Shown: positions 1 through 64,000 of the stretch, one piece after another
Layout: every line of letters starts with the position of its first letter
Position numbering within the stretch: position 1 is the stretch's first letter
Assembly: GCA_001544655.2 (NCBI GenBank)
Contig: FCOD02000027.1
Span: 1-64,000, forward strand
Length of the DNA: 64,000 bases
Source: Caballeronia turbans
GTDB taxonomy: Bacteria > Pseudomonadota > Gammaproteobacteria > Burkholderiales > Burkholderiaceae
Direction: 5' to 3'
Made by a program: the position numbers and the translations under genes
Notes under the pieces: generated by a model
The model's input: only the letters and a program-made list of their open reading frames with translations
Database searches by the model: none
Told to the model about the DNA's origin: nothing

Positions 1-1159
1 CCGCCCAGCCGCAGCATCCGAGGCAGCGGTGAAAAAAACTTACCGTCGTGGGACAAGTACCCCAGGTCCACAAGTGTGGTTCGGCCTTCAGGGTCGGGAA
101 GTCGGTGTATCCCGCTTCGGGACCCTCGGGCTGGTGTCCGAAATAGACGCTGTGGTCGGCCGTGTTAAGCGGCGCGTTCGCGACGACGCGTTCGATAAAG
201 TCCGGATTGGCGAGCACGTGCGCGCCATAGGATTCAAGGTCGGCAAGGCCCGATGCGATGTCCTTGCCGATATCCGCGCGGGGACGCGCTGGGCGGTTGA
301 GGATGATCGCTCGATGCCAGATCCTGCGGAAGTCGTGCAGGATGTCATCTTCGCCATAATGGACGATGTGAATATAGGCGAGGCTAAGCTTGTCCAGTTT
401 GCCGACAAGGTAACGGAACAAATCAGGCCCCTCGGAACCATGGCTGAGACCCATACCCGTGAACCCGGGCGATAGCCGGATGCCTGTACGCTCGGCGCCG
501 ATCGCGGCGACGACGGCCTCGGAAACTTCAATCGCGAAGCGCGCGCGGTTTTCGAGCGACCCGCCATAGCGATCGGTGCGCAGATTGGCACTGACGGCGA
601 GGAACTGATGGATCAGATAGGCGACGCCATGAATTTCAACTCCATCCGCGCCCGACTCAATCGCGCGCTTCGCCGCGTGAGCGTAATCTTCAACAGTGGC
701 CTGAATCTCCCCGATGCTCAAAGCCCGCGGCACGGGAATGTCTTTCATGCCGTGCAGCGTGTAGATCTGCTCGCCAGGGGCGATAGCTGATGGCGCTACG
801 CCTTGCCGGTGATGCGGTGTGTTGTCGGGGTGGGACATTCGCCCGGCATGCATGAGCTGGTAAAAGACATGACCGCCGCGGGCATGGATTGCGTCATTGA
901 CTGCGCGCCAGCCTGCAACATGAGCATCGGTGTAGATGCCGGGGGTCATGGGGTAGCCCTGCGCGTCTTCGGACGGCTGCGTGCCTTCCGTAACGGTAAG
1001 GCCCACACCGGCACGCTGGCCATAATACGTGGCCGCGAGTGGTCCTGGTGTCCCGTCCGCGTTGGCTCGGGCACGGGTCATCGGAGCCATAACGAAGCGA
1101 TTTTGCAGGCGGATTCGGCCAAGCGTGAATGGTGAGTGGATGTCGATGGTTTTGGACAT
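1..1159 (-). CDS. Old yellow enzyme family NADH:flavin oxidoreductase (3' end beyond window)
   Basis: FMN-dependent ene-reductase of the old yellow enzyme/NemA family, which reduces activated C=C bonds, quinones or nitro compounds with NAD(P)H in the cytoplasm. The ATG at 1159 follows a GAGG Shine-Dalgarno and lies 9 nt after the upstream gene, so it is the last gene of the operon seen here. Family landmarks in order are an N-terminal LQNRFVMAPMTR, a GADGVEIHG strand, NLRTDRYGGSLENR, and a near-terminal GYTDFPTL. Two oddities: the substrate-binding H-x-x-N/H motif reads H-G-V-A-Y because one residue is missing relative to the usual HGANGY/HSAHGY, and the frame does not stop after GYTDFPTL (about residue 356) but stays open for about 30 more codons to the window edge. 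Function may be altered or lost. Confidence 0.85.
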   Translation of the reverse strand, partial: MSKTIDIHSPFTLGRIRLQNRFVMAPMTRARANADGTPGPLAATYYGQRAGVGLTVTEGTQPSEDAQGYPMTPGIYTDAHVAGWRAVNDAIHARGGHVFYQLMHAGRMSHPDNTPHHRQGVAPSAIAPGEQIYTLHGMKDIPVPRALSIGEIQATVEDYAHAAKRAIESGADGVEIHGVAYLIHQFLAVSANLRTDRYGGSLENRARFAIEVSEAVVAAIGAERTGIRLSPGFTGMGLSHGSEGPDLFRYLVGKLDKLSLAYIHIVHYGEDDILHDFRRIWHRAIILNRPARPRADIGKDIASGLADLESYGAHVLANPDFIERVVANAPLNTADHSVYFGHQPEGPEAGYTDFPTLKAEPHLWTWGTCPTTVSFFHRCLGCCGWA

Positions 1160-1168
1160 GAACAGGCC

Positions 1169-1771
1169 TCACCCGAATTTCACAAAGTCATGGGCGATCA
1201 AGGGTCCGCCGGGCGACTGAAATAGGCGACTGCCGTGTTCAACATCGCCAAGATCCAGCCCGAAAAAACCAAGCTGATCAATCAACTGCGAGACTTCCCG
1301 CTTCGCCGCTTCGTCGTCGCCGGCATAAAACAGAACCCGCCTCCCGCCCTCGGCGTCGGGCGCCTTCTCCAAGTTGACGAAATAATGGTGATTGAACGCT
1401 TTCACTACGCGCGCGCCCGGCGCCCACTCCTCAACGATCGAAGTGGATGCGCGGCCGCCCACGTCGATGGGAGGCAGGGGCGGCCGCTGCATCGGATTAT
1501 TTGTGTCTATGAGAATGCGGCCATTCCAATCAGGCAAACCGGCCAGCGCACCTTGAACCTTCGGCCAGTTCACTGACAGGAAAACGATGTCTTTCGAGGC
1601 GGCTTCTTCGCGCGTGCCCGCAGTGATAGATAGACCGGCTTTGGCAACGAGGTCGGCAAGAGTGTCGGGCCCGCGGCTGTTTGCAACCGTCGCGGGAATG
1701 CCCTTCGCGCCGAGGCGCATGGCGATAGCCCCGCCGATATGGCCGGCTCCGATGATTCCGATTGAAGTCAT
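1169..1771 (-). CDS. NADP-binding oxidoreductase of the F420-dependent NADP reductase-like family
   Basis: 200-residue Rossmann protein opening with the dinucleotide-binding motif GIIGAGHIGGAIA. It has the general layout of the NADPH:F420 reductase/NAD(P)-binding family (first GxGxxG strand, then IDTNNP and a KAFNHHYF segment). Burkholderiaceae do not normally use F420, so a generic NADP-linked redox role is more likely than true F420 chemistry. A GGAG Shine-Dalgarno lies 8 nt before the ATG. It sits between pirin and the old yellow enzyme with short gaps, inside a five-gene redox operon. The substrate cannot be told from sequence. Confidence 0.85.
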   Translation of the reverse strand: MTSIGIIGAGHIGGAIAMRLGAKGIPATVANSRGPDTLADLVAKAGLSITAGTREEAASKDIVFLSVNWPKVQGALAGLPDWNGRILIDTNNPMQRPPLPPIDVGGRASTSIVEEWAPGARVVKAFNHHYFVNLEKAPDAEGGRRVLFYAGDDEAAKREVSQLIDQLGFFGLDLGDVEHGSRLFQSPGGPLIAHDFVKFG

Positions 1772-1842
1772 GTTTTTATCTCCAAACTGTTGATTGATGT
1801 GCGCAGAAATAACGCAGTCCTAATTGCAAAGCCCTCGAATTG

Positions 1843-2763
1843 TCACCCACGGTAAATGGGCGTGGACCCGGACTTCCGCTGGCGGTCGCCAAGCGAGAAA
1901 AGTTTTTCCCGCAGCTTCTGAATATTTTGCTCGCCCTTCACCAGGCCCTCGGCCGTTGCGTGCACAGAGTAATAGCCAAGGTGCAGGTCATGCGGATGTG
2001 GGATTGCCGAGCCAAGAACGAATGTCGCCCCGTCCGGACCGCCTTCCAGGGAGATAACGCCGTCATCTTCCGAAAAGATGAGCAATTCGCCGTTCGATGC
2101 ATAGGCCGGCCCGGACAGGCTGCCCTTGGACAAAGCGAGCCAACCAACGGTGTGTCCGACGGGCGGCTCATAATTCCAGTGCTGGCCGGGCGCGAGCGTC
2201 ACAAGCAGGTAGTTCACACCGGGCGGGGCATTGACAGGACTGGTAACGCCGTCATATGTGCCGACGATGACGTAAGCGGGACCGGCTTGGCGCATTTCCG
2301 CAGCCTCGAAATACTGGCTTTGAACCTCCGACAACTCCAAATCCGCCGGAAGGGCCAACCAAAGCTGGAAGCCGTGAATACGTTCCGACCGGCCTGAGGA
2401 GAGCTCCTTGCCGTGCCATACGCCGCTGCCAGCTCGCATCCATTCGACCCCGCCGTAGCCGATATAGCCTTGGCCTGCCTCGGGATCGTCGAACTGCACG
2501 TCACCGCGGGTGAAGACAGTCACGGTGCCGATGCCCGAATGAGGATGCATCCCACCGGCGGCCGCAAACTCACTCATGACCCCTCCAAAGCTATCGAGGA
2601 ACACGAAGGGTTTGAGATGCTCCCCGAGGTCGCTCGGGCTTATGAGACGGACCACTTCGCCATGGCCGCGCCCGCGCGTGCGGTGGATGACAGCGCGGCC
2701 AGCGAACGACTGGCTTACTGGATTGGTGTTTTGGCTGGACTGAGTGACGTTAGGAATTGACAC
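1843..2763 (-). CDS. Pirin family protein
   Basis: Bicupin pirin protein, a metal-binding cupin that in some bacteria has quercetinase activity or acts as a redox-sensitive modulator. The N-terminal cupin holds the metal ligands in GGMHPHSGIGTVT and a later E in the GGVEWMRAG strand; the Gly/Trp-rich GSGVWHGKEL and HGFQLWLALP segments are typical of pirins. I start it at the GTG at 2763 because GGAG lies 7 nt upstream and the protein then begins SIPNVTQ; the longer upstream frame has no conserved sequence and overlaps the gap. About 306 residues, normal for the family. Co-directional with FMN reductase and old yellow enzyme genes, consistent with an electrophile or quinone response. Confidence 0.88.
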   Translation of the reverse strand: MSIPNVTQSSQNTNPVSQSFAGRAVIHRTRGRGHGEVVRLISPSDLGEHLKPFVFLDSFGGVMSEFAAAGGMHPHSGIGTVTVFTRGDVQFDDPEAGQGYIGYGGVEWMRAGSGVWHGKELSSGRSERIHGFQLWLALPADLELSEVQSQYFEAAEMRQAGPAYVIVGTYDGVTSPVNAPPGVNYLLVTLAPGQHWNYEPPVGHTVGWLALSKGSLSGPAYASNGELLIFSEDDGVISLEGGPDGATFVLGSAIPHPHDLHLGYYSVHATAEGLVKGEQNIQKLREKLFSLGDRQRKSGSTPIYRG

Positions 2764-2836
2764 GATTCTTCTCCATCGAGGTGACATCGTGGCCAACCCC
2801 GTCAAAAGTGTGGTTTGGGAATGAAATAGAGCGCTT

Positions 2837-3439
2837 TTAGGCCGCTTCAGCGCGGGCGGCCATCGTCGCCTTGGCCCACCATACGAGCTCGTCGAGCGAT
2901 GTTTTGACCGAAGGAAGAAGGTTTTTTTCGATCGTCTCCATCGGCTGATTTCCGACCGCCGGGAAAATTGTGAAAAAATCGCTACCGCCGATGTGTACCG
3001 CAGCATGCGTCGAGACCATTTGCAGCTCGATGCCGATCAGGCGCAACTGCTCGATGGCGCGGGCTGCGCCGACGCCTCCATAACCGATGGCGGTGAATGG
3101 CTTACGGCCCCACTCCTTATAAGCATGGTCGAGTGCGTTTTTGAGCGCACCGGTCAGTGAGTGGTTGTATTCAGCGACCACGAAGATGAAACCGTCGAAG
3201 CGGGCAAGCGTCTGCTGCCAGCGCACAGCTTCGGGACTCTCGCTCGGTACAAAGGCGTTCGATGCGACTTCATCAAAAAACGGAAGGTTGAAATCGCGCA
3301 GATCGAGCAGTTCGACTTCCATGTCTTCGCGCGCTTTAGCCTGTTTAAGCATCCACTGGGCAGGAACATCGGCGAAACGCGCAGCGCGTGTCGAACCGAT
3401 AACGAGTGCGATTTTGGGTTTGGCGGTGATCGTCGGCAT
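2837..3439 (-). CDS. NADPH-dependent FMN reductase / azoreductase-like flavoprotein
   Basis: 200-residue flavodoxin-fold oxidoreductase. The N-terminal GSTRAARF loop is the FMN-phosphate binding site of the NADPH-dependent FMN reductase family (ChrR/ArsH/SsuE type). The segment FVVAEYNHSLTGALKNALDH is the standard second FMN-contact and dimer motif, followed by KPFTAIGYGG. It likely reduces quinones, azo compounds or free flavin. An AGGA site precedes the ATG. Second gene of the minus-strand operon behind DoxX; the company of an old yellow enzyme supports detoxification of electrophiles. Confidence 0.9.
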   Translation of the reverse strand: MPTITAKPKIALVIGSTRAARFADVPAQWMLKQAKAREDMEVELLDLRDFNLPFFDEVASNAFVPSESPEAVRWQQTLARFDGFIFVVAEYNHSLTGALKNALDHAYKEWGRKPFTAIGYGGVGAARAIEQLRLIGIELQMVSTHAAVHIGGSDFFTIFPAVGNQPMETIEKNLLPSVKTSLDELVWWAKATMAARAEAA

Positions 3440-3645
3440 ATGTTTTTCCTCGCGTTGGTTTGGAGAGAGTCCGGGAGCACTTCCTGGCTTAATTACGAAG
3501 TTAGTGGAGTTCCGGCGGTGGCACTAGCCATCCAGATCGTTCCGCGGGGTTGCAAAATGTGGAACACTTAAGCCATTATTGGCGCGAACAAAGAAGCCGG
3601 GCGCAGTTGAGCATCCGGCCTACAAAGCAGGTGTATCGGAATGGG

Positions 3646-4074
3646 TTACTGCGCTGTGGCGAGACCGTCCGATGATCGCTCGCGGCGGCTGTTCACGTAC
3701 GAATCCAGGCTTAAGGCACCAGCGCCGAAAGCTGCGATTTGAAGGAGACCTCCGGTCATCATCACGTTCTTGAAGAAGTGGACGAACGTGTTTTGGTCCG
3801 CCAAATTCCTGTGGAAGTAGACGGCGGTGACCATGCAAAAGATCGCAAGAACGAGGGCAATCGGACGAACTTTATAGCCTGCGACCAGCAGGGTACCGCC
3901 GACGATTTCCAAGGTCACCGCGCCGATAAAGGCGAGCGGAGGCAGGGGAAGGCCCACAGCTGCAATCATGGCGACGGTTGCATCATAAGTCGTAGCTTTT
4001 CCTAGACCAAAAAGGATGAACGGCAGACCAATCAATAGTCGGCCAATCAATGGGACGTAGCGGGTGCTTGTCAT
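3646..4074 (-). CDS. DoxX family membrane protein
   Basis: 142-residue inner-membrane protein with four hydrophobic helices and the DoxX-family opening RLLIGLPFILFGLGKATTYD, then a second helix pair ending in FFKNVMMTGGLLQIAAFG. DoxX-like proteins accompany thiol or quinone redox systems. I start at 4074 because AGGAG lies 7 nt upstream and the family signature begins a few residues later; a longer in-frame start at 4155 would cross a run of ten G residues and adds non-conserved sequence. First gene of the redox operon, divergent from the LysR gene at 4238. Confidence 0.85.
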   Translation of the reverse strand: MTSTRYVPLIGRLLIGLPFILFGLGKATTYDATVAMIAAVGLPLPPLAFIGAVTLEIVGGTLLVAGYKVRPIALVLAIFCMVTAVYFHRNLADQNTFVHFFKNVMMTGGLLQIAAFGAGALSLDSYVNSRRERSSDGLATAQ

Positions 4075-4093
4075 AAGTAATCTCCTGTGCGTC

Positions 4094-4103
4094 GGGGGGG
4101 GGG
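4094..4103. repeat. Ten-G homopolymer between divergent doxX and lysR genes
   Basis: An uninterrupted run of ten G residues sits in the 163-bp interval between the DoxX start and the LysR start, where both promoters must lie. Such tracts slip during replication and can vary promoter spacing, but they are also common sequencing-error sites. Confidence 0.9.
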
Positions 4104-4237
4104 TTATGGGTTGGTTCATTGCCGACAAAGAGTAAGACAAGGGATCGCTCGTCACTAGACAGCGAATGAGCTACCTTGTGTCGCCGATATCGGAACAGTT
4201 GGGGCACAGAGGCTTACGTCTGGAGCAGGAGAATAGG

Positions 4238-5116
4238 TTGGAAATCGAAGATCTGAAGATGTTTGTCGAAGTGGCCGATGCCGGCGGAATCAACTCTGCC
4301 GCACGACGGCTTGGGCTCGCAAAGTCGGTCGTCAGCCGTCGGCTGCTTCGGCTGGAACAGGAACTTGGGGCGGAGCTTTTCGCACGCACGACGCGCGGCG
4401 CAATTCTGACCGAGGCGGGGATATCGTTCCGCGATCAGGCGGCGGACATTTGCGCCAAGATCGATGCGGTCCGGGAGGAAATGTCTCCCAACGGTGATAT
4501 CACAGGATTATTGAGGATCGCCGGACCCGCATCGGTCGGAACGCTCTTCGCACCAGCGCTTGCAGACTTTGCCAGGAGGCACCCGGCACTGCAGGTGCAT
4601 ACGCGATTCTCGGATCAGTATGTCGATCTCGCTGCTGAAGGTTTCGATTGTGCGATTCGCGTGGGCTACATGCCCGATTCAAGCTTGATCGCGCGCAAAA
4701 TCGGCTCTCTGCCGATGCAGCTATACGCCAGCCCGGGCTACATCAAGGAGAACGGGGCGCCGGAGTATCCAGGCGATATCCTCAAGCACTCGGCGATCAC
4801 GGCCGGAACCAACAGCTGGGTGTTCAGCGACGGGGATCAGAACTTCACGGTGCATCCGCAAGGCCGGTTCAAGGCGGACAACGCCTATGTCCTCGCGGAG
4901 GCGGCAGCGGCCGATCTGGGAGTCGTTGCGATGGGCGAGATGATCGCGGGACCTTATGTCGAGGCAGGCAAGCTCGTGCCCATCATGACGCGCTTCAGAT
5001 TGCCGGACGTCGGTATCTTTGTCGTGCGCCCGCCAAGCCAGCACATCCCCCGAAAGGTCAGACTACTGATCGATCTTCTTGTCGAGAAGTTTGCGACGGT
5101 GAGCGGCGACTCATAA
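4238..5116 (+). CDS. LysR family transcriptional regulator
   Basis: About 292 residues: an N-terminal winged helix (EDLKMFVEVADAGGINSAARR, then KSVVSRRLLRLEQELGAELF) and a C-terminal periplasmic-binding-like effector domain. The NSAARRLGLAKSVVSRRLL helix-turn-helix resembles the CrgA/AaeR-type subgroup that often controls quinone or aromatic-stress genes. I prefer the TTG at 4238, with AGGAG 6 nt upstream and the family N-terminus directly after; an ATG at 4166 gives 24 extra residues without a ribosome site. It is divergent from the five-gene redox operon and is its likely regulator. Confidence 0.9.
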   Translation: MEIEDLKMFVEVADAGGINSAARRLGLAKSVVSRRLLRLEQELGAELFARTTRGAILTEAGISFRDQAADICAKIDAVREEMSPNGDITGLLRIAGPASVGTLFAPALADFARRHPALQVHTRFSDQYVDLAAEGFDCAIRVGYMPDSSLIARKIGSLPMQLYASPGYIKENGAPEYPGDILKHSAITAGTNSWVFSDGDQNFTVHPQGRFKADNAYVLAEAAAADLGVVAMGEMIAGPYVEAGKLVPIMTRFRLPDVGIFVVRPPSQHIPRKVRLLIDLLVEKFATVSGDS

Positions 5117-5742
5117 AGGCGAATGCGCAAGCTTGGCTTAGCGCGCAGTTGTCTTTTCCGCTCTTACCGATCGGCGCTGCGGGCCGACCGTCTCCTTGAG
5201 CTAATCAGCGGAAATAGGTTTCGAAATGGCGCATGACGCGGTAGGCTCACGAGCCCTTCGGGCCAGCAAGGTGCTCTACCGCTGATTCAGGAGCTTTTCG
5301 ATCTGTTTCGTCTCCTGTTGAAGTTGCAGCCTGAGAAACTTGAGGAACTCCTTTCCGTTCTCGGAGAGGTCAGCGGCGCAAACGATTAGGATAACGAATG
5401 ATTTGACAATAGGTAACATGATCGTTCGCATTCCAAAACGTAACATGCGGACGCGATCGGATTGGCAGGCTAGTGGTGTTCCGAGAAACCGACAAGCAAA
5501 CTGGAATGAGAAGAGAGGGGCGTCCTAGATGTTTCCTCTAGCAACAGCCAATTGGTGCATCTTCGGGTTCGGCGACCACAGAGGAGCCTCACGGACGGTC
5601 ACGATCGTTTGATGACCCAAACTGCGTCGCGCATAGGCCGTTCGGTTGCATGGGATAGTTCAATCAGCGAGCATGCGGACTGTACTCGCGCGGCGAGCGC
5701 CGCGCGACCCCTTTGACTCAATCAATGGGTGAGCGAGGGCCC
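5117..5742. other. Intergenic region, one doubtful 47-codon reading frame
   Basis: No convincing gene. A minus-strand frame from ATG at 5419 to TAG at 5276 encodes 47 residues (a short hydrophobic stretch, then a charged Gln/Lys-rich helix ending KLLNQR). It has no good ribosome site and may be the tail of a lost gene. No terminator or RNA gene was recognised. Confidence 0.4.
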
Positions 5743-6018
5743 TCACCGAAATAATTGTTTCGACGCGCCTGCACTGCCGATCAACAGACCTAGCAAAAAG
5801 CTCGAGACCGCAACGATGCCCAGCACGGCCAGCGGATTTTCGCCGGTCTGATCTCGAACCATGTCCACCGTGCGGCCCGCGAACTCTTGAGTGGTCCCGG
5901 CGACTTGCCCGACCCTACCTTTGATTTGACTCATCGCGTCGCCGGCACCGCTGCCGAAGGCCTCCTGTACCTTGCCTGTCGCCTCCTTCAACATTCCTTT
6001 CGCCTCGGTCGTGTCCAT
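5743..6018 (-). CDS. CsbD-like stress protein with C-terminal membrane helix
   Basis: 91 residues. The N-terminal half (KGMLKEATGKVQEAFGSGAG, then IKGRVGQVAG) has the repeated Lys/Gly amphipathic pattern of CsbD/YjbJ proteins, abundant small general-stress proteins. The C-terminal half ends in one hydrophobic segment (LAVLGIVAVSSFLLGLLIGS), making it resemble the DUF883/ElaB class of membrane-tethered stress proteins. GGGAG lies 7 nt before the ATG at 6018. It stands alone; an unrelated truncated csbD copy occurs at 14749-14846. Confidence 0.75.
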   Translation of the reverse strand: MDTTEAKGMLKEATGKVQEAFGSGAGDAMSQIKGRVGQVAGTTQEFAGRTVDMVRDQTGENPLAVLGIVAVSSFLLGLLIGSAGASKQLFR

Positions 6019-6143
6019 TTCCAGTCTCCCAAAAGTTGTCGGCTCAGCGAGGGCTGCCACGCAACCGCCATACCTACGGATTGCACGCGGCCTCGGTCAA
6101 CTCGTTCTGAGCGGCGAAAGTACGCCAGCGGCCGGCGCTGCCA

Positions 6144-6168
6144 ATTTGGTGTAATATAGATGCCAAAT
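6144..6168. promoter_or_regulatory. Inverted repeat overlapping the promoter of the RES-Xre operon
   Basis: ATTTGG at 6144-6149 and CCAAAT at 6163-6168 form a perfect inverted repeat with a 13-bp spacer. A -10-like TAATAT (6152-6157) lies in the spacer and the antitoxin ATG is 14 nt downstream. This is the expected place for autorepression by the Xre-like antitoxin. The -35 region is poor. Confidence 0.5.
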
Positions 6169-6181
6169 GGCAGGAGGTGCT

Positions 6182-6622
6182 ATGACCGTCATCGACAAAA
6201 TTTCGGCGGATTCGTTGTTGGGCGGACGCTCGGTCTTGCGCCGCGCACCGCGGTCGGCCCTCGAATGGGTGGATATCGTTCGTCACGGCATCTCCTCCCA
6301 GGCGCTCGACTCAATGCTCAAATCCATCGCGATTTCGCAGTCAGAACTGGCGCAGGCGCTCGATATTCCTGAGCGCACCTTGGCGCGGCGCAAGCGAGAA
6401 GGCGTTTTCAGCCGCGAGGAGTCTGCCAAGTTGCTACGACTCGCGCGTGTCGCGGCGCGCGCGGCGGAAGTATTTGAAGATCTCGATCTCGCGGTCGGGT
6501 GGCTCAAGGCACCGGCAGCGGCACTAGGCGATGCTACTCCGCTCAGTCTTCTCGATACGGACATTGGTGCCGATAGCGTGATGGATACGCTCGGGCGCAT
6601 CGAGCATGGTGTTTTTGCATGA
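6182..6622 (+). CDS. Antitoxin of a RES-Xre toxin-antitoxin pair (Xre/MbcA/ParS-like)
   Basis: 146 residues. The middle has a Xre-like DNA-binding region (SQSELAQALDIPERTLARRK) and the C-terminus has the MbcA/ParS/Xre toxin-binding fold (RVAARAAEVFEDLDLAVGWL, then ATPLSLLDTDIGADSVMDTL). I use the ATG at 6182, with AGGAGG just upstream, rather than the in-frame ATG at 6167. The gene overlaps the toxin by ATGA at 6619-6622, indicating translational coupling. The antitoxin neutralises RES by blocking its active site and probably represses the operon through the inverted repeat at 6144-6168. Confidence 0.92.
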   Translation: MTVIDKISADSLLGGRSVLRRAPRSALEWVDIVRHGISSQALDSMLKSIAISQSELAQALDIPERTLARRKREGVFSREESAKLLRLARVAARAAEVFEDLDLAVGWLKAPAAALGDATPLSLLDTDIGADSVMDTLGRIEHGVFA

Positions 6623-7098
6623 CCTTGATGGCATGGCGGGTAGTGACAGAGCGGTATGCCGATAGCGCCTTTTCCGGCGAAGGTGCGCGCCTCTATGGCG
6701 GGCGGTGGAACCCGAAAGGGGTCGCGCTCGTATATACAGCGCAGACACAGTCGCTTGCGCTCCTCGAGATGCTCGTACAGGACTCACCGCTGCGGGCTCG
6801 GTATGTGATGATCCCGGCGCGAATTCCTGAGACCCTGATCGAGCGCGTCGACGCTGCGAATTTGCCGCCCGACTGGAGAGAGCTCAGTGCACGGACCGAG
6901 CTGCAACAGATTGGTGCTACGTGGGCGCAGAAGCGAACGAGCGCGGTGCTTGCGGTGCCGAGCGCGGTCGTCCCTGCCGAAACTAACTATCTGCTCAACC
7001 CCAGTCACCCAGACTTCGCGCAAATCGCGCTTGGGGCGCGCGATGAATGGGAAACTGACCCGCGGTTGTTGCGACGCGCCGCTCGAAGCGACGCGTGA
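6619..7098 (+). CDS. RES-domain toxin (NAD+-depleting type)
   Basis: 159 residues covering a complete RES domain. The conserved R-E-S features are visible: the N-terminal Arg/Tyr in WRVVTERYADSAFSGEGARLYGGRWNP, the Glu in LALLEMLVQ, and the Ser in NYLLNPSHPDF. Studied members (Res, MbcT) stop growth by degrading NAD+ by hydrolysis or phosphorolysis. The start overlaps the antitoxin stop by 4 nt. The length is normal and no frame damage is seen, so the pair looks functional. Role: plasmid/island maintenance or abortive phage defence. Confidence 0.93.
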   Translation: MTLMAWRVVTERYADSAFSGEGARLYGGRWNPKGVALVYTAQTQSLALLEMLVQDSPLRARYVMIPARIPETLIERVDAANLPPDWRELSARTELQQIGATWAQKRTSAVLAVPSAVVPAETNYLLNPSHPDFAQIALGARDEWETDPRLLRRAARSDA

Positions 7099-7267
7099 CA
7101 ACGTGTCGTCGCCGCGCGACCGGCATTCATTTTGTTTTTCGCAAACGGGCTTGAGCTAGAGTTGCGGCCGCGTTCGGCACTGCCGCCTTGGAGAATCGTC
7201 ACGGGCGCTGAACGGCGACGTTTGAAGGCGACTGGTAAAATGTGGCGACTGATTGCAGGCATGCACC

Positions 7268-7762
7268 ATGGGATTCGAACAGCTCGTTGCGCTTAAGGCG
7301 CAGCTGAACCAGGACGCGAAGGGCAAAAAGGCCGCATCGCGCCGGACGTCGGCGCCAGTAGGCGTCGAAAGGGAAATTAAGCAGCCACCGAAGCGTCCGC
7401 GAACATCTGCTGACGCGGCCACGCGCGCAGTCACTACGCTGCAACGACATTTTCCGCACGCCTTTCCGCACAGTCCCGCACCAAAGGTTCCTCTCAAGGT
7501 TGGGATTCTCAAGGATGTGCTTGCCCGAGCGGCGTGGCTTGGGCTTAGCGAGCGAGACGCTCGTAATGGCGTCAAGCTCTGGTGTCGCGGCCAACGCTAT
7601 TGGACCTGTCTCGTCGAAGGCAATATACGCGTGGATCTTACCGGCGCAATCACTGGCGTTGTCTCCGCTGCCGAAGCGGAGTACGGCGCAAGTCAGGAGA
7701 AGGCTCGGCTCGCGCGCAGGCGAGAACAGATTGCGAACAATCGACATGGTCAACTGCGTTGA
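7268..7762 (+). CDS. ProQ/FinO domain RNA chaperone
   Basis: 164 residues: a basic, disordered N-terminal third, then a ProQ/FinO domain (about residues 55-150) with the landmark KVPLKVGILKDVLARAAWLGLS and the NGVKLWCRGQRYWTCLVEGN strand. These proteins bind structured 3' ends of small RNAs and mRNAs and can pair antisense RNAs. I use the ATG at 7268 because the family N-terminus MGFEQLVALK starts there. The C-terminus is short and basic with no Tudor-like domain, as in the minimal beta-proteobacterial forms. A stand-alone gene downstream of the toxin pair. Confidence 0.92.
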   Translation: MGFEQLVALKAQLNQDAKGKKAASRRTSAPVGVEREIKQPPKRPRTSADAATRAVTTLQRHFPHAFPHSPAPKVPLKVGILKDVLARAAWLGLSERDARNGVKLWCRGQRYWTCLVEGNIRVDLTGAITGVVSAAEAEYGASQEKARLARRREQIANNRHGQLR

Positions 7763-7777
7763 CCGGCGAAAACACGC

Positions 7778-7839
7778 TTTAACTGCAGACTATATTGACA
7801 TAAAGACAATTAGCGCATTTCCGTTAGGTTTGCTAATTG
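7778..7839. repeat. Promoter-like repeat, copy 1 (second copy at 14105-14159), with hairpin
   Basis: A stretch with TTGACATAAA at 7795-7804 followed by AATTAGCG and CCGTTAG matches a segment at 14105-14159 over about 50 bp with a handful of differences. Here CAATTAGC (7807-7814) and GCTAATTG (7832-7839) form an 8-bp inverted repeat. TTGACA is a perfect -35 hexamer, but no good -10 follows at 16-18 bp. Confidence 0.55.
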
Positions 7840-8011
7840 AATATCGCCTGTCTCAACTGGGGGACCGGGCAATAAACGCCGCATTGATTCATCGCAGGCG
7901 TCGGCCTTTGACGCACAGTCGTCGGACCCATCCTCGCTAAGAGGCCAGCTCTGCAAGTGATGAAGTTCCGTTACTGTTTTCGCGGCCCCGCAGGCGGCAG
8001 CGGCGGAATAG

Positions 8012-8482
8012 TCAGAGCCAGCGGCGAACCTCGGCCTTGTAGCGGCGGTAATCATCGCCGAACTTCGCTTCGAGATAGAGCTCCTCGCGGGCGACCACCT
8101 GCGTTTGGATCACGATGAGCACCAACGGGAGCGAGGCGAAGGCGATCGGCCCGTCAAAGCCGATCGCAAGGCCGCCATAGATGAGCGCTATGCCGAGATA
8201 CATGGGATTGCGCGTCCACCGATAGGGACCGGTTGTTGCGATGTGGGTCGTTGGCTGCGACGGCGGAACGCTGGTGCCCAGCCGCCGGAACAGTCCCGCC
8301 CCCGCAAGCATCGCCGCGCCGACAACGAACAGCAGCGCGCCCGTCGCGGCCAGCAATCGCCAGTCGATGCCGAAAGAGCGCAGCGTAATGAACCGCTCCG
8401 CCGCCAGCCCCAACAGCAGCGCTCCCAGATAAACGAAGGGCGGAGGGAAGCGCACACCCGCGCTATCCGGTTCAACGGCCAT
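8012..8482 (-). CDS. Isoprenylcysteine carboxyl methyltransferase family membrane protein
   Basis: 156 residues with three to four membrane helices. The C-terminal core GPYRWTRNPMYLGIALIYGG followed by EELYLEAKFGDDYRRYKAEV is the ICMT/PEMT-type SAM-dependent methyltransferase signature (the GPYR...NPMY and EE...F...Y...Y motifs), which forms the SAM site at the membrane face. Bacterial members are not linked to prenylated proteins and the substrate is unknown. The ATG at 8482 follows GGAGG; the first ATG at 8488 overlaps that site. Last gene of the minus-strand set behind the TetR-divergent promoter. Confidence 0.85.
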   Translation of the reverse strand: MAVEPDSAGVRFPPPFVYLGALLLGLAAERFITLRSFGIDWRLLAATGALLFVVGAAMLAGAGLFRRLGTSVPPSQPTTHIATTGPYRWTRNPMYLGIALIYGGLAIGFDGPIAFASLPLVLIVIQTQVVAREELYLEAKFGDDYRRYKAEVRRWL

Positions 8483-8493
8483 GTTCATCCTCC

Positions 8494-8524
8494 AATTTGC
8501 GTTTCAAACCAGCATCGACCGCTG
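8494..8524. repeat. Partial third copy of the leader repeat
   Basis: This stretch, just upstream of the methyltransferase gene, matches the right part of the 63-bp repeat at 8954-9080 around CAGCATCGAC and the flanking TTTCAA, with several changes. The element therefore lies before two genes of this set and at the end of a third. Confidence 0.5.
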
Positions 8525-8559
8525 GGCGGAGACCAACTGCGCCTTGTCATATTTCGGAG

Positions 8560-8937
8560 TCAGGCCGTGCAGAAGCCGGGGACGGCGACCTTCTGGAACA
8601 GGTGCGGGCTGGCTAAGACGGATGACGGGTAGGCCGAAAGCTTCCCAACGAACTCAGGATGGGCGAAGGCGACGCGGACCGTCTCGGTGGATTCCCACAC
8701 CACATAGTTCAGGTAAGTCGGGCTATCGCCGAGCGCTCGATGCAGTTGCATGGAAATGAAGCCCGGTTGCTTCGTTATGATCTCGGCAGCCGCCTTGAAA
8801 GCGTCCAGGAAGCCCGCTTCGTCGGTGGGATCGACCGTGAAGATGTTGATGAGCACGACAGGCGCGACCGCGATACCGAGTTGGCGGTCAAACGGAAATT
8901 TCTCGTCTAGAGGTTCGAATGGTTTTATGGCGGCCAC
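8560..8937 (-). CDS. Antibiotic biosynthesis monooxygenase (ABM) family protein
   Basis: 125 residues with one ABM/dimeric alpha-beta barrel domain: VVLINIFTVDPTDEAGFLDA at the first strand and helix, QPGFISMQLHRALG in the middle, and YLNYVVWES near the core. Members are small cofactor-free monooxygenases or heme-binding proteins acting on polyketide, quinone or aromatic substrates. I choose the GTG at 8937 because AGGAG lies 7 nt upstream and the protein then begins AAIKPFEP; the longer frame from 8997 starts inside a tandem DNA repeat. Between the flavoprotein and methyltransferase genes, probably co-transcribed. Confidence 0.82.
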   Translation of the reverse strand: MAAIKPFEPLDEKFPFDRQLGIAVAPVVLINIFTVDPTDEAGFLDAFKAAAEIITKQPGFISMQLHRALGDSPTYLNYVVWESTETVRVAFAHPEFVGKLSAYPSSVLASPHLFQKVAVPGFCTA

Positions 8938-8953
8938 CGTGGCGCTCCTTTCT

Positions 8954-9080
8954 ATTGCGAAATTGAAACTGGGTTGATCGATGCTGACTGCTCTCAAGCC
9001 AGCATCGACTGCTGATATTGCGAAATTGAAAACCGGGTTGATCGATGCTGACTGCTCTCAAGCCAGCATCGACTGCTGAG
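8954..9080. repeat. Tandem 63/64-bp direct repeat with internal hairpin
   Basis: Two nearly identical copies, 8954-9016 and 9017-9080, differ by a few bases and one inserted A. Each carries an 8-bp inverted repeat (CGATGCTG ... CAGCATCG). Copy 2 includes the last codons and stop of the flavoprotein gene; copy 1 lies in the spacer before the ABM gene. Confidence 0.9.
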
Positions 9081-9951
9081 CGGATATGCCGGCAGTTGCG
9101 CCCTGCCATGATGCCGTGGTGACCGAGGGCATTCCGGGGTTGGCGAGGTCGCCGGCGGCGTAGATGCCGGGCATACTGGTTTCGCGGCGCTCGTTGACTT
9201 TGAGGGCGATGCCGGTTGGCGTATTGACTGTGGCGAGACCGAGTGATTCATGCAGGCTTGCGGACGGCTTGGTGCGCGGATGCGCGAATAGAATGTCGAC
9301 CGCGACATCGGGGGCGCTATCGAGTTTTACCGTGGCATCACGACCTCCGTGACGGGCGATTTCGGTAATCCGGCCATCAACGACAGGTATGTTGCGGCCC
9401 GCCACATCGGCCCGAGTATCGGGTGCAATGTCGTGACCATCGGCGAAGACCGTCAATCTGTCGGTCCAATCGTGGAACAGCCTGACCTGATTCATCGACT
9501 GCGGGCCGGACCAGACGAGACCCCAATGCTGGCCGGCGACTTCAAAGCCGTCGCAATAGGGGCAGGGCACGATGGATGTGCCCCAGCTTTCGGCAAAGCC
9601 GGGAACAGCAGGCATCTGGTCGACAACGCCATAGCTCAGGATCAGGCGGCGAGCCCTTAGGCTTTCGTGATCGTCAGTGACGACGCAGAATTCGTCGATG
9701 GCGCCGGAAACCCTCTCGGCCCGGGCGTTGATCAGCCTGATCGTTGGATAGCGCGCCAGTTGCTGCCGCGCCTCGACCAGGATATCCAGCGGCGGCTTGT
9801 GATCGTGGCCGAGCAGGCCATGCGAGTGGCCGGCAAAGCTATTGCGCGGCCGGCCGGTATCGAGAACGGTGACCATGCGGCGGGCACGGCCGAGCTGCAG
9901 GGCGGCGGCGAGGCCGGCGAAGCTGCCGCCGATGATGATGACGTCATCCAT
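9058..9951 (-). CDS. Thioredoxin-reductase-like FAD/NAD(P) oxidoreductase
   Basis: 297 residues in the low-molecular-weight TrxB fold. The N-terminal FAD motif is IIGGSFAGLAAALQLGRA, the redox-active disulfide is CPYC (about residue 134) followed by DGFEV, and the C-terminal FAD motif is GIYAAGDLANP. The middle NADPH domain lacks the classical GGGDSA motif and reads VWSGPQSMNQV, so dithiol or small-molecule oxidation is possible, as in GliT-like enzymes. The last residues (AQQSMLA) lie in a duplicated DNA repeat, so the C-terminus may not be ancestral. Divergent from the TetR gene; the promoter carries a palindrome at 10128-10143. Confidence 0.9.
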   Translation of the reverse strand: MDDVIIIGGSFAGLAAALQLGRARRMVTVLDTGRPRNSFAGHSHGLLGHDHKPPLDILVEARQQLARYPTIRLINARAERVSGAIDEFCVVTDDHESLRARRLILSYGVVDQMPAVPGFAESWGTSIVPCPYCDGFEVAGQHWGLVWSGPQSMNQVRLFHDWTDRLTVFADGHDIAPDTRADVAGRNIPVVDGRITEIARHGGRDATVKLDSAPDVAVDILFAHPRTKPSASLHESLGLATVNTPTGIALKVNERRETSMPGIYAAGDLANPGMPSVTTASWQGATAGISAQQSMLA

Positions 9952-10127
9952 GGTGATGGGCTCCGTGTTGTGGATGGAGGGGACTGGGCGTGCCGTGCAA
10001 TATCATCCGGCGATAAGCGCTTGATACGGCCTGCGCGCACGGCTTCGGCATTTCGATATCGCCGGGCGGCCCGGGGAAACCCGATCTGGATAACCGGGGG
10101 AAGCCTACCCTTGGCTTGCAGATTTAA

Positions 10128-10170
10128 GATACCGTGTGGTATCGTAATGCAAGAATTTAAATACTGTCAA
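10128..10170 (-). promoter_or_regulatory. Promoter of the flavoprotein operon with TetR-type palindrome
   Basis: On the minus strand TTGACA (plus 10165-10170) and TACGAT (plus 10141-10146) form a sigma70 promoter with an 18-bp spacer. GATACC-GTGT-GGTATC at 10128-10143 is a perfect 6+6 palindrome overlapping the -10, 41 bp upstream of the tetR start: an operator position suited to repressing both directions. Confidence 0.65.
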
Positions 10171-10184
10171 GTACTGGAATTGTC

Positions 10185-10817
10185 GTGACCGAAAACAGCC
10201 AAGGGCGGCGCGGCCGGCCCGCCAACGAGGCGCTTCGCCAAACGATCGTCGACGCTGCCTGTGAACTCTTCGTGAAATTGGGTTTTCAAGCGACGACCAT
10301 GGAAAAGGTTGCGCAGCACGCGAAGATATCCAAACTCAGCATCTATCGGCACTTCGAAAACAAGGAGGCGCTGTTCAGCGCGGCCATGGTGGCCCGCTGC
10401 GATCAATTTGCACCGCAGGCCCTTTCCGAAGGCGTTGACGGTTCGGCCGAAGATCAGCTCATGGCGGTGGGGTCATCCCTGCTTCGCACGCTATTGAGCC
10501 CGGACGTGCGCAGTGTCGAAGCCATGGTTTTGGCCGACAAGACGAATCAAAGGTCGTTAAGCAAGCTTCATTACGAAGCGGGGCCCGCCCATGTCATCGC
10601 TCAAATCGAGGCCGTGTTGCGTCAGTTGAACGAGAAAGCGATTCTGAACGTACCCAATGCTCACCTGTCCGCCCGCTTGTTTGGCGCGCTCTTCAAAGGA
10701 TCCGATCTGCTGCTTATCGCACGCTTCGATGAGGCGAGAGCAGAGGACGACAACGAAATCGAATCCTATTGCCGATCGGCCGTCGCCATGTTCATCGCCG
10801 CGCACGGTGGCATCTAA
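10185..10817 (+). CDS. TetR/AcrR family transcriptional regulator
   Basis: 210 residues. The N-terminal TetR helix-turn-helix is complete (QTIVDAACELFVKLGFQATT, then ISKLSIYRHFENKEALFSAA) and is followed by an alpha-helical ligand domain of AcrR/RutR length. It starts at 10185; the GTG/ATG region follows the divergent promoter with the palindrome at 10128-10143, its likely operator. It probably represses the flavoprotein-ABM-methyltransferase genes. The inducer is unknown. Confidence 0.92.
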   Translation: MTENSQGRRGRPANEALRQTIVDAACELFVKLGFQATTMEKVAQHAKISKLSIYRHFENKEALFSAAMVARCDQFAPQALSEGVDGSAEDQLMAVGSSLLRTLLSPDVRSVEAMVLADKTNQRSLSKLHYEAGPAHVIAQIEAVLRQLNEKAILNVPNAHLSARLFGALFKGSDLLLIARFDEARAEDDNEIESYCRSAVAMFIAAHGGI

Positions 10818-11991
10818 AGGGCGGTATCGCGGCCGATGCAGAACACGCAGCCGTAGCACCCGCTGTTCGCTCTGAGCAACCTATGAATGACGCGCGAACG
10901 CTGATGCGCGAGGCCATTGCGTAGGCGCAAAAGCCGCCCGAGCTGGCAAGCCATCCGCGCCTTCTTTATGTCGGACGTCGCGCTTCATTCGAGCCAGGTG
11001 CCGCGTCGCCTGCACCGCATCGGCTCTATGTTGATGGCTCAGTGCGGCAAAACGAGTTCTGAACAGCATCCCCAAGGATCACTCGAAATAAGACTGACAA
11101 CTGTGGTGGTCGAGGCACGATCGGCAAAGGCCGACATCCGCCTCACGCCGGCGCGAATGAATGGCGGTTTGACTTTGAGATCGGCCGTTGCTGTCGCGGG
11201 CGACCGACTGGCGCCTCCGGGTCGGGATCGGAAGTTGAGACCGATGCCGGCGGGGTCGTTGCCATTAGCTATGCGCTTGCCGCGTATACATCCCCGCGTG
11301 ACGCGAGTGTCGGCTACGCCCGCCTTAGCGCCGCATGACGCAGTACGAGCGACTGGGGCTCCAGTCGACGCAATACATAGCGCCCCAGTCGTGGACACCC
11401 CAGACGTTTCTTAGCGGCAATGGAGTCGTGAAAGCGCTCGACTTTTCACTATAGCTTGAGGTGAACATCTTTCGAAAATGGATTGCCTCTGCCGGTCACC
11501 CGCTTGGCGGATGTCGTGGCTGCTTTTCTACATCGTTATCCACGAAAACTGTGGATAGTTTGATTGCAAGATGCACAGGGAGGACATGGGGCGCGACACT
11601 CTCCGCGCGCGCGTTGCGCCCGTTGTTCCGTTTGGGCTATCACCGTCCGATCTTCACATCGTCCTTGCGGCAGTCGGGCGAGGCGTGACGGCGGCCTAGG
11701 CTGCCGTTGGCCGCGCGTCTTCAATAAACATCCCATTTGAGCGGTTGCCGCCACGGTGAAGCGTCAGCGTTTAGAGTCAGCACTCGGCGACCGTCTGTTG
11801 CTCGCCGTCACAGCAGTATCGCTTGCTGCAATAGCTTAAGTGCTTTCAGTTCGTCGAGGCGACCCGTGCCGGCTTTGCCGGCTAGCGTCTTATGCGTCGC
11901 GCCGATCACACTTCGCGCGCTTGTGGCCTGTCCATCGTCGCCAGACGAACCGTGATACTTTTATCAGCGTCGGCCCGCTAAACCGAATCCC
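10818..11991. other. Gene-poor region
   Basis: About 1.2 kb with no convincing coding sequence. Several overlapping frames up to about 165 codons exist on both strands but show no conserved motif, no ribosome site and low-complexity composition. No RNA gene, insertion sequence or terminator was recognised. Confidence 0.5.
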
Positions 11992-12228
11992 TCACGCAGC
12001 GCGCGCGACGGTAGAGAAGGTCGGCCAGGCACGGCGCGGGGGATAGACCTGCCACGAACCATCTCCGTGTCGAAAGAAAGCGATCGCGTACGGCTTGTCG
12101 GCATGGGACACAGTGATGCATCGCGAGTTCGGGCTACCGACGCCGCGTGCGATGCGCACAGAGGCCTGAGAAACCGTGCCGAACCACTTTTCGACTTGGT
12201 AGTGAAGCGAAGCTGAGGCGCAAGCCAT
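11992..12228 (-). CDS. Small hypothetical protein
   Basis: 78 residues from an ATG with a strong AAGGAG site 6 nt upstream, so translation is likely. The sequence (ending FSTVARAA, with SHADKPYAIAFFRHGDGSW in the middle) looks like a compact globular domain, not a shadow frame. I do not recognise the family. It stands alone in gene-poor DNA. Confidence 0.55.
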   Translation of the reverse strand: MACASASLHYQVEKWFGTVSQASVRIARGVGSPNSRCITVSHADKPYAIAFFRHGDGSWQVYPPRRAWPTFSTVARAA

Positions 12229-13301
12229 GACCGTCTCCTTAAGGCCGCATTCGACGTGTACGGAGCAATCGAGTGGCGCGGCAGCGCTCAAGAATCTGCA
12301 AGCTCTATGCCGACACGAACGTAGACAGCGATGGCGTGCGTCTAAAGAAATGCAAAACCGGCTTGATGGTGGGGACCGCTGCCGCGGCTACCTGCAGGCC
12401 CAACCCTGTGGTGGCTCGGTGCGCGAGCGATGAGAATCTCATGCATGAGACAGCGCAAGTATTAATCTCATGTCGCAAGATGAGTGCGCGCCAGCTGTGT
12501 ATTGAGTAGTCTGATCGGGCGGCATTTCCACGTGGGGGAAGACGCCCAAAACCGGGTTGCTGAAAGGCCGTACCTACCGCACGGATCAATTCAATTCGCA
12601 CGGACGATCCATTAGTGTCGTCTGTTTCTAAATCCCTAACACAATTGCGCATTCGTGCCAAAAACGGCTTGGCTCTTTTCGGCGAACGTCCACATCTGTG
12701 CCTCGCCCGCTATCGTGGGCTGTTGCAAGCAGCAGATTAGACGAGGTGCCCGGTCGTACTAAGGACGAATGCCGCACCCGTTCTTCTGGTCGCGGCGCAG
12801 AACCTAGTTCTCGGAGGTGCTTGTTTCTGGTCCTCTCACGACTGCGTCTCAGGGCTGAGACCTGCAGTGGGAAACATTGAAGATTGCTTTCGGTGATGGT
12901 GCGCCTCGGCTCGGGTAAACCCCATCCAGCTAGAACTACTATGGTGCAAAATAAGCCCTCAGGCGAGCAGTTTAATGCTCTAAACTGGTGTTTGATAAGT
13001 ACATACCCTCAACCGCATCGTCGCTGCGGAAAATGGCATAGGACCTGCTTTTTAGGGGATAGTGCTGGCAAGTCGGGACGGCCGCCCGATGTTCCGCCAA
13101 CCAACCAACTCATCAAGGCGTTCTCAGCGTCAGCGTTCCCTCTGTCGTCGGTTTTGCTTTTCGGTAGCATCACGAAAGAAGCGCGGAGGTTTCGCGCGCT
13201 GCAAGACACGATTTTATGAAGATCGCGAGACGACCATGAGACGTCGAATGGGTATTATCTTTGACCCCTAGGAGTCGATCCATGAAGTCAGGAGACTTGA
13301 G
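12229..13301. other. Gene-poor region
   Basis: About 1.07 kb without a supported gene; only short overlapping frames of biased composition. Immediately before 13302 a GGAGA ribosome site belongs to the truncated permease. Confidence 0.5.
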
Positions 13302-13625
13302 ATGAGCGATCGAGGCAACGACGATATTTTGCGGCAAGACGAAGAGACGCTGCATCGATTTGGATATTCGCAGGAGTTGGCCCGCCGCATGTCGGCCTTC
13401 GGAAATTTCGCCGTCTCGTTTATGGTGATCGGCGTCTTCTTCGGCGTAACGGTTAACATGCAGCAGGGTCTCGGTACAGCGGGGCTTTTCGGCTTAACCG
13501 GAATGTGGCTCGTGGGTGGGGTCATCGCCATGGCGACTGCCTTGTCCCTTGGCGAAATTGGTTCGGCAATTCCGACGGCATTGCGGCCGTTGCGACGCTC
13601 ACGCGGTTACGACCGCGTTGTTTAG
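13302..13625 (+). pseudogene. APC-superfamily amino acid permease, 5' fragment
   Basis: The first about 92 codons match the N-terminus of the GABA/amino-acid permease group of the APC superfamily: a charged lead, then YSQELARRMSAFGNFAVSF, a first helix, and GMWLVGGVIAMATALSLGEI with GSAIPTA. The family then continues with a GxLYYW segment and about 10 more helices; here homology stops at about 13581, the frame reads ALRPLRRSRGY and ends at 13625. The ribosome site (GGAGA) and start are intact. A 3' deletion remnant. Confidence 0.8.
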
Positions 13626-14339
13626 CGGCATAAAGCGCTCTATCTGCCGCGAGCAGCCCGGTCGTCGGCGTGGGTTATTGATGGGTAATCGCAATAGGGT
13701 GTTGCTCTCCGGCGCGATCACACTGGATACGCTATTCCGGCGGAGAGCGCTGGACGCTGACCTCCAGGATGCTGCTCTTTGTCTCGAGCGGGTCGTGTCC
13801 GAGGGTACCTGGCATCTTGACGCGGGAGGACGGGCGCGCGCCGCAAACCTGGCTTCGATAACCAGAGCGTTCGCAAATCGTTACGCAGAGAAAGTAGCTC
13901 GCGATGACTAATCGGCGATTTTCCATCGCTGGCGCCGCGTGTCGCTGCGCCGATCGCCGTATCAGCCGAGTTGCGTGCTCCTTCGAACGATCAAAAATGC
14001 TGACCGTCTTTCAGCGAGCAACGGGGCCGCGTTTCACAAGGCACGCCGTTTCTTGCGGACCGGCGGCCTGTTAGCCGAGATCGCCATCCCGGCGCAGGCG
14101 AAGCTTTAACGCTGGAGTTACGATATTTGACATAAACTTAATTAGCGATTTTTCGTTAGTTGTCCCTAAGTAAAGACGCGCGTCACTTTGGGCGTAACTG
14201 TGCGAGCCAGCCGAGTAGTCTTAGCATGGGACAAACGGTCGTTACACATCCGTGCTGCCGCTCGACATTGGTGAGCCTTCGCCGATCATCGCGAAGCGAT
14301 CTAAGCGTTCGTTGGCATCTATAGGTCCTTCCTTCAGAG
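13626..14339. other. Gene-poor region with repeat copy
   Basis: No supported gene. A 76-codon frame (13681-13911) has no recognisable motif. The promoter-like repeat copy 2 lies at 14105-14159. Confidence 0.4.
14105..14159. repeat. Promoter-like repeat, copy 2
   Basis: Matches 7778-7827, with TTGACATAAA at 14127-14136, AATTAGCG, and a terminal TCGTTAG. Unlike copy 1 the downstream inverted arm (GCTAATTG) is absent. Confidence 0.55.
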
Positions 14340-14750
14340 TTTACACTGGTGCGGCACGGCGGCACGGCGATCGTGAGCGAGACCCCGGAGATATACGGCG
14401 CGGAACACCTGCTCACCCGCCGCGCGATCTCGCGCGAGGTCGGCGAGAAGATCGTCGAGCGCATTCATTGGTGGGAAGGCTACGCCGAGCGCGAGAAAGG
14501 CAGCATCGACAACAATCCGACGCCGGGCAACAAGGCAGGCGGGCTGACGACGATTCTCCAGAAATCGCTGGGCGCGGTGGCCAAGAGCGGATCGACGCCG
14601 CTCATGGGCGTGTATCGCTATGCGGAGCCCATCGAGATGCACGGCCTCGTCTTCATGGATGCGCCCGGTTATGACCCGATTGGGCGCGACCGGCCAGGTC
14701 GCAAGCGGCGCCAATCTCGTGCTTTTCACGACGGGACGCGGTTCGTGCTT
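14340..14750 (+). pseudogene. garD: Galactarate/altronate dehydratase (GarD/UxaA family), internal fragment with frameshift
   Basis: The frame from 14349 reads GGTAIVSETPEIYGAEHLLT, EIVGEKIVER-type sequence, a long SIDNNPTPGNKAGGLTTIL stretch and MHGLVFMDAPGYDP, all characteristic of galactarate dehydratase. After GYDP the reading must change frame (a -1 event near 14680) to continue TGQVASGANLVLFTTGRGS. Homology then ends at about 14750, exactly where the truncated csbD begins on the other strand. Both ends of the gene are missing. Non-functional. Confidence 0.85.
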
Positions 14751-14846
14751 GGCTTCCTGCGCCGGATCGTCCGTCATCTTGCCGACGCCCTCATTGATTT
14801 TGCCCTTGACCTTCTCGCCGACCCCTTTCACCTGATCTTCATTCAT
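14749..14846 (-). pseudogene. CsbD family stress protein, 5' fragment
   Basis: From the ATG at 14846 (AGGAGA 6 nt upstream) the frame reads MNEDQVKGVGEKVKGKINEG, the classical CsbD/YjbJ N-terminus, and after about 32 codons it runs into the antisense of the garD fragment. The usual second half (about 30 residues) is missing. The two broken genes are joined tail to tail, marking a deletion junction near 14750. Confidence 0.8.
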
Positions 14847-15075
14847 GGCCTGTCTCCTAATTTGCCTGCAGCGCGCAGGCGCAACACGCAGCGCAAAGGC
14901 CATGCTTTTTCCGATCCTCGAACGACGGTGCAGGCGGAAAAGAACCCGTACTAGCCCGTGTGACGAAAGAAACCGACTTGCGTGCCGTTAATCATCGGTA
15001 GAGTTGGTGAGGGCTGCCTTCTATACGAAAGCCCACCCCATCCCGCAACGGCAACAAGAGAGGAAAACGAAAGCC

Positions 15076-15468
15076 GTGTTGAAGCAAAAAGTAAATGTTT
15101 TTATCGCTGGCGAAGCCTTATTGGCGGCCAAGAAGAAAGTGGTCGGCCAGTGCGTTGAGAACGCTAAGTCCGAAGGCTCAAGCTTGGCCGCGGCCGAGAA
15201 AAAGGGGGCGAGGCTGTTTTTTGCCTTCGCCAAAACTTGCTACGGGTTCTCTGAGGCGACCACAGCCCAATACCTGCGAGCGTATGAGCGCTTCGTCGAT
15301 TCCCGGCACAGCGCCGAGATGGAGGCGCTTTTCAGTGCAAGCGAACTCGCGGTTCTTGCCGCCTACTCGGACGACGAACTGACGGAGATCGTATCTGCGA
15401 AGGCAGCAAACCCCAGTCTTACTCGCGACGGAATCAAACAGCTACTGAAGACCCGTCAAGCAGCTTGA
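15076..15468 (+). CDS. Hypothetical protein, first gene of the paralogue cluster
   Basis: About 130 residues, mostly helical, with Ala/Lys-rich segments (FIAGEALLAAKKKVVGQC) and a C-terminal region ELAVLAAYSDDELTEIVSAK ending in RDGIKQLLKTRQAA. No family recognised; the helical pattern could suit a DNA-binding or adaptor protein. The start is uncertain: GTG at 15076 has AGAGG 12 nt upstream, and longer TTG/GTG starts reach 15004. It precedes the paralogue at 15621 by about 150 bp and is co-directional. Confidence 0.55.
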   Translation: MLKQKVNVFIAGEALLAAKKKVVGQCVENAKSEGSSLAAAEKKGARLFFAFAKTCYGFSEATTAQYLRAYERFVDSRHSAEMEALFSASELAVLAAYSDDELTEIVSAKAANPSLTRDGIKQLLKTRQAA

Positions 15469-15620
15469 AGAGGCACCTCGGTACTGACGTCGCGAAAGGC
15501 GATGAACCACAAGCGCGTCCCGCCGGGCGCCCACTGATGATTTCAAAATCTGCCCCAATGGCGAACGTCCTGGCTGACGTCCGGGGCGACGATCTACTAC
15601 TTTCTTATACAGAAGAACAT

Positions 15621-16118
15621 ATGTCCAAACTCGATGGGGCAATTATTTACGTCGAACTAGAACGCGCCGGAACTGGCCGCGTTGAAATTTACTCGCGGGA
15701 AGCGACGAAGGAAGAGGCGCTGCGGATGTTTGAATCCGCGAGCAACGACAGGCGAGCAATCGAGGACGATCTTGCCTTGCGCGTCGCCGCGGAGGTCAAG
15801 GGCGACCTGCTCTGCGCAGGCTACGTCTTCGTCGAGGGCGGCAAAGACGCGCACAAGGATGTAGCGTTCCCGATTGTCCACGCGGTCGCTGCTATCAGCG
15901 AGCATTTCGGCGTCGACGCGGAGACGTTGGACCGCGCGCTTGAACCTGCGAAAGTGGCCGCGCTCAGTTCCACGAGAGACGCGGAACTGGCTTCGTTCCT
16001 TAAAGACCATCCGGAAATGCTAGCCGGCGCCGAAGCGTTTCGCCAAAAGCACGGAAACGTGCAGGCCGCGTTGGCTGCGGAACTGGCCCTCGAGTTGAAA
16101 GGCGAAGTCAAGCACTAG
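15621..16118 (+). CDS. Unknown protein, paralogue 1 of a local family
   Basis: 165 residues. It aligns along its whole length with the protein at 17418-17921, sharing GRVEIYSRE, EALRMF, the LxAGYxF strand, AISxHFGxDA, TRDAELAS-like sequence and a C-terminal KHxxVQAALAxELA helix, roughly half identical by eye. The alignment places the start at the ATG at 15621, although the frame is open upstream to 15465. The N-terminal half looks like a small alpha/beta domain and the C-terminal half is helical. No known family recognised. A degraded third copy lies at 21150-21454. Confidence 0.7.
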   Translation: MSKLDGAIIYVELERAGTGRVEIYSREATKEEALRMFESASNDRRAIEDDLALRVAAEVKGDLLCAGYVFVEGGKDAHKDVAFPIVHAVAAISEHFGVDAETLDRALEPAKVAALSSTRDAELASFLKDHPEMLAGAEAFRQKHGNVQAALAAELALELKGEVKH

Positions 16119-16293
16119 CACGGTGCCGCAAATTCGCTTAGGACCGGCAAGTGTTGGGCGAGGCTTGTGGCGCCGAGCCGGTGCCGCCAGTCGCAGGTGA
16201 CGACGTCGATCGACCTATCCTGAGATTGCATCGACCCATACTAGGCCACGGGCCGCTAGAATATTCGACAAATTTCGTAGTCTTGGATACTAG

Positions 16294-16911
16294 ATGAAAG
16301 ACCGGCTTGAAGAAATTTTCCGTGAAGCTGCACGTGCCGCAGACGGTGCAGTCAACGCAACGATGGAGAAGTATGCGGCCGATCTGGTTACTGACGAAGA
16401 CGACATTACTGGCACATTGATAGGTCGGCTCGACTCGGCATTCGACGGGAGGACTGGCGATATCTCTTGGTCTTCGTCCATTCTCCGACACCGTAAGGGA
16501 GTAGCTGCGCAGGAGAAGAAGGCCGGCGCAGACATGCTGCTTCACGTCTCGATAAAGACGCCGCAGCTCACATACTCAAAAGGCGTCCTTATCCAGTCGA
16601 AGAGAATCGATGCAGGCGCTGCAATGACCGTGATAGGTCACGACGAACTTGTTGACCAGTGCAACAAGATGCTGAAAATCACGCCGGCTGCGTTCGTGTT
16701 CAACTACACAAAGTCAGGAATGCGTTGTGCGTCAGCAACGAAGATCGCTGGTGCAACAAGCCGCGTCTTGAATGACTCATGCAACCTGACGTCCTATAGA
16801 TTTTTCTTTGAGCTGTTCAGATGCACAACCGGCGATCCGCGCATTACCACTGCAAAGTTTGACGATCTGCAGATACCAATGGGAATTGCCCTAGAGGGGA
16901 CTTCGGGTTAG
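16294..16911 (+). CDS. Putative nuclease-like protein (PD-(D/E)xK/QxK-like pattern)
   Basis: 205 residues, no family recognised with certainty. Residues about 70-105 read GVAAQEKKAGADMLLHV then GVLIQSKRID: an acidic residue at the end of a strand (G-A-D) followed about 20 residues later by Q-S-K on a second strand. This is the metal-site arrangement of Mrr-like restriction endonucleases (D...QxK). A helical N-terminus with ITGTLIGRLDSAF could supply the upstream Glu. The remainder (DELVDQCNKMLKITPAAFVF, NYTKSG) fits a mixed alpha/beta core. No good ribosome site; sits among the unknown paralogues. Function inferred only from this pattern. Confidence 0.5.
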   Translation: MKDRLEEIFREAARAADGAVNATMEKYAADLVTDEDDITGTLIGRLDSAFDGRTGDISWSSSILRHRKGVAAQEKKAGADMLLHVSIKTPQLTYSKGVLIQSKRIDAGAAMTVIGHDELVDQCNKMLKITPAAFVFNYTKSGMRCASATKIAGATSRVLNDSCNLTSYRFFFELFRCTTGDPRITTAKFDDLQIPMGIALEGTSG

Positions 16912-17117
16912 CGGCGTATTAACTGATTATGGGCAAAGCGCCGGCTCGGACGCGACTACCACCAGCTTTCCAACGTCTATCGACCACCGGTCTTGCGCCT
17001 TCCGCAGCGATCAGCGGATTGGCGAGCTAGGATCCCACGTCGCCAACCGCTCTAGCTAACGCCGTTGCCTTCGCTCTGAACCGAAAAAAAGCGATGGGTC
17101 GTCGAGGCCTCGGCGAC

Positions 17118-17396
17118 ATGACGCGACGAAGAGAAATATCATCCGCAATTGTTGGGGCAAAGGCAGCTAGCAGATTGAACGAGTACACGATTACTGATAT
17201 CGAGAACGCCATCAACTACTGGCGATCGCGGCAAGCGGCGACGGACGATTTCGCTGTCTGCCCAAGAGCATGGGTACCGGCCGACGTGTACGGCGCGATG
17301 ATCTATCATCAACGAGAGCGCGTCGAAGCGCGAAACCTGACGCCAGAACAAAATGAAGCGATAGGTCTTGCGCTCGCCCAGAAGGAACTTTTTTGA
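17118..17396 (+). CDS. DUF3717 domain protein
   Basis: About 92 residues with a DUF3717 domain: TITDIENAINYWRSR, a short acidic linker, CPRAW, then ADVYGAMIYHQRERV. DUF3717 proteins are small Burkholderia-type proteins of unknown function. The start is ambiguous: ATG at 17094, ATG at 17118, or TTG at 17175 just before the domain; none has a strong ribosome site. The DNA around 17037-17120 recurs in degraded form at 21240-21325. It ends 21 nt before paralogue 2, so the two are probably co-transcribed. Confidence 0.7.
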   Translation: MTRRREISSAIVGAKAASRLNEYTITDIENAINYWRSRQAATDDFAVCPRAWVPADVYGAMIYHQRERVEARNLTPEQNEAIGLALAQKELF

Positions 17397-17417
17397 ATCC
17401 GACGAGAGGGGGCAAAC

Positions 17418-17921
17418 GTGTCAAACGCCGGTAGCGCCCTGCTTTGGGTCGACGCTGTGGCCGGCGGTGGCCGCGTCGAGATCTATTCGCGAGAGGTATC
17501 GAAGGCGGACGCGCTGCGCATGTTTGCGTCAGCCAGCAGCGACACGCGAGCGTTCGAAGAAGACCTCACCGACTGGGTCGCGACGGAGATCGTTGGCGAC
17601 GTTCTGTACGCCGGCTATTTCTACCCTAAGAGCAAAGGCTTAGACGAAGAAAAGCAAGTGTCGTTCGCGCTCGTAAATGCGTGCGAAGCAATCAGCAAGC
17701 ATTTTGGCATCGACGCGGGGATCCTCGAACACGCATTGCGGCCAGAGAATCTGGCAGACTTGGCCGCGGCACGGGATGCAGAGATCGCGTCTCTGGTCCA
17801 TGATCTTCCCGAACTGATGAAGGACGCCGAGGCCGTGCGAGAAAAGCACGCGTCGGTGCAGGCGGCTTTGGCCGAGGAACTTGCGAAGGCCATTGTTGCT
17901 GGCAAGATCACTTCGCACTAA
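17418..17921 (+). CDS. Unknown protein, paralogue 2 of a local family
   Basis: 167 residues, homologous end to end to the protein at 15621-16118. Shared blocks: RVEIYSREVSKADALRMFAS, GDVLYAGYF, ACEAISKHFGIDAGILEHAL, AARDAEIASLVHDLPELM, EKHASVQAALAEELAKAI. The two differ most at the first 15 residues and in the linker after AGYF. A C-terminal copy at 21330-21454 is nearly identical to this one, so a third family member once existed. No function can be assigned; duplication beside a nuclease-like gene suggests a diversifying accessory function. Confidence 0.7.
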   Translation: MSNAGSALLWVDAVAGGGRVEIYSREVSKADALRMFASASSDTRAFEEDLTDWVATEIVGDVLYAGYFYPKSKGLDEEKQVSFALVNACEAISKHFGIDAGILEHALRPENLADLAAARDAEIASLVHDLPELMKDAEAVREKHASVQAALAEELAKAIVAGKITSH

Positions 17922-18228
17922 GCGTTCGAGATGCAAATGTTGCGCCTTCATCGTGCAGGCATGCACGATTCTGTCCTGCCTTGCTTCTCCTGTCGACGCG
18001 ACGTAAAACAACGCGGTTCGACAAGAGGCGACTCGCTGACGACCAGTTCCGCGCTTCCTGCGACATACTATTTGATTCTCGCCTGCAACGTTCGGCAACC
18101 TGCTCAGTGGTGAGGCTCAATCATTTGTCCAGCTCGCAGCGTGATCCGTCGAAACACTTCCATCTAAGCAGGTGCGACTAAAGCGGCTGACGGTGGCAGC
18201 TGGGCTTCTTCGCCAGCCGCCCGAGTGC
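17922..18228. other. Intergenic region between convergent gene groups
   Basis: Nothing recognised beyond short frames on both strands. No clear intrinsic terminator, though it separates converging transcription units. Confidence 0.4.
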
Positions 18229-18699
18229 TTATAATTCGTCGGAATACTGAGCCTGCACCTCCAGCCACCGCTGATAATTCTCCTCTTTCAGCCTGAAAAA
18301 CTCGCGCACGAACGGCGCACGGTTGATGTGCGCTTTTATGGTCGGCCGGCGTCTGGCTCTAATCTGCATTAAGCGCTCGCGTTTCCAGTAGAGCATGCGC
18401 TCGCGCATAAGCGTGGTCTTTTTGGCCCGCTTTATCGTGGCTCGTAGAATGGTCGCGTCTTCCCCGCGTCTTTCGCGGACTCTCAAGTGCAAGTCTGCCA
18501 TCATTAGTCTCTGCATCCTCTTCCACCCCTTTTCTCCGTACAGTCTTGGCGGGATCCTTCGTCGCTCCTTGAGTCTCGATCGCAGTTCCGCCCTCGCCTT
18601 ACGTCGAGCGCTGCGCGACTTCTCTGACGCCGAGGGGATGGCAGATGGTGAATGCAGGCGGTCCATCCTTTTTAGACGCAAGTCGTAAATGATGCCCAT
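18229..18699 (-). CDS. Arg/Lys-rich hypothetical protein
   Basis: 156 residues, strongly basic and helical, with runs such as RRKARAELRSRLKERRRIPP and LRVRERRGED, and a less basic C-terminus (EFFRLKEENYQRWLEVQ). The composition suggests nucleic-acid binding, but no fold is recognised. The start at 18699 lacks a clear Shine-Dalgarno. It is the distal gene of a minus-strand group (21034 to 18229) of unknown proteins, with a 58-bp gap to its neighbour. Confidence 0.5.
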   Translation of the reverse strand: MGIIYDLRLKRMDRLHSPSAIPSASEKSRSARRKARAELRSRLKERRRIPPRLYGEKGWKRMQRLMMADLHLRVRERRGEDATILRATIKRAKKTTLMRERMLYWKRERLMQIRARRRPTIKAHINRAPFVREFFRLKEENYQRWLEVQAQYSDEL

Positions 18700-18757
18700 G
18701 GTTGTGCGTGAGCCTCAAGCTATACAGCGTTACAGTTTCGTCCGCTTACAGCTGCGA

Positions 18758-19144
18758 TCAGTTCCTTCTTATCGTTGCTTCAAGCTCTTCGATTTGCTGC
18801 GCGCACCCCTGCAGGATGCAGACAACGACTGTGACCATTGGAGCGGTAAGGCCGTTTTTCTTGGCAGCCTCAGGGTGAAGTAGAGCTCCGCAAGCGGCTC
18901 TGTAGATGCATGCGGCGTTAGCGAACGGACTTGCCCAATCCGGGGCGTTGTGGCCAAGGCGCCAATAGTAGCTCCCGAGTTCTTTGCTGGCGCGCACCAG
19001 TGCCGACCGCGCCACTATCGCCCACCGCTCATTTCTCCCGTTGAGCTGCTCGACGTATCCTTGTCCGACCAGCATGCAGGTTTTCCAAGGCTCCGGTAAG
19101 TCAAACAGGGCGTTGTCTAGCATCGTCATTACGGCGTTAGCCAC
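18758..19144 (-). CDS. Hypothetical protein
   Basis: 128 residues, helical, with several Trp and Cys residues (EPWKTCMLVGQGYVEQL, RASKELGSYYWRLGHNAPDW, CILQGCAQQIEELEATIR). It looks like a real compact protein rather than a shadow frame. No family recognised. Third gene of the minus-strand group. Confidence 0.55.
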   Translation of the reverse strand: MANAVMTMLDNALFDLPEPWKTCMLVGQGYVEQLNGRNERWAIVARSALVRASKELGSYYWRLGHNAPDWASPFANAACIYRAACGALLHPEAAKKNGLTAPMVTVVVCILQGCAQQIEELEATIRRN

Positions 19145-19253
19145 CTAGGCATAGAAGGGATGTCTCGAATGTGAGAGTTCGCTGAATGGCTGTGCGCACT
19201 ATCAGGGGCCGGCCAGCGGCTTGCTGCTGCGGAAAAGGTCGCATCGGTTCAGT

Positions 19254-20711
19254 TCAAGTCGCCACCGTGTTCATCACCGTACCTACAGCGGCTTGCTTCA
19301 TAAGTTCGATGAACCGACGTCGGTCGAGACCCCATGCGAAGGCGTCAAGCTGCGCTAGCGATGCCCCTTTGAAGCTGCGTTCGAGGCTTGATCGCGCCAA
19401 CCGGCGAACGTCTGAATTAAAACGCGCATGCATCGCCAGCCGATCCGGGTCAGGTCTCTCCCACTGCTTGCTGAACACCGACGTCATAACCATTCGGCGT
19501 AACGTCGAGATGTCTTGGCTCGCTGTAATCACTTTGGATCTCGTCGAGATCACCGGCCTTTTTCGTTTGTTTATCCGAGGATCTTCATTGAGGATCATCG
19601 CTTTATTTTCTTCATTTTTTTCGTTTTGGTAATACCAGGTGAAAATGATCCATAGTAGCGCACGAGCGCGATCGGGATTAAGCACTAGAAATTCATTTAG
19701 CTGATCTTCGTTCTCGAACATGTCGTCGTACGCACTGGCTAAAACAATGTCAACTTGATTGCCAATACGTTCAATAACCCCGTTAGTAAGCGCCCGATTT
19801 CTGGACGCGAAGCTACGAGGCAGAGTTCGTCGAGCCAAGGTGGGGTAATCAACGTAACCGTTAGTGCTGGCGTCACTGACCGCAGCATCCAAACTCCCTT
19901 TAACGACCTGCCCAACCTCATCGAAAATCTGCTGGAGGATTGGAGTAACTTCGATCAGCCGCTTCTCGTAGGCCCAAGTTTCCAGGCAATGCCGGTTCAC
20001 CGCGGCATGGACTAGGATGCGCGAGAAGAGTGAGTCCTGCGACGCAGGCGCATCTTGTATCCTGAATCGCCAGGGATGAGTGTCGATCGCATCACGAATT
20101 TTTTCGATAGCCTTTTCGTGCGCCGCCCGCACCTCTTCGATGGTCATTTCCGGCTTGACGGGATGCGCGACGGCCGCTGTCGATCGCTCCATTTGCATAC
20201 CGTGCGAGAAATAGTTTGCCAGGCACCAGGCGCCACAGTCCACACCACTACTCCTGAGTGACGGTGGTCTGTCGGTATTCACAGCGTGCGAGTCCACGAG
20301 ATTGAGAATGTGTGGATATCGGTCGCGTTCGCTCGCAGGTACGCACATCGACACTAGGTCAAGGAACCAGCGTCGAACCTGCATCGCTTCGATCACTTCA
20401 AGCGGGGGCTTAGTGTCGCGATACGCCGCGACGCTAAGCCCTATGCGCGACTTCAAGCTGGCATTCGTGGGCCAGCCGTCGACGAGGCTTCCGTGCGGAT
20501 ATGCGATTTGCGAGATGGTTAGCCATTTCCAGTTTCGCCGAGTCATTATCGCGTACACCGCGCTGAAAAGGCGCAGTTCCTCGTCGGAAGCGGAAGGCTC
20601 GTCTTCCATCGTAAAAATGTCGCGGAGGGCCTTCCGAACAGAACGGGGGTCGATGTCGTCATTTGGCTTCGACCACCGCTCCAGATTTTTCCAGGCGAAA
20701 GCGTAATCCAT
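19254..20711 (-). CDS. Large hypothetical protein (485 aa)
   Basis: 485 residues, starting 5 nt after the stop of the 105-residue gene at 20717-21034, so translation is probably coupled. Sequence is soluble and mixed, with WLTISQIAYPHGSLVDGW (about residue 63), a Cys/His-bearing middle (SSGVDCGAWCLANYFSHGM), a helical core, and a C-terminal FAWGLDRRRFIELMKQAA. I see no Walker, nuclease, protease or helix-turn-helix motif. The large protein plus small partner arrangement in an accessory island recalls defence or mobile-element functions, but that is context only. Confidence 0.7.
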   Translation of the reverse strand: MDYAFAWKNLERWSKPNDDIDPRSVRKALRDIFTMEDEPSASDEELRLFSAVYAIMTRRNWKWLTISQIAYPHGSLVDGWPTNASLKSRIGLSVAAYRDTKPPLEVIEAMQVRRWFLDLVSMCVPASERDRYPHILNLVDSHAVNTDRPPSLRSSGVDCGAWCLANYFSHGMQMERSTAAVAHPVKPEMTIEEVRAAHEKAIEKIRDAIDTHPWRFRIQDAPASQDSLFSRILVHAAVNRHCLETWAYEKRLIEVTPILQQIFDEVGQVVKGSLDAAVSDASTNGYVDYPTLARRTLPRSFASRNRALTNGVIERIGNQVDIVLASAYDDMFENEDQLNEFLVLNPDRARALLWIIFTWYYQNEKNEENKAMILNEDPRINKRKRPVISTRSKVITASQDISTLRRMVMTSVFSKQWERPDPDRLAMHARFNSDVRRLARSSLERSFKGASLAQLDAFAWGLDRRRFIELMKQAAVGTVMNTVAT

Positions 20712-20716
20712 CGCCT

Positions 20717-21034
20717 TTATGCTCCCTTCAGCTTTGCCAGTTTCCCCGGATTTTCGGCACCTGCGGACTTTTGCGTTTTGAGACGTTCCCGGGCGCGCTG
20801 CGGCACCCGCTCGCCTGCTTCGTTGCTACGGTATGCGGTGATCGTCGCCCCTGCTAGCACCATGCCCTCTGCAAGCGTCCTGACCCGGCCAGCTTCAAAA
20901 TATTCATGCGCGAGTGCGCTGATGTAATCTGCTTCACTGTTCGACTTCAGCGATTGGTGCATATGCCAGAACTGCTGGCCATGCCGGACCACAGTCTTAC
21001 TTTCATCGAGGTACCCAAAAGTCCTTCTAGCCAT
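20717..21034 (-). CDS. Small hypothetical protein paired with the 485-aa protein
   Basis: 105 residues from an ATG with AGGAG 6 nt upstream. Short sequence with FGYLDESKTVVRHGQQFWHMH, a helical AEGMVLAGATITAY segment and a basic tail (RERLKTQKSAG, KLAKLKGA). First gene of the minus-strand group; its stop is 5 nt from the next start. It could be a regulator or partner of the large protein. No family recognised. Confidence 0.65.
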   Translation of the reverse strand: MARRTFGYLDESKTVVRHGQQFWHMHQSLKSNSEADYISALAHEYFEAGRVRTLAEGMVLAGATITAYRSNEAGERVPQRARERLKTQKSAGAENPGKLAKLKGA

Positions 21035-21149
21035 GTTTAGCTCCTGTTGTCGTTGTGATGATGTGGAAGCCGCTACAACACGCGCGGCGGTCGCAAATAT
21101 GTCACGGATGCCGGATGCATGCACGCACGAATTCCCCCCGAAATTTTTC

Positions 21150-21454
21150 GGAGTAAACGCGATCAATTATTGGCGGTCGCGGCGGCGTTTGCCCACGGAA
21201 CGGAAGGAGTTGAAAGGCGAGGTAAGGCACTAGCGCGTGTCGCCCAGCCCGCTGCCAAAGCCGTTGACCACACGCTGAACCGTGAAAATGCGATGCACTC
21301 GTCGAGGCCTGGGCGACAAGGCCCGACGGTCTATGATCTTCCCGAACTTATGAAGGACGCCGAGGCCGTGCGAGAAAAGCATGCGTCGGTGCAAGCGGCT
21401 CTTGCCGATGAGCTTGCTAAGGCGATCGCCGCCGGAAAAATCACATCCCACTGA
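21150..21454 (+). pseudogene. Mosaic remnant of the DUF3717/paralogue array
   Basis: Four recognisable pieces are fused: a DUF3717 core (NAINYWRSR, about 21158-21185); the tail of a paralogue-1-type gene (ELKGEVRH and stop, to 21233, versus ELKGEVKH at 16118); a copy of the DNA upstream of the intact DUF3717 gene (about 21240-21325 versus 17037-17120); and the C-terminus of a paralogue-2-type gene (from DLPELMKDAEAVREKH to AAGKITSH, stop 21454). This order implies that an array of alternating DUF3717 and paralogue genes collapsed by deletion. Confidence 0.75.
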
Positions 21455-21555
21455 GCATCCAAGACGCGTCAGGCCTGCCTTGACAATGCTGTCGCGTCGG
21501 TACCCTTGGTAGTGAGCCAAGCATCCTGCTCGGCCGCTACCGATGGAGAATTTGG

Positions 21556-21858
21556 ATGGCTTTTCGTATCGACCCCTCGTCCATAGCGTTCCTCGAAACC
21601 CGCCGTGGCATCAACGCGACCGCGACAATCGTGTCTGATGAAGGCGTCAAAATCGGCGAAGTCGACGACATTGCAGAGCGGATCGTTGCGGATGTCACGT
21701 TTGTATCGGCCGCCGCCCGTTCGGCGTTTGTTGGTGAGGCGCGGCGTGTAAATCCAGTAGTTCTCGGTTGCACCGACCACAACGACGATATATTCGCATC
21801 CGAGTACGCGCGAGCGCTTCTTGCGGAAGCGGAGAAAATCCTGCTATCCAGCATGTGA
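21556..21858 (+). CDS. Hypothetical protein
   Basis: 100 residues, with GGAGAATTTGG directly before the ATG. Sequence is balanced and globular (FRIDPSSIAFLETRRGINAT, then EGVKIGEVDDIAERIVADVT, DDIFASEYARALLAEAEKIL), consistent with a DUF1488-like or small alpha/beta protein, but I cannot name the family with confidence. Convergent with the chemotaxis genes. Confidence 0.55.
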   Translation: MAFRIDPSSIAFLETRRGINATATIVSDEGVKIGEVDDIAERIVADVTFVSAAARSAFVGEARRVNPVVLGCTDHNDDIFASEYARALLAEAEKILLSSM

Positions 21859-21942
21859 CGGACGGGTCGTCCTCGCACCACGAGCCCGAGTTTGTGCCCT
21901 CTCGCCCTTGCGTCTCCGTGATCGATACGCGTCGGACCGACG

Positions 21943-22386
21943 TTACATCGTCCTATCGAAGCTTGCGCCGAATACGGATGCGCCGTGATTTGTTGGTGCG
22001 GCGCTTGCCGAGAGCGGCGCAATTTGAGCGAGCTTGTCTGCGAGGGCAGCCTCAGAGAACGGCTTTACGATATAGCCGCTGGCACCGGCGCTGATCGCCG
22101 CGAGCACGTTTTCACGCCGCTTTTCGGCGGTCACCATCAATACCGGTAGTTCCGCCAGATCCGACTTGCGAATCTCCTGCAGGAGGGTCAGCCCGTCCAT
22201 GTTCGGCATGTTCCAGTCAGTTATGACGAGATCGAATTGTTGCGCGCGCAGCTTCTCGAGCGCTGAAACTCCGTCCTCTGCCTCGTCGATGGTCGTATAA
22301 CCGATAGCCCTAAGCATTTTTCGGATCAGATTACGCATGGTGGCCATGTCATCGACCACCAGCAAACGCGTATTGGCATTTACCAT
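21943..22386 (-). CDS. CheY-like chemotaxis response regulator
   Basis: 147 residues with one receiver domain and a short C-terminal tail. The acidic pocket (DD in LLVVDDMATMRN), phospho-acceptor Asp in VITDWNMPNMDG, Thr in LMVTAEKRREN and Lys in YIVKPFS are all present, as in CheY. No output domain, so it is a diffusible flagellar-motor-type or single-domain regulator. I start at the ATG at 22386 by homology. It lies 40 nt downstream of the chemoreceptor gene on the same strand, so the two form a small operon with no CheA or CheW here. Confidence 0.92.
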   Translation of the reverse strand: MVNANTRLLVVDDMATMRNLIRKMLRAIGYTTIDEAEDGVSALEKLRAQQFDLVITDWNMPNMDGLTLLQEIRKSDLAELPVLMVTAEKRRENVLAAISAGASGYIVKPFSEAALADKLAQIAPLSASAAPTNHGASVFGASFDRTM

Positions 22387-22426
22387 CTGTGTACTCTTCC
22401 TTTTTCCACCGTGCCTCTCGGTAAGC

Positions 22427-24124
22427 TTAGAACGTCGACCAGTCGCCGTCAGCCGCTGCCACAACAGCTGCCGGCTTCGGTGCACTCGACGGCTTCAGCA
22501 CTCGCGTCGTCGTGCCGCTCTTCTTCGCGTGTGCGGCGCGCGGCGTCTGAGCAGCACTGTTACTGAGTGGCTGAACGGCAAGCGTCTGACCGGTGCGGAA
22601 CACTCCTACGGCGGTGGTGAGTTGCTTTGCTTGGTCCTCCATCGAACCTGCCGCGGCCGCTGCCTCCTCAACGAGCGCTGCGTTCTGTTGCGTCACCTCG
22701 TCCATCTGTGAGATGGCTTGGTTCACTTGCTCAATGCCACGGCTTTGCTCGTTCGAAGCCAAGGCGATCTCGCCCATGATGTCGGTGACGCGTTGGATGG
22801 CAGTGCCAACTCGCTGCATGGTTTCCCCTGCCCGCGCGACAAGTTCCGTACCGGCTTGAACTCGGTTGCCGGACCTTTCGATTAGATCTTTGATCTCCTT
22901 CGCCGCGGCTGATGAGCGCTGTGCGAGACTTCGAACCTCGCTTGCCACTACCGCAAATCCACGGCCTTGCTCGCCTGCGCGCGCCGCTTCAACTGCCGCG
23001 TTCAGCGCCAAAATGTTCGTCTGGAAGGCGATGCCTTCGATCATTACGATGATCTCAGCGATCTTCGCGGAACTCTCCTCAATGCCCGCCATCGTGTCGA
23101 TGACTTGACCGGCGATGGCCCTGCCCTCGTTGGCGACGACGTTGGCGTTGTCCGCCAGCCCGCTCGCCTGCTTGGCGTTCTCAGAATTCTGCTTGACCGT
23201 CGAGGTTAGCTCTTCCATGCTCGCGGCAGTTTCTTGAAGTGATGCCGCTTGCTCCTCGGTACGCGATGACAGGTCCGTGTTGCCGGCAGCGATCTGTTTG
23301 CTGGCGCTGGCAATCGCCTCACTGCTCAGCCGGACAGTGCTGACAGTGGCGGCCAATTTTTCTTTCATGGCGGCGATGCCGGCAAGCAATTGGCCCATCT
23401 CGTTGCGCGTCTTAATCGACACCTCGTGGGTGAGGTCGCCGTCCGATATGTGCTCGAAATGCTTCAGCGCCTCGCCAAGTGGCGTCATGATGGCCCGGCG
23501 CAGGAAGAACCAGCCGAGCGCTGCGGTAGCAACTCCAACTAGCAAGGCCAACATCCCTAGGGTGCGCATCTCTGACACGCGGGCGTCGCTCTCGGCCGTC
23601 TGACGCTTCGCATCGGCGATTTGGAAGTCCTGCAGCTTCGCGAAGGCTTCGATACACCGGGTATATGACGTGGGCATATCCTGGAAAGCGATGCGCCCGA
23701 TCGCTTCTTTGTCGCCCGCTTCAATCGCAGCGCCGAATCTGTTGATTGCCTGTTGCATAACGGCGCGGGATTCGGCAACGCTCTTTGCCAGTTGATCCTC
23801 GTCGGCTCCGCGCGGTAGGGAGTCATACTTGCTGTACCACTCGTCTGACTGACGCATGAATCCGTTCGCGCGTGCGATCAGTCCGCCCGCGTCTTTGTCC
23901 GTCGGATTTATCGCGTAGCGGTCGAGCGCAAGCCGGGCACGAGCGATGTAGTTGTTTGAAATGCCGAGGGCGTTGACCGCCGGTAGCGAATTCTCAGAGA
24001 TGTCTTTGGTCGATGAATAGGTAGCACTGATGCCGTACAACCCGAAACCGACTGACAGCGCCAGCAGAAAACCGAGGAAAGCCATGGTGAGCGCAAGCCG
24101 CGCCCGAATCGTCAGGTTCTTCAT
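22427..24124 (-). CDS. Methyl-accepting chemotaxis protein
   Basis: 565 residues. Membrane helix 1 at about 8-30, a periplasmic four-helix-bundle ligand domain to about 190, helix 2 at about 190-212 ([20 protein letters not shown]), a HAMP domain, then a long cytoplasmic coiled coil with the hairpin tip ([38 protein letters not shown]). The C-terminus ends DGDWSTF, resembling the NWETF tether for CheR/CheB, implying methylation-based adaptation. Tar/Tsr-like class. The ligand cannot be predicted. On the minus strand GCCGATAG about 90 bp upstream resembles a FliA -10 but without a good -35. Confidence 0.95.
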
Positions 24125-24389
24125 TGTTCTTGCTTCTAGCGCTTAACAGTAAAGGCAGTGCGATCGCGCGGTCGCGGTGCCTTCCGCTTCTGGGATAGAA
24201 GCGATCAGTGTCTATCGGCACCAAACCCCACGCGCTCCAGTGAAATTTTCTACGGCGGCACGCGACGGGGGCGTACCGGTAACGATGACCGCACACGCGC
24301 CCTGCGCCTCTCGTATGGCTGACTTGACTTAAGGGCGTTATTGGTAAGCTTCTAGGGATCTAGTAGCCGCACAGCGACGCCACGAACCG

Positions 24390-25124
24390 ATGCCCAAAAG
24401 AAATCCCACGAAGTCGCAGCGCGCAATGATGGAGTTGCTCGATCAGGGCTTACCGGTCGAGCAGATTGCAAACAGTCTCGGCAAGAGCGCCTTGGCTGTA
24501 AAGAAACAGCTATACCGGATCAAACGGCGAGTCCGCGAAGGAAGGATTGCCCTCTCTCCTCTGCCGATCGAGCGCGCCGCGAGCGAACCACGCATCTACC
24601 TTGCCGGCTTCGATGTCTTCCGCCGTGACGCGAAAGAACACGGCGAACGCCTGAAGCAGCTCTGCCGCAATCGCGGCTTTGTTGGCCTCTATCCACTCGA
24701 CGGACAACTGCCCTCCTCGCTTCAACGGCAAGACGCTGCTCGATGGATATATGCCGCGAACATCGAACTGATCCGGTCGGCCGATATCGTGATGGCGAAC
24801 CTCGATGATTTTCGCGGGTTCGGCGACCCAGACAGCGGAACGGCTTTTGAAGTTGGTTTCGCGGCCGCTCTCAACAAACCGGTGTGGGCCTATCGCTCCA
24901 CCGAGGAAACGCTTGTTGAGCGCGTGAAGGCAGCGGCGATCGGGAGTGAAGGCGGTTTTTGTGCCGGCGGCTACCTGATCGAGGACTTTGGCCTGAGCGT
25001 TAATCTGATGCTGGCGTGCTCCGCGCGGCTCGTTGTCGGCGGACCGGCTGCTTGCCTAGACGCCATTCGAAGCGAGGTCGACGGAGGCCCCCGCGTTGAT
25101 GGCTGGGGGTTGGCGAAGCGTTAG
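24390..25124 (+). CDS. HTH-nucleoside 2-deoxyribosyltransferase-like fusion
   Basis: 244 residues. The first about 50 carry a sigma70-region-4/LuxR-like helix-turn-helix (MMELLDQGLPVEQIANSLGK, then LAVKKQLYRIKRRV). Residues about 65-190 form a nucleoside 2-deoxyribosyltransferase domain: RIYLAGFDVF at the first strand, DIVMANLDDFRG, then DSGTAFEVGFAAALNKPVW with the Glu that acts as nucleophile in this family. Enzymes of this fold transfer 2-deoxyribose between bases or hydrolyse nucleotide glycosidic bonds; related domains occur in NAD- or nucleotide-depleting defence effectors. The fusion to a DNA-binding head is unusual. A recombinase-like gene follows by 47 bp. Confidence 0.8.
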   Translation: MPKRNPTKSQRAMMELLDQGLPVEQIANSLGKSALAVKKQLYRIKRRVREGRIALSPLPIERAASEPRIYLAGFDVFRRDAKEHGERLKQLCRNRGFVGLYPLDGQLPSSLQRQDAARWIYAANIELIRSADIVMANLDDFRGFGDPDSGTAFEVGFAAALNKPVWAYRSTEETLVERVKAAAIGSEGGFCAGGYLIEDFGLSVNLMLACSARLVVGGPAACLDAIRSEVDGGPRVDGWGLAKR

Positions 25125-25171
25125 CTTCGCTGTAGGGTTTGGGTTAAGCGAACTTCAGTATATCGACTTTT

Positions 25172-26104
25172 ATGCCCGATGATACTTGGCTTGTTGCACC
25201 CGAAGACGCCTATGCCCAGTGGCAACGCGAAGAAGCGACGGGCGAGGATCGCCGCGCATTTGCTGACCGGTCGATCGTGCAGCACCGTTCGATGTTCTCG
25301 CGCTTCAACGACTATCTGATTGCGCACGGCGCGACAGTGGCGAGCTTCGGGGCGGACCATATCGATGGATTCTTCGCGGAACTTGCGCAGGACTGCGCGC
25401 CCGGCACGACGACTCGCCTGCGTTACCTGAAGCTGATTGACCGGGTCACGCGTCACCTCGTGAACATTGAACTGCGCACCGATAAACCGGCCGCGTTGAT
25501 GTTAGTCAACGAGAACTGGCCACAAGACGAGCCAACGCCGATCTATCTTTCACCGGAAGACGATGCACGGCTACAAGCGGTGTGCGTTGCAACCGAAGGC
25601 GAGGCGTTCAAGGAACTGCGAAACACGGCGATCGCGGCGCTCTTCCTTGCGTCAGGCGTCACAGCCGCCGAACTTAGGCAGTTGCGCGTCGACGACCTCG
25701 ATACGCGTGGCGAGCGCCCTACTGTCTTCGTCGACAAGCACGGTCCGCGGATTGCACGACGGGTTCCGATCGATGCCTTCGCTATCGACGTACTGCGCAG
25801 CTATCACGAAGCGCGCAGCCGCATTCAGTCGCCAACGCAATGGTTGTTCATCGCCACGGCGGGCGGCAAGCCGATGCAGCCGGATACGATGCTGAAATGT
25901 GTCCGCGTAGCGCTACGCCGCGCGGACTTGTCGGCGGCCGACGAGAGCCCGCGCTTACTCAGAAACACGTTCGGGCGTCGGCACATCCTCGCCGGCAAGA
26001 CCAACGAGCAAGTGAGCAATCTAATGGGCTTGTCGAGCCATCGCACGGCGACTCGCCTTCGTCAAACACTTGGGTCGTGCGAGGCGTCCGAAGCACAGGC
26101 TTAG
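25172..26104 (+). CDS. Degenerate tyrosine recombinase-like protein
   Basis: 310 residues with the two-domain layout of phage-integrase/XerD proteins: an N-terminal SAM-like core-binding domain (about 30-120) and a C-terminal domain recognisable by ALFLASGVTAAELRQLRVDD, FVDKHGPRIARRVPI and ESPRLLRNTFGRRHILAGK. Against XerD the catalytic residues are mostly lost: the first Arg (TGLRVSEL) is Thr, the His of HxLR is Arg (only its Arg remains), the GH His is Leu, and the Tyr position is Leu (TRLRQ). So it probably cannot cut DNA and may be a structural or regulatory relic. It follows the deoxyribosyltransferase gene. Confidence 0.8.
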   Translation: MPDDTWLVAPEDAYAQWQREEATGEDRRAFADRSIVQHRSMFSRFNDYLIAHGATVASFGADHIDGFFAELAQDCAPGTTTRLRYLKLIDRVTRHLVNIELRTDKPAALMLVNENWPQDEPTPIYLSPEDDARLQAVCVATEGEAFKELRNTAIAALFLASGVTAAELRQLRVDDLDTRGERPTVFVDKHGPRIARRVPIDAFAIDVLRSYHEARSRIQSPTQWLFIATAGGKPMQPDTMLKCVRVALRRADLSAADESPRLLRNTFGRRHILAGKTNEQVSNLMGLSSHRTATRLRQTLGSCEASEAQA

Positions 26105-26214
26105 TGGCTTGCGGCCGGCGTCGGTCACAACCGGTGATCGGACTTTATGACGCGCATGTCCCTGTCACCTGGTCCGTGCAGGATCAGTACGTTGATCGGA
26201 ATACCGTCATCGCG

Positions 26215-26676
26215 TCAACGCTTACCAGATGCTTTGTCACGGTCTTCCTGCGTGCCCAAACGACCGTTCGACTTCGCGCGTCGAGCCGGCGCACGCGTCA
26301 CGCTGGAACCACCCTTGAGCCATCGATCAACGGCTATATAGCGGGCGTGTGAGAATTCGACCATCTTATGTACCGCTTCAGCCGTCTGTATTTGTCGTGC
26401 GATTTCGACAGGGATTTCACCACAGGCGATTAACACGCCCTTTCCGCTGATCGCCTGCTCTATCGTCTTCCCACGAAAGGAAAGACGTACGCGAAACGAC
26501 GGCTGCTCATCTGCGTCTGGCGAGCATGCAACGTCAAGCGTCGAGCCCGCAAAGTCGGTCCACAATTCGGCGAGTCCAGGGTGCTCACTCCCAGTCAGCT
26601 CCGCGGCACGGTCGAAGCCATCATTCACCTTCGTTATGGACCGGCTGTCGGGGTCAATCAGGTAACACAGGAACAT
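26215..26676 (-). CDS. Hypothetical protein
   Basis: 153 residues from the ATG at 26676, with GGAGG 4 nt upstream; the longer frame to 26871 lacks a ribosome site. Begins MFLCYLIDPDSRSITKVNDG, has a beta-rich middle (SFRVRLSFRGKTIEQAISGKGVLIACGEIP) and a basic tail. Looks like a genuine small beta-rich protein. No family recognised; stands alone. Confidence 0.6.
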   Translation of the reverse strand: MFLCYLIDPDSRSITKVNDGFDRAAELTGSEHPGLAELWTDFAGSTLDVACSPDADEQPSFRVRLSFRGKTIEQAISGKGVLIACGEIPVEIARQIQTAEAVHKMVEFSHARYIAVDRWLKGGSSVTRAPARRAKSNGRLGTQEDRDKASGKR

Positions 26677-26972
26677 GTCGCCTCCGGCACTTGGACGTCC
26701 ATCTCCGAATCGCGTGAGCTCACTGCGTTCGTTGAATGGGTTGCTGGCCCGACCCAAGGACGCCAGCCACACGGTCGGCGGGAGCACACAGCGCGCCGTG
26801 TTGCTGATCTCCGCTTTAAGCATAGGAGCAAAAAAGAGCCCTGAGCGCGGCTTTCGCGTTCGCCAGACCAAAAACGGGATGGGCTGAGGCGAGACTCGTC
26901 ACCAGGATCCAGGAGTCCGCTGTGGCATCCGCCTTGCTTCAATTTCAAGAAAGACATTTCAGAGCGAAAAGG

Positions 26973-27284
26973 ATGAAAGCGACAATTTGGGGACATACTC
27001 GGCTGCCGGACGGGCATCAGGAGATTCATCGCTTTGCTTTCGAACTGCACGACGGAAGTGCGGCTCCGCCCGTCCGCGAGTCTGTTTCTTTGCGCACCGC
27101 TCGTGTTGTCGTCGCACATCTACAAGATGGCAACGCATTAATCCAGATGTTCCGAGCCATCGTGAATAGCGAGCCGGCGGACTACGATCACTTGGTCGGA
27201 CAGACCTTTAAGGATGATTTCATCGAAAATGGTCCGAGCGATCGCGTCGATGAATCGCACGAATGGCAGAACGCCGATCGCTGA
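26973..27284 (+). CDS. Hypothetical protein (damaged copy at 43050-43135)
   Basis: 103 residues from the ATG at 26973 (MKATIWGHTRLPDGHQEIHR, then FAFELHDGSAAPP). A GTG/ATG start further upstream (26922) is possible, but a damaged copy at 43050-43135 aligns from this ATG (there mutated to ACG) with the same upstream GCGAAAAGG, which supports this start. Ribosome site weak. No family recognised; the C-terminus is acidic and ends EWQNADR. Confidence 0.6.
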   Translation: MKATIWGHTRLPDGHQEIHRFAFELHDGSAAPPVRESVSLRTARVVVAHLQDGNALIQMFRAIVNSEPADYDHLVGQTFKDDFIENGPSDRVDESHEWQNADR

Positions 27285-27462
27285 CGCCGTGACATTGACG
27301 TTCGGACCGCGAGGCGCTTGTCGGCCACATTCTGCCGCTCACTCATCCGAGGGAGCCGTCATTCGAACGCCCGGTTCACTCGGATAAGAGCCGTTGAACA
27401 GAATCAGCAACATAAGCAGGGCTCCAAGGCATTCCCACTGCTTTGTTAATCCTATCCAGCCT

Positions 27463-29500
27463 TTAGGGGCAAAACAGTAGCGTATCAGGGCTACAGAAGT
27501 CGCCGCTGCACGCTCTGATTCCTACAGGCTTTCCTGCGTACTGAGGACTAGCGTGCGAGCTATAGCTGCCGCTGAATGAGAAATCCACCGACGGCGTAGC
27601 GCCATCGCGGATGCATGATGGCAAGCCCTGTCCCTGCGGAATTGGTCGCCACCCTGCTGGACATGCTAGTGCTGGCCGACCACCATCACATCCCGGACAA
27701 ACCGATCCAGTTGTCGTGACGATAACGGAAACACCTTGAGCTACAGTGGGGGCAAAGCCATGTCCTGTAGCTTCGACGTCGTACCTCGGCCCCGTGTAAT
27801 CCTCCAGTGCCGCCACATTGGTGGAGGAGTCGAAACTTGCTTGACCTTGCGACATACGGCCCCGCCGATCGCGGCGTAGTTACCTGCGTCCACTGTGACG
27901 CTCGATGAGATCGTCCCTGGCAGGTCTATCTCGTCCGCCGTCGTTGGGAAAGTACTAAATTTCGCAAGAATCGTTGCAGGCGCACTCGCGTTTCCGTGCG
28001 CGGTTAGCGGTCCCCAGGGCACGCAGTAGCTGCGCCGTCCGGAACTGTCCAAGGGCGGACCGTCAAAACTCAGCAGATCGTTGTCCGCACGGGGGAATGA
28101 AATTGCACCTTCATCACTAGATAAGGCGCAGATCTTTCGCGTCGGATCGTAGCTTCCTCCTGAACCTATTTCACCAGGATCTTCTCCCGGGTTACGAACG
28201 GCGGAAGAGACGTTGATGCCGAGATAGTCATGAGCAGTTGCTACGAAATCGAAGCTAGCACCCGGATAGTTCTTTCTCGTGCTTACAGTTTGGGCGAAGA
28301 CGAACTCATTGACAAAAAGGGGAAAGGGATCGATGGGCGCGCGAATCAGTTTGCATCGCTTGCCCCGCACGCAACTCGGCAGCGATGTTTTATAGACCTC
28401 GTAATGCAAATGAGGGTTCGATGTCCCAGTGTTTCCCGACGTGGCAACTGGAACGTCTTCATCAGATACGTAATCTAAGTTTAATCGGCCGTCTGCTGTC
28501 AACAGATTCGGAGAGAAGTCTTGAAGATGGAGCAGTGATATCTGGCCATCCGCATAGGCAAAGGTGAGCTTAATTCCCGCCCCGCCATTGGCTCCGGGAC
28601 AATTACCCTTGGGGGCAAATGCGTCGGAACTCTGCTGGGGTAAGAGTCCGGCGCCTAGTCGGGCGTCCACCGTCGGGAATATAGACGTCTGCTCTGTCAG
28701 CGACGAGGTCAATTCCGTGATGTGGCTTTTTTCTCCCACCTAGGTAGCGCCCATGGTTGAATCGGCTTCGCTCGACGCAACTGATTTCTCTCTTAAGCGG
28801 ACACCGCAGCGATATCCTTCCAGGAACCTCTGCTTTCACCGTTGCTGACGGCACTATCTCGCTGACTTCCTGAGGGACGGCAGAAGCCACGCCGATCTTG
28901 ATATTTGCCGAGTACTTCCCGTCGGAAGCTCGCTGAAAGTCGCCCCCAGAAAGGGTGGCTGACAGCGTGTGAGCTGTCTCATCAACCGTTGTTGCCAATG
29001 GCGTGAGAGTATCTTCGCCATCGTCAGCATCGTCCTTCGAATAAAAAACGTACAGGGCGGCGGCCTTGTCTGATCCCATCGACCTGTCAATGGCGCTGGG
29101 CGCATGCACCACCACTCGGACGGTGTTGTTAAGCGCGAGGGGCGCCGTCGCTCGAATAGTTCGGGGATCGCTCAAGTCTGCTGCAAGAGCATCTTCCATA
29201 TCGGCGGCGACATTATTTAATGCCGCATCCTCCACGCTGGCGACACTAACTTCGCGTCCGAACAAGGAGGGCTCGGCAGAAAAGTCGAAGCTCGCGACGT
29301 TGTCAATCCCGACCGAAGTTGATGCTGGACTGATTACCGTTGAGGACTGCTGACCCGTCGCACCTCCAGAATCGGCGGTCTGACCGCGTCCGCTCGAAAT
29401 CGTCGTCGTGGCCGCCCCCGCAACCGCCTGCGGCAGTGGAGATGGTCAGAGCAATAACCCAGTAGACAATGGCTAGGCGGCGCACGGCGCGCTCCGACAT
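27463..29500 (-). pseudogene. Peptidase M23-type lipoprotein gene, three frameshifts
   Basis: Four minus-strand frames read as one protein. 29500-29303 begins with a lipoprotein signal (VIALTISTAAGGCGGG). After a frame change in a G run near 29420, the text runs to about 28680: a large Ig-like/adhesin region, then GRYLGGRKKPHHGIDLVAD (M23 zinc-site H-x-x-x-D). After the next shift comes HLQDFS and GNTGTSNPHLHYEV, the second M23 motif. After a third shift near 27860 (GGGGCC run) a Cys-rich tail ends at 27463. As written it cannot make the full protein; sequencing errors at homopolymers are an alternative to decay. Confidence 0.75.
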
Positions 29501-29606
29501 CGAGTCAATAACAAGACGCGAGGTTGCTGATACTTTTGATACACAACGAGTCTAGGTCGTAAAACGAATGCCCGCGTATGTAAAGTAGAAACGGGAAGAT
29601 CGATAG

Positions 29607-29936
29607 CTATTTAGGTAAGCAGATTGATATAAAAGGTCGAATAATAATTGAAAGGCATGGCGCGCTAGCCGCCGGTAGAGAAATGAGCGCCAACGCACTC
29701 TTGAGTCGTGCGTCCTGGCCCTTATCGAGCAAGCTAGAAATCGATGGGAACGTGTCGCATGGCCTGAAGGTTCCGGAATTGCTCCTACCAGACGTTGCGC
29801 GGCTAGGAATTTTGCTATCGATTGACACGTTTCCGAATCGTGATACGACCACCAACACTGCAAGCGGCCATGCAAGTTGCCCCATAAGGCGAACAATTGC
29901 GACCGGAACAGACATTTTGGCGTTAGGGTCTGACAT
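29607..29936 (-). CDS. Hypothetical single-span membrane protein
   Basis: 109 residues from an ATG with AAGGAG 7 nt upstream. An N-terminal helix (IVRLMGQLAWPLAVLVVVSRF) is followed by a Ser/Pro-rich tail of unusual composition that may be out of frame. Part of a minus-strand group with the small exported protein at 30101. Confidence 0.5.
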   Translation of the reverse strand: MSDPNAKMSVPVAIVRLMGQLAWPLAVLVVVSRFGNVSIDSKIPSRATSGRSNSGTFRPCDTFPSISSLLDKGQDARLKSALALISLPAASAPCLSIIIRPFISICLPK

Positions 29937-30100
29937 TGAGTAGCTCCTTCGATGGTTCGACGATCCGTCTCCGTTGAAAGCCGCAGTGCCTCTAAGTCAT
30001 TTCCGGCTTTGGTGTCTGGCTCGGGTGATTCGTTTCATTTCAACAGCCAGAAGTTAGTTGCTGGCTGGTGCCATCGATAATCAGAGAAGTCACAAGCTTC

Positions 30101-30388
30101 CTATCTTTTGCACTCGACGCGGTATCTCGTCCAGCCACATTTGCCGCCTGCTTGCTGGGATAGTGGGCTAAGGAAGAAGTCACCGGTCACCGCGCCCGAC
30201 GAAGAATGTTGCGCACAGAACGCCCTCCCAACACTCTCAAGGTCAGTGCTGCACGGGTAGGTCATTCCTTGAAACGCAGGAGGGTTGCGGCCCTCGCCGA
30301 CCACGACTTCCGTGACTTGCGCGTAGCCTGTCGAAGGCGCCGAGATTGCGAGATAGGCAGCAAATGCATAGAAGCGAACATTATTCAT
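30101..30388 (-). CDS. Small exported cysteine-containing protein
   Basis: 95 residues with a signal peptide (MNNVRFYAFAAYLAISAPSTGYA, predicted cut after the second Ala-rich A) and a mature part with four Cys residues (PCSTDLESVGRAFCAQ, GGKCGWTRYRVECKR) that could form two disulfides in the periplasm. GGGAG lies 6 nt before the ATG. Family not recognised. Confidence 0.65.
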   Translation of the reverse strand: MNNVRFYAFAAYLAISAPSTGYAQVTEVVVGEGRNPPAFQGMTYPCSTDLESVGRAFCAQHSSSGAVTGDFFLSPLSQQAGGKCGWTRYRVECKR

Positions 30389-30478
30389 CGTCGACTCCCC
30401 GGGAGGCTCCCTCCAGAAAACGTATGTTTAGGATATTTGCCACGAATACAGCGCGTTCACGTGAACAATCTATTTACT

Positions 30479-31753
30479 TCATTCTAGGCTTCCGTTCGCA
30501 TCCAGTCCTTTTTGTGACGGTGCGGCGCCTGTCCGAAGGCGATTTAGCACAGGGACAGTAAACGAGGCGACAACAAACACGCCCAAGGTAATCAGGACAG
30601 AGATCAGCATTCTCACATCATAGTTGCGAGCCGTCACGTACAGAAGTGTCCCGACCGTGATAACGGGAAGTAGTGATATCGAGAGTAACGATATAATGCG
30701 AGGAAGCGCCTCTGGGTAGGTAACAATCCATGCGAAGATTTCGCTATTGTGACTTTCTCGCTCAAAAGTGTTACCCAAATGGCGAAGCTCCGCTAGTAGA
30801 TACAGCAAAACAAAAAATATTATCGACGGGCCGGCAAGGGCGAGAATTGCCTCGTCAACGGTGATACCGAAAGCGGAGAACGTTCGACGACTGGCGCTTT
30901 CTCTGGCCGTTATAAAGCGTGCGGCATCTTGCGGCGTCAGGAGCGCGACCTCGTCCCAGACTCGCCTTAAGTGCGGCAATGCTACGGATCTTTCGCCTGG
31001 CGAAATGAGACCACGACCATTCTTGTCCGACAACATCCAAGCTCGAGCGAAATAGCCCTCAGCGACTTGCTGATTTTTGATGCGAATATTCGCTTGTCTG
31101 TATTGAAACTCCGGACCGAGTTTGGTGTCTTTCGCAAAAGTAAAGCGCATCACGCCTAGATTGTACGGGGTCTCCGGAATATTGCGATAAGAGTCTTTGG
31201 GCCCGCTGATCGACTCGCCATCAACGGGACGTTCAAGCTCAAGACGTACAGCTAACAACATGAAATCGCTTGACAGCTCCGGGCACGGCGTATCGGGACC
31301 AATACCGTACGCCGAACAGACCCCGGCTGGCCTCTGGAAAAGTCGCTGCATGGCCGTAACAACCTGGTCATCCGATAATTGACTCAAAATCCCAACCAAG
31401 TTTGGTTTTTCGATGAAATCGAGAATTTGTTGTAAATTCCATTTCGCATCAGGGCGGTCAACAACTAACGGTTGTCGAATTGCGATGTCGGTGGAGACTT
31501 TCACAATCGCACTCGACGTTGTCAGAAGATTTCGGAGCGACGTTGCACTTTTTTGAATGTGCGGCAACGCAACATTCTTAGTCGTCCACGCTGCGAATTG
31601 TTCAAACTGCAAGGTACGGAGTGCGTCAAGTTCGATTTTCGCGAGCCTGTAGTTTTCGGCATCGTTCGGCGCGAGGGCGAACGCGAGAAACGCCGCGCAG
31701 ATGGCGACCAACGAAAGATGTACCACTTTCGCGGCCTTTACCAGTTCCTCCAT
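30479..31753 (-). CDS. Membrane protein of unknown function
   Basis: 424 residues from the ATG at 31753 (GAGG 5 nt upstream; the TTG at 31756 is an alternative). One N-terminal helix (VVHLSLVAICAAFLAFALAP), a large soluble middle of about 270 residues, and three C-terminal helices (PSIIFFVLLYLLAELRHLG, IISLLSISLLPVITVGTLLY, MLISVLITLGVFVVASFTV). The middle has paired Cys in GVCSAYGIGPDTPCPEL. No family recognised. Convergently placed beside small exported and lipoprotein genes. Confidence 0.65.
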   Translation of the reverse strand: MEELVKAAKVVHLSLVAICAAFLAFALAPNDAENYRLAKIELDALRTLQFEQFAAWTTKNVALPHIQKSATSLRNLLTTSSAIVKVSTDIAIRQPLVVDRPDAKWNLQQILDFIEKPNLVGILSQLSDDQVVTAMQRLFQRPAGVCSAYGIGPDTPCPELSSDFMLLAVRLELERPVDGESISGPKDSYRNIPETPYNLGVMRFTFAKDTKLGPEFQYRQANIRIKNQQVAEGYFARAWMLSDKNGRGLISPGERSVALPHLRRVWDEVALLTPQDAARFITARESASRRTFSAFGITVDEAILALAGPSIIFFVLLYLLAELRHLGNTFERESHNSEIFAWIVTYPEALPRIISLLSISLLPVITVGTLLYVTARNYDVRMLISVLITLGVFVVASFTVPVLNRLRTGAAPSQKGLDANGSLE

Positions 31754-32145
31754 CAAAGCCTCTCATCTCTACTGGCGGAAACCGCGTTTGAAATGCTTCT
31801 CGTCTCGAAACATGGCGCGGCATCCAATGACGAGCATTGCAAGGAAGAATATAGGCGACAGTACGGATAAATGTGCTCCGTTCCGTCCGACGGCCTCAGA
31901 TGCGGCGCCGACCTAGCTCGACATCGCCACGCGGACGCCGGCGACGGCCGCGCACGAATGGCTGTTGCTCTTCAGGTCGGATTTACGTCGCCCGATCAAC
32001 AAGAAATGAATGGCCGGGGTGGCCAGAAGGCGGCCTTCGCCAGCGCGAGTCGCTCAGCGCAAGCTCTCCTCACGTCGTCGGTCATGCGCGGCTGAGACAA
32101 TCACTCTGCGATAATTCGCAGGCCGTGACTTCAACCTCGATCGTT
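31754..32145. other. Divergent intergenic region
   Basis: The 390 bp between two divergent membrane-protein genes; frames here are shadows or a long upstream extension of the 32146 gene without conserved sequence. No clear promoter recognised. Confidence 0.4.
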
Positions 32146-32964
32146 ATGATACAACCCCAAGGTTTGTGGGACCAGCTGGCTATATTGGGTGCTGCGGGCC
32201 ATCCGTTACTCGCGTTAACCCCACAACAGCTGACGAATGTTATCGCAAAAGGTATTGACGAAGGATCCAAGCCGAGTGCCACAGATTGGTGGCAGGTGTG
32301 GCTAACGTTTGGTGGTCTATTAGTTTCGATTGTTGCGAACTTGCTTTTGTATCGACTCGCTGTGCGGTCAGCTCGTTCATCTGAGCAAAGTGCAGCGGAC
32401 GCAAAGAGCAGCGCGGAGTCGGCGGCTGCCGCACAGAGGCCGCGGCTCACGGTTCTTTCTATGACAATTCAAGCGAGAGCAGGTGAGAATCCTAATATCA
32501 CGGAATACTTCGCGATCGTAACGCTTAGAAATAATGGGCCGACTGGCGCAGAAATCACCGGGTCGAACATGGAAGTTGGCTTCGAGCTGACCTCAAAAAG
32601 TGAGGAAGGGTTTCTTCGGTATCCGTGGCGGCATCCTGGACGAAGCCATAACCCTTTGCCAAAGCTAAAATTTGGTGAGCTTGTGGATGCCCAACAACAT
32701 TACCGGTTCGAGCAGTTTTTTTATATAACCGACGACATGCGTCAGCTAGCTAGCAGTGGATGGCCACACCAGATCGTCCTGCGTGGATATGTCTCGTATA
32801 AAGATTATTTCGATGAGCAGTGGGTTAAGGGTTTTGCGGGACTCATGGATTGGCACATCCCCGGCATTGGTCGCGATTTGAACCTATTGCCAGCGCCTGG
32901 CGAATATAATTTTAACCGTCGAGGGCACGTCGACCATCGGGAGACGTTCATTCCGAAACAATAA
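32146..32964 (+). CDS. Hypothetical single-span membrane protein
   Basis: 272 residues from the ATG at 32146 (a GTG at 32125 is possible). One helix near residues 50-72 (WWQVWLTFGGLLVSIVANLLLY), then an Ala/Ser coiled stretch (RSSEQSAADAKSSAESAAAA) and a C-terminal beta-rich domain (RLTVLSMTIQARAG, TLRNNGPTGAEITGSNM, FEQFFYITDDM) that looks like a sensor or binding domain facing one side of the membrane. Family not recognised. Confidence 0.65.
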   Translation: MIQPQGLWDQLAILGAAGHPLLALTPQQLTNVIAKGIDEGSKPSATDWWQVWLTFGGLLVSIVANLLLYRLAVRSARSSEQSAADAKSSAESAAAAQRPRLTVLSMTIQARAGENPNITEYFAIVTLRNNGPTGAEITGSNMEVGFELTSKSEEGFLRYPWRHPGRSHNPLPKLKFGELVDAQQHYRFEQFFYITDDMRQLASSGWPHQIVLRGYVSYKDYFDEQWVKGFAGLMDWHIPGIGRDLNLLPAPGEYNFNRRGHVDHRETFIPKQ

Positions 32965-33189
32965 GACACGCGGGCACTGGAAAGCTCGTTGTGTTGATCA
33001 GGAAATGCGCTGCATTGTCGCCAGTATGGATGAGGAAGGGCAGTGATTTGGTCCTCTAGAGGTTAGTCGCCCATCCTATTGCAACAGGGATGATAAGTGA
33101 CCGTTACACTCCATCGAGAGAAGTTCGTTCGCCCGCCTGTCGAGTGGCCGCACAGGGTCGGCTAGGGCCGACCGCTTCCGGCGGCAGGC

Positions 33190-34829
33190 GGCCCAGACTG
33201 TGTCAAAACGCATTTTTGGAGCGCTAAAATTTCGCTATCCAATGGTCGGGGATGCGCAAAATGAAGCGTTTCGTTCGAGGCGACGATCGTAACCAGAGTT
33301 TTCTCCTTCCCGAAGCGCTTGATGATTACGTGACGGACACAAATCCGGTCCGCGTGATCGATGTCTTCGTAGAAGAACTTGATCTTAATGATCTCGGCTT
33401 CGAGGGAGTACAGCCAGCCTTGACTGGAAGACCGGCTTATCATCCTGAGGTGATGCTTAAGATCTATATCTACGGGTATCTCAATCGCATCCAGTCCAGT
33501 CGTCGTCTTGAACGCGAAGCGCAGCGAAACGTTGAGATGATGTGGCTCACTGGTCGGCTGGCACCGGACTTCAAAACCATAGCTCGGTTCCGTAAAGACA
33601 ATGGCAAAGCGATCCGCAACGTCTGCCGGCAGTTTGTGATGCTATGCCAACGTCTGGACCTTTTCGCTGATGCGATCGTCGCTATCGACGGCAGCAAGTT
33701 CAAGGCGGTAAACCATCGCGATCGCAACTTCACGAGCGCCAAGCTCGAACGGCGCATGCGCGACATCGAATCAAGTATTGCTCGGTATCTTCAGGCAATG
33801 GACACGGCCGATCGTCAGGAACCTGCAATCGCGAAGGCCAAGACGGAGCGACTGCAGCACAAGATTGCAGCCTTGAAGGAGCAGATGCAACGTCTCAAGG
33901 AGATCGAGGTCCAACTCAAGGCGGCACCCGACGGACAGATATCGCTCACAGATCCGGATGCGCGTTCGATGAAGACGCGAGGAACGGGAGTCGTCGGCTA
34001 CAACGTACAAACGGCCGTCGACACGAAGCACCATCTAATCGTCGCGCACGTCGTCACTAACGATGGTATTGATCGCGATCAGTTGACATCGACGGCCAAG
34101 CTTGCTCGTGCTGAGATGGGCGTCGACAAAATCACTGCTATTGCGGATCGTGGCTATTACAAGAGTGAAGAGATACTCGCATGCCACGAGGCTGGAATAA
34201 CGGTGTTTGTCCCGAAGACGGTGACCTCGATGGCCACTGCTGATGGCCGCTTCGGGAAGGATGACTTCATTTACAACGCAAAGACGAACGAATATCAATG
34301 CCCGGCTGGGGAGAGACTGATTTGGCGATTCTCGACCATTGAGCGCGGCTTGAAGATCAGTAAATACTGGAGTTCGAATTACCAACAATGTCCGTTGAAG
34401 GAGAGCTGCACGCCCAGCCCTCAACGTCGCGTGACTCGTTGGGAACACCAAGCTGTTCTTGAGGATATGCAGGCGCGACTCGATCATGCGCCTGAGATGA
34501 TGCGGATCCGGCGACAGACAGTCGAGCACCCGTTTGGCACGATCAAGGCATGGATGGGAGCCACTCATTTCCTAACTCGAACCATTGAGCGGGTAAGCAC
34601 GGAAATGAGCTTGCACGTGCTTGCATACAACATCAAGCGAGTGACCAAGATACTTGGTTCAGAAGTTGTGATGAAGGCGATGCGAGCGTGATGCTCGCAG
34701 GACTTCTAATCCTCGGCGATAAAGCTCGTCGGCGACTTTGAATTCGGCATGTGCAACGAAAGACGCAACTTGCGCCGAGACAACGCTTCGTCAATTCGAG
34801 TGGCTGTGCGTTTTGACACGGTCTGGGCC
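33190..34829 (+). mobile_element. IS1182-family insertion sequence
   Basis: One transposase gene flanked by inverted repeats: CAGACTGTGTCAAAACGCA from 33194 and its complement ending CTG at 34825 (one mismatch). GGCC stands on both outer sides (33190-33193 and 34826-34829), consistent with a 4-bp palindromic target duplication; the element itself is then 33194-34825, about 1.63 kb. It has cut a gene on the right (34830-35021), whose other half is not found on the left. Confidence 0.85.
33252..34691 (+). CDS. IS1182-family DDE transposase
   Basis: 479 residues, full length. N-terminal FLLPEALDDYVTDTNPVRVID and HPEVMLKIYIYGYLNRIQSS are standard for this family. The catalytic Asp residues are in IVAIDGSKFKAVN and ITAIADRGYYKSEE and the Glu in TVEHPFGTIKAWMG; a coiled-coil insert (ERLQHKIAALKEQMQRLKEI) separates them. 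The frame is intact, so the copy may be active. Confidence 0.93.
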   Translation: MRKMKRFVRGDDRNQSFLLPEALDDYVTDTNPVRVIDVFVEELDLNDLGFEGVQPALTGRPAYHPEVMLKIYIYGYLNRIQSSRRLEREAQRNVEMMWLTGRLAPDFKTIARFRKDNGKAIRNVCRQFVMLCQRLDLFADAIVAIDGSKFKAVNHRDRNFTSAKLERRMRDIESSIARYLQAMDTADRQEPAIAKAKTERLQHKIAALKEQMQRLKEIEVQLKAAPDGQISLTDPDARSMKTRGTGVVGYNVQTAVDTKHHLIVAHVVTNDGIDRDQLTSTAKLARAEMGVDKITAIADRGYYKSEEILACHEAGITVFVPKTVTSMATADGRFGKDDFIYNAKTNEYQCPAGERLIWRFSTIERGLKISKYWSSNYQQCPLKESCTPSPQRRVTRWEHQAVLEDMQARLDHAPEMMRIRRQTVEHPFGTIKAWMGATHFLTRTIERVSTEMSLHVLAYNIKRVTKILGSEVVMKAMRA

Positions 34830-35021
34830 AGCAAGCGTCACGACTTCTGCGAAGCTCGGCGCGTGCTCGGGCAACAGCCGCTTATTGAATCTGCCGATGC
34901 CCTTCGCGTGGTGCTTGCTTTCGACTTCCTGCGTCACCTTGCCGTCGAAACGGCGGGCGACCCAGGTCGAAATCGTGACGGAGCAGAGCATGACCTTCGA
35001 TTGGATGGAAGTGATGTCCAT
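34830..35021 (-). pseudogene. DUF3150-like protein, truncated by the insertion sequence
   Basis: From the ATG at 35021 about 64 codons ([20 protein letters not shown], then [16 protein letters not shown]) read as the N-terminus of a DUF3150-like protein of the type found with MoxR-like ATPases on plasmids and phages. The frame then enters the insertion sequence and stops at 34791. The remaining 150 or so codons are not found left of the element, so the insertion was accompanied by deletion or rearrangement. Confidence 0.65.
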
Positions 35022-35057
35022 GAGAGAACCTCGTAGAAATGGAATGGATAAAGCCAA

Positions 35058-35094
35058 GAAAAAGGCCCTGGGCGTCCGGAGACGCGACAGGGCC
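35058..35094 (-). terminator. Intrinsic terminator
   Basis: On the minus strand a GGCCCTG...CAGGGCC stem with an inner GCGTC/GACGC stem is followed by TTTTTCTT. It follows the MoxR-like gene. Confidence 0.8.
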
Positions 35095-35129
35095 CAACAT
35101 GGGTGATGCTGAGAAAAGTGGAGTGCCTG

Positions 35130-36155
35130 TTACTCGCCGCGGATGATCTTTCCGATCTCTCCGGCTTGCGCGCCAATGAAGGCATACGAGTTCTGGATCT
35201 GCGGCGAGCGCTGGACAGCGTCTCGCACCAGCAGCGCCGCAAACTCGCGATGCCCTTCACCGATCAGACGCTCGGTGTAGCGCACGACGCGATCAAAGTT
35301 GTTTTCGTTCGCGCGTGCCGCAAGCGCTGCCGCGATCGCGTACAACGCCGCCGGCATCGTCGGGATCATCGCCGTGTCGGGCGCGAGAAGAATCGCGTCC
35401 GGATTCGGCAGTTCGCGGAAGATCTGGAGGAAGCCAACAAGCTCGGTCGCGGCACCCTCTCCCACCGAACCGGCGTAGGAGATGTGCTCCAGGTGCTTCG
35501 GCACGACATCCATCGTCTTTGCGACGAACCCCCAGCTACGCGGGCTCGGTGCGTTTTCGATATCGCGCGACGTCTTCTGCACGGACAGCAAGTCCGGCCG
35601 GAAGCGCAGGAACGCGATGAGCGCGGGCGGGATGTTTTCTCGCACGGCCCACTGCGTCCAGTCGTCGATCGTCGGTTCGAGTTCCACCACGGTGGCGAAA
35701 CGCGAGATCACCGGATCGAGAATCCCGGAGACACCGGCGTTGTCGGTACGGCGGTTCGTGGCCGCGAGGAACGTGACCTGCGGTGGCAGGATGTGCTCGC
35801 CGACGCGCCGCGCGAGCAGCAACTGCATCTTTGCGGCTTGCACGGCGGGCGAGGCCTGCCCAAGGTCATCCAGGAACCAGATCAGCGGGCGTCTGGCCGT
35901 CATCGCGCGCTCCAAATCCCCGAACGGCAGGAACTTGGCGGTCGTGCCGTCGGGCGAAGGAAACGGCAACCCTTTCGAGTCGGTCGGATCCTCGACAACC
36001 GGGTGGCTGATCAGCAGTTCGTGATCAGTCGCATGCGCGGTCTGTTCGACGATGTCGCTCTTGCCGATGCCGGGGCGGCCAGTGATGAGCACCGGCAGAC
36101 GCTTCGGCACGTACAGCGAGAGGAGTTCGGTGAGTTGGGCGGGCGTGACTTTCAT
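35130..36155 (-). CDS. MoxR/CobS-like AAA+ ATPase
   Basis: 341 residues. Walker [10 protein letters not shown] at about 26-34, Walker [12 protein letters not shown] at about 90, sensor-1 FLAATNRR, and the SRFATVVEL segment of the MoxR/CobS group, followed by a C-terminal helical lid. These chaperone-type ATPases act with VWA or DUF3150-like partners in assembling metal-dependent or macromolecular complexes; here the next gene is the truncated DUF3150-like one. A pseudoknot-like leader (36184-36217) precedes it. Typical of plasmid/ICE/phage accessory modules. Confidence 0.9.
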
Positions 36156-36183
36156 GATGGCTTCCAGAGAGAAGCCCCATAAA

Positions 36184-36217
36184 GACTACGCCCGTAGGGA
36201 CGTGGTCCCTTAGGGGC
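36184..36217 (-). promoter_or_regulatory. Pseudoknot-capable leader RNA, copy F
   Basis: RNA 5'-3': GCCC (36217-36214) pairs GGGC (36193-36190) around an inner AGGGA/TCCCT stem. The apical GACCACG (36207-36201) is complementary to CGTAGTC (36190-36184) with one mismatch. The start codon follows 28 nt later. Same layout as the five other leaders but weaker. Confidence 0.5.
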
Positions 36218-36224
36218 AGATATG

Positions 36225-36247
36225 AAAAAGCCGGCTCGTAGCCGGCT
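36225..36247 (-). terminator. Intrinsic terminator
   Basis: Minus strand AGCCGGC-TACGA-GCCGGCT followed by TTTTT. It lies just before leader F, ending the upstream transcription unit. Confidence 0.85.
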
Positions 36248-36365
36248 TGGTCGATGCGTCGGTGACGCGGGTGATAGATGCAGTGTAGGGGTCGGGCGGT
36301 CAGACAATCTGTGGAAAGGTCACTATTTCGCATCGTCTTAAGCTTTGGCGCTGGCGCAACCGACG

Positions 36366-36392
36366 AAAAAAAACCCGGCACGTAGCCGGGTT
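36366..36392 (-). terminator. Intrinsic terminator
   Basis: Minus strand AACCCGGC-TACGT-GCCGGGTT followed by a run of T. Ends the 505-residue gene. Confidence 0.88.
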
Positions 36393-36405
36393 CGTCGAAG
36401 GTGAA

Positions 36406-37923
36406 TTAGCTCGCGCGCTGTTCGAGCGCCACGCGTGCGTAGGCGAGCGTACCGTCGTTTGCACGAAGCGATACCTGCAACTGCCGCACAGGATCTGCGA
36501 GCGCGTAGCGCACGCTCGTCCCCTGCCGCAGGCTGACGATCTGCGAGAAGCCGTCGGCGATCGTGCGATCTACCCACTCCGCACCGGTCAGCACCGCGCC
36601 GTCTTCCGCACGAACGCGCGACATCTCAGCCGCTTCGCGAGCGCGAGCGACCTCGCGGGCGACGCGCCTCGCCTCACGTTGGGAAACCGACAACGCCTCC
36701 CACTCTGCTTGCTGCGCGGCGTCCATACCTGCCAGTTGAAAAATGCCCCGGCGCCGAGCCGCGGCGCGAACGCCGATGAGCTTGATCCCGAACACCTCGC
36801 GCACCGCTTGCTTGCTCGCGCGGTTCGCATCGTCGGGCCGGTCCAGGATACTGAGGAGATAGGACATGTCGGCCGTCTGCACTGCCTTCGCAAACTCGTT
36901 GGCGAAAGTATGCGTGTGCCTGCCGTGATCGAGAATGGCCAGTTGCGAGTCCAGTTGGAAGCGGCGGGCGCTGATGCTGCCCGACTTCCGCGCCTTCTCG
37001 AGTTCCGCTAGCCGGTTATCACGCGCGCTGTCGGCGAGCGTGCGCCGCAGTACCTCCGCAAACTGGCAGGTCGGTAGGCCGACATCGACGGGCTTCTGGT
37101 ACGCCTCAGGCAAAGGATGCGCTTCGAGAATGCCCTTCGCGTACAGCAGGTCGTCGACTTCGACCGTCGTTGGCGAGTTCGGCACGAGACCCATCAGCAT
37201 CGAGAGCAGCGCGGCATTGTCAGAGGTGATCGCCTGCTTCGAATGGCGCATCACCGTTGCGAGCGGCACGAGCTTCGCAAGCGGCAACGCACCACGCAAC
37301 TCCGGCACCGCGAGAATCGGCTTGGCCCATTGCAAGTCGGAATCGAACTTCGACAACGAAACGTAGTCATCGATCACCGCCTGCGGAACGGGCTTGCCCG
37401 CCGCGAGCGCGTAGGCCACATGAACCTCGTGCCGACCGTTGCTCTGTCGATTGTCCAGCACTGGGCCGGCGTAGCGAAAGCCGAACCGACGCTCGGACTC
37501 GTCCTGCAGCAGCTCGAACAGGTCCAGCCCGCGACGGCCGGTCTTAGCCGCCTCTTCGTTGGCTTGCGCCACCTGATCCGATGAGAACAGATACAGCGGC
37601 TCGCGCGCCAGATCAAAAGCCAGATACAGCAGTTGCCAGTGCTCGCGCCGGATTTGCCACGGCTCAGGCGCGGCGAACGACGGTCTGAAGTAAGCCGCGT
37701 CGATCTCGTCGATGAGCGACAGGAAGAGGCTTGTCGCCGTTCCGGGCCGACGAACGGTCAGCTTGCCGTTGTAGCGGGTAACGGTTACAGGATAGGCGAA
37801 GAACGTGAGCGCGATCTCTGCCGCGTCGACTGCTGCGACGCTCGCGTCGTCTCGCAGGAAACGGAGTACTTCGAGCATCGTAGGGAACGAGTGGGCGGAG
37901 CCCGAGAAGGAAAGCTGGTACAT
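36406..37923 (-). CDS. Hypothetical protein of the plasmid/phage-like module (505 aa)
   Basis: 505 residues, soluble, no recognised domain. The N-terminal quarter is alpha/beta (MLEVLRFLRDDASVAAVDAA, YPVTVTRYNGKLTVRRPGTA), the middle is helical, and the C-terminal third contains a charged coiled coil (SQREARRVAREVARAREAAE) followed by a beta segment. It starts at the ATG at 37923, preceded by GAGG; leader A (37946-37985) sits directly upstream and a strong terminator downstream, so it is its own unit. Full length with no frame damage. Confidence 0.75.
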   Translation of the reverse strand: MYQLSFSGSAHSFPTMLEVLRFLRDDASVAAVDAAEIALTFFAYPVTVTRYNGKLTVRRPGTATSLFLSLIDEIDAAYFRPSFAAPEPWQIRREHWQLLYLAFDLAREPLYLFSSDQVAQANEEAAKTGRRGLDLFELLQDESERRFGFRYAGPVLDNRQSNGRHEVHVAYALAAGKPVPQAVIDDYVSLSKFDSDLQWAKPILAVPELRGALPLAKLVPLATVMRHSKQAITSDNAALLSMLMGLVPNSPTTVEVDDLLYAKGILEAHPLPEAYQKPVDVGLPTCQFAEVLRRTLADSARDNRLAELEKARKSGSISARRFQLDSQLAILDHGRHTHTFANEFAKAVQTADMSYLLSILDRPDDANRASKQAVREVFGIKLIGVRAAARRRGIFQLAGMDAAQQAEWEALSVSQREARRVAREVARAREAAEMSRVRAEDGAVLTGAEWVDRTIADGFSQIVSLRQGTSVRYALADPVRQLQVSLRANDGTLAYARVALEQRAS

Positions 37924-37945
37924 GTCGATTGCCTCAGAGAAAATG

Positions 37946-37985
37946 CGGGCAATCGCACCCTGTCGGGTCGATGCCCGGCAAGGGT
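37946..37985 (-). promoter_or_regulatory. Pseudoknot-capable leader RNA, copy A
   Basis: RNA 5'-3': ACCCT (37985-37981) pairs AGGGT (37961-37957). CGGGCA in its loop (37977-37972) pairs TGCCCG (37951-37946) downstream; alternatively CGGG pairs CCCG within the loop. The ATG follows 22 nt later. Confidence 0.65.
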
Positions 37986-38023
37986 TAAGTGCGCCGAATG
38001 GCGCTGGATGAGTTGAGAAGCTA

Positions 38024-38482
38024 TTAGGCCGCGTCGATTAGTCGGGCGATCAGACGCGCGAGCGCCCACGCGTGGTCAATCGAAAACACCTTCGCGCGGA
38101 GCAACGGCATGATCGCGTAGGTGCGGTCGAGCGAGTAGCTAAGCTGCGGGCGGCTGACGAAGTCCACATGGACGATCCAGCCTTCGGAGTTGCCGATGCA
38201 CACCGACACGGAAATGCGGTCATATGCCGCCGGTTCAGGCCACGGTCTGCTGTGGCGTGCTCCGTACATGGCTTCGTTGGCGTCGTCCTGCAAGTTCGCG
38301 TGACAAAGCCACTCCGGTTCGAGCTCCGTTCCACGCACGAAGCGGCACAGGTCCTGGAAGACCTGATCGACCGTTTTGCCGTCGGTGTCCAGCCGGGCGA
38401 CTGACTTGATATCGACTACGCCATCGGCGCTGATACCGTTGGTGACAGCGTCCGACAGCACATCGGCGGTTGCTTGAGACAT
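38024..38482 (-). CDS. Hypothetical protein
   Basis: 152 residues (AVTNGISADGVVDIKSVARL, RISVSVCIGNSEGWIVHVDF, AIMPLLRAKVFSIDHAWALA). Soluble mixed fold, Ala-rich C-terminus. A terminator hairpin (38507-38522) lies 25 nt upstream of its start, so it needs its own promoter or anti-termination. No leader pseudoknot found. Family unknown. Confidence 0.65.
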   Translation of the reverse strand: MSQATADVLSDAVTNGISADGVVDIKSVARLDTDGKTVDQVFQDLCRFVRGTELEPEWLCHANLQDDANEAMYGARHSRPWPEPAAYDRISVSVCIGNSEGWIVHVDFVSRPQLSYSLDRTYAIMPLLRAKVFSIDHAWALARLIARLIDAA

Positions 38483-38506
38483 AACCAGCTCCTGAAATGA
38501 AAAACG

Positions 38507-38522
38507 CGCCCGAGGGCGCGCT
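38507..38522 (-). terminator. Intrinsic terminator
   Basis: Minus strand CGCGCCC-TC-GGGCGCG followed by TTTTT. Confidence 0.8.
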
Positions 38523-38546
38523 AGAAAAAGAAAAATCGAAAAAAAA

Positions 38547-38568
38547 CCGCACCCAAGGGTGCGGTTCT
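38547..38568 (-). terminator. Intrinsic terminator
   Basis: Minus strand AACCGCACCC-TT-GGGTGCGGTT followed by an eight-T run. Ends the 39570-38599 unit; a second terminator lies 25 bp further. Confidence 0.9.
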
Positions 38569-38598
38569 GTCTGTGGACTCAGCTTACGCTGTGTCGAA

Positions 38599-38709
38599 TC
38601 ATTTGCCCCAATCGCGCTCGCGATCGGCTTTGCGACCGTTATTCGCGGTCCACATGAAGAAAGCCGCGATGGACACGCCAAGCACTACCGTAAAAATTGT
38701 TGCGCCCAC
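38599..38709 (-). CDS. Very small membrane protein (36 aa)
   Basis: GTG start at 38709 with AGGAG 6 nt upstream, ending at TGA 38599. One hydrophobic helix (IFTVVLGVSIAAFFMW), then a polar tail (RKADRERDWGK). It is immediately downstream of the gene ending at 38711. Its size, good ribosome site and helix make it a plausible small phage- or plasmid-type membrane protein. Confidence 0.6.
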   Translation of the reverse strand: MGATIFTVVLGVSIAAFFMWTANNGRKADRERDWGK

Positions 38710-38710
38710 G

Positions 38711-39175
38711 TCATTCTCCTTTCATCACGTAATGGCCTGCGTACCACAATACTACTCCAAGGGCAGCCAGTGCGCTCGTACCTGCAATCGTCAGCGGATC
38801 CCAAGACGACGCCGAATGCGCGTAGCCGACTGCACCGCCGATCGATGCCGCCGATAGAGTATGTAGATAGCGGCCGTTTTGGTGCCGCTGGTCCCTGGAT
38901 GGCGTCGCGACTGCGTGCAGCAGTCGGCGGAAGCCAGGACCGGGTTCGGGGGGAATTGATACCAAATACCCGCCGTCGCCCGCCATGTTCACCGGCAAGA
39001 CATCGCCCTTGTACTCAAGACTGAACGACGGCGAGCACTCCGACTCCTCCATCTTGCCGAGTAGCCCGAGTACGCGCGGCGCAAGATGAACTTGGCCTGT
39101 CGCAGGATCGAGAGTGACCCGGTCCACGATCGTGGTGCCGGAGCTGTACTCGATTTTCACCTTGGCCAGTTTCAT
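38711..39175 (-). CDS. Hypothetical protein with C-terminal hydrophobic segment
   Basis: 154 residues from the ATG at 39175, which overlaps the preceding stop by ATGA. The N-terminal two thirds is beta-rich (KLAKVKIEYSSGTTIVDRVT, FSLEYKGDVLPVNMAGDGGY); two C-terminal hydrophobic stretches (SAASIGGAVGYAHS, LTIAGTSALAALGVVLWYAG) suggest membrane association. Followed within 2 nt by the 36-residue membrane protein. Family unknown. Confidence 0.65.
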   Translation of the reverse strand: MKLAKVKIEYSSGTTIVDRVTLDPATGQVHLAPRVLGLLGKMEESECSPSFSLEYKGDVLPVNMAGDGGYLVSIPPEPGPGFRRLLHAVATPSRDQRHQNGRYLHTLSAASIGGAVGYAHSASSWDPLTIAGTSALAALGVVLWYAGHYVMKGE

Positions 39176-39570
39176 CGACGACCTCCGCACTTCAGGTCGA
39201 TGCCACCGGCCAAACGCAGGCCGTCCAGCATCGCTCGATAGCCCGTGGGAGTTTCGAGCTGCGTCAGGGCGACGTGGTTCTCACCACCGCCCGTCAGGTC
39301 AGAGCGGCCGCGCCGGGTTCTGAAACTCAGCGCGACACCTGAACCGCCTCGACGCTCGAGCACGTCGACAAACAACGTCTCGGTGCGCAACGACACCCGT
39401 ACCGCGGCATTGCCGCGGCGCGTATCGGTGACGATTTCGTGAGCATGCGCCGGAAGACGCAAGTCCTGAGCAACACGTCGCAAAACGCGCGTCGCATGAC
39501 GTTGCAGAGCCGCTTTCGCGCCAGCATTGGCACTACTGCGGTCCGCATAGAACACTCGGGGAAATTTCAT
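39172..39570 (-). CDS. Hypothetical protein
   Basis: 132 residues from the ATG at 39570 with GAGG 5 nt upstream; leader B ends 18 nt upstream. Basic N-terminus (FPRVFYADRSSANAGAKAAL), a beta-rich core (NAAVRVSLRTETLFVDVLE, GSGVALSFRTRRG) and a Gly-rich end. Its stop overlaps the next start. Family unknown. Confidence 0.65.
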   Translation of the reverse strand: MKFPRVFYADRSSANAGAKAALQRHATRVLRRVAQDLRLPAHAHEIVTDTRRGNAAVRVSLRTETLFVDVLERRGGSGVALSFRTRRGRSDLTGGGENHVALTQLETPTGYRAMLDGLRLAGGIDLKCGGRR

Positions 39571-39588
39571 GATTGCCTCATTGCAGAC

Positions 39589-39625
39589 GAGGCAGGTCCC
39601 TTGCGGGGAGCCTGCCTCGCAAGGG
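39589..39625 (-). promoter_or_regulatory. Pseudoknot-capable leader RNA, copy B (clearest)
   Basis: RNA 5'-3': CCCTTGC (39625-39619) pairs GCAAGGG (39604-39598), 7 bp perfect. GAGGCAGG in the loop (39618-39611) pairs CCTGCCTC (39596-39589), 8 bp perfect. The two helices interleave as an H-type pseudoknot; the ATG follows 18 nt later with GAGG between. Confidence 0.75.
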
Positions 39626-39675
39626 TTGGCGCGGTTTTCACCGCGCATTCAGAAGATGCGTACTGCGATGCCTGG

Positions 39676-39960
39676 TTAGAGGAATCGCGCCTTGTAAGCG
39701 TCGAGCGCTGGTTTCAAGCGTCTGAAGCTCGCGTCGCCGTAACCGTCGCTGATCCGCCCAACCTCGGCGAACATATGCGGCCGTGCGCCCGATGGGCTGA
39801 ACCCAGGGTGAGACACGATTGCCGTGAACTCGTCGACGTCGCCTGCTTGCGCAGCTACTTCCACCGGACGCATCCCGTAGAAGTTTTTGCCGTTCACATC
39901 GTTGGTCGAAGCGTCCCAGCCGCTGGTCTGGCCGTGGGTGATCAACTGATAGTGGTTCAT
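39676..39960 (-). CDS. Hypothetical protein
   Basis: 94 residues (MNHYQLITHGQTSGWDASTN, NGKNFYGMRPVEVAAQAGD, then RISDGYGDASFRRLKPALDA). Soluble; the KNFYGMRPVEVAAQAGDV part recalls an ankyrin-type repeat. No leader structure upstream apart from a GGCG-GCAA-CGCC hairpin in the 45-bp gap. Family unknown. Confidence 0.6.
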   Translation of the reverse strand: MNHYQLITHGQTSGWDASTNDVNGKNFYGMRPVEVAAQAGDVDEFTAIVSHPGFSPSGARPHMFAEVGRISDGYGDASFRRLKPALDAYKARFL

Positions 39961-40005
39961 CGATGGTTCATCCGTTCATCCAGTTGGTCGAGGCGTTGCC
40001 GCCAG

Positions 40006-40467
40006 TTAGTGGGTGATCCGGTAGCCGGACCCATTCGAGACGAGAAACACCTGCTGACCAACAGCGAACTGCTGATCGTCGACCTGCGTGACGACCACGG
40101 ACTGACCGTTGGCGCGACGAAGGAAAACTTCGACACCGCTGTGGCGAGACATAGCGGCGCTTACGCGTTGAGCCACCAACCCGGAAACCGAGCCGGAAAG
40201 CGCGCCGGCGATATAGCGGCCGCTACCGTTGCCGATGACTTGCGAGCCCAGAAAGGCACCCGCTGCTGCACTGACGATCGATGCAATGCCCGACGAGCCA
40301 GAATTGCTCTCGATGGTGATCGGACGCACGCGCAGGATGGTTGCCTGCTCGAACTGGCCGATGCGTTGAACGTCGTAGCGCTGGTAGGTATCCGGCGAGC
40401 CGAAGTCCGCCGTGGCGCAGCCAGTCAGAACCGAAAGAAGCATCACGGAACAGAAAAACTTGATCAT
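40006..40467 (-). CDS. Glycine-zipper outer-membrane lipoprotein (SlyB-like)
   Basis: 153 residues with a lipoprotein signal (MIKFFCSVMLLSVLTGC) and a Gly-zipper 2TM region (IASIVSAAAGAFLGSQVIGNGSG, IAGALSGSVSGLVAQ) typical of the SlyB/PcP/Rickettsia 17-kDa antigen group, which inserts into or braces the outer membrane. Leader C lies directly upstream (40488-40530). Full length. The only recognisable envelope protein in the module. Confidence 0.8.
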   Translation of the reverse strand: MIKFFCSVMLLSVLTGCATADFGSPDTYQRYDVQRIGQFEQATILRVRPITIESNSGSSGIASIVSAAAGAFLGSQVIGNGSGRYIAGALSGSVSGLVAQRVSAAMSRHSGVEVFLRRANGQSVVVTQVDDQQFAVGQQVFLVSNGSGYRITH

Positions 40468-40487
40468 GGATCACCTCGATTGAATGT

Positions 40488-40530
40488 GAGGCAATCCATT
40501 CCCGAAGGGGCTGGTTTGCCCCAAAGGGAA
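40488..40530 (-). promoter_or_regulatory. Pseudoknot-capable leader RNA, copy C
   Basis: RNA 5'-3': TTCCC (40530-40526) pairs GGGAA (40503-40499). GGGGCAA in the loop (40522-40516) pairs TTGCCTC (40494-40488) downstream, 7 bp with one G-U; alternatively it pairs GCCCC inside the hairpin. ATG follows 20 nt later with GAGG between. Confidence 0.65.
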
Positions 40531-40566
40531 GAGGAACGGGAAATACGCAGCGAAAAGCTACGTGAG

Positions 40567-40701
40567 TCAGTGGGTGACCGAGGCGATTGCCGTCGAGACG
40601 TACACAACGACAACGAGAAACGACAGCATCTTCCAGGCTTCGGCGTCCTGCTTGGCGTACCAGGCGAGGCTGCTGAGAGCGTGTTTGAGCATGGGAAACA
40701 T
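40567..40701 (-). CDS. Very small membrane protein (44 aa)
   Basis: ATG at 40701 with GGGAG 6 nt upstream, TGA ending at 40567. Sequence begins MFPMLKHALSSLAWYAKQD and ends in one hydrophobic helix (LSFLVVVVYVSTAIASVTH). Leader D ends 21 nt upstream of its start. No family recognised; size and context suit a small phage- or plasmid-type membrane protein. Confidence 0.65.
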   Translation of the reverse strand: MFPMLKHALSSLAWYAKQDAEAWKMLSFLVVVVYVSTAIASVTH

Positions 40702-40722
40702 GGGCAACTCCCGAGAAAGGTA

Positions 40723-40755
40723 GGAGCCGCCCTCGATGGGAGGCTCCCATCAAGG
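40723..40755 (-). promoter_or_regulatory. Pseudoknot-capable leader RNA, copy D
   Basis: RNA 5'-3': CCTTGATG (40755-40748) pairs CATCGAGG (40738-40731), extendable to an 11-bp hairpin. GGAGCC (40747-40742) pairs GGCTCC (40728-40723) downstream, competing with the top of the hairpin. ATG follows 21 nt later. Confidence 0.65.
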
Positions 40756-40818
40756 AAAGATTTGGAACTGAAGAAGCGGCGTCCAGCGAACTGCACTGGA
40801 CGCGTCATTTACGAAAAC

Positions 40819-41064
40819 CTACGAGGCGGTATGGCTGAGGTGATGCAGTCTGACACGACCGCTTTGCACCAGATGCCGTTCGGCTTGATGGTTGAGCGAA
40901 TAGTCCCAGTCCACCATTGCCGTTCCGTCGCTCCATACCGAATGAATGCGTCCGGTGTAAAGCTGCGGCGGGCTGGCCTCGACGTCTTGACCGACCACAC
41001 GCTGATTCGCCATGAAACCGTTATTGCTGGCGACTTTGACGACAGGTGCGAGATTGCGAGACAT
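40819..41064 (-). CDS. Hypothetical protein
   Basis: 81 residues from the ATG at 41064 with GGAG 6 nt upstream; leader E ends 19 nt upstream. Beta-rich sequence (LAPVVKVASNNGFMANQRVV, LYTGRIHSVWSDGTAMVDWD), like a small SH3-type domain, with a His-rich end. Family unknown. Confidence 0.6.
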   Translation of the reverse strand: MSRNLAPVVKVASNNGFMANQRVVGQDVEASPPQLYTGRIHSVWSDGTAMVDWDYSLNHQAERHLVQSGRVRLHHLSHTAS

Positions 41065-41083
41065 AGACAACTCCAAAAAATAA

Positions 41084-41121
41084 TGGGAGCTATCTCCCGG
41101 AGGGATAGGCTCCCAACGGGA
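41084..41121 (-). promoter_or_regulatory. Pseudoknot-capable leader RNA, copy E
   Basis: RNA 5'-3': TCCCG (41121-41117) pairs CGGGA (41099-41095). TGGGAGC (41115-41109) pairs GCTCCCA (41090-41084), 7 bp perfect, competing with an internal GGGA/TCCC. A U-rich stretch and GGAG follow before the ATG 19 nt later. Confidence 0.68.
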
Positions 41122-41129
41122 CGAAAAAA

Positions 41130-41149
41130 GGCGACCAACAAGGGTCGCC
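41130..41149 (-). terminator. Intrinsic terminator
   Basis: Minus strand GGCGACC-CTTGTT-GGTCGCC followed by TTTTTT. It lies just upstream of leader E, so the 41064 gene is the start of a new unit. Confidence 0.88.
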
Positions 41150-41390
41150 AGAAGATTGCCGTCATAAACGGCTGGAGAGAAGCTGGTCCTCCAGCACGCT
41201 GGAGGGGTAGGTCGATGCGCTAAAGCGCGGGGTATGGAGCCAGTCTACGGAGTCCATCGCGCAGTCCAAGTCGGAAAGCTCAGTAAATCGCTATGCCTTT
41301 CGCTCCAATACGGCGACAAACACTTCTCGGGCGGTCGCTTCCCGCGCGACGAATCATCGGGAGCGGGGCCGGCAGCACGAAGCCGGAACG

Positions 41391-41425
41391 AAAAAAAGCG
41401 CCAGCTCCATTTCTGAAGCGGCGCT
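41391..41425 (-). terminator. Intrinsic terminator
   Basis: Minus strand AGCGCCGCTTC ... GGAGCTGGCGCT hairpin followed by a seven-T run. Confidence 0.85.
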
Positions 41426-41636
41426 AAAAAGTCCGTCGCAAATCCGAGGGCCGTCGACGAACCTGAGAGAGACGCCATTCTAGCCATCGATACCGTAGCC
41501 GATGCGTAGAAAAGGACGCTAAAAAGCGTCGCTATTCGAAATAGACACGTTCCCAATACGGGAAGCAAAGTGAGAGCATTCCGACAGACGCGTAAGGTGC
41601 AAGGAGACGCTGGTAGCTGCGCATTTCCAGGGCGAA

Positions 41637-41679
41637 GAAAAGGCCACCCAGGGACGCGCCCTGGATGGCCTCAGTTTTT
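41637..41679. terminator. Bidirectional intrinsic terminator
   Basis: AGGCCACCCAGGG ... CCCTGGATGGCCT stem (41641-41671) with an A run on the left and TTTTT on the right, so it can act on both strands. Confidence 0.8.
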
Positions 41680-41879
41680 CTTGTTTTTGTATTGTCTGGT
41701 CTCTCAGCACCCTTATTAGCGGGTAGGGTCAATATAAACTGACAAATAAAAACCGACTGTTGGATAGATCACTTTTCTGTCTCATGCGAGCTTTCTCTTT
41801 TGCATCGGAGATTAGCAACTAAGCTATTCTGCGTGTCCTCTTGGCTGTGGACGCGCGCTGTTGTAGATCACATCCAGCT

Positions 41880-41916
41880 AGCCCGCTGTCGTTCGGCGCG
41901 ACGCGGGCTTTTTTTT
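41880..41916 (+). terminator. Intrinsic terminator ahead of the PAPS reductase-like gene
   Basis: Plus strand AGCCCGC-TGTCGTTCGGCGCGAC-GCGGGCT with an eight-T run. It ends 86 bp before the next plus-strand start and no plus-strand gene precedes it, so it either ends a short RNA or attenuates the downstream gene. Confidence 0.8.
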
Positions 41917-42002
41917 CGGCTAGCCAGTCTCGGAGCCCCGCCCAGCTTGACTTCGCGCTGTAGCTGCGAAGATGAATCATCTACCTCGATTCTTCTTCGA
42001 CC

Positions 42003-42503
42003 ATGCTCCAGACCATCGACCTGTCCTCGCTTCGCACCCGTTCAAGCGCCTACCTTCCGGCGCGTGCCCGCGACGTCGCACTTACCCCGGAGGTGGCGTC
42101 GCTGCTCACAACGGGCGCTGTGGTCGCTATCGGCGTGAGCGGCGGCAAGGACAGCGTCGCCTGCGCACTCGCGGTCGCCCGCCACCTTGACGCCATCGGC
42201 CACAACGGACCTCGTATCCTTGTTCATTCCGACCTCGGCCGTGTCGAGTGGAAGGACAGTGGTCCCGCCTGTGAGCGGCTTGCCGCTCACCTTGGCTGGG
42301 AGCTGCTCACGTTGCAACGGAAAGCCGGTGACATGCTCGCCAGATGGGAGAAGCGCTGGTCGAACAACGTCGAGCGCTATCGCGATCTCTCCTGCGTGCG
42401 GCTGATCCTGCCGTGGAGCACGCCGTCCATGCGCTTTTGCACTTCTTACGGTGACCCAGCGAGAGTAAACGACCGCGCTGCACGCTGGCACACGGGGACT
42501 TGA
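42003..42503 (+). pseudogene. Phosphoadenosine phosphosulfate reductase-like ATP-pyrophosphatase, truncated
   Basis: The first about 148 codons read as a PAPS reductase/DndC-like domain: the P-loop SGGKDSVACALAVARHLD (about 48-65), HSDLGRVEWKDS, then RLILPWSTPSMRFCTS. Here the full family continues with a substrate-binding half, but at about 42447 the sequence changes to unrelated codons and ends at 42503. Plasmid- and phage-borne relatives act in DNA or tRNA modification and sulfur metabolism. No good ribosome site. A terminator-containing leader (41880-41916) precedes it. Confidence 0.75.
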
Positions 42504-43049
42504 AGGTTCGAAAGCTTGCGAGGAACTGAAAACGGTCAACAACCTTCATTTAACGCGATCGGACGGCGCGATTTGTTGACAGCTGTTACGCGGCCAGCAT
42601 GGCGCTGCGGCGCAGAGTCTTGGTCACGTCTGCAGGTCTCAGGGCGGCCACAAACGTTGGGTCGGGGTCGCCTTCCAATGCCGATCTCAAAGGTCTCGTC
42701 CGCCCACGCTCAAATGGCCGGTCTTCGGCGAGCAGATCGCAGGTGGCATTGCCTCTACGCGGCCAATTGCCGTCCTCCATGATTGCCTTTGCCAAGTCAT
42801 TCGAGCGCCGGCTCTGATCAAAGAACGGACATTTGCGGCGAATGAGACGAACTTCTCCTCGAGCTTTTGGACGGTAGGCCCCATCAGAAAGATGCAAGCG
42901 AATCTCTGACGCGTGGGTGCCTAACGTGTCAAAGTTGACCTGCCGACGAGGGGGCTATCCCGTTCGTTGGGCGACAGCTTTAAAGGAGAACGGCTTCTGC
43001 GAGACCGCGGCTAGCGCACAACGAACCACCGCAGCGAGCGCCGGAACTG
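42504..43049. other. Gene-poor region
   Basis: No supported gene; overlapping frames up to about 100 codons without conserved motifs. The DNA up to 43405 consists of fragments. Confidence 0.45.
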
Positions 43050-43135
43050 TCCGAAAGAAAAGCGATGAATCTCCTGATGCGGGTCCGGCAGCCATGTATG
43101 TACCCAGATTGTCGCTTTCGTCCTTTGCGCTTTGA
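43050..43135 (-). pseudogene. Degraded copy of the hypothetical gene at 26973
   Basis: The minus strand from 43135 matches the 26953-27035 region over about 80 bp: the same AAAGCGACAAT segment, a shared CTGCCGGAC, and CATCAGGAGATTCATCGCTTT. The start codon is ACG (43121) instead of ATG and the frame is lost shortly after. Only the 5' third is recognisable. Confidence 0.65.
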
Positions 43136-43219
43136 ACAGCCTTCCCCGAAGGGAACACACGGTTGATGCCACGGCCGCACTACCCTCGGCCGATTAGCCT
43201 GTATCGTCCCCGTTTCAGT

Positions 43220-43405
43220 CATTTTTTCATCACCTCATCGAGCCAGTCCAGTGCCCTACGATTGAGGAGCGAACGATTGCGCATTTCACAATGCTCATCG
43301 GCCCCTTCCGCCGAAGTGAAGCGAAGCAGAGTTTTCGGACACCGCAATTCCTCGAAAAAGGTTCGCGTCCCACTTGCGAGCGGATCGTTCTCCGCCACGC
43401 TTGAC
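43220..43405 (-). pseudogene. Alpha/beta hydrolase, C-terminal fragment
   Basis: Minus-strand frame ending at TGA 43220 reads ENDPLASGTRTFFEELRCPK, then TLLRFTSAEGADEHCEMRNR and ALDWLDEVMKK: the Asp and His end of an alpha/beta hydrolase of the dipeptidyl-aminopeptidase type. There is no upstream half. Probably a deletion remnant next to the copy at 43050-43135. Confidence 0.65.
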
Positions 43406-43809
43406 TACTGGCTTACGCGGTTTGCTGTCCATTAAGCGCAGCCAATGCTGCCCCGCTGTTGCTACTCACTCAAGTACGACCAGCAGGGCATTATCAGCAG
43501 CGACCAGTCAGTGCAACAGCGTCACGGGCTAAGGAAACTCTTGAGGGTAGATAAAAACGAGATAACAGTTATGTGTGAACCGGGCTAACAGGCCGTGGCG
43601 GCCTCGCGATATATTGGCACGCGCGGAGGAACCCGGGACTGGCCTTGCGAACCTCGTTTTGCGAGACCATCAATGCCGGTCTTGGCACTCTTGGCAGCCC
43701 CGCCCCCGAAACTGTTGCCTAGCACGGATCTACAACGACCTGTCTGCTGAAGGATCAAATCATATGCCGTCCCGGGGCCGCTCTTGATATTCCTTATTGG
43801 GATCCTTCA
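43406..43809. other. Intergenic region
   Basis: No supported gene. It should contain the promoter of the hydrolase at 43810, but no clear -35/-10 pair was recognised. Confidence 0.4.
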
Positions 43810-44583
43810 ATGAACCGACGTAAGTTCACGACAGGCATGCTCGCCGGCGCCATTACTGCGGCGGTTGCGGTGCGGGCTAACGCTACACAGCCCGTCGTTA
43901 CCGGGTCCCGCAACGTCGTACTTGTTCACGGCCTATTCGCCGAAGGGTCGTGTTGGTCGGAAGTGATTCCTGGACTACAGCGGGCAGGACTCAACGTCAC
44001 CTCCGTGCAAAACCCTCTGACCACACTCCCCGACGCAGTTGCGAGCGCACAGCGTGTGCTGGCGAGGCAGGACGGTCCCACTGTACTCGTCGGGCATTCC
44101 TTTTCGGGGATGATTGTGACCGAGGCCGGAACGAATCCTAATGTGACGGCACTTGTGTATGTGGCAGCGCGTGCGCCAGACGCTGGGGAAGACTACACGG
44201 CGCTCGCAAAAACGTTCCCGACGCCTCCGGCTTCCGCTGGAATCGTTTTTGATGGCGATGAGGGGCGCTTGACCGAGGACGCTTTTTTGCGCGATTTCGC
44301 GGGAGATCTTCCAGTCGCAAGAGCAAGGGAGCTGTTTGCGGTGCAAGCACCGTTCCACAAGGACCTTCTCGCTGGCAAAACCGCGCACGCGGCATGGCGC
44401 TCGAAACCGAGCTTTTACGCGGTGTCTACTCAGGATCGGACAATCGACCCCGGGCTTCAACGCTACATGGCCAAGCGGATGGGCGCGACAACCATCGAAA
44501 TCGAGGCAAGTCACCTGTCTTTGATCTCTCACCCGGATTTGATTACAAACCTGGTTCTGAGGGCCGCGAAACAAGCCGTATAA
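43810..44583 (+). CDS. Exported alpha/beta hydrolase
   Basis: 257 residues. A leader MNRRKFTTGMLAGAITAA with a twin-Arg-like RRKFT (Tat-type) directs export. The mature enzyme starts with NVVLVHGLFAEGSCWSEV (oxyanion loop HG), then the nucleophile elbow GHSFSG (Ser about 98) and a late His in EASHLSLISHP; the Asp is probably in STQDRTIDP. It belongs to the HNL/esterase-like group that includes many small periplasmic esterases of unknown substrate. The neighbour at 44802 is a paralogue. Confidence 0.88.
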   Translation: MNRRKFTTGMLAGAITAAVAVRANATQPVVTGSRNVVLVHGLFAEGSCWSEVIPGLQRAGLNVTSVQNPLTTLPDAVASAQRVLARQDGPTVLVGHSFSGMIVTEAGTNPNVTALVYVAARAPDAGEDYTALAKTFPTPPASAGIVFDGDEGRLTEDAFLRDFAGDLPVARARELFAVQAPFHKDLLAGKTAHAAWRSKPSFYAVSTQDRTIDPGLQRYMAKRMGATTIEIEASHLSLISHPDLITNLVLRAAKQAV

Positions 44584-44801
44584 GAGTGTTTGACTTCGGT
44601 ACTCGGCGCCGGCGAAGACGAAAGACCTCGCCGTCTCGCGCGCTAGCGCGCGAGTCACAAAACGAGCGGTAGGTGTGTCTAACGCAGTTATGGCCACGGT
44701 GGATAGCCGCTGGACTCCCAATATAACGGCCCTGCGTCCGCCACTCTATCGAGCTATCTAGTTTTGAGGGTCCATGCAACGTTTAATGGAGAGGATCAGT
44801 G

Positions 44802-45740
44802 ATGAAGCGCAGGAGGTTCCTAGCAGATTTGTCAGCAGGCGCAGTCGGGTCCAGTCTAGCGACACTAAGGATGAGCAGCGCTCAAGCAGAGGAGAGAAAA
44901 TCGACGTTCGTGTTCGTGCACGGCGCATGGTTCGGTGGCTGGTGCTGGTCCGAAGTGGTGAGGCTATTAGCTCAGCAAGGCCACAACGCAGTGGCGGTAG
45001 ACCTGCCTGGACATGGTATAAGCGCCCGGTTTCCCGCCGCTTACCTGACCACCCCCCAGAGCCCTGCGAGCCTAAGCACTGAGGTGTCGCCGTTGGCAAC
45101 AATCACACTTAGAGACTATCGCGATCATGTTCTCAGGATCATCAACGGGTTGGTCGGCAAAGGAAGCGGCCCAGTAATTTTGGTCGGCCACAGTTTGGGA
45201 GGCGTCACGCTCAATGCCGTCGCCGAAGCCGAACCGTCGCTGATCCGGCGACTGGTGTACCTCACAGCCTTCGCTCCCGTTCGAAAGCCATCGGTTCTAG
45301 ACTATCTGAGCCAACCCAACTTCGTCGCGTCCAAGCTCTTGCCGCTGTTCCTTGGTGACCCATCGCGATTGGGCGCCGCCCGAATTAACCCTAATTCCAA
45401 CGATCCTACGTACACGTCGAATGCCAAGAACGCGCTTTTTCAGGACGCCACTGAAAACGCCGTTGCGGCGACGCTTAATTTGATGACGCCGGATGAGCCA
45501 TTACACGGGCTGGCGGATGACGCGACCGTGACCGCCGGCCGTTGGGGCAGTGTCCCCCGAGCCTATATTCGGTGCACGAATGATAATGCGATACCGCTCG
45601 CCGGACAGGATCAGATGATCGCTGAAGGCGATGAGCTAACTCCGCGGAATCGTTATATTCAGAAATGCATCGACAGTAGCCATTCAGCGTTCCTCTCGCA
45701 TGCGGACGAAGTGACACAAGTGCTCCTACAAATTGTGTGA
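44802..45740 (+). CDS. Exported alpha/beta hydrolase, second copy
   Basis: 312 residues from the ATG at 44802 (GAGAGG 7 nt upstream). N-terminal MKRRRFLADLSAGAVG is a Tat-type signal. Catalytic features are VFVHGAWFGGWCWSEV, nucleophile elbow GHSLGG, and a C-terminal SSHSAFLSHADEV His. It is related to the hydrolase at 43810 but carries an insert after the second strand (FPAAYLTTPQSPASLSTEVS). Both could process extracellular esters for the aromatic catabolism genes that follow. Confidence 0.88.
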   Translation: MKRRRFLADLSAGAVGSSLATLRMSSAQAEERKSTFVFVHGAWFGGWCWSEVVRLLAQQGHNAVAVDLPGHGISARFPAAYLTTPQSPASLSTEVSPLATITLRDYRDHVLRIINGLVGKGSGPVILVGHSLGGVTLNAVAEAEPSLIRRLVYLTAFAPVRKPSVLDYLSQPNFVASKLLPLFLGDPSRLGAARINPNSNDPTYTSNAKNALFQDATENAVAATLNLMTPDEPLHGLADDATVTAGRWGSVPRAYIRCTNDNAIPLAGQDQMIAEGDELTPRNRYIQKCIDSSHSAFLSHADEVTQVLLQIV

Positions 45741-46529
45741 TCTAGTTCATTTGATCCGCGGAAGGGTCTCGTTGCCTTATTCGCGCGACCGTCCGTAGTA
45801 TTCGACGCGTGCGCCAAGTTCGCGGATGAGCTTCGTCGGCGCCTCCAGACGGTGGCGCTTCTCAGCTTGAAAAACTGCTTCGGTTGGCGTCGGCCCGAAA
45901 GGCCCCTGAGGCAAGCAGGTCGAGCACGCTCGACCATCCAACTCATATTTAGGGCGACCTCTCTTTGTAGCTCTAGCGCTTACTTACCTCGCAAAGTCGA
46001 CGCGCTGGCCTTACCCGTCGACCTATCGTTGCAAGTTGATTGTCTCTCAGTCGTCGATAGCGACCGCCTTTCGAGCGTTTCAAGAAGCACAACAACTTCG
46101 CCTGGCCGGTTTGTGCAAGCGACGGTTGGGTCGGTTTCAGCCAACACCCGACGACAGCCGCTCTACCTCCGAGCGCCCGGGCATCGTCAGCGGAAATGAC
46201 CGTTAGCGCCAAACAGACGAGGATTGACATCAAGGTGACGCATCTGTGTTGGCTGCATAGGACTCACTCTCGCGCTAATAAGAAAAGCGGGCGCAGCCCG
46301 ATGCCCGGCCGCGCGCGTTGTCCTCGCTCGTACAGGTGCGCGAGCCGTCGGAGGGTCGCATTCTCCGGCGCCGGCTGGCATGATCATCGCCGAAAAGGGG
46401 CGTCGGGTAAGTAGGAGTACCAACTGTGGCGCGTCGAAATATGCATAGCGGCTAGTCCGATACCGACATTGGGCGGACCCCAGCGCTACCGCACAATGTC
46501 GTCATCGTCGACAATGAGCGTTGTGTCCT
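45741..46529. other. Gene-poor region
   Basis: About 800 bp without a supported gene. A minus-strand frame at 45973-46233 begins with a weak hydrophobic segment but has no ribosome site. Other frames are short and show no motif. Confidence 0.4.
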
Positions 46530-46956
46530 GACCAACAAGCAACGAAGCATGGAATCCAGCATCCAGTCTCTCAGGGGCTCACCAGAGCCTTTTTCGCCGA
46601 CGCGAAAGTGTCGGCATTTTTTTGGGGGGCTGACGTGCTGGACGACGAACTTGGAGTTCCTCGCGACGAATTTGCCGTCGGCGGCATTGATCGAGGTGCA
46701 CAAGCATACCTCGACGGATGTAGACACCGTCTCGCGAAGCCCGGACGTACCATCTGCCTCATCAACCCCGGCAGCGTGCACGAAGGGCGCCCCGCGCTTC
46801 GAGGGTGGCTGGATCTATCGGATGATGTATGTGCCTACCGCCGACCTCGCGGACATGCTTAACCATGAGCGCCGGCCATTGATCGGTACGCTTCATTTCG
46901 AGACCGTCATTGACGACCCGCTGACGATGTGGTTGCTGTACGGACTCCATTGTTAG
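46530..46956 (+). pseudogene. AraC-family regulator, N-terminal cupin fragment with frameshift
   Basis: One frame reads GGIDRGAQAYLDGCRHRLAK then PGRTICLINPGSVHEG, the effector-binding cupin of AraC/XylS regulators. A +1 shift at the GGGCGCC run (about 46785) is needed to continue APRFEGGWIYRMMYVPTADL. The protein stops at 46956; the C-terminal DNA-binding domain is absent. A non-functional remnant. Confidence 0.6.
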
Positions 46957-47220
46957 TCGGAATCGACCCAAATTCATCTTCCAAAAAACGCCTCGCGTCT
47001 TACTGTAGCGTTGTTTCAACTAGTGCAGCGGCACGCACAGACGGATCGGAGCATCGACGCTTTAACGTTGCTGCCGGGCGCAGCCAATGTTCCAGCTCAA
47101 CGTGGCCTGCTCCGATTACTTCCACGCATCGGATTTGATCCGGTGATTCGCGCGCTCACGCCGGCTGCTCCGTGCGATTTTGAAGACGATTTGTCAGTCT
47201 TGGCGGCTCTGGCTGTATCT
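46957..47220. other. Intergenic region
   Basis: No gene recognised; a biased short frame runs through into the LysR gene on the other strand. Confidence 0.4.
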
Positions 47221-48120
47221 TCAAACCGATTGCGTAACAAACGCGAGCACCGTCTCCCTAAAGCGCGACGCGGCCGGACTTTGCGTCTGCGAACGCGTGA
47301 CGAGGTGCAACGGCGCGCGAAACGCATCGTCGCCTGCGACGCGGCAATAACGCACGCTTTCCTGCCGATACCGCTGCATCGACGCCGGCACCAGCGTCAC
47401 CCCGCCGCCCGCTGCGACGAGGTTGATGGCCGTCACCATGCGCGGCACTTCATCGACCACACGCGGCGTGAAGCCGCGCGCCTCGCACGCACGAATGAAG
47501 TCCGCGTACATGCCCGGCGCTCCCGGCCTGCGCACGAAGATGAAAGGCTCCGCGGCGAGCGCATCGAGCGCAACCGCGCGCGCGCCGATCAATGCATGGC
47601 CGAGCGGCAGCACCAGTCTCATGCGTTCCTGCGCCAGCAGTTCGAAGCGCAGATCGACGGGTGTCTCGATGGGCTTGCGCAAGATCGCCACGTCGATCTC
47701 CCCGTTCGACATCATCTCGATGATCTCCGCCGCATTGATCTCGCTCAGTTCGACGGAGATGCCCGGATGCGTCTCACGAAACCCGCGGATCGCCGTGGTG
47801 GCGAGCGGATGAAACGCCGCCGAACTCGTCAGCGCAATGCGCACGCGCCCGACTTCGCCCCTTGACACGCGCCGCGCATGTGTGACCCCTTGCTCCAGCG
47901 TGCGCAAGGCCGCGCGCGCATGTTCTGCGAACGCTTCGCCGGGCGCGGTCAGTTCGACGCCACGCGGCTGACGCAGAAAGAGCGCGAAGCCCAATTCCTG
48001 CTCCAGTTCCTGAATCTGCTGCGAGAGCGGCGGTTGCTGCATATGCAATCGTGCGGCCGCGCGCGTGACTTGCCGCTCGTCCGCCACGGCGAGGAAGTAA
48101 CGCAAATGGCGCAATTCCAT
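47221..48120 (-). CDS. LysR family transcriptional regulator
   Basis: 299 residues. N-terminal helix-turn-helix MELRHLRYFLAVADERQVTR, LHMQQPPLSQQIQELEQELG, then an effector domain (IALTSSAAFHPLATTAIRGF, IIEMMSNGEIDVAILRKP) of the BenM/CatM/TsaR type that senses aromatic acids. It is divergent from the transporter-hydrolase operon at 48234-52341, with two symmetric sites in between (48138-48181), so it is its likely activator. Confidence 0.92.
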   Translation of the reverse strand: MELRHLRYFLAVADERQVTRAAARLHMQQPPLSQQIQELEQELGFALFLRQPRGVELTAPGEAFAEHARAALRTLEQGVTHARRVSRGEVGRVRIALTSSAAFHPLATTAIRGFRETHPGISVELSEINAAEIIEMMSNGEIDVAILRKPIETPVDLRFELLAQERMRLVLPLGHALIGARAVALDALAAEPFIFVRRPGAPGMYADFIRACEARGFTPRVVDEVPRMVTAINLVAAGGGVTLVPASMQRYRQESVRYCRVAGDDAFRAPLHLVTRSQTQSPAASRFRETVLAFVTQSV

Positions 48121-48137
48121 CGTGTTTGCCTCGCGGT

Positions 48138-48181
48138 ATATCCAATGAATATGGCAACGTCATCCGATATGTATTTTACAT
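48138..48181. promoter_or_regulatory. Paired palindromic sites between divergent LysR and transporter genes
   Basis: ATATCCAATGAATAT (48138-48152) has ATA/TAT ends and fits the LysR T-N11-A rule. ATGTA-TTT-TACAT (48169-48181) is a perfect inverted repeat 16 bp further. They lie 18 and 49 bp from the LysR start, the expected recognition and activation sites. Confidence 0.6.
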
Positions 48182-48233
48182 TTGGCGCGACGCTTCTTAA
48201 GCTGGGTTCACACGAAAAGATCGAAGGAGACAT

Positions 48234-49589
48234 ATGCAATCCGTGCTGAACACCGGTGCGCCGCCCGCCGCCGCGCCGCCGCTGACGAGCTCGCAAGTGC
48301 GCCGCGCGGTGCTGGCGTCGGTCATCGGCAACGGCCTCGAATGGTTCGACTTTCTGGTCTACGGCTACTTCGCGAAAACCATCGCGCAGGTGTTCTTCCC
48401 GGTCGATAACAACCTCCTCTCGATCACGCTGACGCTCGCGACATTTGCGATCGGCTTCATCGTGCGGCCGTTGGGAGGCATCGCGATCGGCGCGTGGGCT
48501 GATCGTCACGGACGGCGCAAGACGCTCTCGATGCTGATTCTGCTGATGGCCGCCAGCACATTGCTCATGGGTCTCACGCCCGGCTACGCGAGCATCGGCA
48601 TTGCTGCGCCCTTGCTGGTGCTCCTCGCGCGCGTGCTGCAAGGCTTGTCGGTCGGCGGGGAATTCGCCACCGCCGCCGCGATGCTCAGCGAATATGCGCC
48701 TCCCGGCCGCAAGATGTTCTTCGGCAGTTTTCAGATGACATCGCAAGCGGTCGCGCTGCTGCTGTCGTCGTCATGCGGCTATCTGCTCACGACGCATCTG
48801 TCCAGCGACGCGCTTACCTCGTGGGGCTGGCGCGTGCCGTTTCTGCTCGGCGCGCTCGTCGGCCCGGTCGGGTTCTATATTCGCCACAAGGTCTCCGAAT
48901 CGCCGGAATTCGTGCAGCTGCGCCAGCAACTCGGCCACGCGCCGCGTCAGTCGTTGCGCGCCTTCTTTCATGAACGCGGCGATGCGGCGCTGTGTGCAAT
49001 GGGCGTCATCATTGTCGGCACGGCAACCAATTATCTGTGGCATTCGTATTTGCCGCTTTATGTCGAACGGCAGTTGCATCTGCCGCTGAAGAACGCACTG
49101 CTCGGCACGGCCATTTCCGGTTTGATCGGCATCGTCGGCTATCCGCTGGCGGGCAGGCTCGCGGATCGCTTCGGCGCGTACTGGCTGTTCTTTCCCATCA
49201 CGATTCTGTGGATCTGCGCGGCGTGGCCGTTGTTCTCCTGGGTGCTCGCCGCGCCCACGCCCGAGCGCGTTTTCGCCGCGCAGATGATCGCCACCGTCGT
49301 GTTGAGTCTGATGTCGGGCGCGCATCCCGGCATGCTGACGCAACTGTTCCCGACCGCGACGCGTTCGATGGGCGTCGCGCTTTCGTACAACATCGCCGTG
49401 ACCTTGTTCGGCGGCCTCGCGCCGCTGACGGTCTCGACGTTGATCGGCGTGTCCGGATCGCGCATGGTGCCTGCGTGGTATCTGATGTTCGCGGGCATCG
49501 TGTCGCTGCTGCTCGTGGGACTGAGCGCATCGGGACGGCGGCTGTGCCGCGAGCCGAATCTGTGGCCGAAGGACGGCGCGCATTCATGA
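48234..49589 (+). CDS. MFS transporter, metabolite:H+ symporter (MHS) family
   Basis: 451 residues with 12 predicted helices. The opening ASVIGNGLEWFDFLVYGYFA is the MHS signature, and the loop after helix 2 reads GAWADRHGRRKTLS, the MFS motif. Family members move dicarboxylates, shikimate, citrate or aromatic acids with protons. GGAGAC precedes the ATG. Its stop overlaps the next start (ATGA), so uptake and hydrolysis are coupled. With the tannase-type gene downstream, the substrate is likely a phenolic acid or its ester. Confidence 0.92.
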   Translation: MQSVLNTGAPPAAAPPLTSSQVRRAVLASVIGNGLEWFDFLVYGYFAKTIAQVFFPVDNNLLSITLTLATFAIGFIVRPLGGIAIGAWADRHGRRKTLSMLILLMAASTLLMGLTPGYASIGIAAPLLVLLARVLQGLSVGGEFATAAAMLSEYAPPGRKMFFGSFQMTSQAVALLLSSSCGYLLTTHLSSDALTSWGWRVPFLLGALVGPVGFYIRHKVSESPEFVQLRQQLGHAPRQSLRAFFHERGDAALCAMGVIIVGTATNYLWHSYLPLYVERQLHLPLKNALLGTAISGLIGIVGYPLAGRLADRFGAYWLFFPITILWICAAWPLFSWVLAAPTPERVFAAQMIATVVLSLMSGAHPGMLTQLFPTATRSMGVALSYNIAVTLFGGLAPLTVSTLIGVSGSRMVPAWYLMFAGIVSLLLVGLSASGRRLCREPNLWPKDGAHS

Positions 49590-50584
49590 CAATGCCCGTG
49601 AACGAAGCGCGTCCGCGCAACGAAGCGCCGGTGCGCGTGGTCGGCGCTGCGCGCTTTCGCATCTCGACGCCGCGAGGCAGCGGCTGCGTGCCGGTGTTCT
49701 TCGGCGGCGCATCGGATAGGGCGTCGATCGAGCGTGTCGTCATCATGCTGCACGGTCGCCTGCGCGATGCCGATGCTTATCTACGCACAGTCGAACGCGC
49801 GCTGCATGCATCGTCCGTGGCACGCGAAACGACGCTACTCATCGCGCCGCAATTTCTCGCGACCGCCGATGTAGAGCATCACGCGCTCGATGCCGGCGCG
49901 CTGCATTGGGAGTGGACCGCATGGATGGGCGGCCTCGATGCGCGCGGTCCGAACGCGCTGAGTTCGTTCGATGTGCTCGACGCGTTGATCGCGCATTACG
50001 CGCATTGCGCGCGCTATCCGGCGATACGCGACATCGTGATCGCGGGACATTCGGGCGGCGCGCAGATGGCGCATCGCTATGCGATCGTCGGACGCGCATC
50101 GAGCGGTGCGGCGAGGCTGCGTCATGTGATCGCGAATCCATCGTCGTATGTGTATTTCGATGCGTCGCGGCCCTATCCGGCGAGCCTTCCATGCGATGAC
50201 GTCAACGACTGGAAATATGGCCTTGGCCGCTTGCCACGCTACGCACGCGACGACGCGCAAAGGCGCGATCTCGAAGCGCATTACGCGCGTAGCGACGTGA
50301 CCTATCTGCTGGGCGAACACGATTGCAATCCGCTGCATCCGGCGCTGGATCGCACGTGCGCGGCCAATGCACAGGGCCCGCATCGGCTGGCGCGGGGCCG
50401 GGCGTATTACGCGTATCTGCTGGCGCGGCATCCCGGGTTGATGCATCGCTATCACGAAGTGCCGGAAGCGGGTCATAGCGGCGAGGCGATGTTCGTATCG
50501 GATGCGGGCATACGCGCCCTCTTCGGCGACGATGCGCGCCTCGTGCGATCCGTCGCCGGCGGGGCGGGCGGCTCAAGCGAATAA
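49586..50584 (+). CDS. Alpha/beta hydrolase (esterase-like)
   Basis: 332 residues. The strand RVVIMLHGRLRDADAYLRTV supplies the oxyanion loop, the nucleophile elbow is IAGHSGGAQMAHRYA, and the late His is EAGHSGEAMF. It lacks a signal peptide, so it acts in the cytoplasm. The ATG at 49586 overlaps the transporter stop; an ATG at 49592 is possible. GC-rich codon use like its neighbours. It probably hydrolyses the transported ester or an intermediate. Confidence 0.85.
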   Translation: MTMPVNEARPRNEAPVRVVGAARFRISTPRGSGCVPVFFGGASDRASIERVVIMLHGRLRDADAYLRTVERALHASSVARETTLLIAPQFLATADVEHHALDAGALHWEWTAWMGGLDARGPNALSSFDVLDALIAHYAHCARYPAIRDIVIAGHSGGAQMAHRYAIVGRASSGAARLRHVIANPSSYVYFDASRPYPASLPCDDVNDWKYGLGRLPRYARDDAQRRDLEAHYARSDVTYLLGEHDCNPLHPALDRTCAANAQGPHRLARGRAYYAYLLARHPGLMHRYHEVPEAGHSGEAMFVSDAGIRALFGDDARLVRSVAGGAGGSSE

Positions 50585-50640
50585 GAGCAGCACTGTCAAC
50601 CGGCCCGGGCGTTCGATTCGTGCCGATACAGGAGACGACC

Positions 50641-52341
50641 ATGAAGAGCAGAACGTCGGGGCGCACGCTCGCCCTGGGTGCGCTATGCGCAGCGTTTTCG
50701 ATGGCGATTGCCGGATGCGGCGGCGGCGATAGTGGCTCGCCTGCAGCCGTCGCGAACGTGCCGACGCAGGCGCAAACGCAAACGCAGACTCAGACGGCAT
50801 CGCAACAATGCGCCGCGCTCGCGGGCTTGACGATTCCGGCGTCATCCATCGGCGCCCCGACGAGCGGTGCGAAGATCGCGACCGCGACGCTCGTCGAAAC
50901 GAGCGGCGAGTATTGCCAGGTGAACGGCGTCATTGCACCCGTCGATCCGGCGGCGCCCGTCATCAACTTCCAGGTGAACCTGCCGACCGACTGGAATCAC
51001 AAGTCGCTGCACTACGGCGGCGGCGGTTTCGATGGCACGCTCATCACCGGTGTCGCCGCGCTCGACATGGCGCCCACCGGCACGCCGACGCCGCTTGCAT
51101 CCGGCTACGCCACCTTCGGCGACGATTCGGGACATCAGAGTTCCAGCATCACGAATGGCTCCTTCGCGGCCAACGACGAAGCGCTCGCCAACTACGGCGG
51201 CCTGAGCTTGAAGAAGACGCACGATGTTGCGATGCTGCTCATCAGGAAGCGCTACGCGCAGATGCCCGCGAAGCGTTACTTCTTCGGCAGCTCGACGGGC
51301 GGCCGCGACGGTCTCACCGAAATTCAGCGCTGGCCCGGCGACTACGACGGCATCGTCGTGAATCGGCCCGCGCTCAACTACACGGGCTTGCGCCTGTCGA
51401 ACGTCGTGTTGGGACGCGCGCTTTATTTGCGCAACGGCGCGGGCTGGCTCGATGTCGCCAAGACCGAACTGCTGCAGAACGCCGTCATGAAGGAATGCGA
51501 TACGCTCGACGGCGTGGCCGACGGCATCATCTCGAACGTCGATGCCTGCAAGCTGCACGCGCTCAAGGTGCTCGCGTCGTTGCGTTGTCCGGGCGGCAAG
51601 GATGCGGGCGATAGCTGTCTCTCCGATCCGCAACTCGCGACCGTCGTCACGATCGCATCGCCCCTGCTGCTGCCCTATCCGCTCGCCAACGGCGTACATC
51701 GCTATGCGGGCTACAACATTCTCGCCGGCTCGGTGTTCGCGGGACCGTTTACGACGCGCGATTTCGGTGAATCGAAAACGCCGTCGAATCCTGCGGGCAA
51801 GCACGACGCGAATCAATGGGTGACCGGCGATCAATGGGTCAAATTCTTCGTTACACGCGCGCCGACATTCGATTCGCTGACCTTCGATCCGTACGATCCG
51901 GGCGCATACCGATCGCGCGTACAGACCGTTTCCGCGCTGAGCGATGCGACGGACACGGACCTCGGCGCGTTCGCGGCGAAGGGCGGCAAGATCATCATGA
52001 CGCATGGACTTGCCGATGAAATCGTCAGCACGGAGTCGAGCACGGACTACTTCAACGGACTGGTCGGACGCTACGGTCGCGGCAAGGTCGACGGCTTCGT
52101 GCGCTTCTATTTGATGCCCGGCGTCGGACACGGAACGGGGCCGTTCCATCCGGCAATCGATTCGCTGTCCGCGCTCGATCGCTGGGTCGAATCGGGCGCT
52201 GCGCCCGAGACCTTGCAGATGAGCGACCTCAACACGGCGACGCTCGGACGCACACGGCCGCTGTGCCGTTATCCGGCGTGGCCGAGGTTTGTCGGCGGCG
52301 ACGTGAACGACGCGACGAGTTTTGCGTGTGTGTATCGGTAA
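50641..52341 (+). CDS. Tannase/feruloyl esterase family lipoprotein
   Basis: 566 residues. A lipoprotein signal with lipobox AIAGC is followed by a Thr/Gln repeat (QTQTQTQT) linker and the tannase/feruloyl esterase domain: GGGGFDGTLI, ASGYATFGDDSGHQ, nucleophile FFGSSTGGRDG, Asp in HGLADEIVSTE and His in MPGVGHGTGP. The family norm CS-D-HC uses a disulfide between Cys next to Ser and Cys after His; here both are replaced (GSS, GHG), a coordinated loss. It should release gallate, ferulate or similar from esters in the periplasm. Confidence 0.9.
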   Translation: MKSRTSGRTLALGALCAAFSMAIAGCGGGDSGSPAAVANVPTQAQTQTQTQTASQQCAALAGLTIPASSIGAPTSGAKIATATLVETSGEYCQVNGVIAPVDPAAPVINFQVNLPTDWNHKSLHYGGGGFDGTLITGVAALDMAPTGTPTPLASGYATFGDDSGHQSSSITNGSFAANDEALANYGGLSLKKTHDVAMLLIRKRYAQMPAKRYFFGSSTGGRDGLTEIQRWPGDYDGIVVNRPALNYTGLRLSNVVLGRALYLRNGAGWLDVAKTELLQNAVMKECDTLDGVADGIISNVDACKLHALKVLASLRCPGGKDAGDSCLSDPQLATVVTIASPLLLPYPLANGVHRYAGYNILAGSVFAGPFTTRDFGESKTPSNPAGKHDANQWVTGDQWVKFFVTRAPTFDSLTFDPYDPGAYRSRVQTVSALSDATDTDLGAFAAKGGKIIMTHGLADEIVSTESSTDYFNGLVGRYGRGKVDGFVRFYLMPGVGHGTGPFHPAIDSLSALDRWVESGAAPETLQMSDLNTATLGRTRPLCRYPAWPRFVGGDVNDATSFACVYR

Positions 52342-52508
52342 GACGTAAGCCAAAAGTGCCTACGGCGCGGCACCTGGCAGAAAAGCGCATCCACGATCAG
52401 CGCCGTAAGCCAGTGTCGCGCGCACAGTTGAAGCCAGACACCGCTGAAGCTGGCGTCGGGTGACGTGTGGTCGTCGTCCATAGCGAGCAGTGTGGCTAGA
52501 GGACAGAA

Positions 52509-53432
52509 CTAGGCCGGTTGTTTGATACTCCAGAGATCGAGTAAAAGATCTTGCAGCATGGGCACGACCTGGTTTAACAACGGTCCGCGAGGTCGTTGAG
52601 CCGACGTCGCGATCCATAGCATTGTTTCCAAAGTCGGCGACCGAATGGGACGAACTGTGAAGTCATCTATCCGCCCGCTTGAGTGAACCGCTTTCAACGA
52701 AAGGATCGCATGCAGTTCCTCGCTACGTACAAGCGTTAGGATTGCAGGAATGCTCTCCACCTCGAGTTCGATTTGTGGTTTAAGCGATGCTTGGGCCATT
52801 GTTCCTTCGACTAGCATGCGAATGGAATGCGGCCTGCTCGGCATCACGAGAGTCTTTCTGGCCACTTCTGCCAGACTAATGTCGTCGGAAACAGAACGCT
52901 CTAGACAGTCTCGGTCACTGCGCCGAGATACCAAATGGAGCTGCTCACTGAGTACAGGCACAAGGTCCACGCCTATTGATGTAGGGACCGTGTAGACCAC
53001 CGCGCAGTCAACGCGTCCGATAGTCAGCCACTCCAGGATGTTCGTAGACAAACCCTCTAGCACACAAAGCGTCGCGCCTGGAAAGTGTGAGCGGAAAGCG
53101 CGAACCAACGGCGCCGTGAGCGCGTGACTGACGCTTGGCGGAAGCGCCACTACGAGCCGGCCGGTAAATGCTCCGCGGCCTTCCTCCATGTCAAGACGCG
53201 CTCGCTCGATCTGGGCGAGGACACTGCGGCCGTGCTCCAGGAACCGCTTGCCAGCCTCGGTCAAGGTCACTCCCCTCCCATTACGCTCAAGCAGCACCTG
53301 TCTGAATTCGACCTCTAGCGCCCGCACATTCCGGCTGAGTACTGGCTGCGCAACCGACAGGAAGTTCGAAGCACGAGTGAAACTGCCCAACTCTGCTACA
53401 TGGACAAAGAATTCAAGCTGCCGCAGCTCCAT
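52509..53432 (-). CDS. LysR family regulator divergent from the lig operon
   Basis: 307 residues, Nac/Cbl-like subgroup with the N-terminus MELRQLEFFVHVAELGSFTR, then VAQPVLSRNVRALEVEF and an effector domain (RLVVALPPSVSHALTAPLVR). It resembles the regulator at 60062, including the GRxDCAVVY block. It is divergent from ligI with a 13-bp palindrome between them. Likely activator of protocatechuate 4,5-cleavage. Confidence 0.92.
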   Translation of the reverse strand: MELRQLEFFVHVAELGSFTRASNFLSVAQPVLSRNVRALEVEFRQVLLERNGRGVTLTEAGKRFLEHGRSVLAQIERARLDMEEGRGAFTGRLVVALPPSVSHALTAPLVRAFRSHFPGATLCVLEGLSTNILEWLTIGRVDCAVVYTVPTSIGVDLVPVLSEQLHLVSRRSDRDCLERSVSDDISLAEVARKTLVMPSRPHSIRMLVEGTMAQASLKPQIELEVESIPAILTLVRSEELHAILSLKAVHSSGRIDDFTVRPIRSPTLETMLWIATSAQRPRGPLLNQVVPMLQDLLLDLWSIKQPA

Positions 53433-53461
53433 ATCTCCCTCCCTACGAATTGCGTTTTAGA

Positions 53462-53474
53462 CATATCTGATATG
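53462..53474. promoter_or_regulatory. Palindrome between lysR and ligI
   Basis: CATATC-T-GATATG is a perfect 6+6 palindrome 30 bp from the LysR start and 70 bp from ligI. It is a probable LysR site; TCTGATAT recurs upstream of the regulator at 60062. Confidence 0.5.
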
Positions 53475-53543
53475 CCGGAGTTGTCATTGAAGAATGGCAG
53501 ATAATGCCAAAGAATACAACCTAGATGACATAGGGAGACGACG

Positions 53544-54461
53544 ATGAGCGACCAATTCGCGAAGACGCCTGGCTGGTTGGATTGGCATGCCAACCCGTCC
53601 CGGCCCCAATTTAGGCTGCCGGAGGGCGCGGTCGATGCCCACTGTCATGTATTCGGTCCGCCAGATCGCTTCCCATACGCTCCGCAGCGCAAATACACCC
53701 CTTGCGATGCGACTGCGGATCAGCTCTTCGCTTTGCGCGACCACTTGGGCTTTGCGCGCAATGTGATTGTCCAAGCGACGTGTCATGGGTCAGATAATCG
53801 TGCGCTGGTTGACGCCTGCGTCGCTGCGCAAGGCAAAGCACGCGGAGTCGCAACGGTCGAACGGGATATCAGCGACGAAGAGCTCGCAAAGCTACGCGCC
53901 GCAGGCATACGCGGCGTCCGATTCAACTTCGTCAAACGCCTGGTTGACTTCACGCCTAGAGACGACTTGATGGCAATTGCGCAGCGTGTTGCCAAGCTGA
54001 ACTGGCACATCGTTGTCTACTTCGAGGCGGTGGATTTACCGGAGCTATGGGATTTCTTCACCGGGTTACCCACGGATGTGGTGATCGACCACATGGGGCG
54101 TCCGGACGTTTCGAAAGGCGTCGACGGGGAAGAGTTCGAGTTGTTCGTGAAGTTCATGCACGAACATCCCAATGCATGGACCAAGGTCAGCTGCCCCGAA
54201 AGGCTTTCTGTGTCCGGAAAGCCGGCATTGGGTCGGGAGCGGCAACCCTACTCGGACGTCGTTCCATTTGCCAAGCGTCTCGTCGAGACGTTCCCTGACC
54301 GGGTTCTCTGGGGCACCGACTGGCCCCACCCCAATCTCAAAAATCACATGCCCGATGATGGCCTGCTCGTGGACTACATCCCACAGATTGCTACCACAGC
54401 AGAGCTACAGCGTAAGTTGCTCGTCGACAATCCCACCCGTCTTTACTGGGGCAACGAATGA
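53544..54461 (+). CDS. ligI: 2-Pyrone-4,6-dicarboxylate hydrolase
   Basis: 305 residues, amidohydrolase TIM barrel. Metal-binding and catalytic features: VDAHCHVFGP (HxH after the first strand), VRFNFVKRL, VVIDHMGRP, and LWGTDWPHPN. This matches LigI, which opens 2-pyrone-4,6-dicarboxylate to 4-oxalomesaconate in the protocatechuate 4,5-cleavage pathway and needs no metal in the best-studied enzyme. GGGAGA lies 5 nt before the ATG. Its stop overlaps ligA by 4 nt, opening a coupled operon ligI-ligA-ligB-ligC. Confidence 0.93.
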   Translation: MSDQFAKTPGWLDWHANPSRPQFRLPEGAVDAHCHVFGPPDRFPYAPQRKYTPCDATADQLFALRDHLGFARNVIVQATCHGSDNRALVDACVAAQGKARGVATVERDISDEELAKLRAAGIRGVRFNFVKRLVDFTPRDDLMAIAQRVAKLNWHIVVYFEAVDLPELWDFFTGLPTDVVIDHMGRPDVSKGVDGEEFELFVKFMHEHPNAWTKVSCPERLSVSGKPALGRERQPYSDVVPFAKRLVETFPDRVLWGTDWPHPNLKNHMPDDGLLVDYIPQIATTAELQRKLLVDNPTRLYWGNE

Positions 54462-54865
54462 AAACAGACACCGCTCGCGATTACCAGTTGATCCCCGGCA
54501 CCTACGTGTTTGACGGGGCGCGTTGCCGCGCAGGATACGCATTGAACATGTTCTGCAAGTCGCTCGACCAGGAATCAAATCGAGCAGCGTTCCGCGCCGA
54601 CGAGTCGGGGTATCTCGACACCTATAAATTAACCGACGACCAACGCCGCGCTGTGCTTGATCGAAATTGGCTAGAAATGTTGCGCTTAGGCGGGAACATT
54701 TATTACACGTTTAAGCTCGCGATTTTTGATGGGCTGACTATGCAGCATGTAGGGGCCGCCATGTCAGCCAATGGAATGTCGGTGGAAGATTTCCGCGCAA
54801 TGATGACTGCCGGTGGCCGCCAGATCCAGGGCAATCGCAGTGTGGAGGAATGGAAACATGGCTAA
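54458..54865 (+). CDS. ligA: Protocatechuate 4,5-dioxygenase alpha subunit
   Basis: 135 residues, full length. Signature sequence IPGTYVFDGARCRAGYALNM, then NIYYTFKLAIFDGLTMQHVG. LigA is the small helical subunit that caps the LigB active site. ATGA overlap with ligI and an 8-nt overlap with ligB indicate coupled translation. Confidence 0.95.
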   Translation: MKTDTARDYQLIPGTYVFDGARCRAGYALNMFCKSLDQESNRAAFRADESGYLDTYKLTDDQRRAVLDRNWLEMLRLGGNIYYTFKLAIFDGLTMQHVGAAMSANGMSVEDFRAMMTAGGRQIQGNRSVEEWKHG

Positions 54866-55700
54866 ATTCGTCGGCGGTATCGCGACTTCACACGTGCCCT
54901 CAATCGGCGCCGCAATTGATCATCAAAAAACTCAGGAACCGTACTGGAAGCCGTTATTCGATGGTGTGGACCCGGCACGCGAATGGATTCGTAACGTCCA
55001 GCCTGATGTGGTTATTGTGGTCTATAACGATCACGCGTCGCGGTTCGGGCTCGACCTGACTCCTACGTTTGCCATCGGCGTAGCAGAACAGTTCCCGCCG
55101 CATGACGAAGGGTACGGGCCGCGGCCAGTACCTTCTTGCGAAGGCGACCCCGACCTCGCATGGCACATAACCGAGTCCCTAGTATTGAATGATGAATTCG
55201 ATGTGGCGATGGTTGGCGACATGACAGTGGACCACGGCCTTACTGTGCCGCTATCTCTGATGTTCGGCCAAACGGAGCGATGGCCGTGCAAAGTAATTCC
55301 GTTATGTGTAAATGTAATTCAGTATCCTCAACCCACGGCACTACGTTGTTTGAAGCTTGGACAGGCGCTGCGCCGGGCGATCGATTCCTACGGACCGGAT
55401 GTCAAGGTTGCCATTTTTGGAACGGGCGGCATGTCCCATCAGCTTCAGGGCGAACGCGCCGGCCTTATTAATCGCGCCTACGACGAGATGTGGCTCGATG
55501 GGATGTATAGCGATCCTTCATCCCTCGCGAAAATTGGGCATACCGAACTGTTACGCGAAGCCGGATCGGAAGGCCTAGAGATTATCATGTGGCTTGTCAT
55601 GCGCGGCGCACTCAGTGAGCGGGTCCGTCAAGTCTATCGCTTCTACCATGTGCCGGCGTCAAATACCGCTTTTGGCCTGCTAGTGTTCGAGGATGCCTGA
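54858..55700 (+). CDS. ligB: Protocatechuate 4,5-dioxygenase beta subunit
   Basis: 280 residues, class III extradiol dioxygenase catalytic subunit. Iron ligands are the His in IATSHVPSIG (about residue 12), the His in VYNDHASRF (about 61) and a Glu near the C-terminus (SEGLEIIMW). It cleaves protocatechuate between C4 and C5 with O2 to 4-carboxy-2-hydroxymuconate semialdehyde. I start at the ATG at 54858 with GGAGG upstream; the longer frame is inside ligA. The stop touches the ligC start (TGATG). Confidence 0.95.
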   Translation: MAKFVGGIATSHVPSIGAAIDHQKTQEPYWKPLFDGVDPAREWIRNVQPDVVIVVYNDHASRFGLDLTPTFAIGVAEQFPPHDEGYGPRPVPSCEGDPDLAWHITESLVLNDEFDVAMVGDMTVDHGLTVPLSLMFGQTERWPCKVIPLCVNVIQYPQPTALRCLKLGQALRRAIDSYGPDVKVAIFGTGGMSHQLQGERAGLINRAYDEMWLDGMYSDPSSLAKIGHTELLREAGSEGLEIIMWLVMRGALSERVRQVYRFYHVPASNTAFGLLVFEDA

Positions 55701-56650
55701 TGAAACCGCTAAAGGTAGCAGTGGTGGGCGCCGGTGCTATCGGAATTCAGCACCTCGATTCGCTTTCCGAATCCACAGATGTCGAAATAATCTCCTTGGT
55801 GGACAATGAAACTGAAAAGACACGCGCTATTGCCAGCCGTTACCCCATCAAACAAATTGACCGGGAATTAGATGACGTTTTAAAGCTTTCAGAGATAGAA
55901 GCGGTAATACTGTGTACACCAACACCGCGACATGCCGAGCAAGCGATCGCATGCTTGCAAGCGGGAAAACATGTGCTGGTCGAAATTCCCTTGGCGCAAT
56001 CTCTAGCCGACGCTGAAACAGTGGCGTTATGGCAGCAGCGCACTGGACTGATCGCCATGTGTGCACATACCCGACGGTTCAACGCGGGCCACAACTGGTT
56101 GCATGACCGCATCGTTGCCGGGCAATTCTCGCTCCGTCAGTTGGACGTCCAAACGCATTTCCTCCGTCGCTCGAATACGAATATCTTCGGCGAGCCGCGA
56201 AGCTGGACAGATCATCTACTCTGGCATCACGCCGCTCACACCGTTGACCTGTTTCAATACCAGACCGGTGAGGACGTGATTGAAGCGAACATGCTGCAAG
56301 GACCGATCGATCCAGCGCTAAAGATCGCGCTTGACATGTCGATTCAACTGAAAAGCACGAGTGGTGCGTTGTGTACTTTATCCCTGAGTTTCAACAACGC
56401 CGGGCCGCAGGGGTCCACGTTTCGTTATATTGGCGATGGCGTTACATTCATCGCGCGCAATGACGCTTTGACCGACGGAAACGGGAACAAAATCGAGATC
56501 GATCATGAGAATTCGATTCTAAATGGGATTGCGCGGCAAGATCGTGAGTTTCTCAGTGCAATTCGAGAATCTCGAATGCCAAACGCAAGCGTTGCGGGCG
56601 TGCTGCCATGTTATCGCATGCTACAGAGGCTCGAAAAGACGCTTATATGA
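55700..56650 (+). CDS. ligC: 4-Carboxy-2-hydroxymuconate-6-semialdehyde dehydrogenase
   Basis: 316 residues, Gfo/Idh/MocA family. NAD(P) motif VAVVGAGAIGIQHLDSL at the start, ILCTPTPRHAEQAIACLQAGKHVLVEIPLA, and a C-terminal catalytic half (SRTDHLLWHHAAHTVDLFQ-like segment). LigC oxidises the ring-cleavage product to 2-pyrone-4,6-dicarboxylate, which LigI hydrolyses; so the operon ligIABC covers protocatechuate to 4-oxalomesaconate. The start overlaps the ligB stop. Last gene of the operon. Confidence 0.92.
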   Translation: MKPLKVAVVGAGAIGIQHLDSLSESTDVEIISLVDNETEKTRAIASRYPIKQIDRELDDVLKLSEIEAVILCTPTPRHAEQAIACLQAGKHVLVEIPLAQSLADAETVALWQQRTGLIAMCAHTRRFNAGHNWLHDRIVAGQFSLRQLDVQTHFLRRSNTNIFGEPRSWTDHLLWHHAAHTVDLFQYQTGEDVIEANMLQGPIDPALKIALDMSIQLKSTSGALCTLSLSFNNAGPQGSTFRYIGDGVTFIARNDALTDGNGNKIEIDHENSILNGIARQDREFLSAIRESRMPNASVAGVLPCYRMLQRLEKTLI

Positions 56651-57048
56651 GGTCGGCGATATCGAGCTGGCAGTCAACTAAATATTTATCTCGTTGACAA
56701 CGCAGCGCGTCGGAAAAATGGACTTTCGTTCCCGGAGGTCAATAAGCGACGTTTAAGCTGACAAACTAAAATCATGGAGACAACATTGTGCAACATTCAA
56801 TCACCCTCACCTGCCACTTAATTATCCACGCCCCTCGGCCCACTGCCTCTGCGATGAAAATGGCAGAAGAAACGGCGTGAGGCAGTGCAATTGAGGTCTG
56901 ACATGCGCGTAGTCTGTTCAAAGGCCCACGGCTGATCGGGTTCGGTCAAGTCTTTGCGGTCGCCCGCACGCCATATTTAGATTATTCCGCTTGGTCATAC
57001 GCAGAATGATGACCCGGAAAGACGGCTCCTCTCTATAGGATTCAGGAA
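56651..57048. other. Intergenic region before the porin
   Basis: About 400 bp without a supported gene; probably the porin promoter and leader. No hairpin or promoter clearly recognised. Confidence 0.45.
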
Positions 57049-58218
57049 ATGAACAGTACTGTAAGAGCGACGCTAGCTGTCGCCATGCTACTAGTGTCCC
57101 TCTGCGCCCGCGCGCAAGGCTCGGTGACCCTCTACGGCGTTCTTGACGTTGGCGTGGACTGGGAAAATAAAGCCGCGACTGCGCCTGGGCAAACTGCGGC
57201 TTCTGGTTCTGCCGTCCGGATGACATCAATCTCGGCTGCATTGCCGTCACGTTGGGGATTGCGCGGCAAAGAAGAGCTTGGCGGAGGATTTAATGCCATT
57301 TTCGAATTGGAAAATGGCTTTGCGCCGAATACCGGTGGCCTCCAACAAGGAAATCGTCTGTTCGGACGATCCGCATGGGTGGGACTCGAAACGCCCTATG
57401 GGACCTTTCGTGCGGGTCGTCAAATTAACATGACGTACATTGCCTTGTTAAGGTCGACAGTCATCGGGCCGGCTCTTTATTCGTTGGCGTCGCTAGACCC
57501 GTATCTCCCGAGCGCGCGTTCAGATAACGCGCTGAGTTATCTGGCCGAATTCCGACATTTCGTGTTAGGGGGCACGTATAGTTCGGGTCGTGATGCGGCG
57601 GTAGCCACAGGAAGCGCCGCGGTCAACGGAGGCGCGGCGTATAACCCCGGAGCAACGAATTGTCCCGGTAACGTTGCAGGTAGTCCGACATCGTGCAGGC
57701 AAATAACGGCGCTCGCCGGTTACTGGGGCCCGCAGTTTGGCTTGCAGTTCGTCTATGACGACCTACGCGGTGGACCTGGTTTGTTGCCCGGGAGCGTTTC
57801 ATTCGATCCATCTATGCCGCTGCTCCTCACTAATTCGCATCAGAAGACAACTCGTTACATGGTCAGTGGATACGTGCAACTCGCGGCTGTCGCATTGCGT
57901 GGCGGCATGATTCACCGGAAGACTACGACTGCGACCGATTATCAGACAAACATCTTCTACGGAGGCGCATCGTACATGCCGGCTCCAGACATTGAGTTGG
58001 CCGGTGAAGTGTCCAGAATTACGACGACGGATCAGAAGAACGCTAACATGTACGTCATGCGCGCGACGTACCTCTTATCAAAACGAACGTCGGTCTATAC
58101 CATGCTCGGCTTTATGCAGAACAACAGCCGCGCGTCTTATTCCGTCGGTGCGGGCTACTTCACGGTCGCCGGAGCCAAACAAACCGGCGTGCTTTTGGGC
58201 CTTCAAGAGAAATTCTAG
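57049..58218 (+). CDS. Gram-negative porin (OpcP-like)
   Basis: 389 residues, beta-barrel trimeric porin of the Burkholderia/Neisseria type. Signal peptide [20 protein letters not shown] cut near RAQG, first strand [14 protein letters not shown], periplasmic turn [20 protein letters not shown]-like segment, and a terminal aromatic residue (GLQEKF) needed for outer-membrane insertion. Located between the lig operon and the carrier gene, so it probably admits aromatic acids. AGGA lies close to the ATG. Confidence 0.92.
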
Positions 58219-58247
58219 ATTCAAGCCAACCCGTGGGCGAAACAGAC

Positions 58248-58397
58248 ATGAAGCTATTTCTCGTCCACTCGCCCGCGGGTGCCTGTTGCCGGCTTTCGAC
58301 ACCTACTTTTTGTGCCACCACGCCCTCGGAGATCGGCGGCCTGGAGATGATGAAGACGCACGGAACATTCGCGTTGCCGCCGGGAGAAGCAGCATGA
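58248..58397 (+). CDS. Possible small leader ORF overlapping dctA
   Basis: A 49-codon frame from ATG 58248 to TGA 58397 overlaps the DctA start by ATGA (58394-58397). It begins [20 protein letters not shown] and contains three Cys. It has no good ribosome site and no recognised family; the overlap could couple dctA translation, but it may also be chance. Confidence 0.35.
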
Positions 58398-59695
58398 ACA
58401 ATGCAGCCACCATGACCTCAGGGGCGCACCGCCAAAAGAAGCCTTTTTATCGAGCACTCTATTTTCATGTGCTCGTTGCCATTCTGCTAGGCATCTTACT
58501 CGGTCACTTCGCGCCGTCGATCGCGGTGAAAATGAAGCCGCTCGGCGATGCATTCATTAAGCTGGTCAAGATGGTGATCGGGCCTATCATCTTCTGTACG
58601 GTTGTGGTCGGCATAGCCGGCATGGGCGATATGAAGAAAGTGGGACGCGTCGGCGGCAAGGCATTACTATATTTCGAGATCGTATCGACGTTATCGCTTG
58701 TTGTCGGACTTGTCGCAGGTCATCTTTTCAAGCCGGGCAGCGGCTTCAACCTGAAGCCGGGAATGATCGATAGCAGGGAGCTGAGCGCTTATACGACAGC
58801 CGCGCAAGCGCAGAACACCGTTGACTTCCTGCTACATCTGATTCCTGACACTGTCGTCAGCGCGTTTGTAACCGGCAATGTGCTGCAGATACTGCTGATC
58901 TCCGTGCTGTTCGGAGCATCGCTGGCAGCGCTCGGGGAACGAGGTAAGCCGTTGCTTGAGCTAATCGACAAGACTGCGCACACCTTCTTCGGCGTTGTGC
59001 ACATCATCATGAAGGTGGCCGCGATTGGGGCCTTCGGCTCGATCGCCTTCACTATCGGCACGTTCGGGGTCGACGCCGTGATCCCCTTGCTCAAGCTTAT
59101 CGGTGCGTTCTATATGACGCTCGCCGCGTTCGTGCTTGTCGTGCTGGGCGCGATCTCCCGCATGCTCGGTGTCAATATCGTGCGATTCATGGGCTATATC
59201 CGCGAGGAAATCCTCATCGTGCTCGGCACGAGTTCGTCTGAAGCGGCCCTGCCACAAATGCTGGATAAACTGGAACTCATCGGCTGCTCGAAGTCAGTCG
59301 TCGGCCTCGTGATTCCAGCAGGCTACTCGTTCAACCTTGACGGCACCAATATCTACCTCTCGATGGCCGTGCTGTTCATCGCTCAGACGTTCAACGTAGA
59401 ACTAACTCTGACGCAGCAACTCACGCTTGTCGGCGTCGCGATGCTCACGTCTAAGGGTGCAAGCGGCATCGCGGGCGCGGCGTTCGTCATGTTGACCTCT
59501 ACCCTGCTCGTGTTTCCGGTGATTCCAGTATCGGGGATGGTGCTGATCCTCGGCATTCATCGCTTCATGGGTACGGGCTTGGCGATTGTGAATACGATCG
59601 GCAACGGCGTGGCCACGCTCGTCATCGCTGCCTGGGAGGAAGAACTCGACCGCTCGATGATGGGAGCGGTGATGTCGCGGCAGCGCGCCGAGTAG
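58394..59695 (+). CDS. dctA: C4-dicarboxylate/dicarboxylic acid transporter, DctA family
   Basis: 433 residues, DAACS family. Full set of conserved features: [20 protein letters not shown] near the N-terminus, [18 protein letters not shown] (serine-rich hairpin 1), [40 protein letters not shown] and [20 protein letters not shown]. Sodium- or proton-coupled uptake of succinate, malate and similar acids; here it may import protocatechuate-pathway acids (4-oxalomesaconate type) or aromatic dicarboxylates such as phthalate. GGAG lies 7 nt before the ATG at 58394. Confidence 0.95.
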
Positions 59696-60061
59696 TTCGC
59701 ACCTTCCTTGCCTAGGTTCGTGCTTCTCTCCCGCGGCGCTGCCCGTCGGACCGGTTTGCCGCCGCTTTGACTTCGGGACTGAAACACGATTAATGATCTA
59801 CCGATCAGTGGCAGGAAGGGGCATAGGGGACGCGACGGCCTACAGCCTAGGCGCAACGGCCATCGATAAGTCCGCCCGCCTCAGAGCAGCGTGCACAGCC
59901 CGGTATTATGTCGGTGAATCCGCAAACCGGAGCATCGCGGTCGCGGCCTACAACGCCACCCGCATGAAGATCCGTGGCGCCACGAATACAGCAAAACAGC
60001 TAACAAGCACGCCGAGAACTGGCCCGCATATAGATGCGCTACGGTTATCGAGTGCTCTACG
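59696..60061. other. Intergenic region
   Basis: About 360 bp between convergent genes; no gene or clear terminator recognised. Confidence 0.4.
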
Positions 60062-61006
60062 TCAAGCATCGATGCTTCTTTCAACGTTAGCGTGGAACAC
60101 AGCAAGTTGCTGACGGACAACCTCGCTGATGAGCGAGGTACTTTGTTCAATAAGCGCGTCATCGAGCGTACGAACGGGTCTTACGACCGAGAGGCTGCAC
60201 CGCAGTGCTGCGGGTTTGCCTATGCGATGCAGTGTCAGTTCAGGATTTCCAATGCACGAGTGAACTCCGCTCAAAGGAATTACAGAACTTCCGTAGCCCC
60301 TTTGAACTAGATCGAGAATTGCGGAGAGATTTTCGATCTCGTGCGCGACTTTCGGCTCCAGGCCAACCGCTGCCATTGCAGTCGCTAGCGCCACGTGTAT
60401 TACATTCGTGTTTCCTGCAGTTACGAGCGGCAAGCCAGAGATGTCCGCAAGGGCAAGCGTGCGGGGTGGCGCCTTTCCGTTATCGCCCGCCGCCCGTCCC
60501 GACACGAGGTAGAGATCCTCCTCACAAATTAGACGCATTTCGACCAGATCGCTGGGCGGCTGGTTGTATACGACCGAGCAGTCGAGTTTCCCGGTTTCCA
60601 CCATATTAACCAGATTGGCCGACAGGCCGTCAACAGTACGCAGGGTGACCGCGGGGAGCCGCTCACGGAACGCGTCGATAAGTGGAACAACCGACGTGCG
60701 CGCCAAGCTCGGCGGCAGTCCCAGCACCAGCGTCCCCTGCACCGGACCTTCGTCTCCCCTAACGGCGCGAGTCGCCGCAGCAATTTGCCGAAGAATGATC
60801 GGCACGTGTGCCAAGAGCCGCTGGCCAGCATCGGTCAGCACAAGGCCGCGACCGTTGCGTTTGAATAGCACCGTTCCGAGCTCGGCCTCGAGTTGTGCAA
60901 CCTGACGGCTCAACGCTGCCTGGGTGAGCCCTAAAAGCGAGGCCGCCCGCGTCAAATTTCCGACCTCTGCGATGCGCGAGAAGTTGTGGAGTTGCCTGAT
61001 TTCCAT
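60062..61006 (-). CDS. LysR family transcriptional regulator
   Basis: 314 residues, same subgroup as the regulator at 52509 (MEIRQLHNFSRIAEVGNLTR, TQAALSRQVAQLEAELG, and the LxLGLPPSLxRTSVVPLID and LDCSVVY blocks). It is divergent from the 61112 gene and the Rieske oxygenase genes and probably controls them. TCTGATAT and nearby AT-rich inverted sequences occur in the interval from 61030 to 61080. Confidence 0.92.
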   Translation of the reverse strand: MEIRQLHNFSRIAEVGNLTRAASLLGLTQAALSRQVAQLEAELGTVLFKRNGRGLVLTDAGQRLLAHVPIILRQIAAATRAVRGDEGPVQGTLVLGLPPSLARTSVVPLIDAFRERLPAVTLRTVDGLSANLVNMVETGKLDCSVVYNQPPSDLVEMRLICEEDLYLVSGRAAGDNGKAPPRTLALADISGLPLVTAGNTNVIHVALATAMAAVGLEPKVAHEIENLSAILDLVQRGYGSSVIPLSGVHSCIGNPELTLHRIGKPAALRCSLSVVRPVRTLDDALIEQSTSLISEVVRQQLAVFHANVERSIDA

Positions 61007-61111
61007 GCTCGTGTACCCCCGTTATCTGCATAACAGCTATGCCGAATTTCCGGTTTTAAACCGTCTGATATCGATATATCTTAACACTCATGAACTCAGG
61101 GCGGTAACGAC

Positions 61112-61363
61112 ATGCGACGTTTATTTGAGGTGTGGCAGCACAGCGACGCCGTAATCAGGAGAGGCCTTCTTGGTTCGTTTTTAACGTGTCTAGTCGGCAC
61201 TTTTTTGAACGCGATCTTTGATACAGACGTGCACGCCCTTGAAGCCGCCACGTTTGTAAGGCGACTTTCACTCGGTTACCTCGGCGCAGCAGCTGTCGTT
61301 GTCGTTGCCTTCCCCTTCTTGGCAAACCGTCGTCGGCCAGTTTCCGACGACAGCCAATACTGA
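61112..61363 (+). CDS. Small hypothetical membrane protein
   Basis: 83 residues with two hydrophobic helices (LLGSFLTCLVGTFLNAIFD, LGYLGAAAVVVVAFPFLANR) and charged ends. Weak ribosome site. It lies between the divergent LysR gene and the oxygenase with a 53-bp gap, so it is probably in the same unit. Family not recognised. Confidence 0.6.
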   Translation: MRRLFEVWQHSDAVIRRGLLGSFLTCLVGTFLNAIFDTDVHALEAATFVRRLSLGYLGAAAVVVVAFPFLANRRRPVSDDSQY

Positions 61364-61416
61364 CGCATTCGTCCGCCTATACGGACTGAAGTGCAAACCC
61401 ACATAGGAGACACTGC

Positions 61417-62745
61417 ATGGAAACCCCGACGCAGCCGATCGTCGTAAAACCGCGCCCGCGAGGCGCTGATCGTTATCAGTATCTGACACAGACCAATGCC
61501 GGGACTCCCGCAGGTGAACTCCTTAGGCGTTATTGGCAGCCGGTGGCGACCAGCGACTCACTGCCTAAAGACGGAGCGCCACAACCGATTCGCATTATGG
61601 GCGAAGACCTCGTTCTGTTCCGTGACGACAAAGGCAAAGTTGGTCTGATTGACCGAAAGTGCGCTCACCGCTGCACAGATCTCGCGTTGGGCCGCATTGA
61701 AGACGGCGGGATTCGCTGCCCTTATCATGGCTGGCTGTTCGATGTGAACGGGCGGTGCCTCGATCAACCGGCCGAGGCGTCGCCGACCGCCAAAGACCGC
61801 ATCCGAATGAAATCGTATCCGATTCATGAGGCCGGAGGAGCGTTCTGGGCTTATATGGGTCCCGGCGAGGCACCGCTTTTCCCAAACTATCCGGCGCTCG
61901 CAGGTGGCGACGAATTTCGCTACACGACGCGCTGGTTTGGCGACTGCAACTGGATGCAGGCCAGCGAGGGCAACATCGACCCAGTCCACACATCCTATTT
62001 GCACCAGTTGGAGCTGACTAGCTCCGACATGCAAGCGCGTTGGGGCGTATTTGCCAACCAGGCCCGGCCCGAACTTGCCGTCGAAGATACACGCTTTGGA
62101 GTGAGGCTTTACACGCTCCGCAAGATTGATGGGACCGATCGCTCATCAATTCGCATCACAAACTTTGTAATGCCCAATGCTTGCGCCGTGGGCGGCTTTG
62201 AGGGCTACCTCGGCGAGGGCGGACTCACGATGCTCTGGGATGTGCCCATCGATGACGAACATCACTGGCGCTGGGAATTTATCTTTCATCGAAGCGGCCA
62301 ACTCGACAAGGCAGCGCTTGCTAAGCAATACGAATCCGAGAAAGCTGAAGGTGACCGCATGCGGCGGGACAAACACGATCTGTATTCCCAAGATCGTGAC
62401 TCGATGAAGAGGGAGGCGTATCTGGGCCTTGGTGAATGCTTTTCTGTCCACGATATTGCGATCACTCAGTCGCAAGGAACGATTCACGATCAGACAGGGG
62501 AGCACCTCTCTTCCTCTGATATCGCCATCATGCGAGCCCGACGCATGCTCGACGAAGGTGCAAAAGATGTGGCGGAGGGTCGCGATCCGAGAGGTGTCGT
62601 GCGCGCTGAATCCGATAATCAGTTCACCGATCTGGTCGTGGTCACGGGCGAGATCGAGTCGACTGAATCAAAAGAGATGTTCTGCGCACGTTACGCAAGT
62701 GATCCAACGCTCTTTGCTCTGAACAACAAGGGCGTCACCGAATAG
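61417..62745 (+). CDS. Rieske ring-hydroxylating oxygenase, large subunit (phthalate-type)
   Basis: 442 residues. Rieske [2Fe-2S] ligands C82-x-H84 and C101-x2-H104 (within KCAHRC and RCPYHGW). The mononuclear iron site is in SEGNIDPVHTSYLH (Asp, His, His). The layout and length match the single-component oxygenases of the phthalate/isophthalate 4,5-dioxygenase and O-demethylase class, which use a PDR-type reductase, here the gene at 62875. The substrate cannot be fixed from sequence; a product entering the protocatechuate pathway is likely. AGGAG lies 7 nt before the ATG. Confidence 0.9.
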   Translation: METPTQPIVVKPRPRGADRYQYLTQTNAGTPAGELLRRYWQPVATSDSLPKDGAPQPIRIMGEDLVLFRDDKGKVGLIDRKCAHRCTDLALGRIEDGGIRCPYHGWLFDVNGRCLDQPAEASPTAKDRIRMKSYPIHEAGGAFWAYMGPGEAPLFPNYPALAGGDEFRYTTRWFGDCNWMQASEGNIDPVHTSYLHQLELTSSDMQARWGVFANQARPELAVEDTRFGVRLYTLRKIDGTDRSSIRITNFVMPNACAVGGFEGYLGEGGLTMLWDVPIDDEHHWRWEFIFHRSGQLDKAALAKQYESEKAEGDRMRRDKHDLYSQDRDSMKREAYLGLGECFSVHDIAITQSQGTIHDQTGEHLSSSDIAIMRARRMLDEGAKDVAEGRDPRGVVRAESDNQFTDLVVVTGEIESTESKEMFCARYASDPTLFALNNKGVTE

Positions 62746-62757
62746 TGCGCCATAGGT

Positions 62758-62794
62758 GCCCGCTCAATCACTGACCTCTCGTGATTAAGCGGGC
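62758..62794 (+). other. Long hairpin between oxygenase and reductase genes
   Basis: GCCCGCTCAATCAC (62758-62771) and GTGATTAAGCGGGC (62781-62794) form a 13-of-14-bp stem with a 9-nt loop and no T run after it, in the 129-bp gap. It may stabilise the upstream mRNA or adjust reductase level. Confidence 0.7.
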
Positions 62795-62874
62795 CATCCG
62801 CGCACCTTCGCGCCAGGGATCGATATCCCGAATGTAAATAGCAGGTAGAATCGTTTCTAACGGACCCTAATGCG

Positions 62875-63843
62875 ATGGCCAATACAATCCTCGTGCGGGT
62901 GACTTCCGTGTCGCCGATCGCGCAAGACATCCGTCTAGTCACGCTGAGCGCGGTTGATGGATCTCAGCTTCCCACGTACCAACCCGGCTCGCATATCGAT
63001 CTGCATATGGGGCCAGGCTTGATTCGCCAATATTCGCTCTGTGGACCGCATGACGATCCTGCCAGCTATTCGGTCGCTGTAAAGCGGGAGCCGGAATCGC
63101 GTGGCGGCTCCAAATGGGTGCACGAAGACCTAGATGTCGGTACCGAACTGGAGATTTCCTTACCGCGCAACAACTTCCCGATGGCTGAGCACGCGAGACA
63201 CAGCATTCTTGTGGCCGGCGGCATCGGCATAACTCCTCTGATAAGTATGGCGCGTGTGCTAAACGCACAGGGGCAGTCTTTCGAGCTGCTGTATTTCTGC
63301 CGCTCGTCGGAGCACGTTGCGTTTCGCGATGAACTCGAGAGTGGCGCGCTGTCTACGTCATGCCGCATGTATCTTGGACTAAACCGGGAGGCGCTCGCTG
63401 AAGCGCTGCGAGACGCGCTTGCCGTCCGGTCTGGTGAAACGCACCTCTATCTTTGCGGACCGCGCCCGTTCATGGATACCGTCCAAGAGGTTGCGGCGCA
63501 ATCAGGCTGGCCAGTCGACGCAGTGCACCTTGAGTACTTTGGCGCGTCCGAGCAGGCGATAGCGATGGTCGGAAATCGCAGCTTTCAAGTGACCCTGGCA
63601 CAAAGCGGTGTGACGGTCGACGTCGGGGCCGATGAAACGATCATCGACGCACTCCGCGCGCGAGGAATCGAAGTGGAAACCTCCTGCGAACAAGGGGTTT
63701 GCGGTACTTGCGTCACGACGGTACTGGAAGGCGTGCCTGACCACCGCGATTGCTTCTTGACGTCTGCCGAGAAAGCGCAAGGCGACTGCATGGCAATCTG
63801 CATCTCGCGCTCGAAATCGCCTGGCATCACTCTCGATATCTGA
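62875..63843 (+). CDS. Phthalate dioxygenase reductase-type reductase
   Basis: 322 residues, three domains in order: flavin domain with RQYSLCG (about 50), NAD domain with ILVAGGIGITPLISMARVL and LYLCGPRPFMD, and a C-terminal plant-type [2Fe-2S] ferredoxin with CEQGVCGTC and a fourth Cys in HRDCFLT. The order flavin-NAD-ferredoxin is that of phthalate dioxygenase reductase and vanillate demethylase VanB. It passes electrons from NADH to the Rieske centre of the neighbour oxygenase. A second ATG at 62869 out of frame is ignored. Confidence 0.93.
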   Translation: MANTILVRVTSVSPIAQDIRLVTLSAVDGSQLPTYQPGSHIDLHMGPGLIRQYSLCGPHDDPASYSVAVKREPESRGGSKWVHEDLDVGTELEISLPRNNFPMAEHARHSILVAGGIGITPLISMARVLNAQGQSFELLYFCRSSEHVAFRDELESGALSTSCRMYLGLNREALAEALRDALAVRSGETHLYLCGPRPFMDTVQEVAAQSGWPVDAVHLEYFGASEQAIAMVGNRSFQVTLAQSGVTVDVGADETIIDALRARGIEVETSCEQGVCGTCVTTVLEGVPDHRDCFLTSAEKAQGDCMAICISRSKSPGITLDI

Positions 63844-64000
63844 GGCAAGGCAATCGACGATGTTGTCTTCGGCTTCGATGCCTGTTGCCCCAGCACGAGG
63901 GTTCGAACCTTAACAAGTTAGTGGGATTGGCCAAGGCAAGCCCCTTTGCCGAAGAAACGGCACCGTCGCCCATGCCGTCGTCCCCTTCTGACGACTCGCA
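63844..64000. other. Right edge, no feature recognised
   Basis: The last 157 bases contain no supported gene; a reading frame could continue outside the window. Confidence 0.4.

What the first reader, a model, noticed from the sequence alone, without database searches (positions are those of the whole stretch)
36184..41121. Six leader RNAs with the same pseudoknot architecture but different sequences
Leaders before the starts at 36155, 37923, 39570, 40467, 40701 and 41064 each show stem 1 enclosing a segment that also pairs with a site just downstream, 18-28 nt before the start codon. Stem 2 pairs are CGGGCA/TGCCCG, GAGGCAGG/CCTGCCTC, GGGGCAA/TTGCCTC, GGAGCC/GGCTCC, TGGGAGC/GCTCCCA and a weaker GACCACG/CGTAGTC. 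In most copies the same segment can instead close an internal hairpin, giving two exclusive folds. Different bases with kept pairing is covariation inside one replicon. The fold, distance to the ribosome site and repetition before otherwise unrelated genes suggest a shared signal, for example a protein or small molecule that turns the module on or off. I do not know this family.
Basis: partly seen in the sequence, partly recalled or inferred. Interest (0 to 1): 0.85.

Follow-up and report, generated by a model that had tools for sequence, protein, structure and literature searches.

The report
Two-way RNA switches across conjugative plasmids
In front of many neighbouring genes on mobile plasmids lies a short RNA that can fold two ways, one hiding and one exposing the ribosome's landing site, and this seems to be a large, undescribed family of on/off leaders.

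Summary
In each, one strand (the "arm") can pair upstream or with the Shine-Dalgarno (SD) strand just before the start codon. In homologous leaders cut from 54 loci both pairings are kept while bases change. Swapping arms between 57 non-redundant leaders destroys both (loop:arm z -9.3, arm:SD z -12.7), repeated on 39 leaders outside the family and 30 from IncC, Comamonas and Vibrio plasmids. A covariance model from one gene's leaders finds leaders of other genes, and nothing in 280 kb of other contigs of the genome. On IncC plasmid pKAZ2, 14 of 17 matches end within 3 nt of an annotated start codon. No Rfam family matches the window's leaders. Stem 1 and stem 2 probably exclude each other, so "pseudoknot" is unproven; the MoxR leader's inner pseudoknot fails the swap test. 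A site-by-site phylogenetic covariation test was not significant. Best reading: a translational strand-exchange switch, OFF when the arm holds the SD. The trigger is unknown; a self-timed co-transcriptional window is one option. New RNA family, known kind of mechanism.

The parts
41065..41120 (-). Leader of the 81-aa gene (start codon 41064-41062): stem 1 41096-41120; upstream strand B TGGGAGC 41109-41115; arm AGATAGCTCCCA 41084-41095; SD strand GGAGTTGTCT 41065-41074
   Evidence: R1 match 41062-41123, 18.6 bits, E 0.058
40702..40754 (-). Leader of the 44-aa gene (start 40701-40699): stem 1 40731-40754; B TGGGAGCC 40742-40749; arm GGGCGGCTCCT 40722-40732; SD strand GGGAGTTGCCC 40702-40712
   Evidence: homologous leaders; not among the R1 matches
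40468..40530 (-). Leader of the glycine-zipper lipoprotein gene (start 40467-40465): stem 1 40499-40530; B TGGGGCAA 40516-40523; arm GGATTGCCTCA 40487-40497; SD strand GAGGTGATCC 40468-40477
   Evidence: R1 match 40465-40531, 51.4 bits, E 2.4e-10 (R1 was trained on homologues of this leader)
39574..39625 (-). Leader of the 132-aa gene (start 39570-39568): stem 1 39598-39625; B GCGAGGCAGG 39611-39620; arm CCTGCCTCGT 39587-39596; SD strand TGAGGCA 39574-39580
   Evidence: R2 match 39568-39627, E 9.6e-4
37926..37984 (-). Leader of the 505-aa gene (start 37923-37921): stem 1 37958-37984; B CGGGCATCG 37969-37977; arm CGATTGCCCG 37946-37955; SD strand GAGGCAATCG 37926-37935
   Evidence: R1 match 37923-37986, 39.2 bits, E 3.1e-7
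36159..36217 (-). Leader of the MoxR-like AAA ATPase gene (start 36155-36153), variant geometry: stem-1 5' strand GCCCC 36213-36217 pairs with the arm GGGGCTTC 36171-36178; inner hairpin 36197-36209; possible inner pseudoknot 36201-36207 with 36184-36190 (not supported); SD strand GGAAGCC 36159-36165
   Evidence: in 32 homologous leaders stem1:arm z -6.0 and arm:SD z -5.5 (0 of 5000 each), inner pseudoknot z -1.3
38503..38568 (-). Two terminator-like hairpins (38543-38568, 38503-38522) before the 152-aa gene, for which no switch leader was seen; not part of the switches
   Evidence: homologues
41130..41149 (-). Terminator-like hairpin ending about 10 nt before the 81-aa gene's switch leader

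Best explanation
Each leader is a cis-acting translational switch that works by strand exchange. OFF: stem 1 is closed and the arm pairs with the SD strand, hiding the ribosome site. ON: the arm is taken by the strand in stem 1's loop side (or stem 1's 5' strand in the MoxR type), so the SD is free. The upstream strand is in effect a copy of the SD strand. Shown by comparative evidence: both pairings exist and are conserved. Inferred: that OFF lowers and ON raises translation, that stem 1 and loop:arm exclude each other, and what throws the switch. My first guess for the trigger (about 0.35) is kinetic: the arm emerges from RNA polymerase before the SD strand, pairs upstream, leaves the SD open on young transcripts, then relaxes to the SD hairpin, perhaps tuned by ribosomes or an RNA-binding protein.
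For: Arm:SD pairing: 7 of 7 pairs with changes on both sides in 103 distinct leaders; 303 double-change cells for stem 1 plus SD hairpin against 7-30 when slid (alignment fitted to the model, and 2 of its 104 rows are spurious matches). Swap tests, in which the loop:arm pairing was never part of the model: 57 of 104 leaders (non-redundant) z -9.3 and -12.7, negative control +1.6; 39 leaders outside the training set z -9.1 and -11.5, control -0.6; 30 plasmid leaders z -9.3 and -11.5; MoxR type z -6.0 and -5.5; permutation within gene families also beaten. R1, built on 22 leaders of one gene, finds leaders of other genes. 14 of 17 matches on pKAZ2 end within 3 nt of an annotated start codon. Folding of 109 leaders: mean probability that the SD strand is paired (to any partner) 0.70; in prefixes ending at the arm, upstream pairing is favoured by 9.3 kcal/mol on average, by more than 2 in 101; freeing the SD costs 6.9 kcal/mol on average and then 95 of 109 use the upstream pairing.
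Against: No expression or probing data. Site-by-site covariation against a phylogenetic null was not significant. With loop nucleotides alone the swap effect is small (-5.4 against -4.4 kcal/mol), and the 132-aa family hardly shows it (-8.9 against -8.1 with 4 nt of stem added). The minimum-energy fold is OFF-like in only 76 of 109 leaders and ON-like in 36. The negative control was not clean (z -2.4, 39 of 5000). The models include the AUG, which helps them end at starts. 47 of 104 leaders have UUUU after the arm, which would also suit transcription termination by the ON helix. The prefix result follows largely from one arm having two partners.
Confidence: 0.72

Rival explanations
1. A plasmid-encoded RNA-binding protein (or host chaperone) recognises the common stem-1 shape CCC..GGG..CCC..GGG and sets all leaders together, as a module-wide translational regulon.
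For: Six stem-1 C/G positions are 99-100% conserved (weighted) in 104 leaders; many leaders on one element: 18 matches in 340 kb of G530:C4, 17 on pKAZ2.
Against: None direct; no candidate protein was looked for except PRTRC. PRTRC ThiF goes with leaders in Burkholderiaceae (17 of 18 PRTRC genomes), but of the 19 leader genomes in the class draw only G049 has it.
Confidence: 0.3
2. Antisense or small RNAs bind the stem-1 loop, as in replication control of IncI-type plasmids, one per leader or a shared one.
For: Same layout as the repZ pseudoknot switch (title seen in the reference list of PMC10724649; details recalled).
Against: Loop sequences differ between leaders of one element, so no single RNA fits all; ncS54, the one Rfam sRNA nearby, was found in 1 of 6 other module loci scanned.
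Confidence: 0.1
3. Transcription attenuator: the loop:arm helix plus the U-rich tract is an intrinsic terminator and stem 1 the antiterminator.
For: UUUU within 12 nt of the arm in 47 of 104 leaders; terminator-like sites are in excess on this strand.
Against: 57 of 104 lack UUUU there, e.g. Cupriavidus 505-aa leaders with a short SD-hairpin loop; it does not explain conserved arm:SD pairing.
Confidence: 0.1
4. Small-molecule riboswitch.
For: Leader position, two folds, SD control.
Against: No conserved unpaired core; the conserved loop positions 20 and 24 are those that pair with arm positions 67 and 62; unrelated downstream genes.
Confidence: 0.05
5. RNA thermometer: the SD hairpin melts on warming and the upstream pairing only tunes it.
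For: SD hairpin before many genes.
Against: Arms are G/C-rich, not fourU (fourU recalled); most printed SD hairpins are -9 to -19 kcal/mol; it does not need the loop:arm covariation.
Confidence: 0.05

Closest known systems
Pseudoknot switch of repZ/repA leaders (IncI ColIb-P9, IncB, IncL/M, IncK plasmids)
   Same: An upstream stem-loop's loop pairs with the 5' arm of the hairpin that hides the SD, freeing it (mechanism recalled; of Asano and Mizobuchi 1998 only the title in a reference list was seen; the IncL/M paper was not held).
   Different: There one replication gene per plasmid, with leader peptide and antisense RNA (recalled). Here many accessory genes per element, no match at repA of pKAZ2, and the upstream strand is mostly buried in stem 1.
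radC RNA (Rfam RF01754)
   Same: Cis-regulatory RNA of mobile-element genes (gene range recalled); overlaps one leader in a related genome (L161 2514-2668 with the leader at 2636-2701).
   Different: Its conserved core lies upstream and has a different structure; only its loosely fitting 3' hairpin falls on the leader. No match in the window.
STAXI motif (PMC2864571, passages)
   Same: Repeated pseudoknot element near ssb, antirestriction and integrase genes.
   Different: Two or three tandem copies near genes, not one leader per start codon; the Rfam scans listed no STAXI match.
Attenuator-type leaders with exclusive 1:2, 3:4 and 2:3 pairings (erm, trp; recalled)
   Same: Strand 3 chooses between 2 and 4; 4 holds the SD as in erm.
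   Different: No leader peptide over strand 1 was noticed; not searched for systematically.
tisB mRNA with sequestered RBS and an S1-binding pseudoknot (PMC7708055, abstract and passages)
   Same: Sequestered SD, upstream structure needed for translation.
   Different: There the standby region lies about 100 nt upstream and recruits 30S; here the upstream strand competes directly for the anti-SD strand.

Membership tests
IncI/IncB-type rep pseudoknot activator | SD of the gene held in a hairpin | tested here: met
   covarying; predicted fold in 4 of 6 window leaders; not probed
IncI/IncB-type rep pseudoknot activator | loop of an upstream stem-loop complementary to the 5' arm of that hairpin | tested here: met
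   swap tests
IncI/IncB-type rep pseudoknot activator | leader peptide whose translation opens the hairpin | tested here: inconclusive
   for five of six window leaders the preceding gene ends 36-188 nt before stem 1 (coordinates); short ORFs were not searched systematically
IncI/IncB-type rep pseudoknot activator | antisense RNA against the loop | not testable with these tools
   needs transcript data
H-type pseudoknot (both stems at once) | connecting loops long enough to span the stems | tested here: not met
   0-3 nt between stem 1 and arm in 94 of 104 leaders; the geometric argument is inference, and a partly opened stem 1 could still coexist
Small-molecule riboswitch | conserved unpaired aptamer core | tested here: not met
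CsrA/RsmA target leader | GGA in a hairpin loop | tested here: not met
   0 of 104 wholly in the apical loop of stem 1; 23 of 104 if the inner stem is counted
radC RNA RF01754 | match to the covariance model | tested here: not met
   window; one overlap in a relative
Intrinsic-terminator attenuator | U run directly after the alternative helix | tested here: inconclusive
   47 of 104

The most novel reading that the evidence does not exclude
Conjugative plasmids and ICEs carry an element-wide set of ligand-free RNA timers: many accessory or DNA-processing genes (ssb, bet/exo, ArdC, RadC, AAA and others) are translated mainly from freshly made RNA, because the anti-SD arm is first parked on an upstream SD copy and later closes the SD. 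The set would keep these genes quiet on stale or read-through transcripts and open on new transcription, for example after entry into a recipient.
Probability: 0.22. Interest if true: 0.92.

Novelty: new variant of a known kind. Interest (0 to 1): 0.82.

Why it matters
If right, a whole layer of translational control on major conjugative elements, including the IncC group, has been overlooked. It would show that one RNA design was copied or re-evolved before dozens of unrelated genes with freely changing sequence, and would give a directly testable regulon for recombination, anti-restriction and other accessory genes of these elements. It may also explain why homology-based RNA searches missed it: sequence turns over while three-strand complementarity stays.

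Tried and rejected
R-scape-like test (G-test with APC against tree-simulated alignments) on lipoprotein and MoxR leaders: no pair reached E 0.5; best E 0.80 and 1.20. Probably low power from few deep clades; reported as a negative. Geometry-only scan: also scores in other contigs and inside genes, kept only as a chance check. Of the 94 matches, 10 lie on the opposite strand of module loci and one, window 23486-23564, lies inside a coding-like stretch; these are not leaders. Two such rows stayed in the 104-row set that trained R2. Viral contigs: one pattern gave 0 loci, the other 50, none confirmed by R2 at E 0.05; no sign of phages, but the patterns are narrow. PRTRC as the controlling system: linked in Burkholderiaceae, absent from most other leader genomes. 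MoxR SD hairpin counted on alignment A5: 50.5% pairing, no better than shuffles, probably because registers differ; the alignment-free test is positive. Weak single matches at L294 and L295 do not look like leaders. Rows dropped before tests: 10 of 49 (overlapping matches on the other strand), 1 of 31; one search parsed 149 of 161 leaders, of which 114 are not MoxR and 109 were kept. Ten Pfam queries of downstream proteins: 6 with a match, 4 without. Papers: all 10 searches used; the listed rows (capped) show no description of these leaders, and most subscription papers are not held.
Full report
What is there. The module lies on the minus strand of contig C81 of the window's genome and is 90-93% identical to stretches of four Caballeronia plasmid records. 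It holds a MoxR-like AAA ATPase, a 505-aa protein without a Pfam match, a glycine-zipper lipoprotein and several small unknown proteins. Relatives sit on Burkholderia, Paraburkholderia, Caballeronia and Cupriavidus plasmids; in the four annotated ones read, the PRTRC cassette is beside the module in 4 of 4 and a VirB-type conjugation system in 3 of 4.

The observation. What it missed: the same arm is also complementary to the SD strand. In the minimum-energy fold of the last 75 nt the arm hides the SD in four leaders (MoxR, lipoprotein, 44-aa, 81-aa) and pairs upstream in two (505-aa, 132-aa). With 66 nt, the probability that the SD strand is paired to anything is 0.86, 0.52, 0.99, 0.88, 0.94 and 0.83 for the 505-aa, 132-aa, lipoprotein, 44-aa, 81-aa and MoxR leaders. 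So one strand has two partners: an upstream strand that resembles the SD strand, and the SD strand itself.

Comparative evidence. 54 loci with the MoxR gene were fetched and leaders cut before homologous genes where found. Across them GGGCAACC..GGTTGCCC..GGCAACC becomes GGGAGCC..GGCTCCC..GGAGCC, GGGGCACG..CGTGCTCC..GGAGCAC and so on: three strands change together. In 22 lipoprotein leaders stem 1 plus SD hairpin are 88.1% paired with 42 double-change cells, against 2-7 when slid; the loop:arm helix is 82.4% paired against 35-62% when slid, with a weaker covariation signal (no shuffle of 500 reaches it, but a one-column slide scores slightly higher).

A test that needs no alignment of the partners is to swap arms between leaders. 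On 109 leaders own loop:arm pairing (loop plus 4 nt of stem) averages -13.0 kcal/mol against -9.1 (sd 0.26) over 2000 permutations, and -10.8 (sd 0.22) when swapped only within a gene family; with loop nucleotides alone the gap is smaller (-5.4 against -4.4, sd 0.14), and the 132-aa family hardly takes part. On 57 non-redundant model-parsed leaders loop:arm is z -9.3, arm:SD z -12.7, and the negative control loop:SD +1.6. For 32 MoxR leaders, whose switch strand is stem 1's 5' side, stem1:arm is z -6.0 and arm:SD z -5.5, while the inner pseudoknot is z -1.3, not supported. Leaders are related to each other, so these z values are not exact probabilities. A site-by-site phylogenetic covariation test found nothing significant.

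One family across genes. A covariance model of the OFF fold from 22 lipoprotein leaders (R1) was run on 830 kb: 94 matches at E 5 or better, including leaders of the 505-aa, 132-aa, 81-aa and MoxR genes and others, and none in 14 stretches of 20 kb from other contigs of the genome; 10 of the 94 lie on the wrong strand of module loci and one in a coding-like stretch. At E 0.3 it gave 104 matches in 39 sources, from which R2 was built. R2 finds matches in 29 of 150 Burkholderiaceae genomes at E 0.1, in 19 of 369 genomes of the class at E 0.05 and in 14 of 398 of the phylum at E 0.05, the window's genome included each time; single weak matches may be false. Around the matches outside the family there are arrays: for example five within 2.4 kb in L166. 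Of ten proteins behind them scanned, six match Pfam: RadC, SNF2-type helicase, ArdC, RecT, MoxR-type AAA and DUF932. On these loci, not used for training, the swap test gives z -9.1 and -11.5 with a clean control (39 of 49 rows), and the fold has 178 double-change cells against 7-19 when slid (all 49 rows).

Named plasmids. In IncC plasmid pKAZ2, 17 matches at E 0.1 over four stretches (166 of 177 kb), all in one direction; 14 of 17 end within 3 nt of an annotated start codon (13 exactly), including CobS-like AAA, ssb, bet and the next gene; none falls in the two stretches that hold relaxase, most tra genes, partition and repA. The model contains the AUG, so the proper null is SD-bearing AUGs rather than any position. 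A Comamonas testosteroni and a Vibrio fluvialis plasmid carry similar series, and the swap test on 30 of 31 leaders of the three plasmids gives z -9.3 and -11.5, with a control that is not clean (z -2.4, 39 of 5000).

How it likely works. Loop:arm and arm:SD share the arm, so they exclude each other. Stem 1 and loop:arm probably do too, at least in part: the connector is 0-3 nt in 94 of 104 leaders. That gives two nested folds: stem 1 with SD hairpin (OFF), or B:arm around a small hairpin with SD free (ON). The computed balance is close: freeing the SD costs 6.9 kcal/mol on average, and 95 of 109 then use the upstream pairing. In prefixes that end at the arm the upstream pairing wins by 9.3 kcal/mol on average. 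This fits a kinetic window on nascent RNA but follows largely from the layout; it is an inference, as is the direction of control. No conserved unpaired core suggests a small ligand.

Known or not. No Rfam 15 family matches the six leaders at gathering score or at E 5. In 40 related loci scanned at E 0.5 the only Rfam match that overlaps a listed leader is the loose 3' hairpin of radC RNA on one of them. The closest mechanism is the repZ-type pseudoknot switch of I-complex plasmids (title seen; details recalled). The ten paper searches list no description of this family. I therefore file it as a new RNA family that works like a known kind of switch, remarkable for its spread over many genes and elements.

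Noticed in passing
window 41390-41473 (-): Match to sRNA family ncS54 (RF02871, 45.9 bits) upstream of the first leader; of six other module loci scanned one has it, so it does not regularly travel with the module.
   Followed up: partly
window 34700-42000: 16 terminator-like hairpins against 7.1 (sd 2.5) in shuffles, 14 on the minus strand, some close before a switch leader, and no promoter-like site on that strand; hints at antitermination or read-through.
   Followed up: no
window 33252-34691 (+): A 479-aa transposase-like ORF (name recalled, not tested) sits where the annotated relatives continue with a hypothetical and a VWA-like gene.
   Followed up: no
G000 (whole genome): No PRTRC ThiF match in the window's genome although relatives carry the cassette beside this module.
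   Followed up: no
G000:C82:4096-4152 (L201): A further leader match on another contig of the same genome (E 0.0012; L201 1097-1153).
   Followed up: partly
L085, L086, L088: Rfam RNAs sbcD, DUF3800-VII and ncS54 also occur on these plasmids; in L088 an sbcD RNA ends about 80 nt before a gene start that the geometry scan also scores.
   Followed up: partly
L318 6681-6746 and 12127-12194: Leader matches on pKAZ2 without an annotated start at their end; perhaps a missed gene and a start placed too far downstream.
   Followed up: no
132-aa gene leaders of L051-L069, L077, L082, L083: In most of this clade (some loci lack the leader) the leader lacks stem 1's 5' strand and becomes a plain hairpin such as GCGAGGTG..CACCTCGC followed by a U-rich tract, a natural variant of the switch (by eye).
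   Followed up: no
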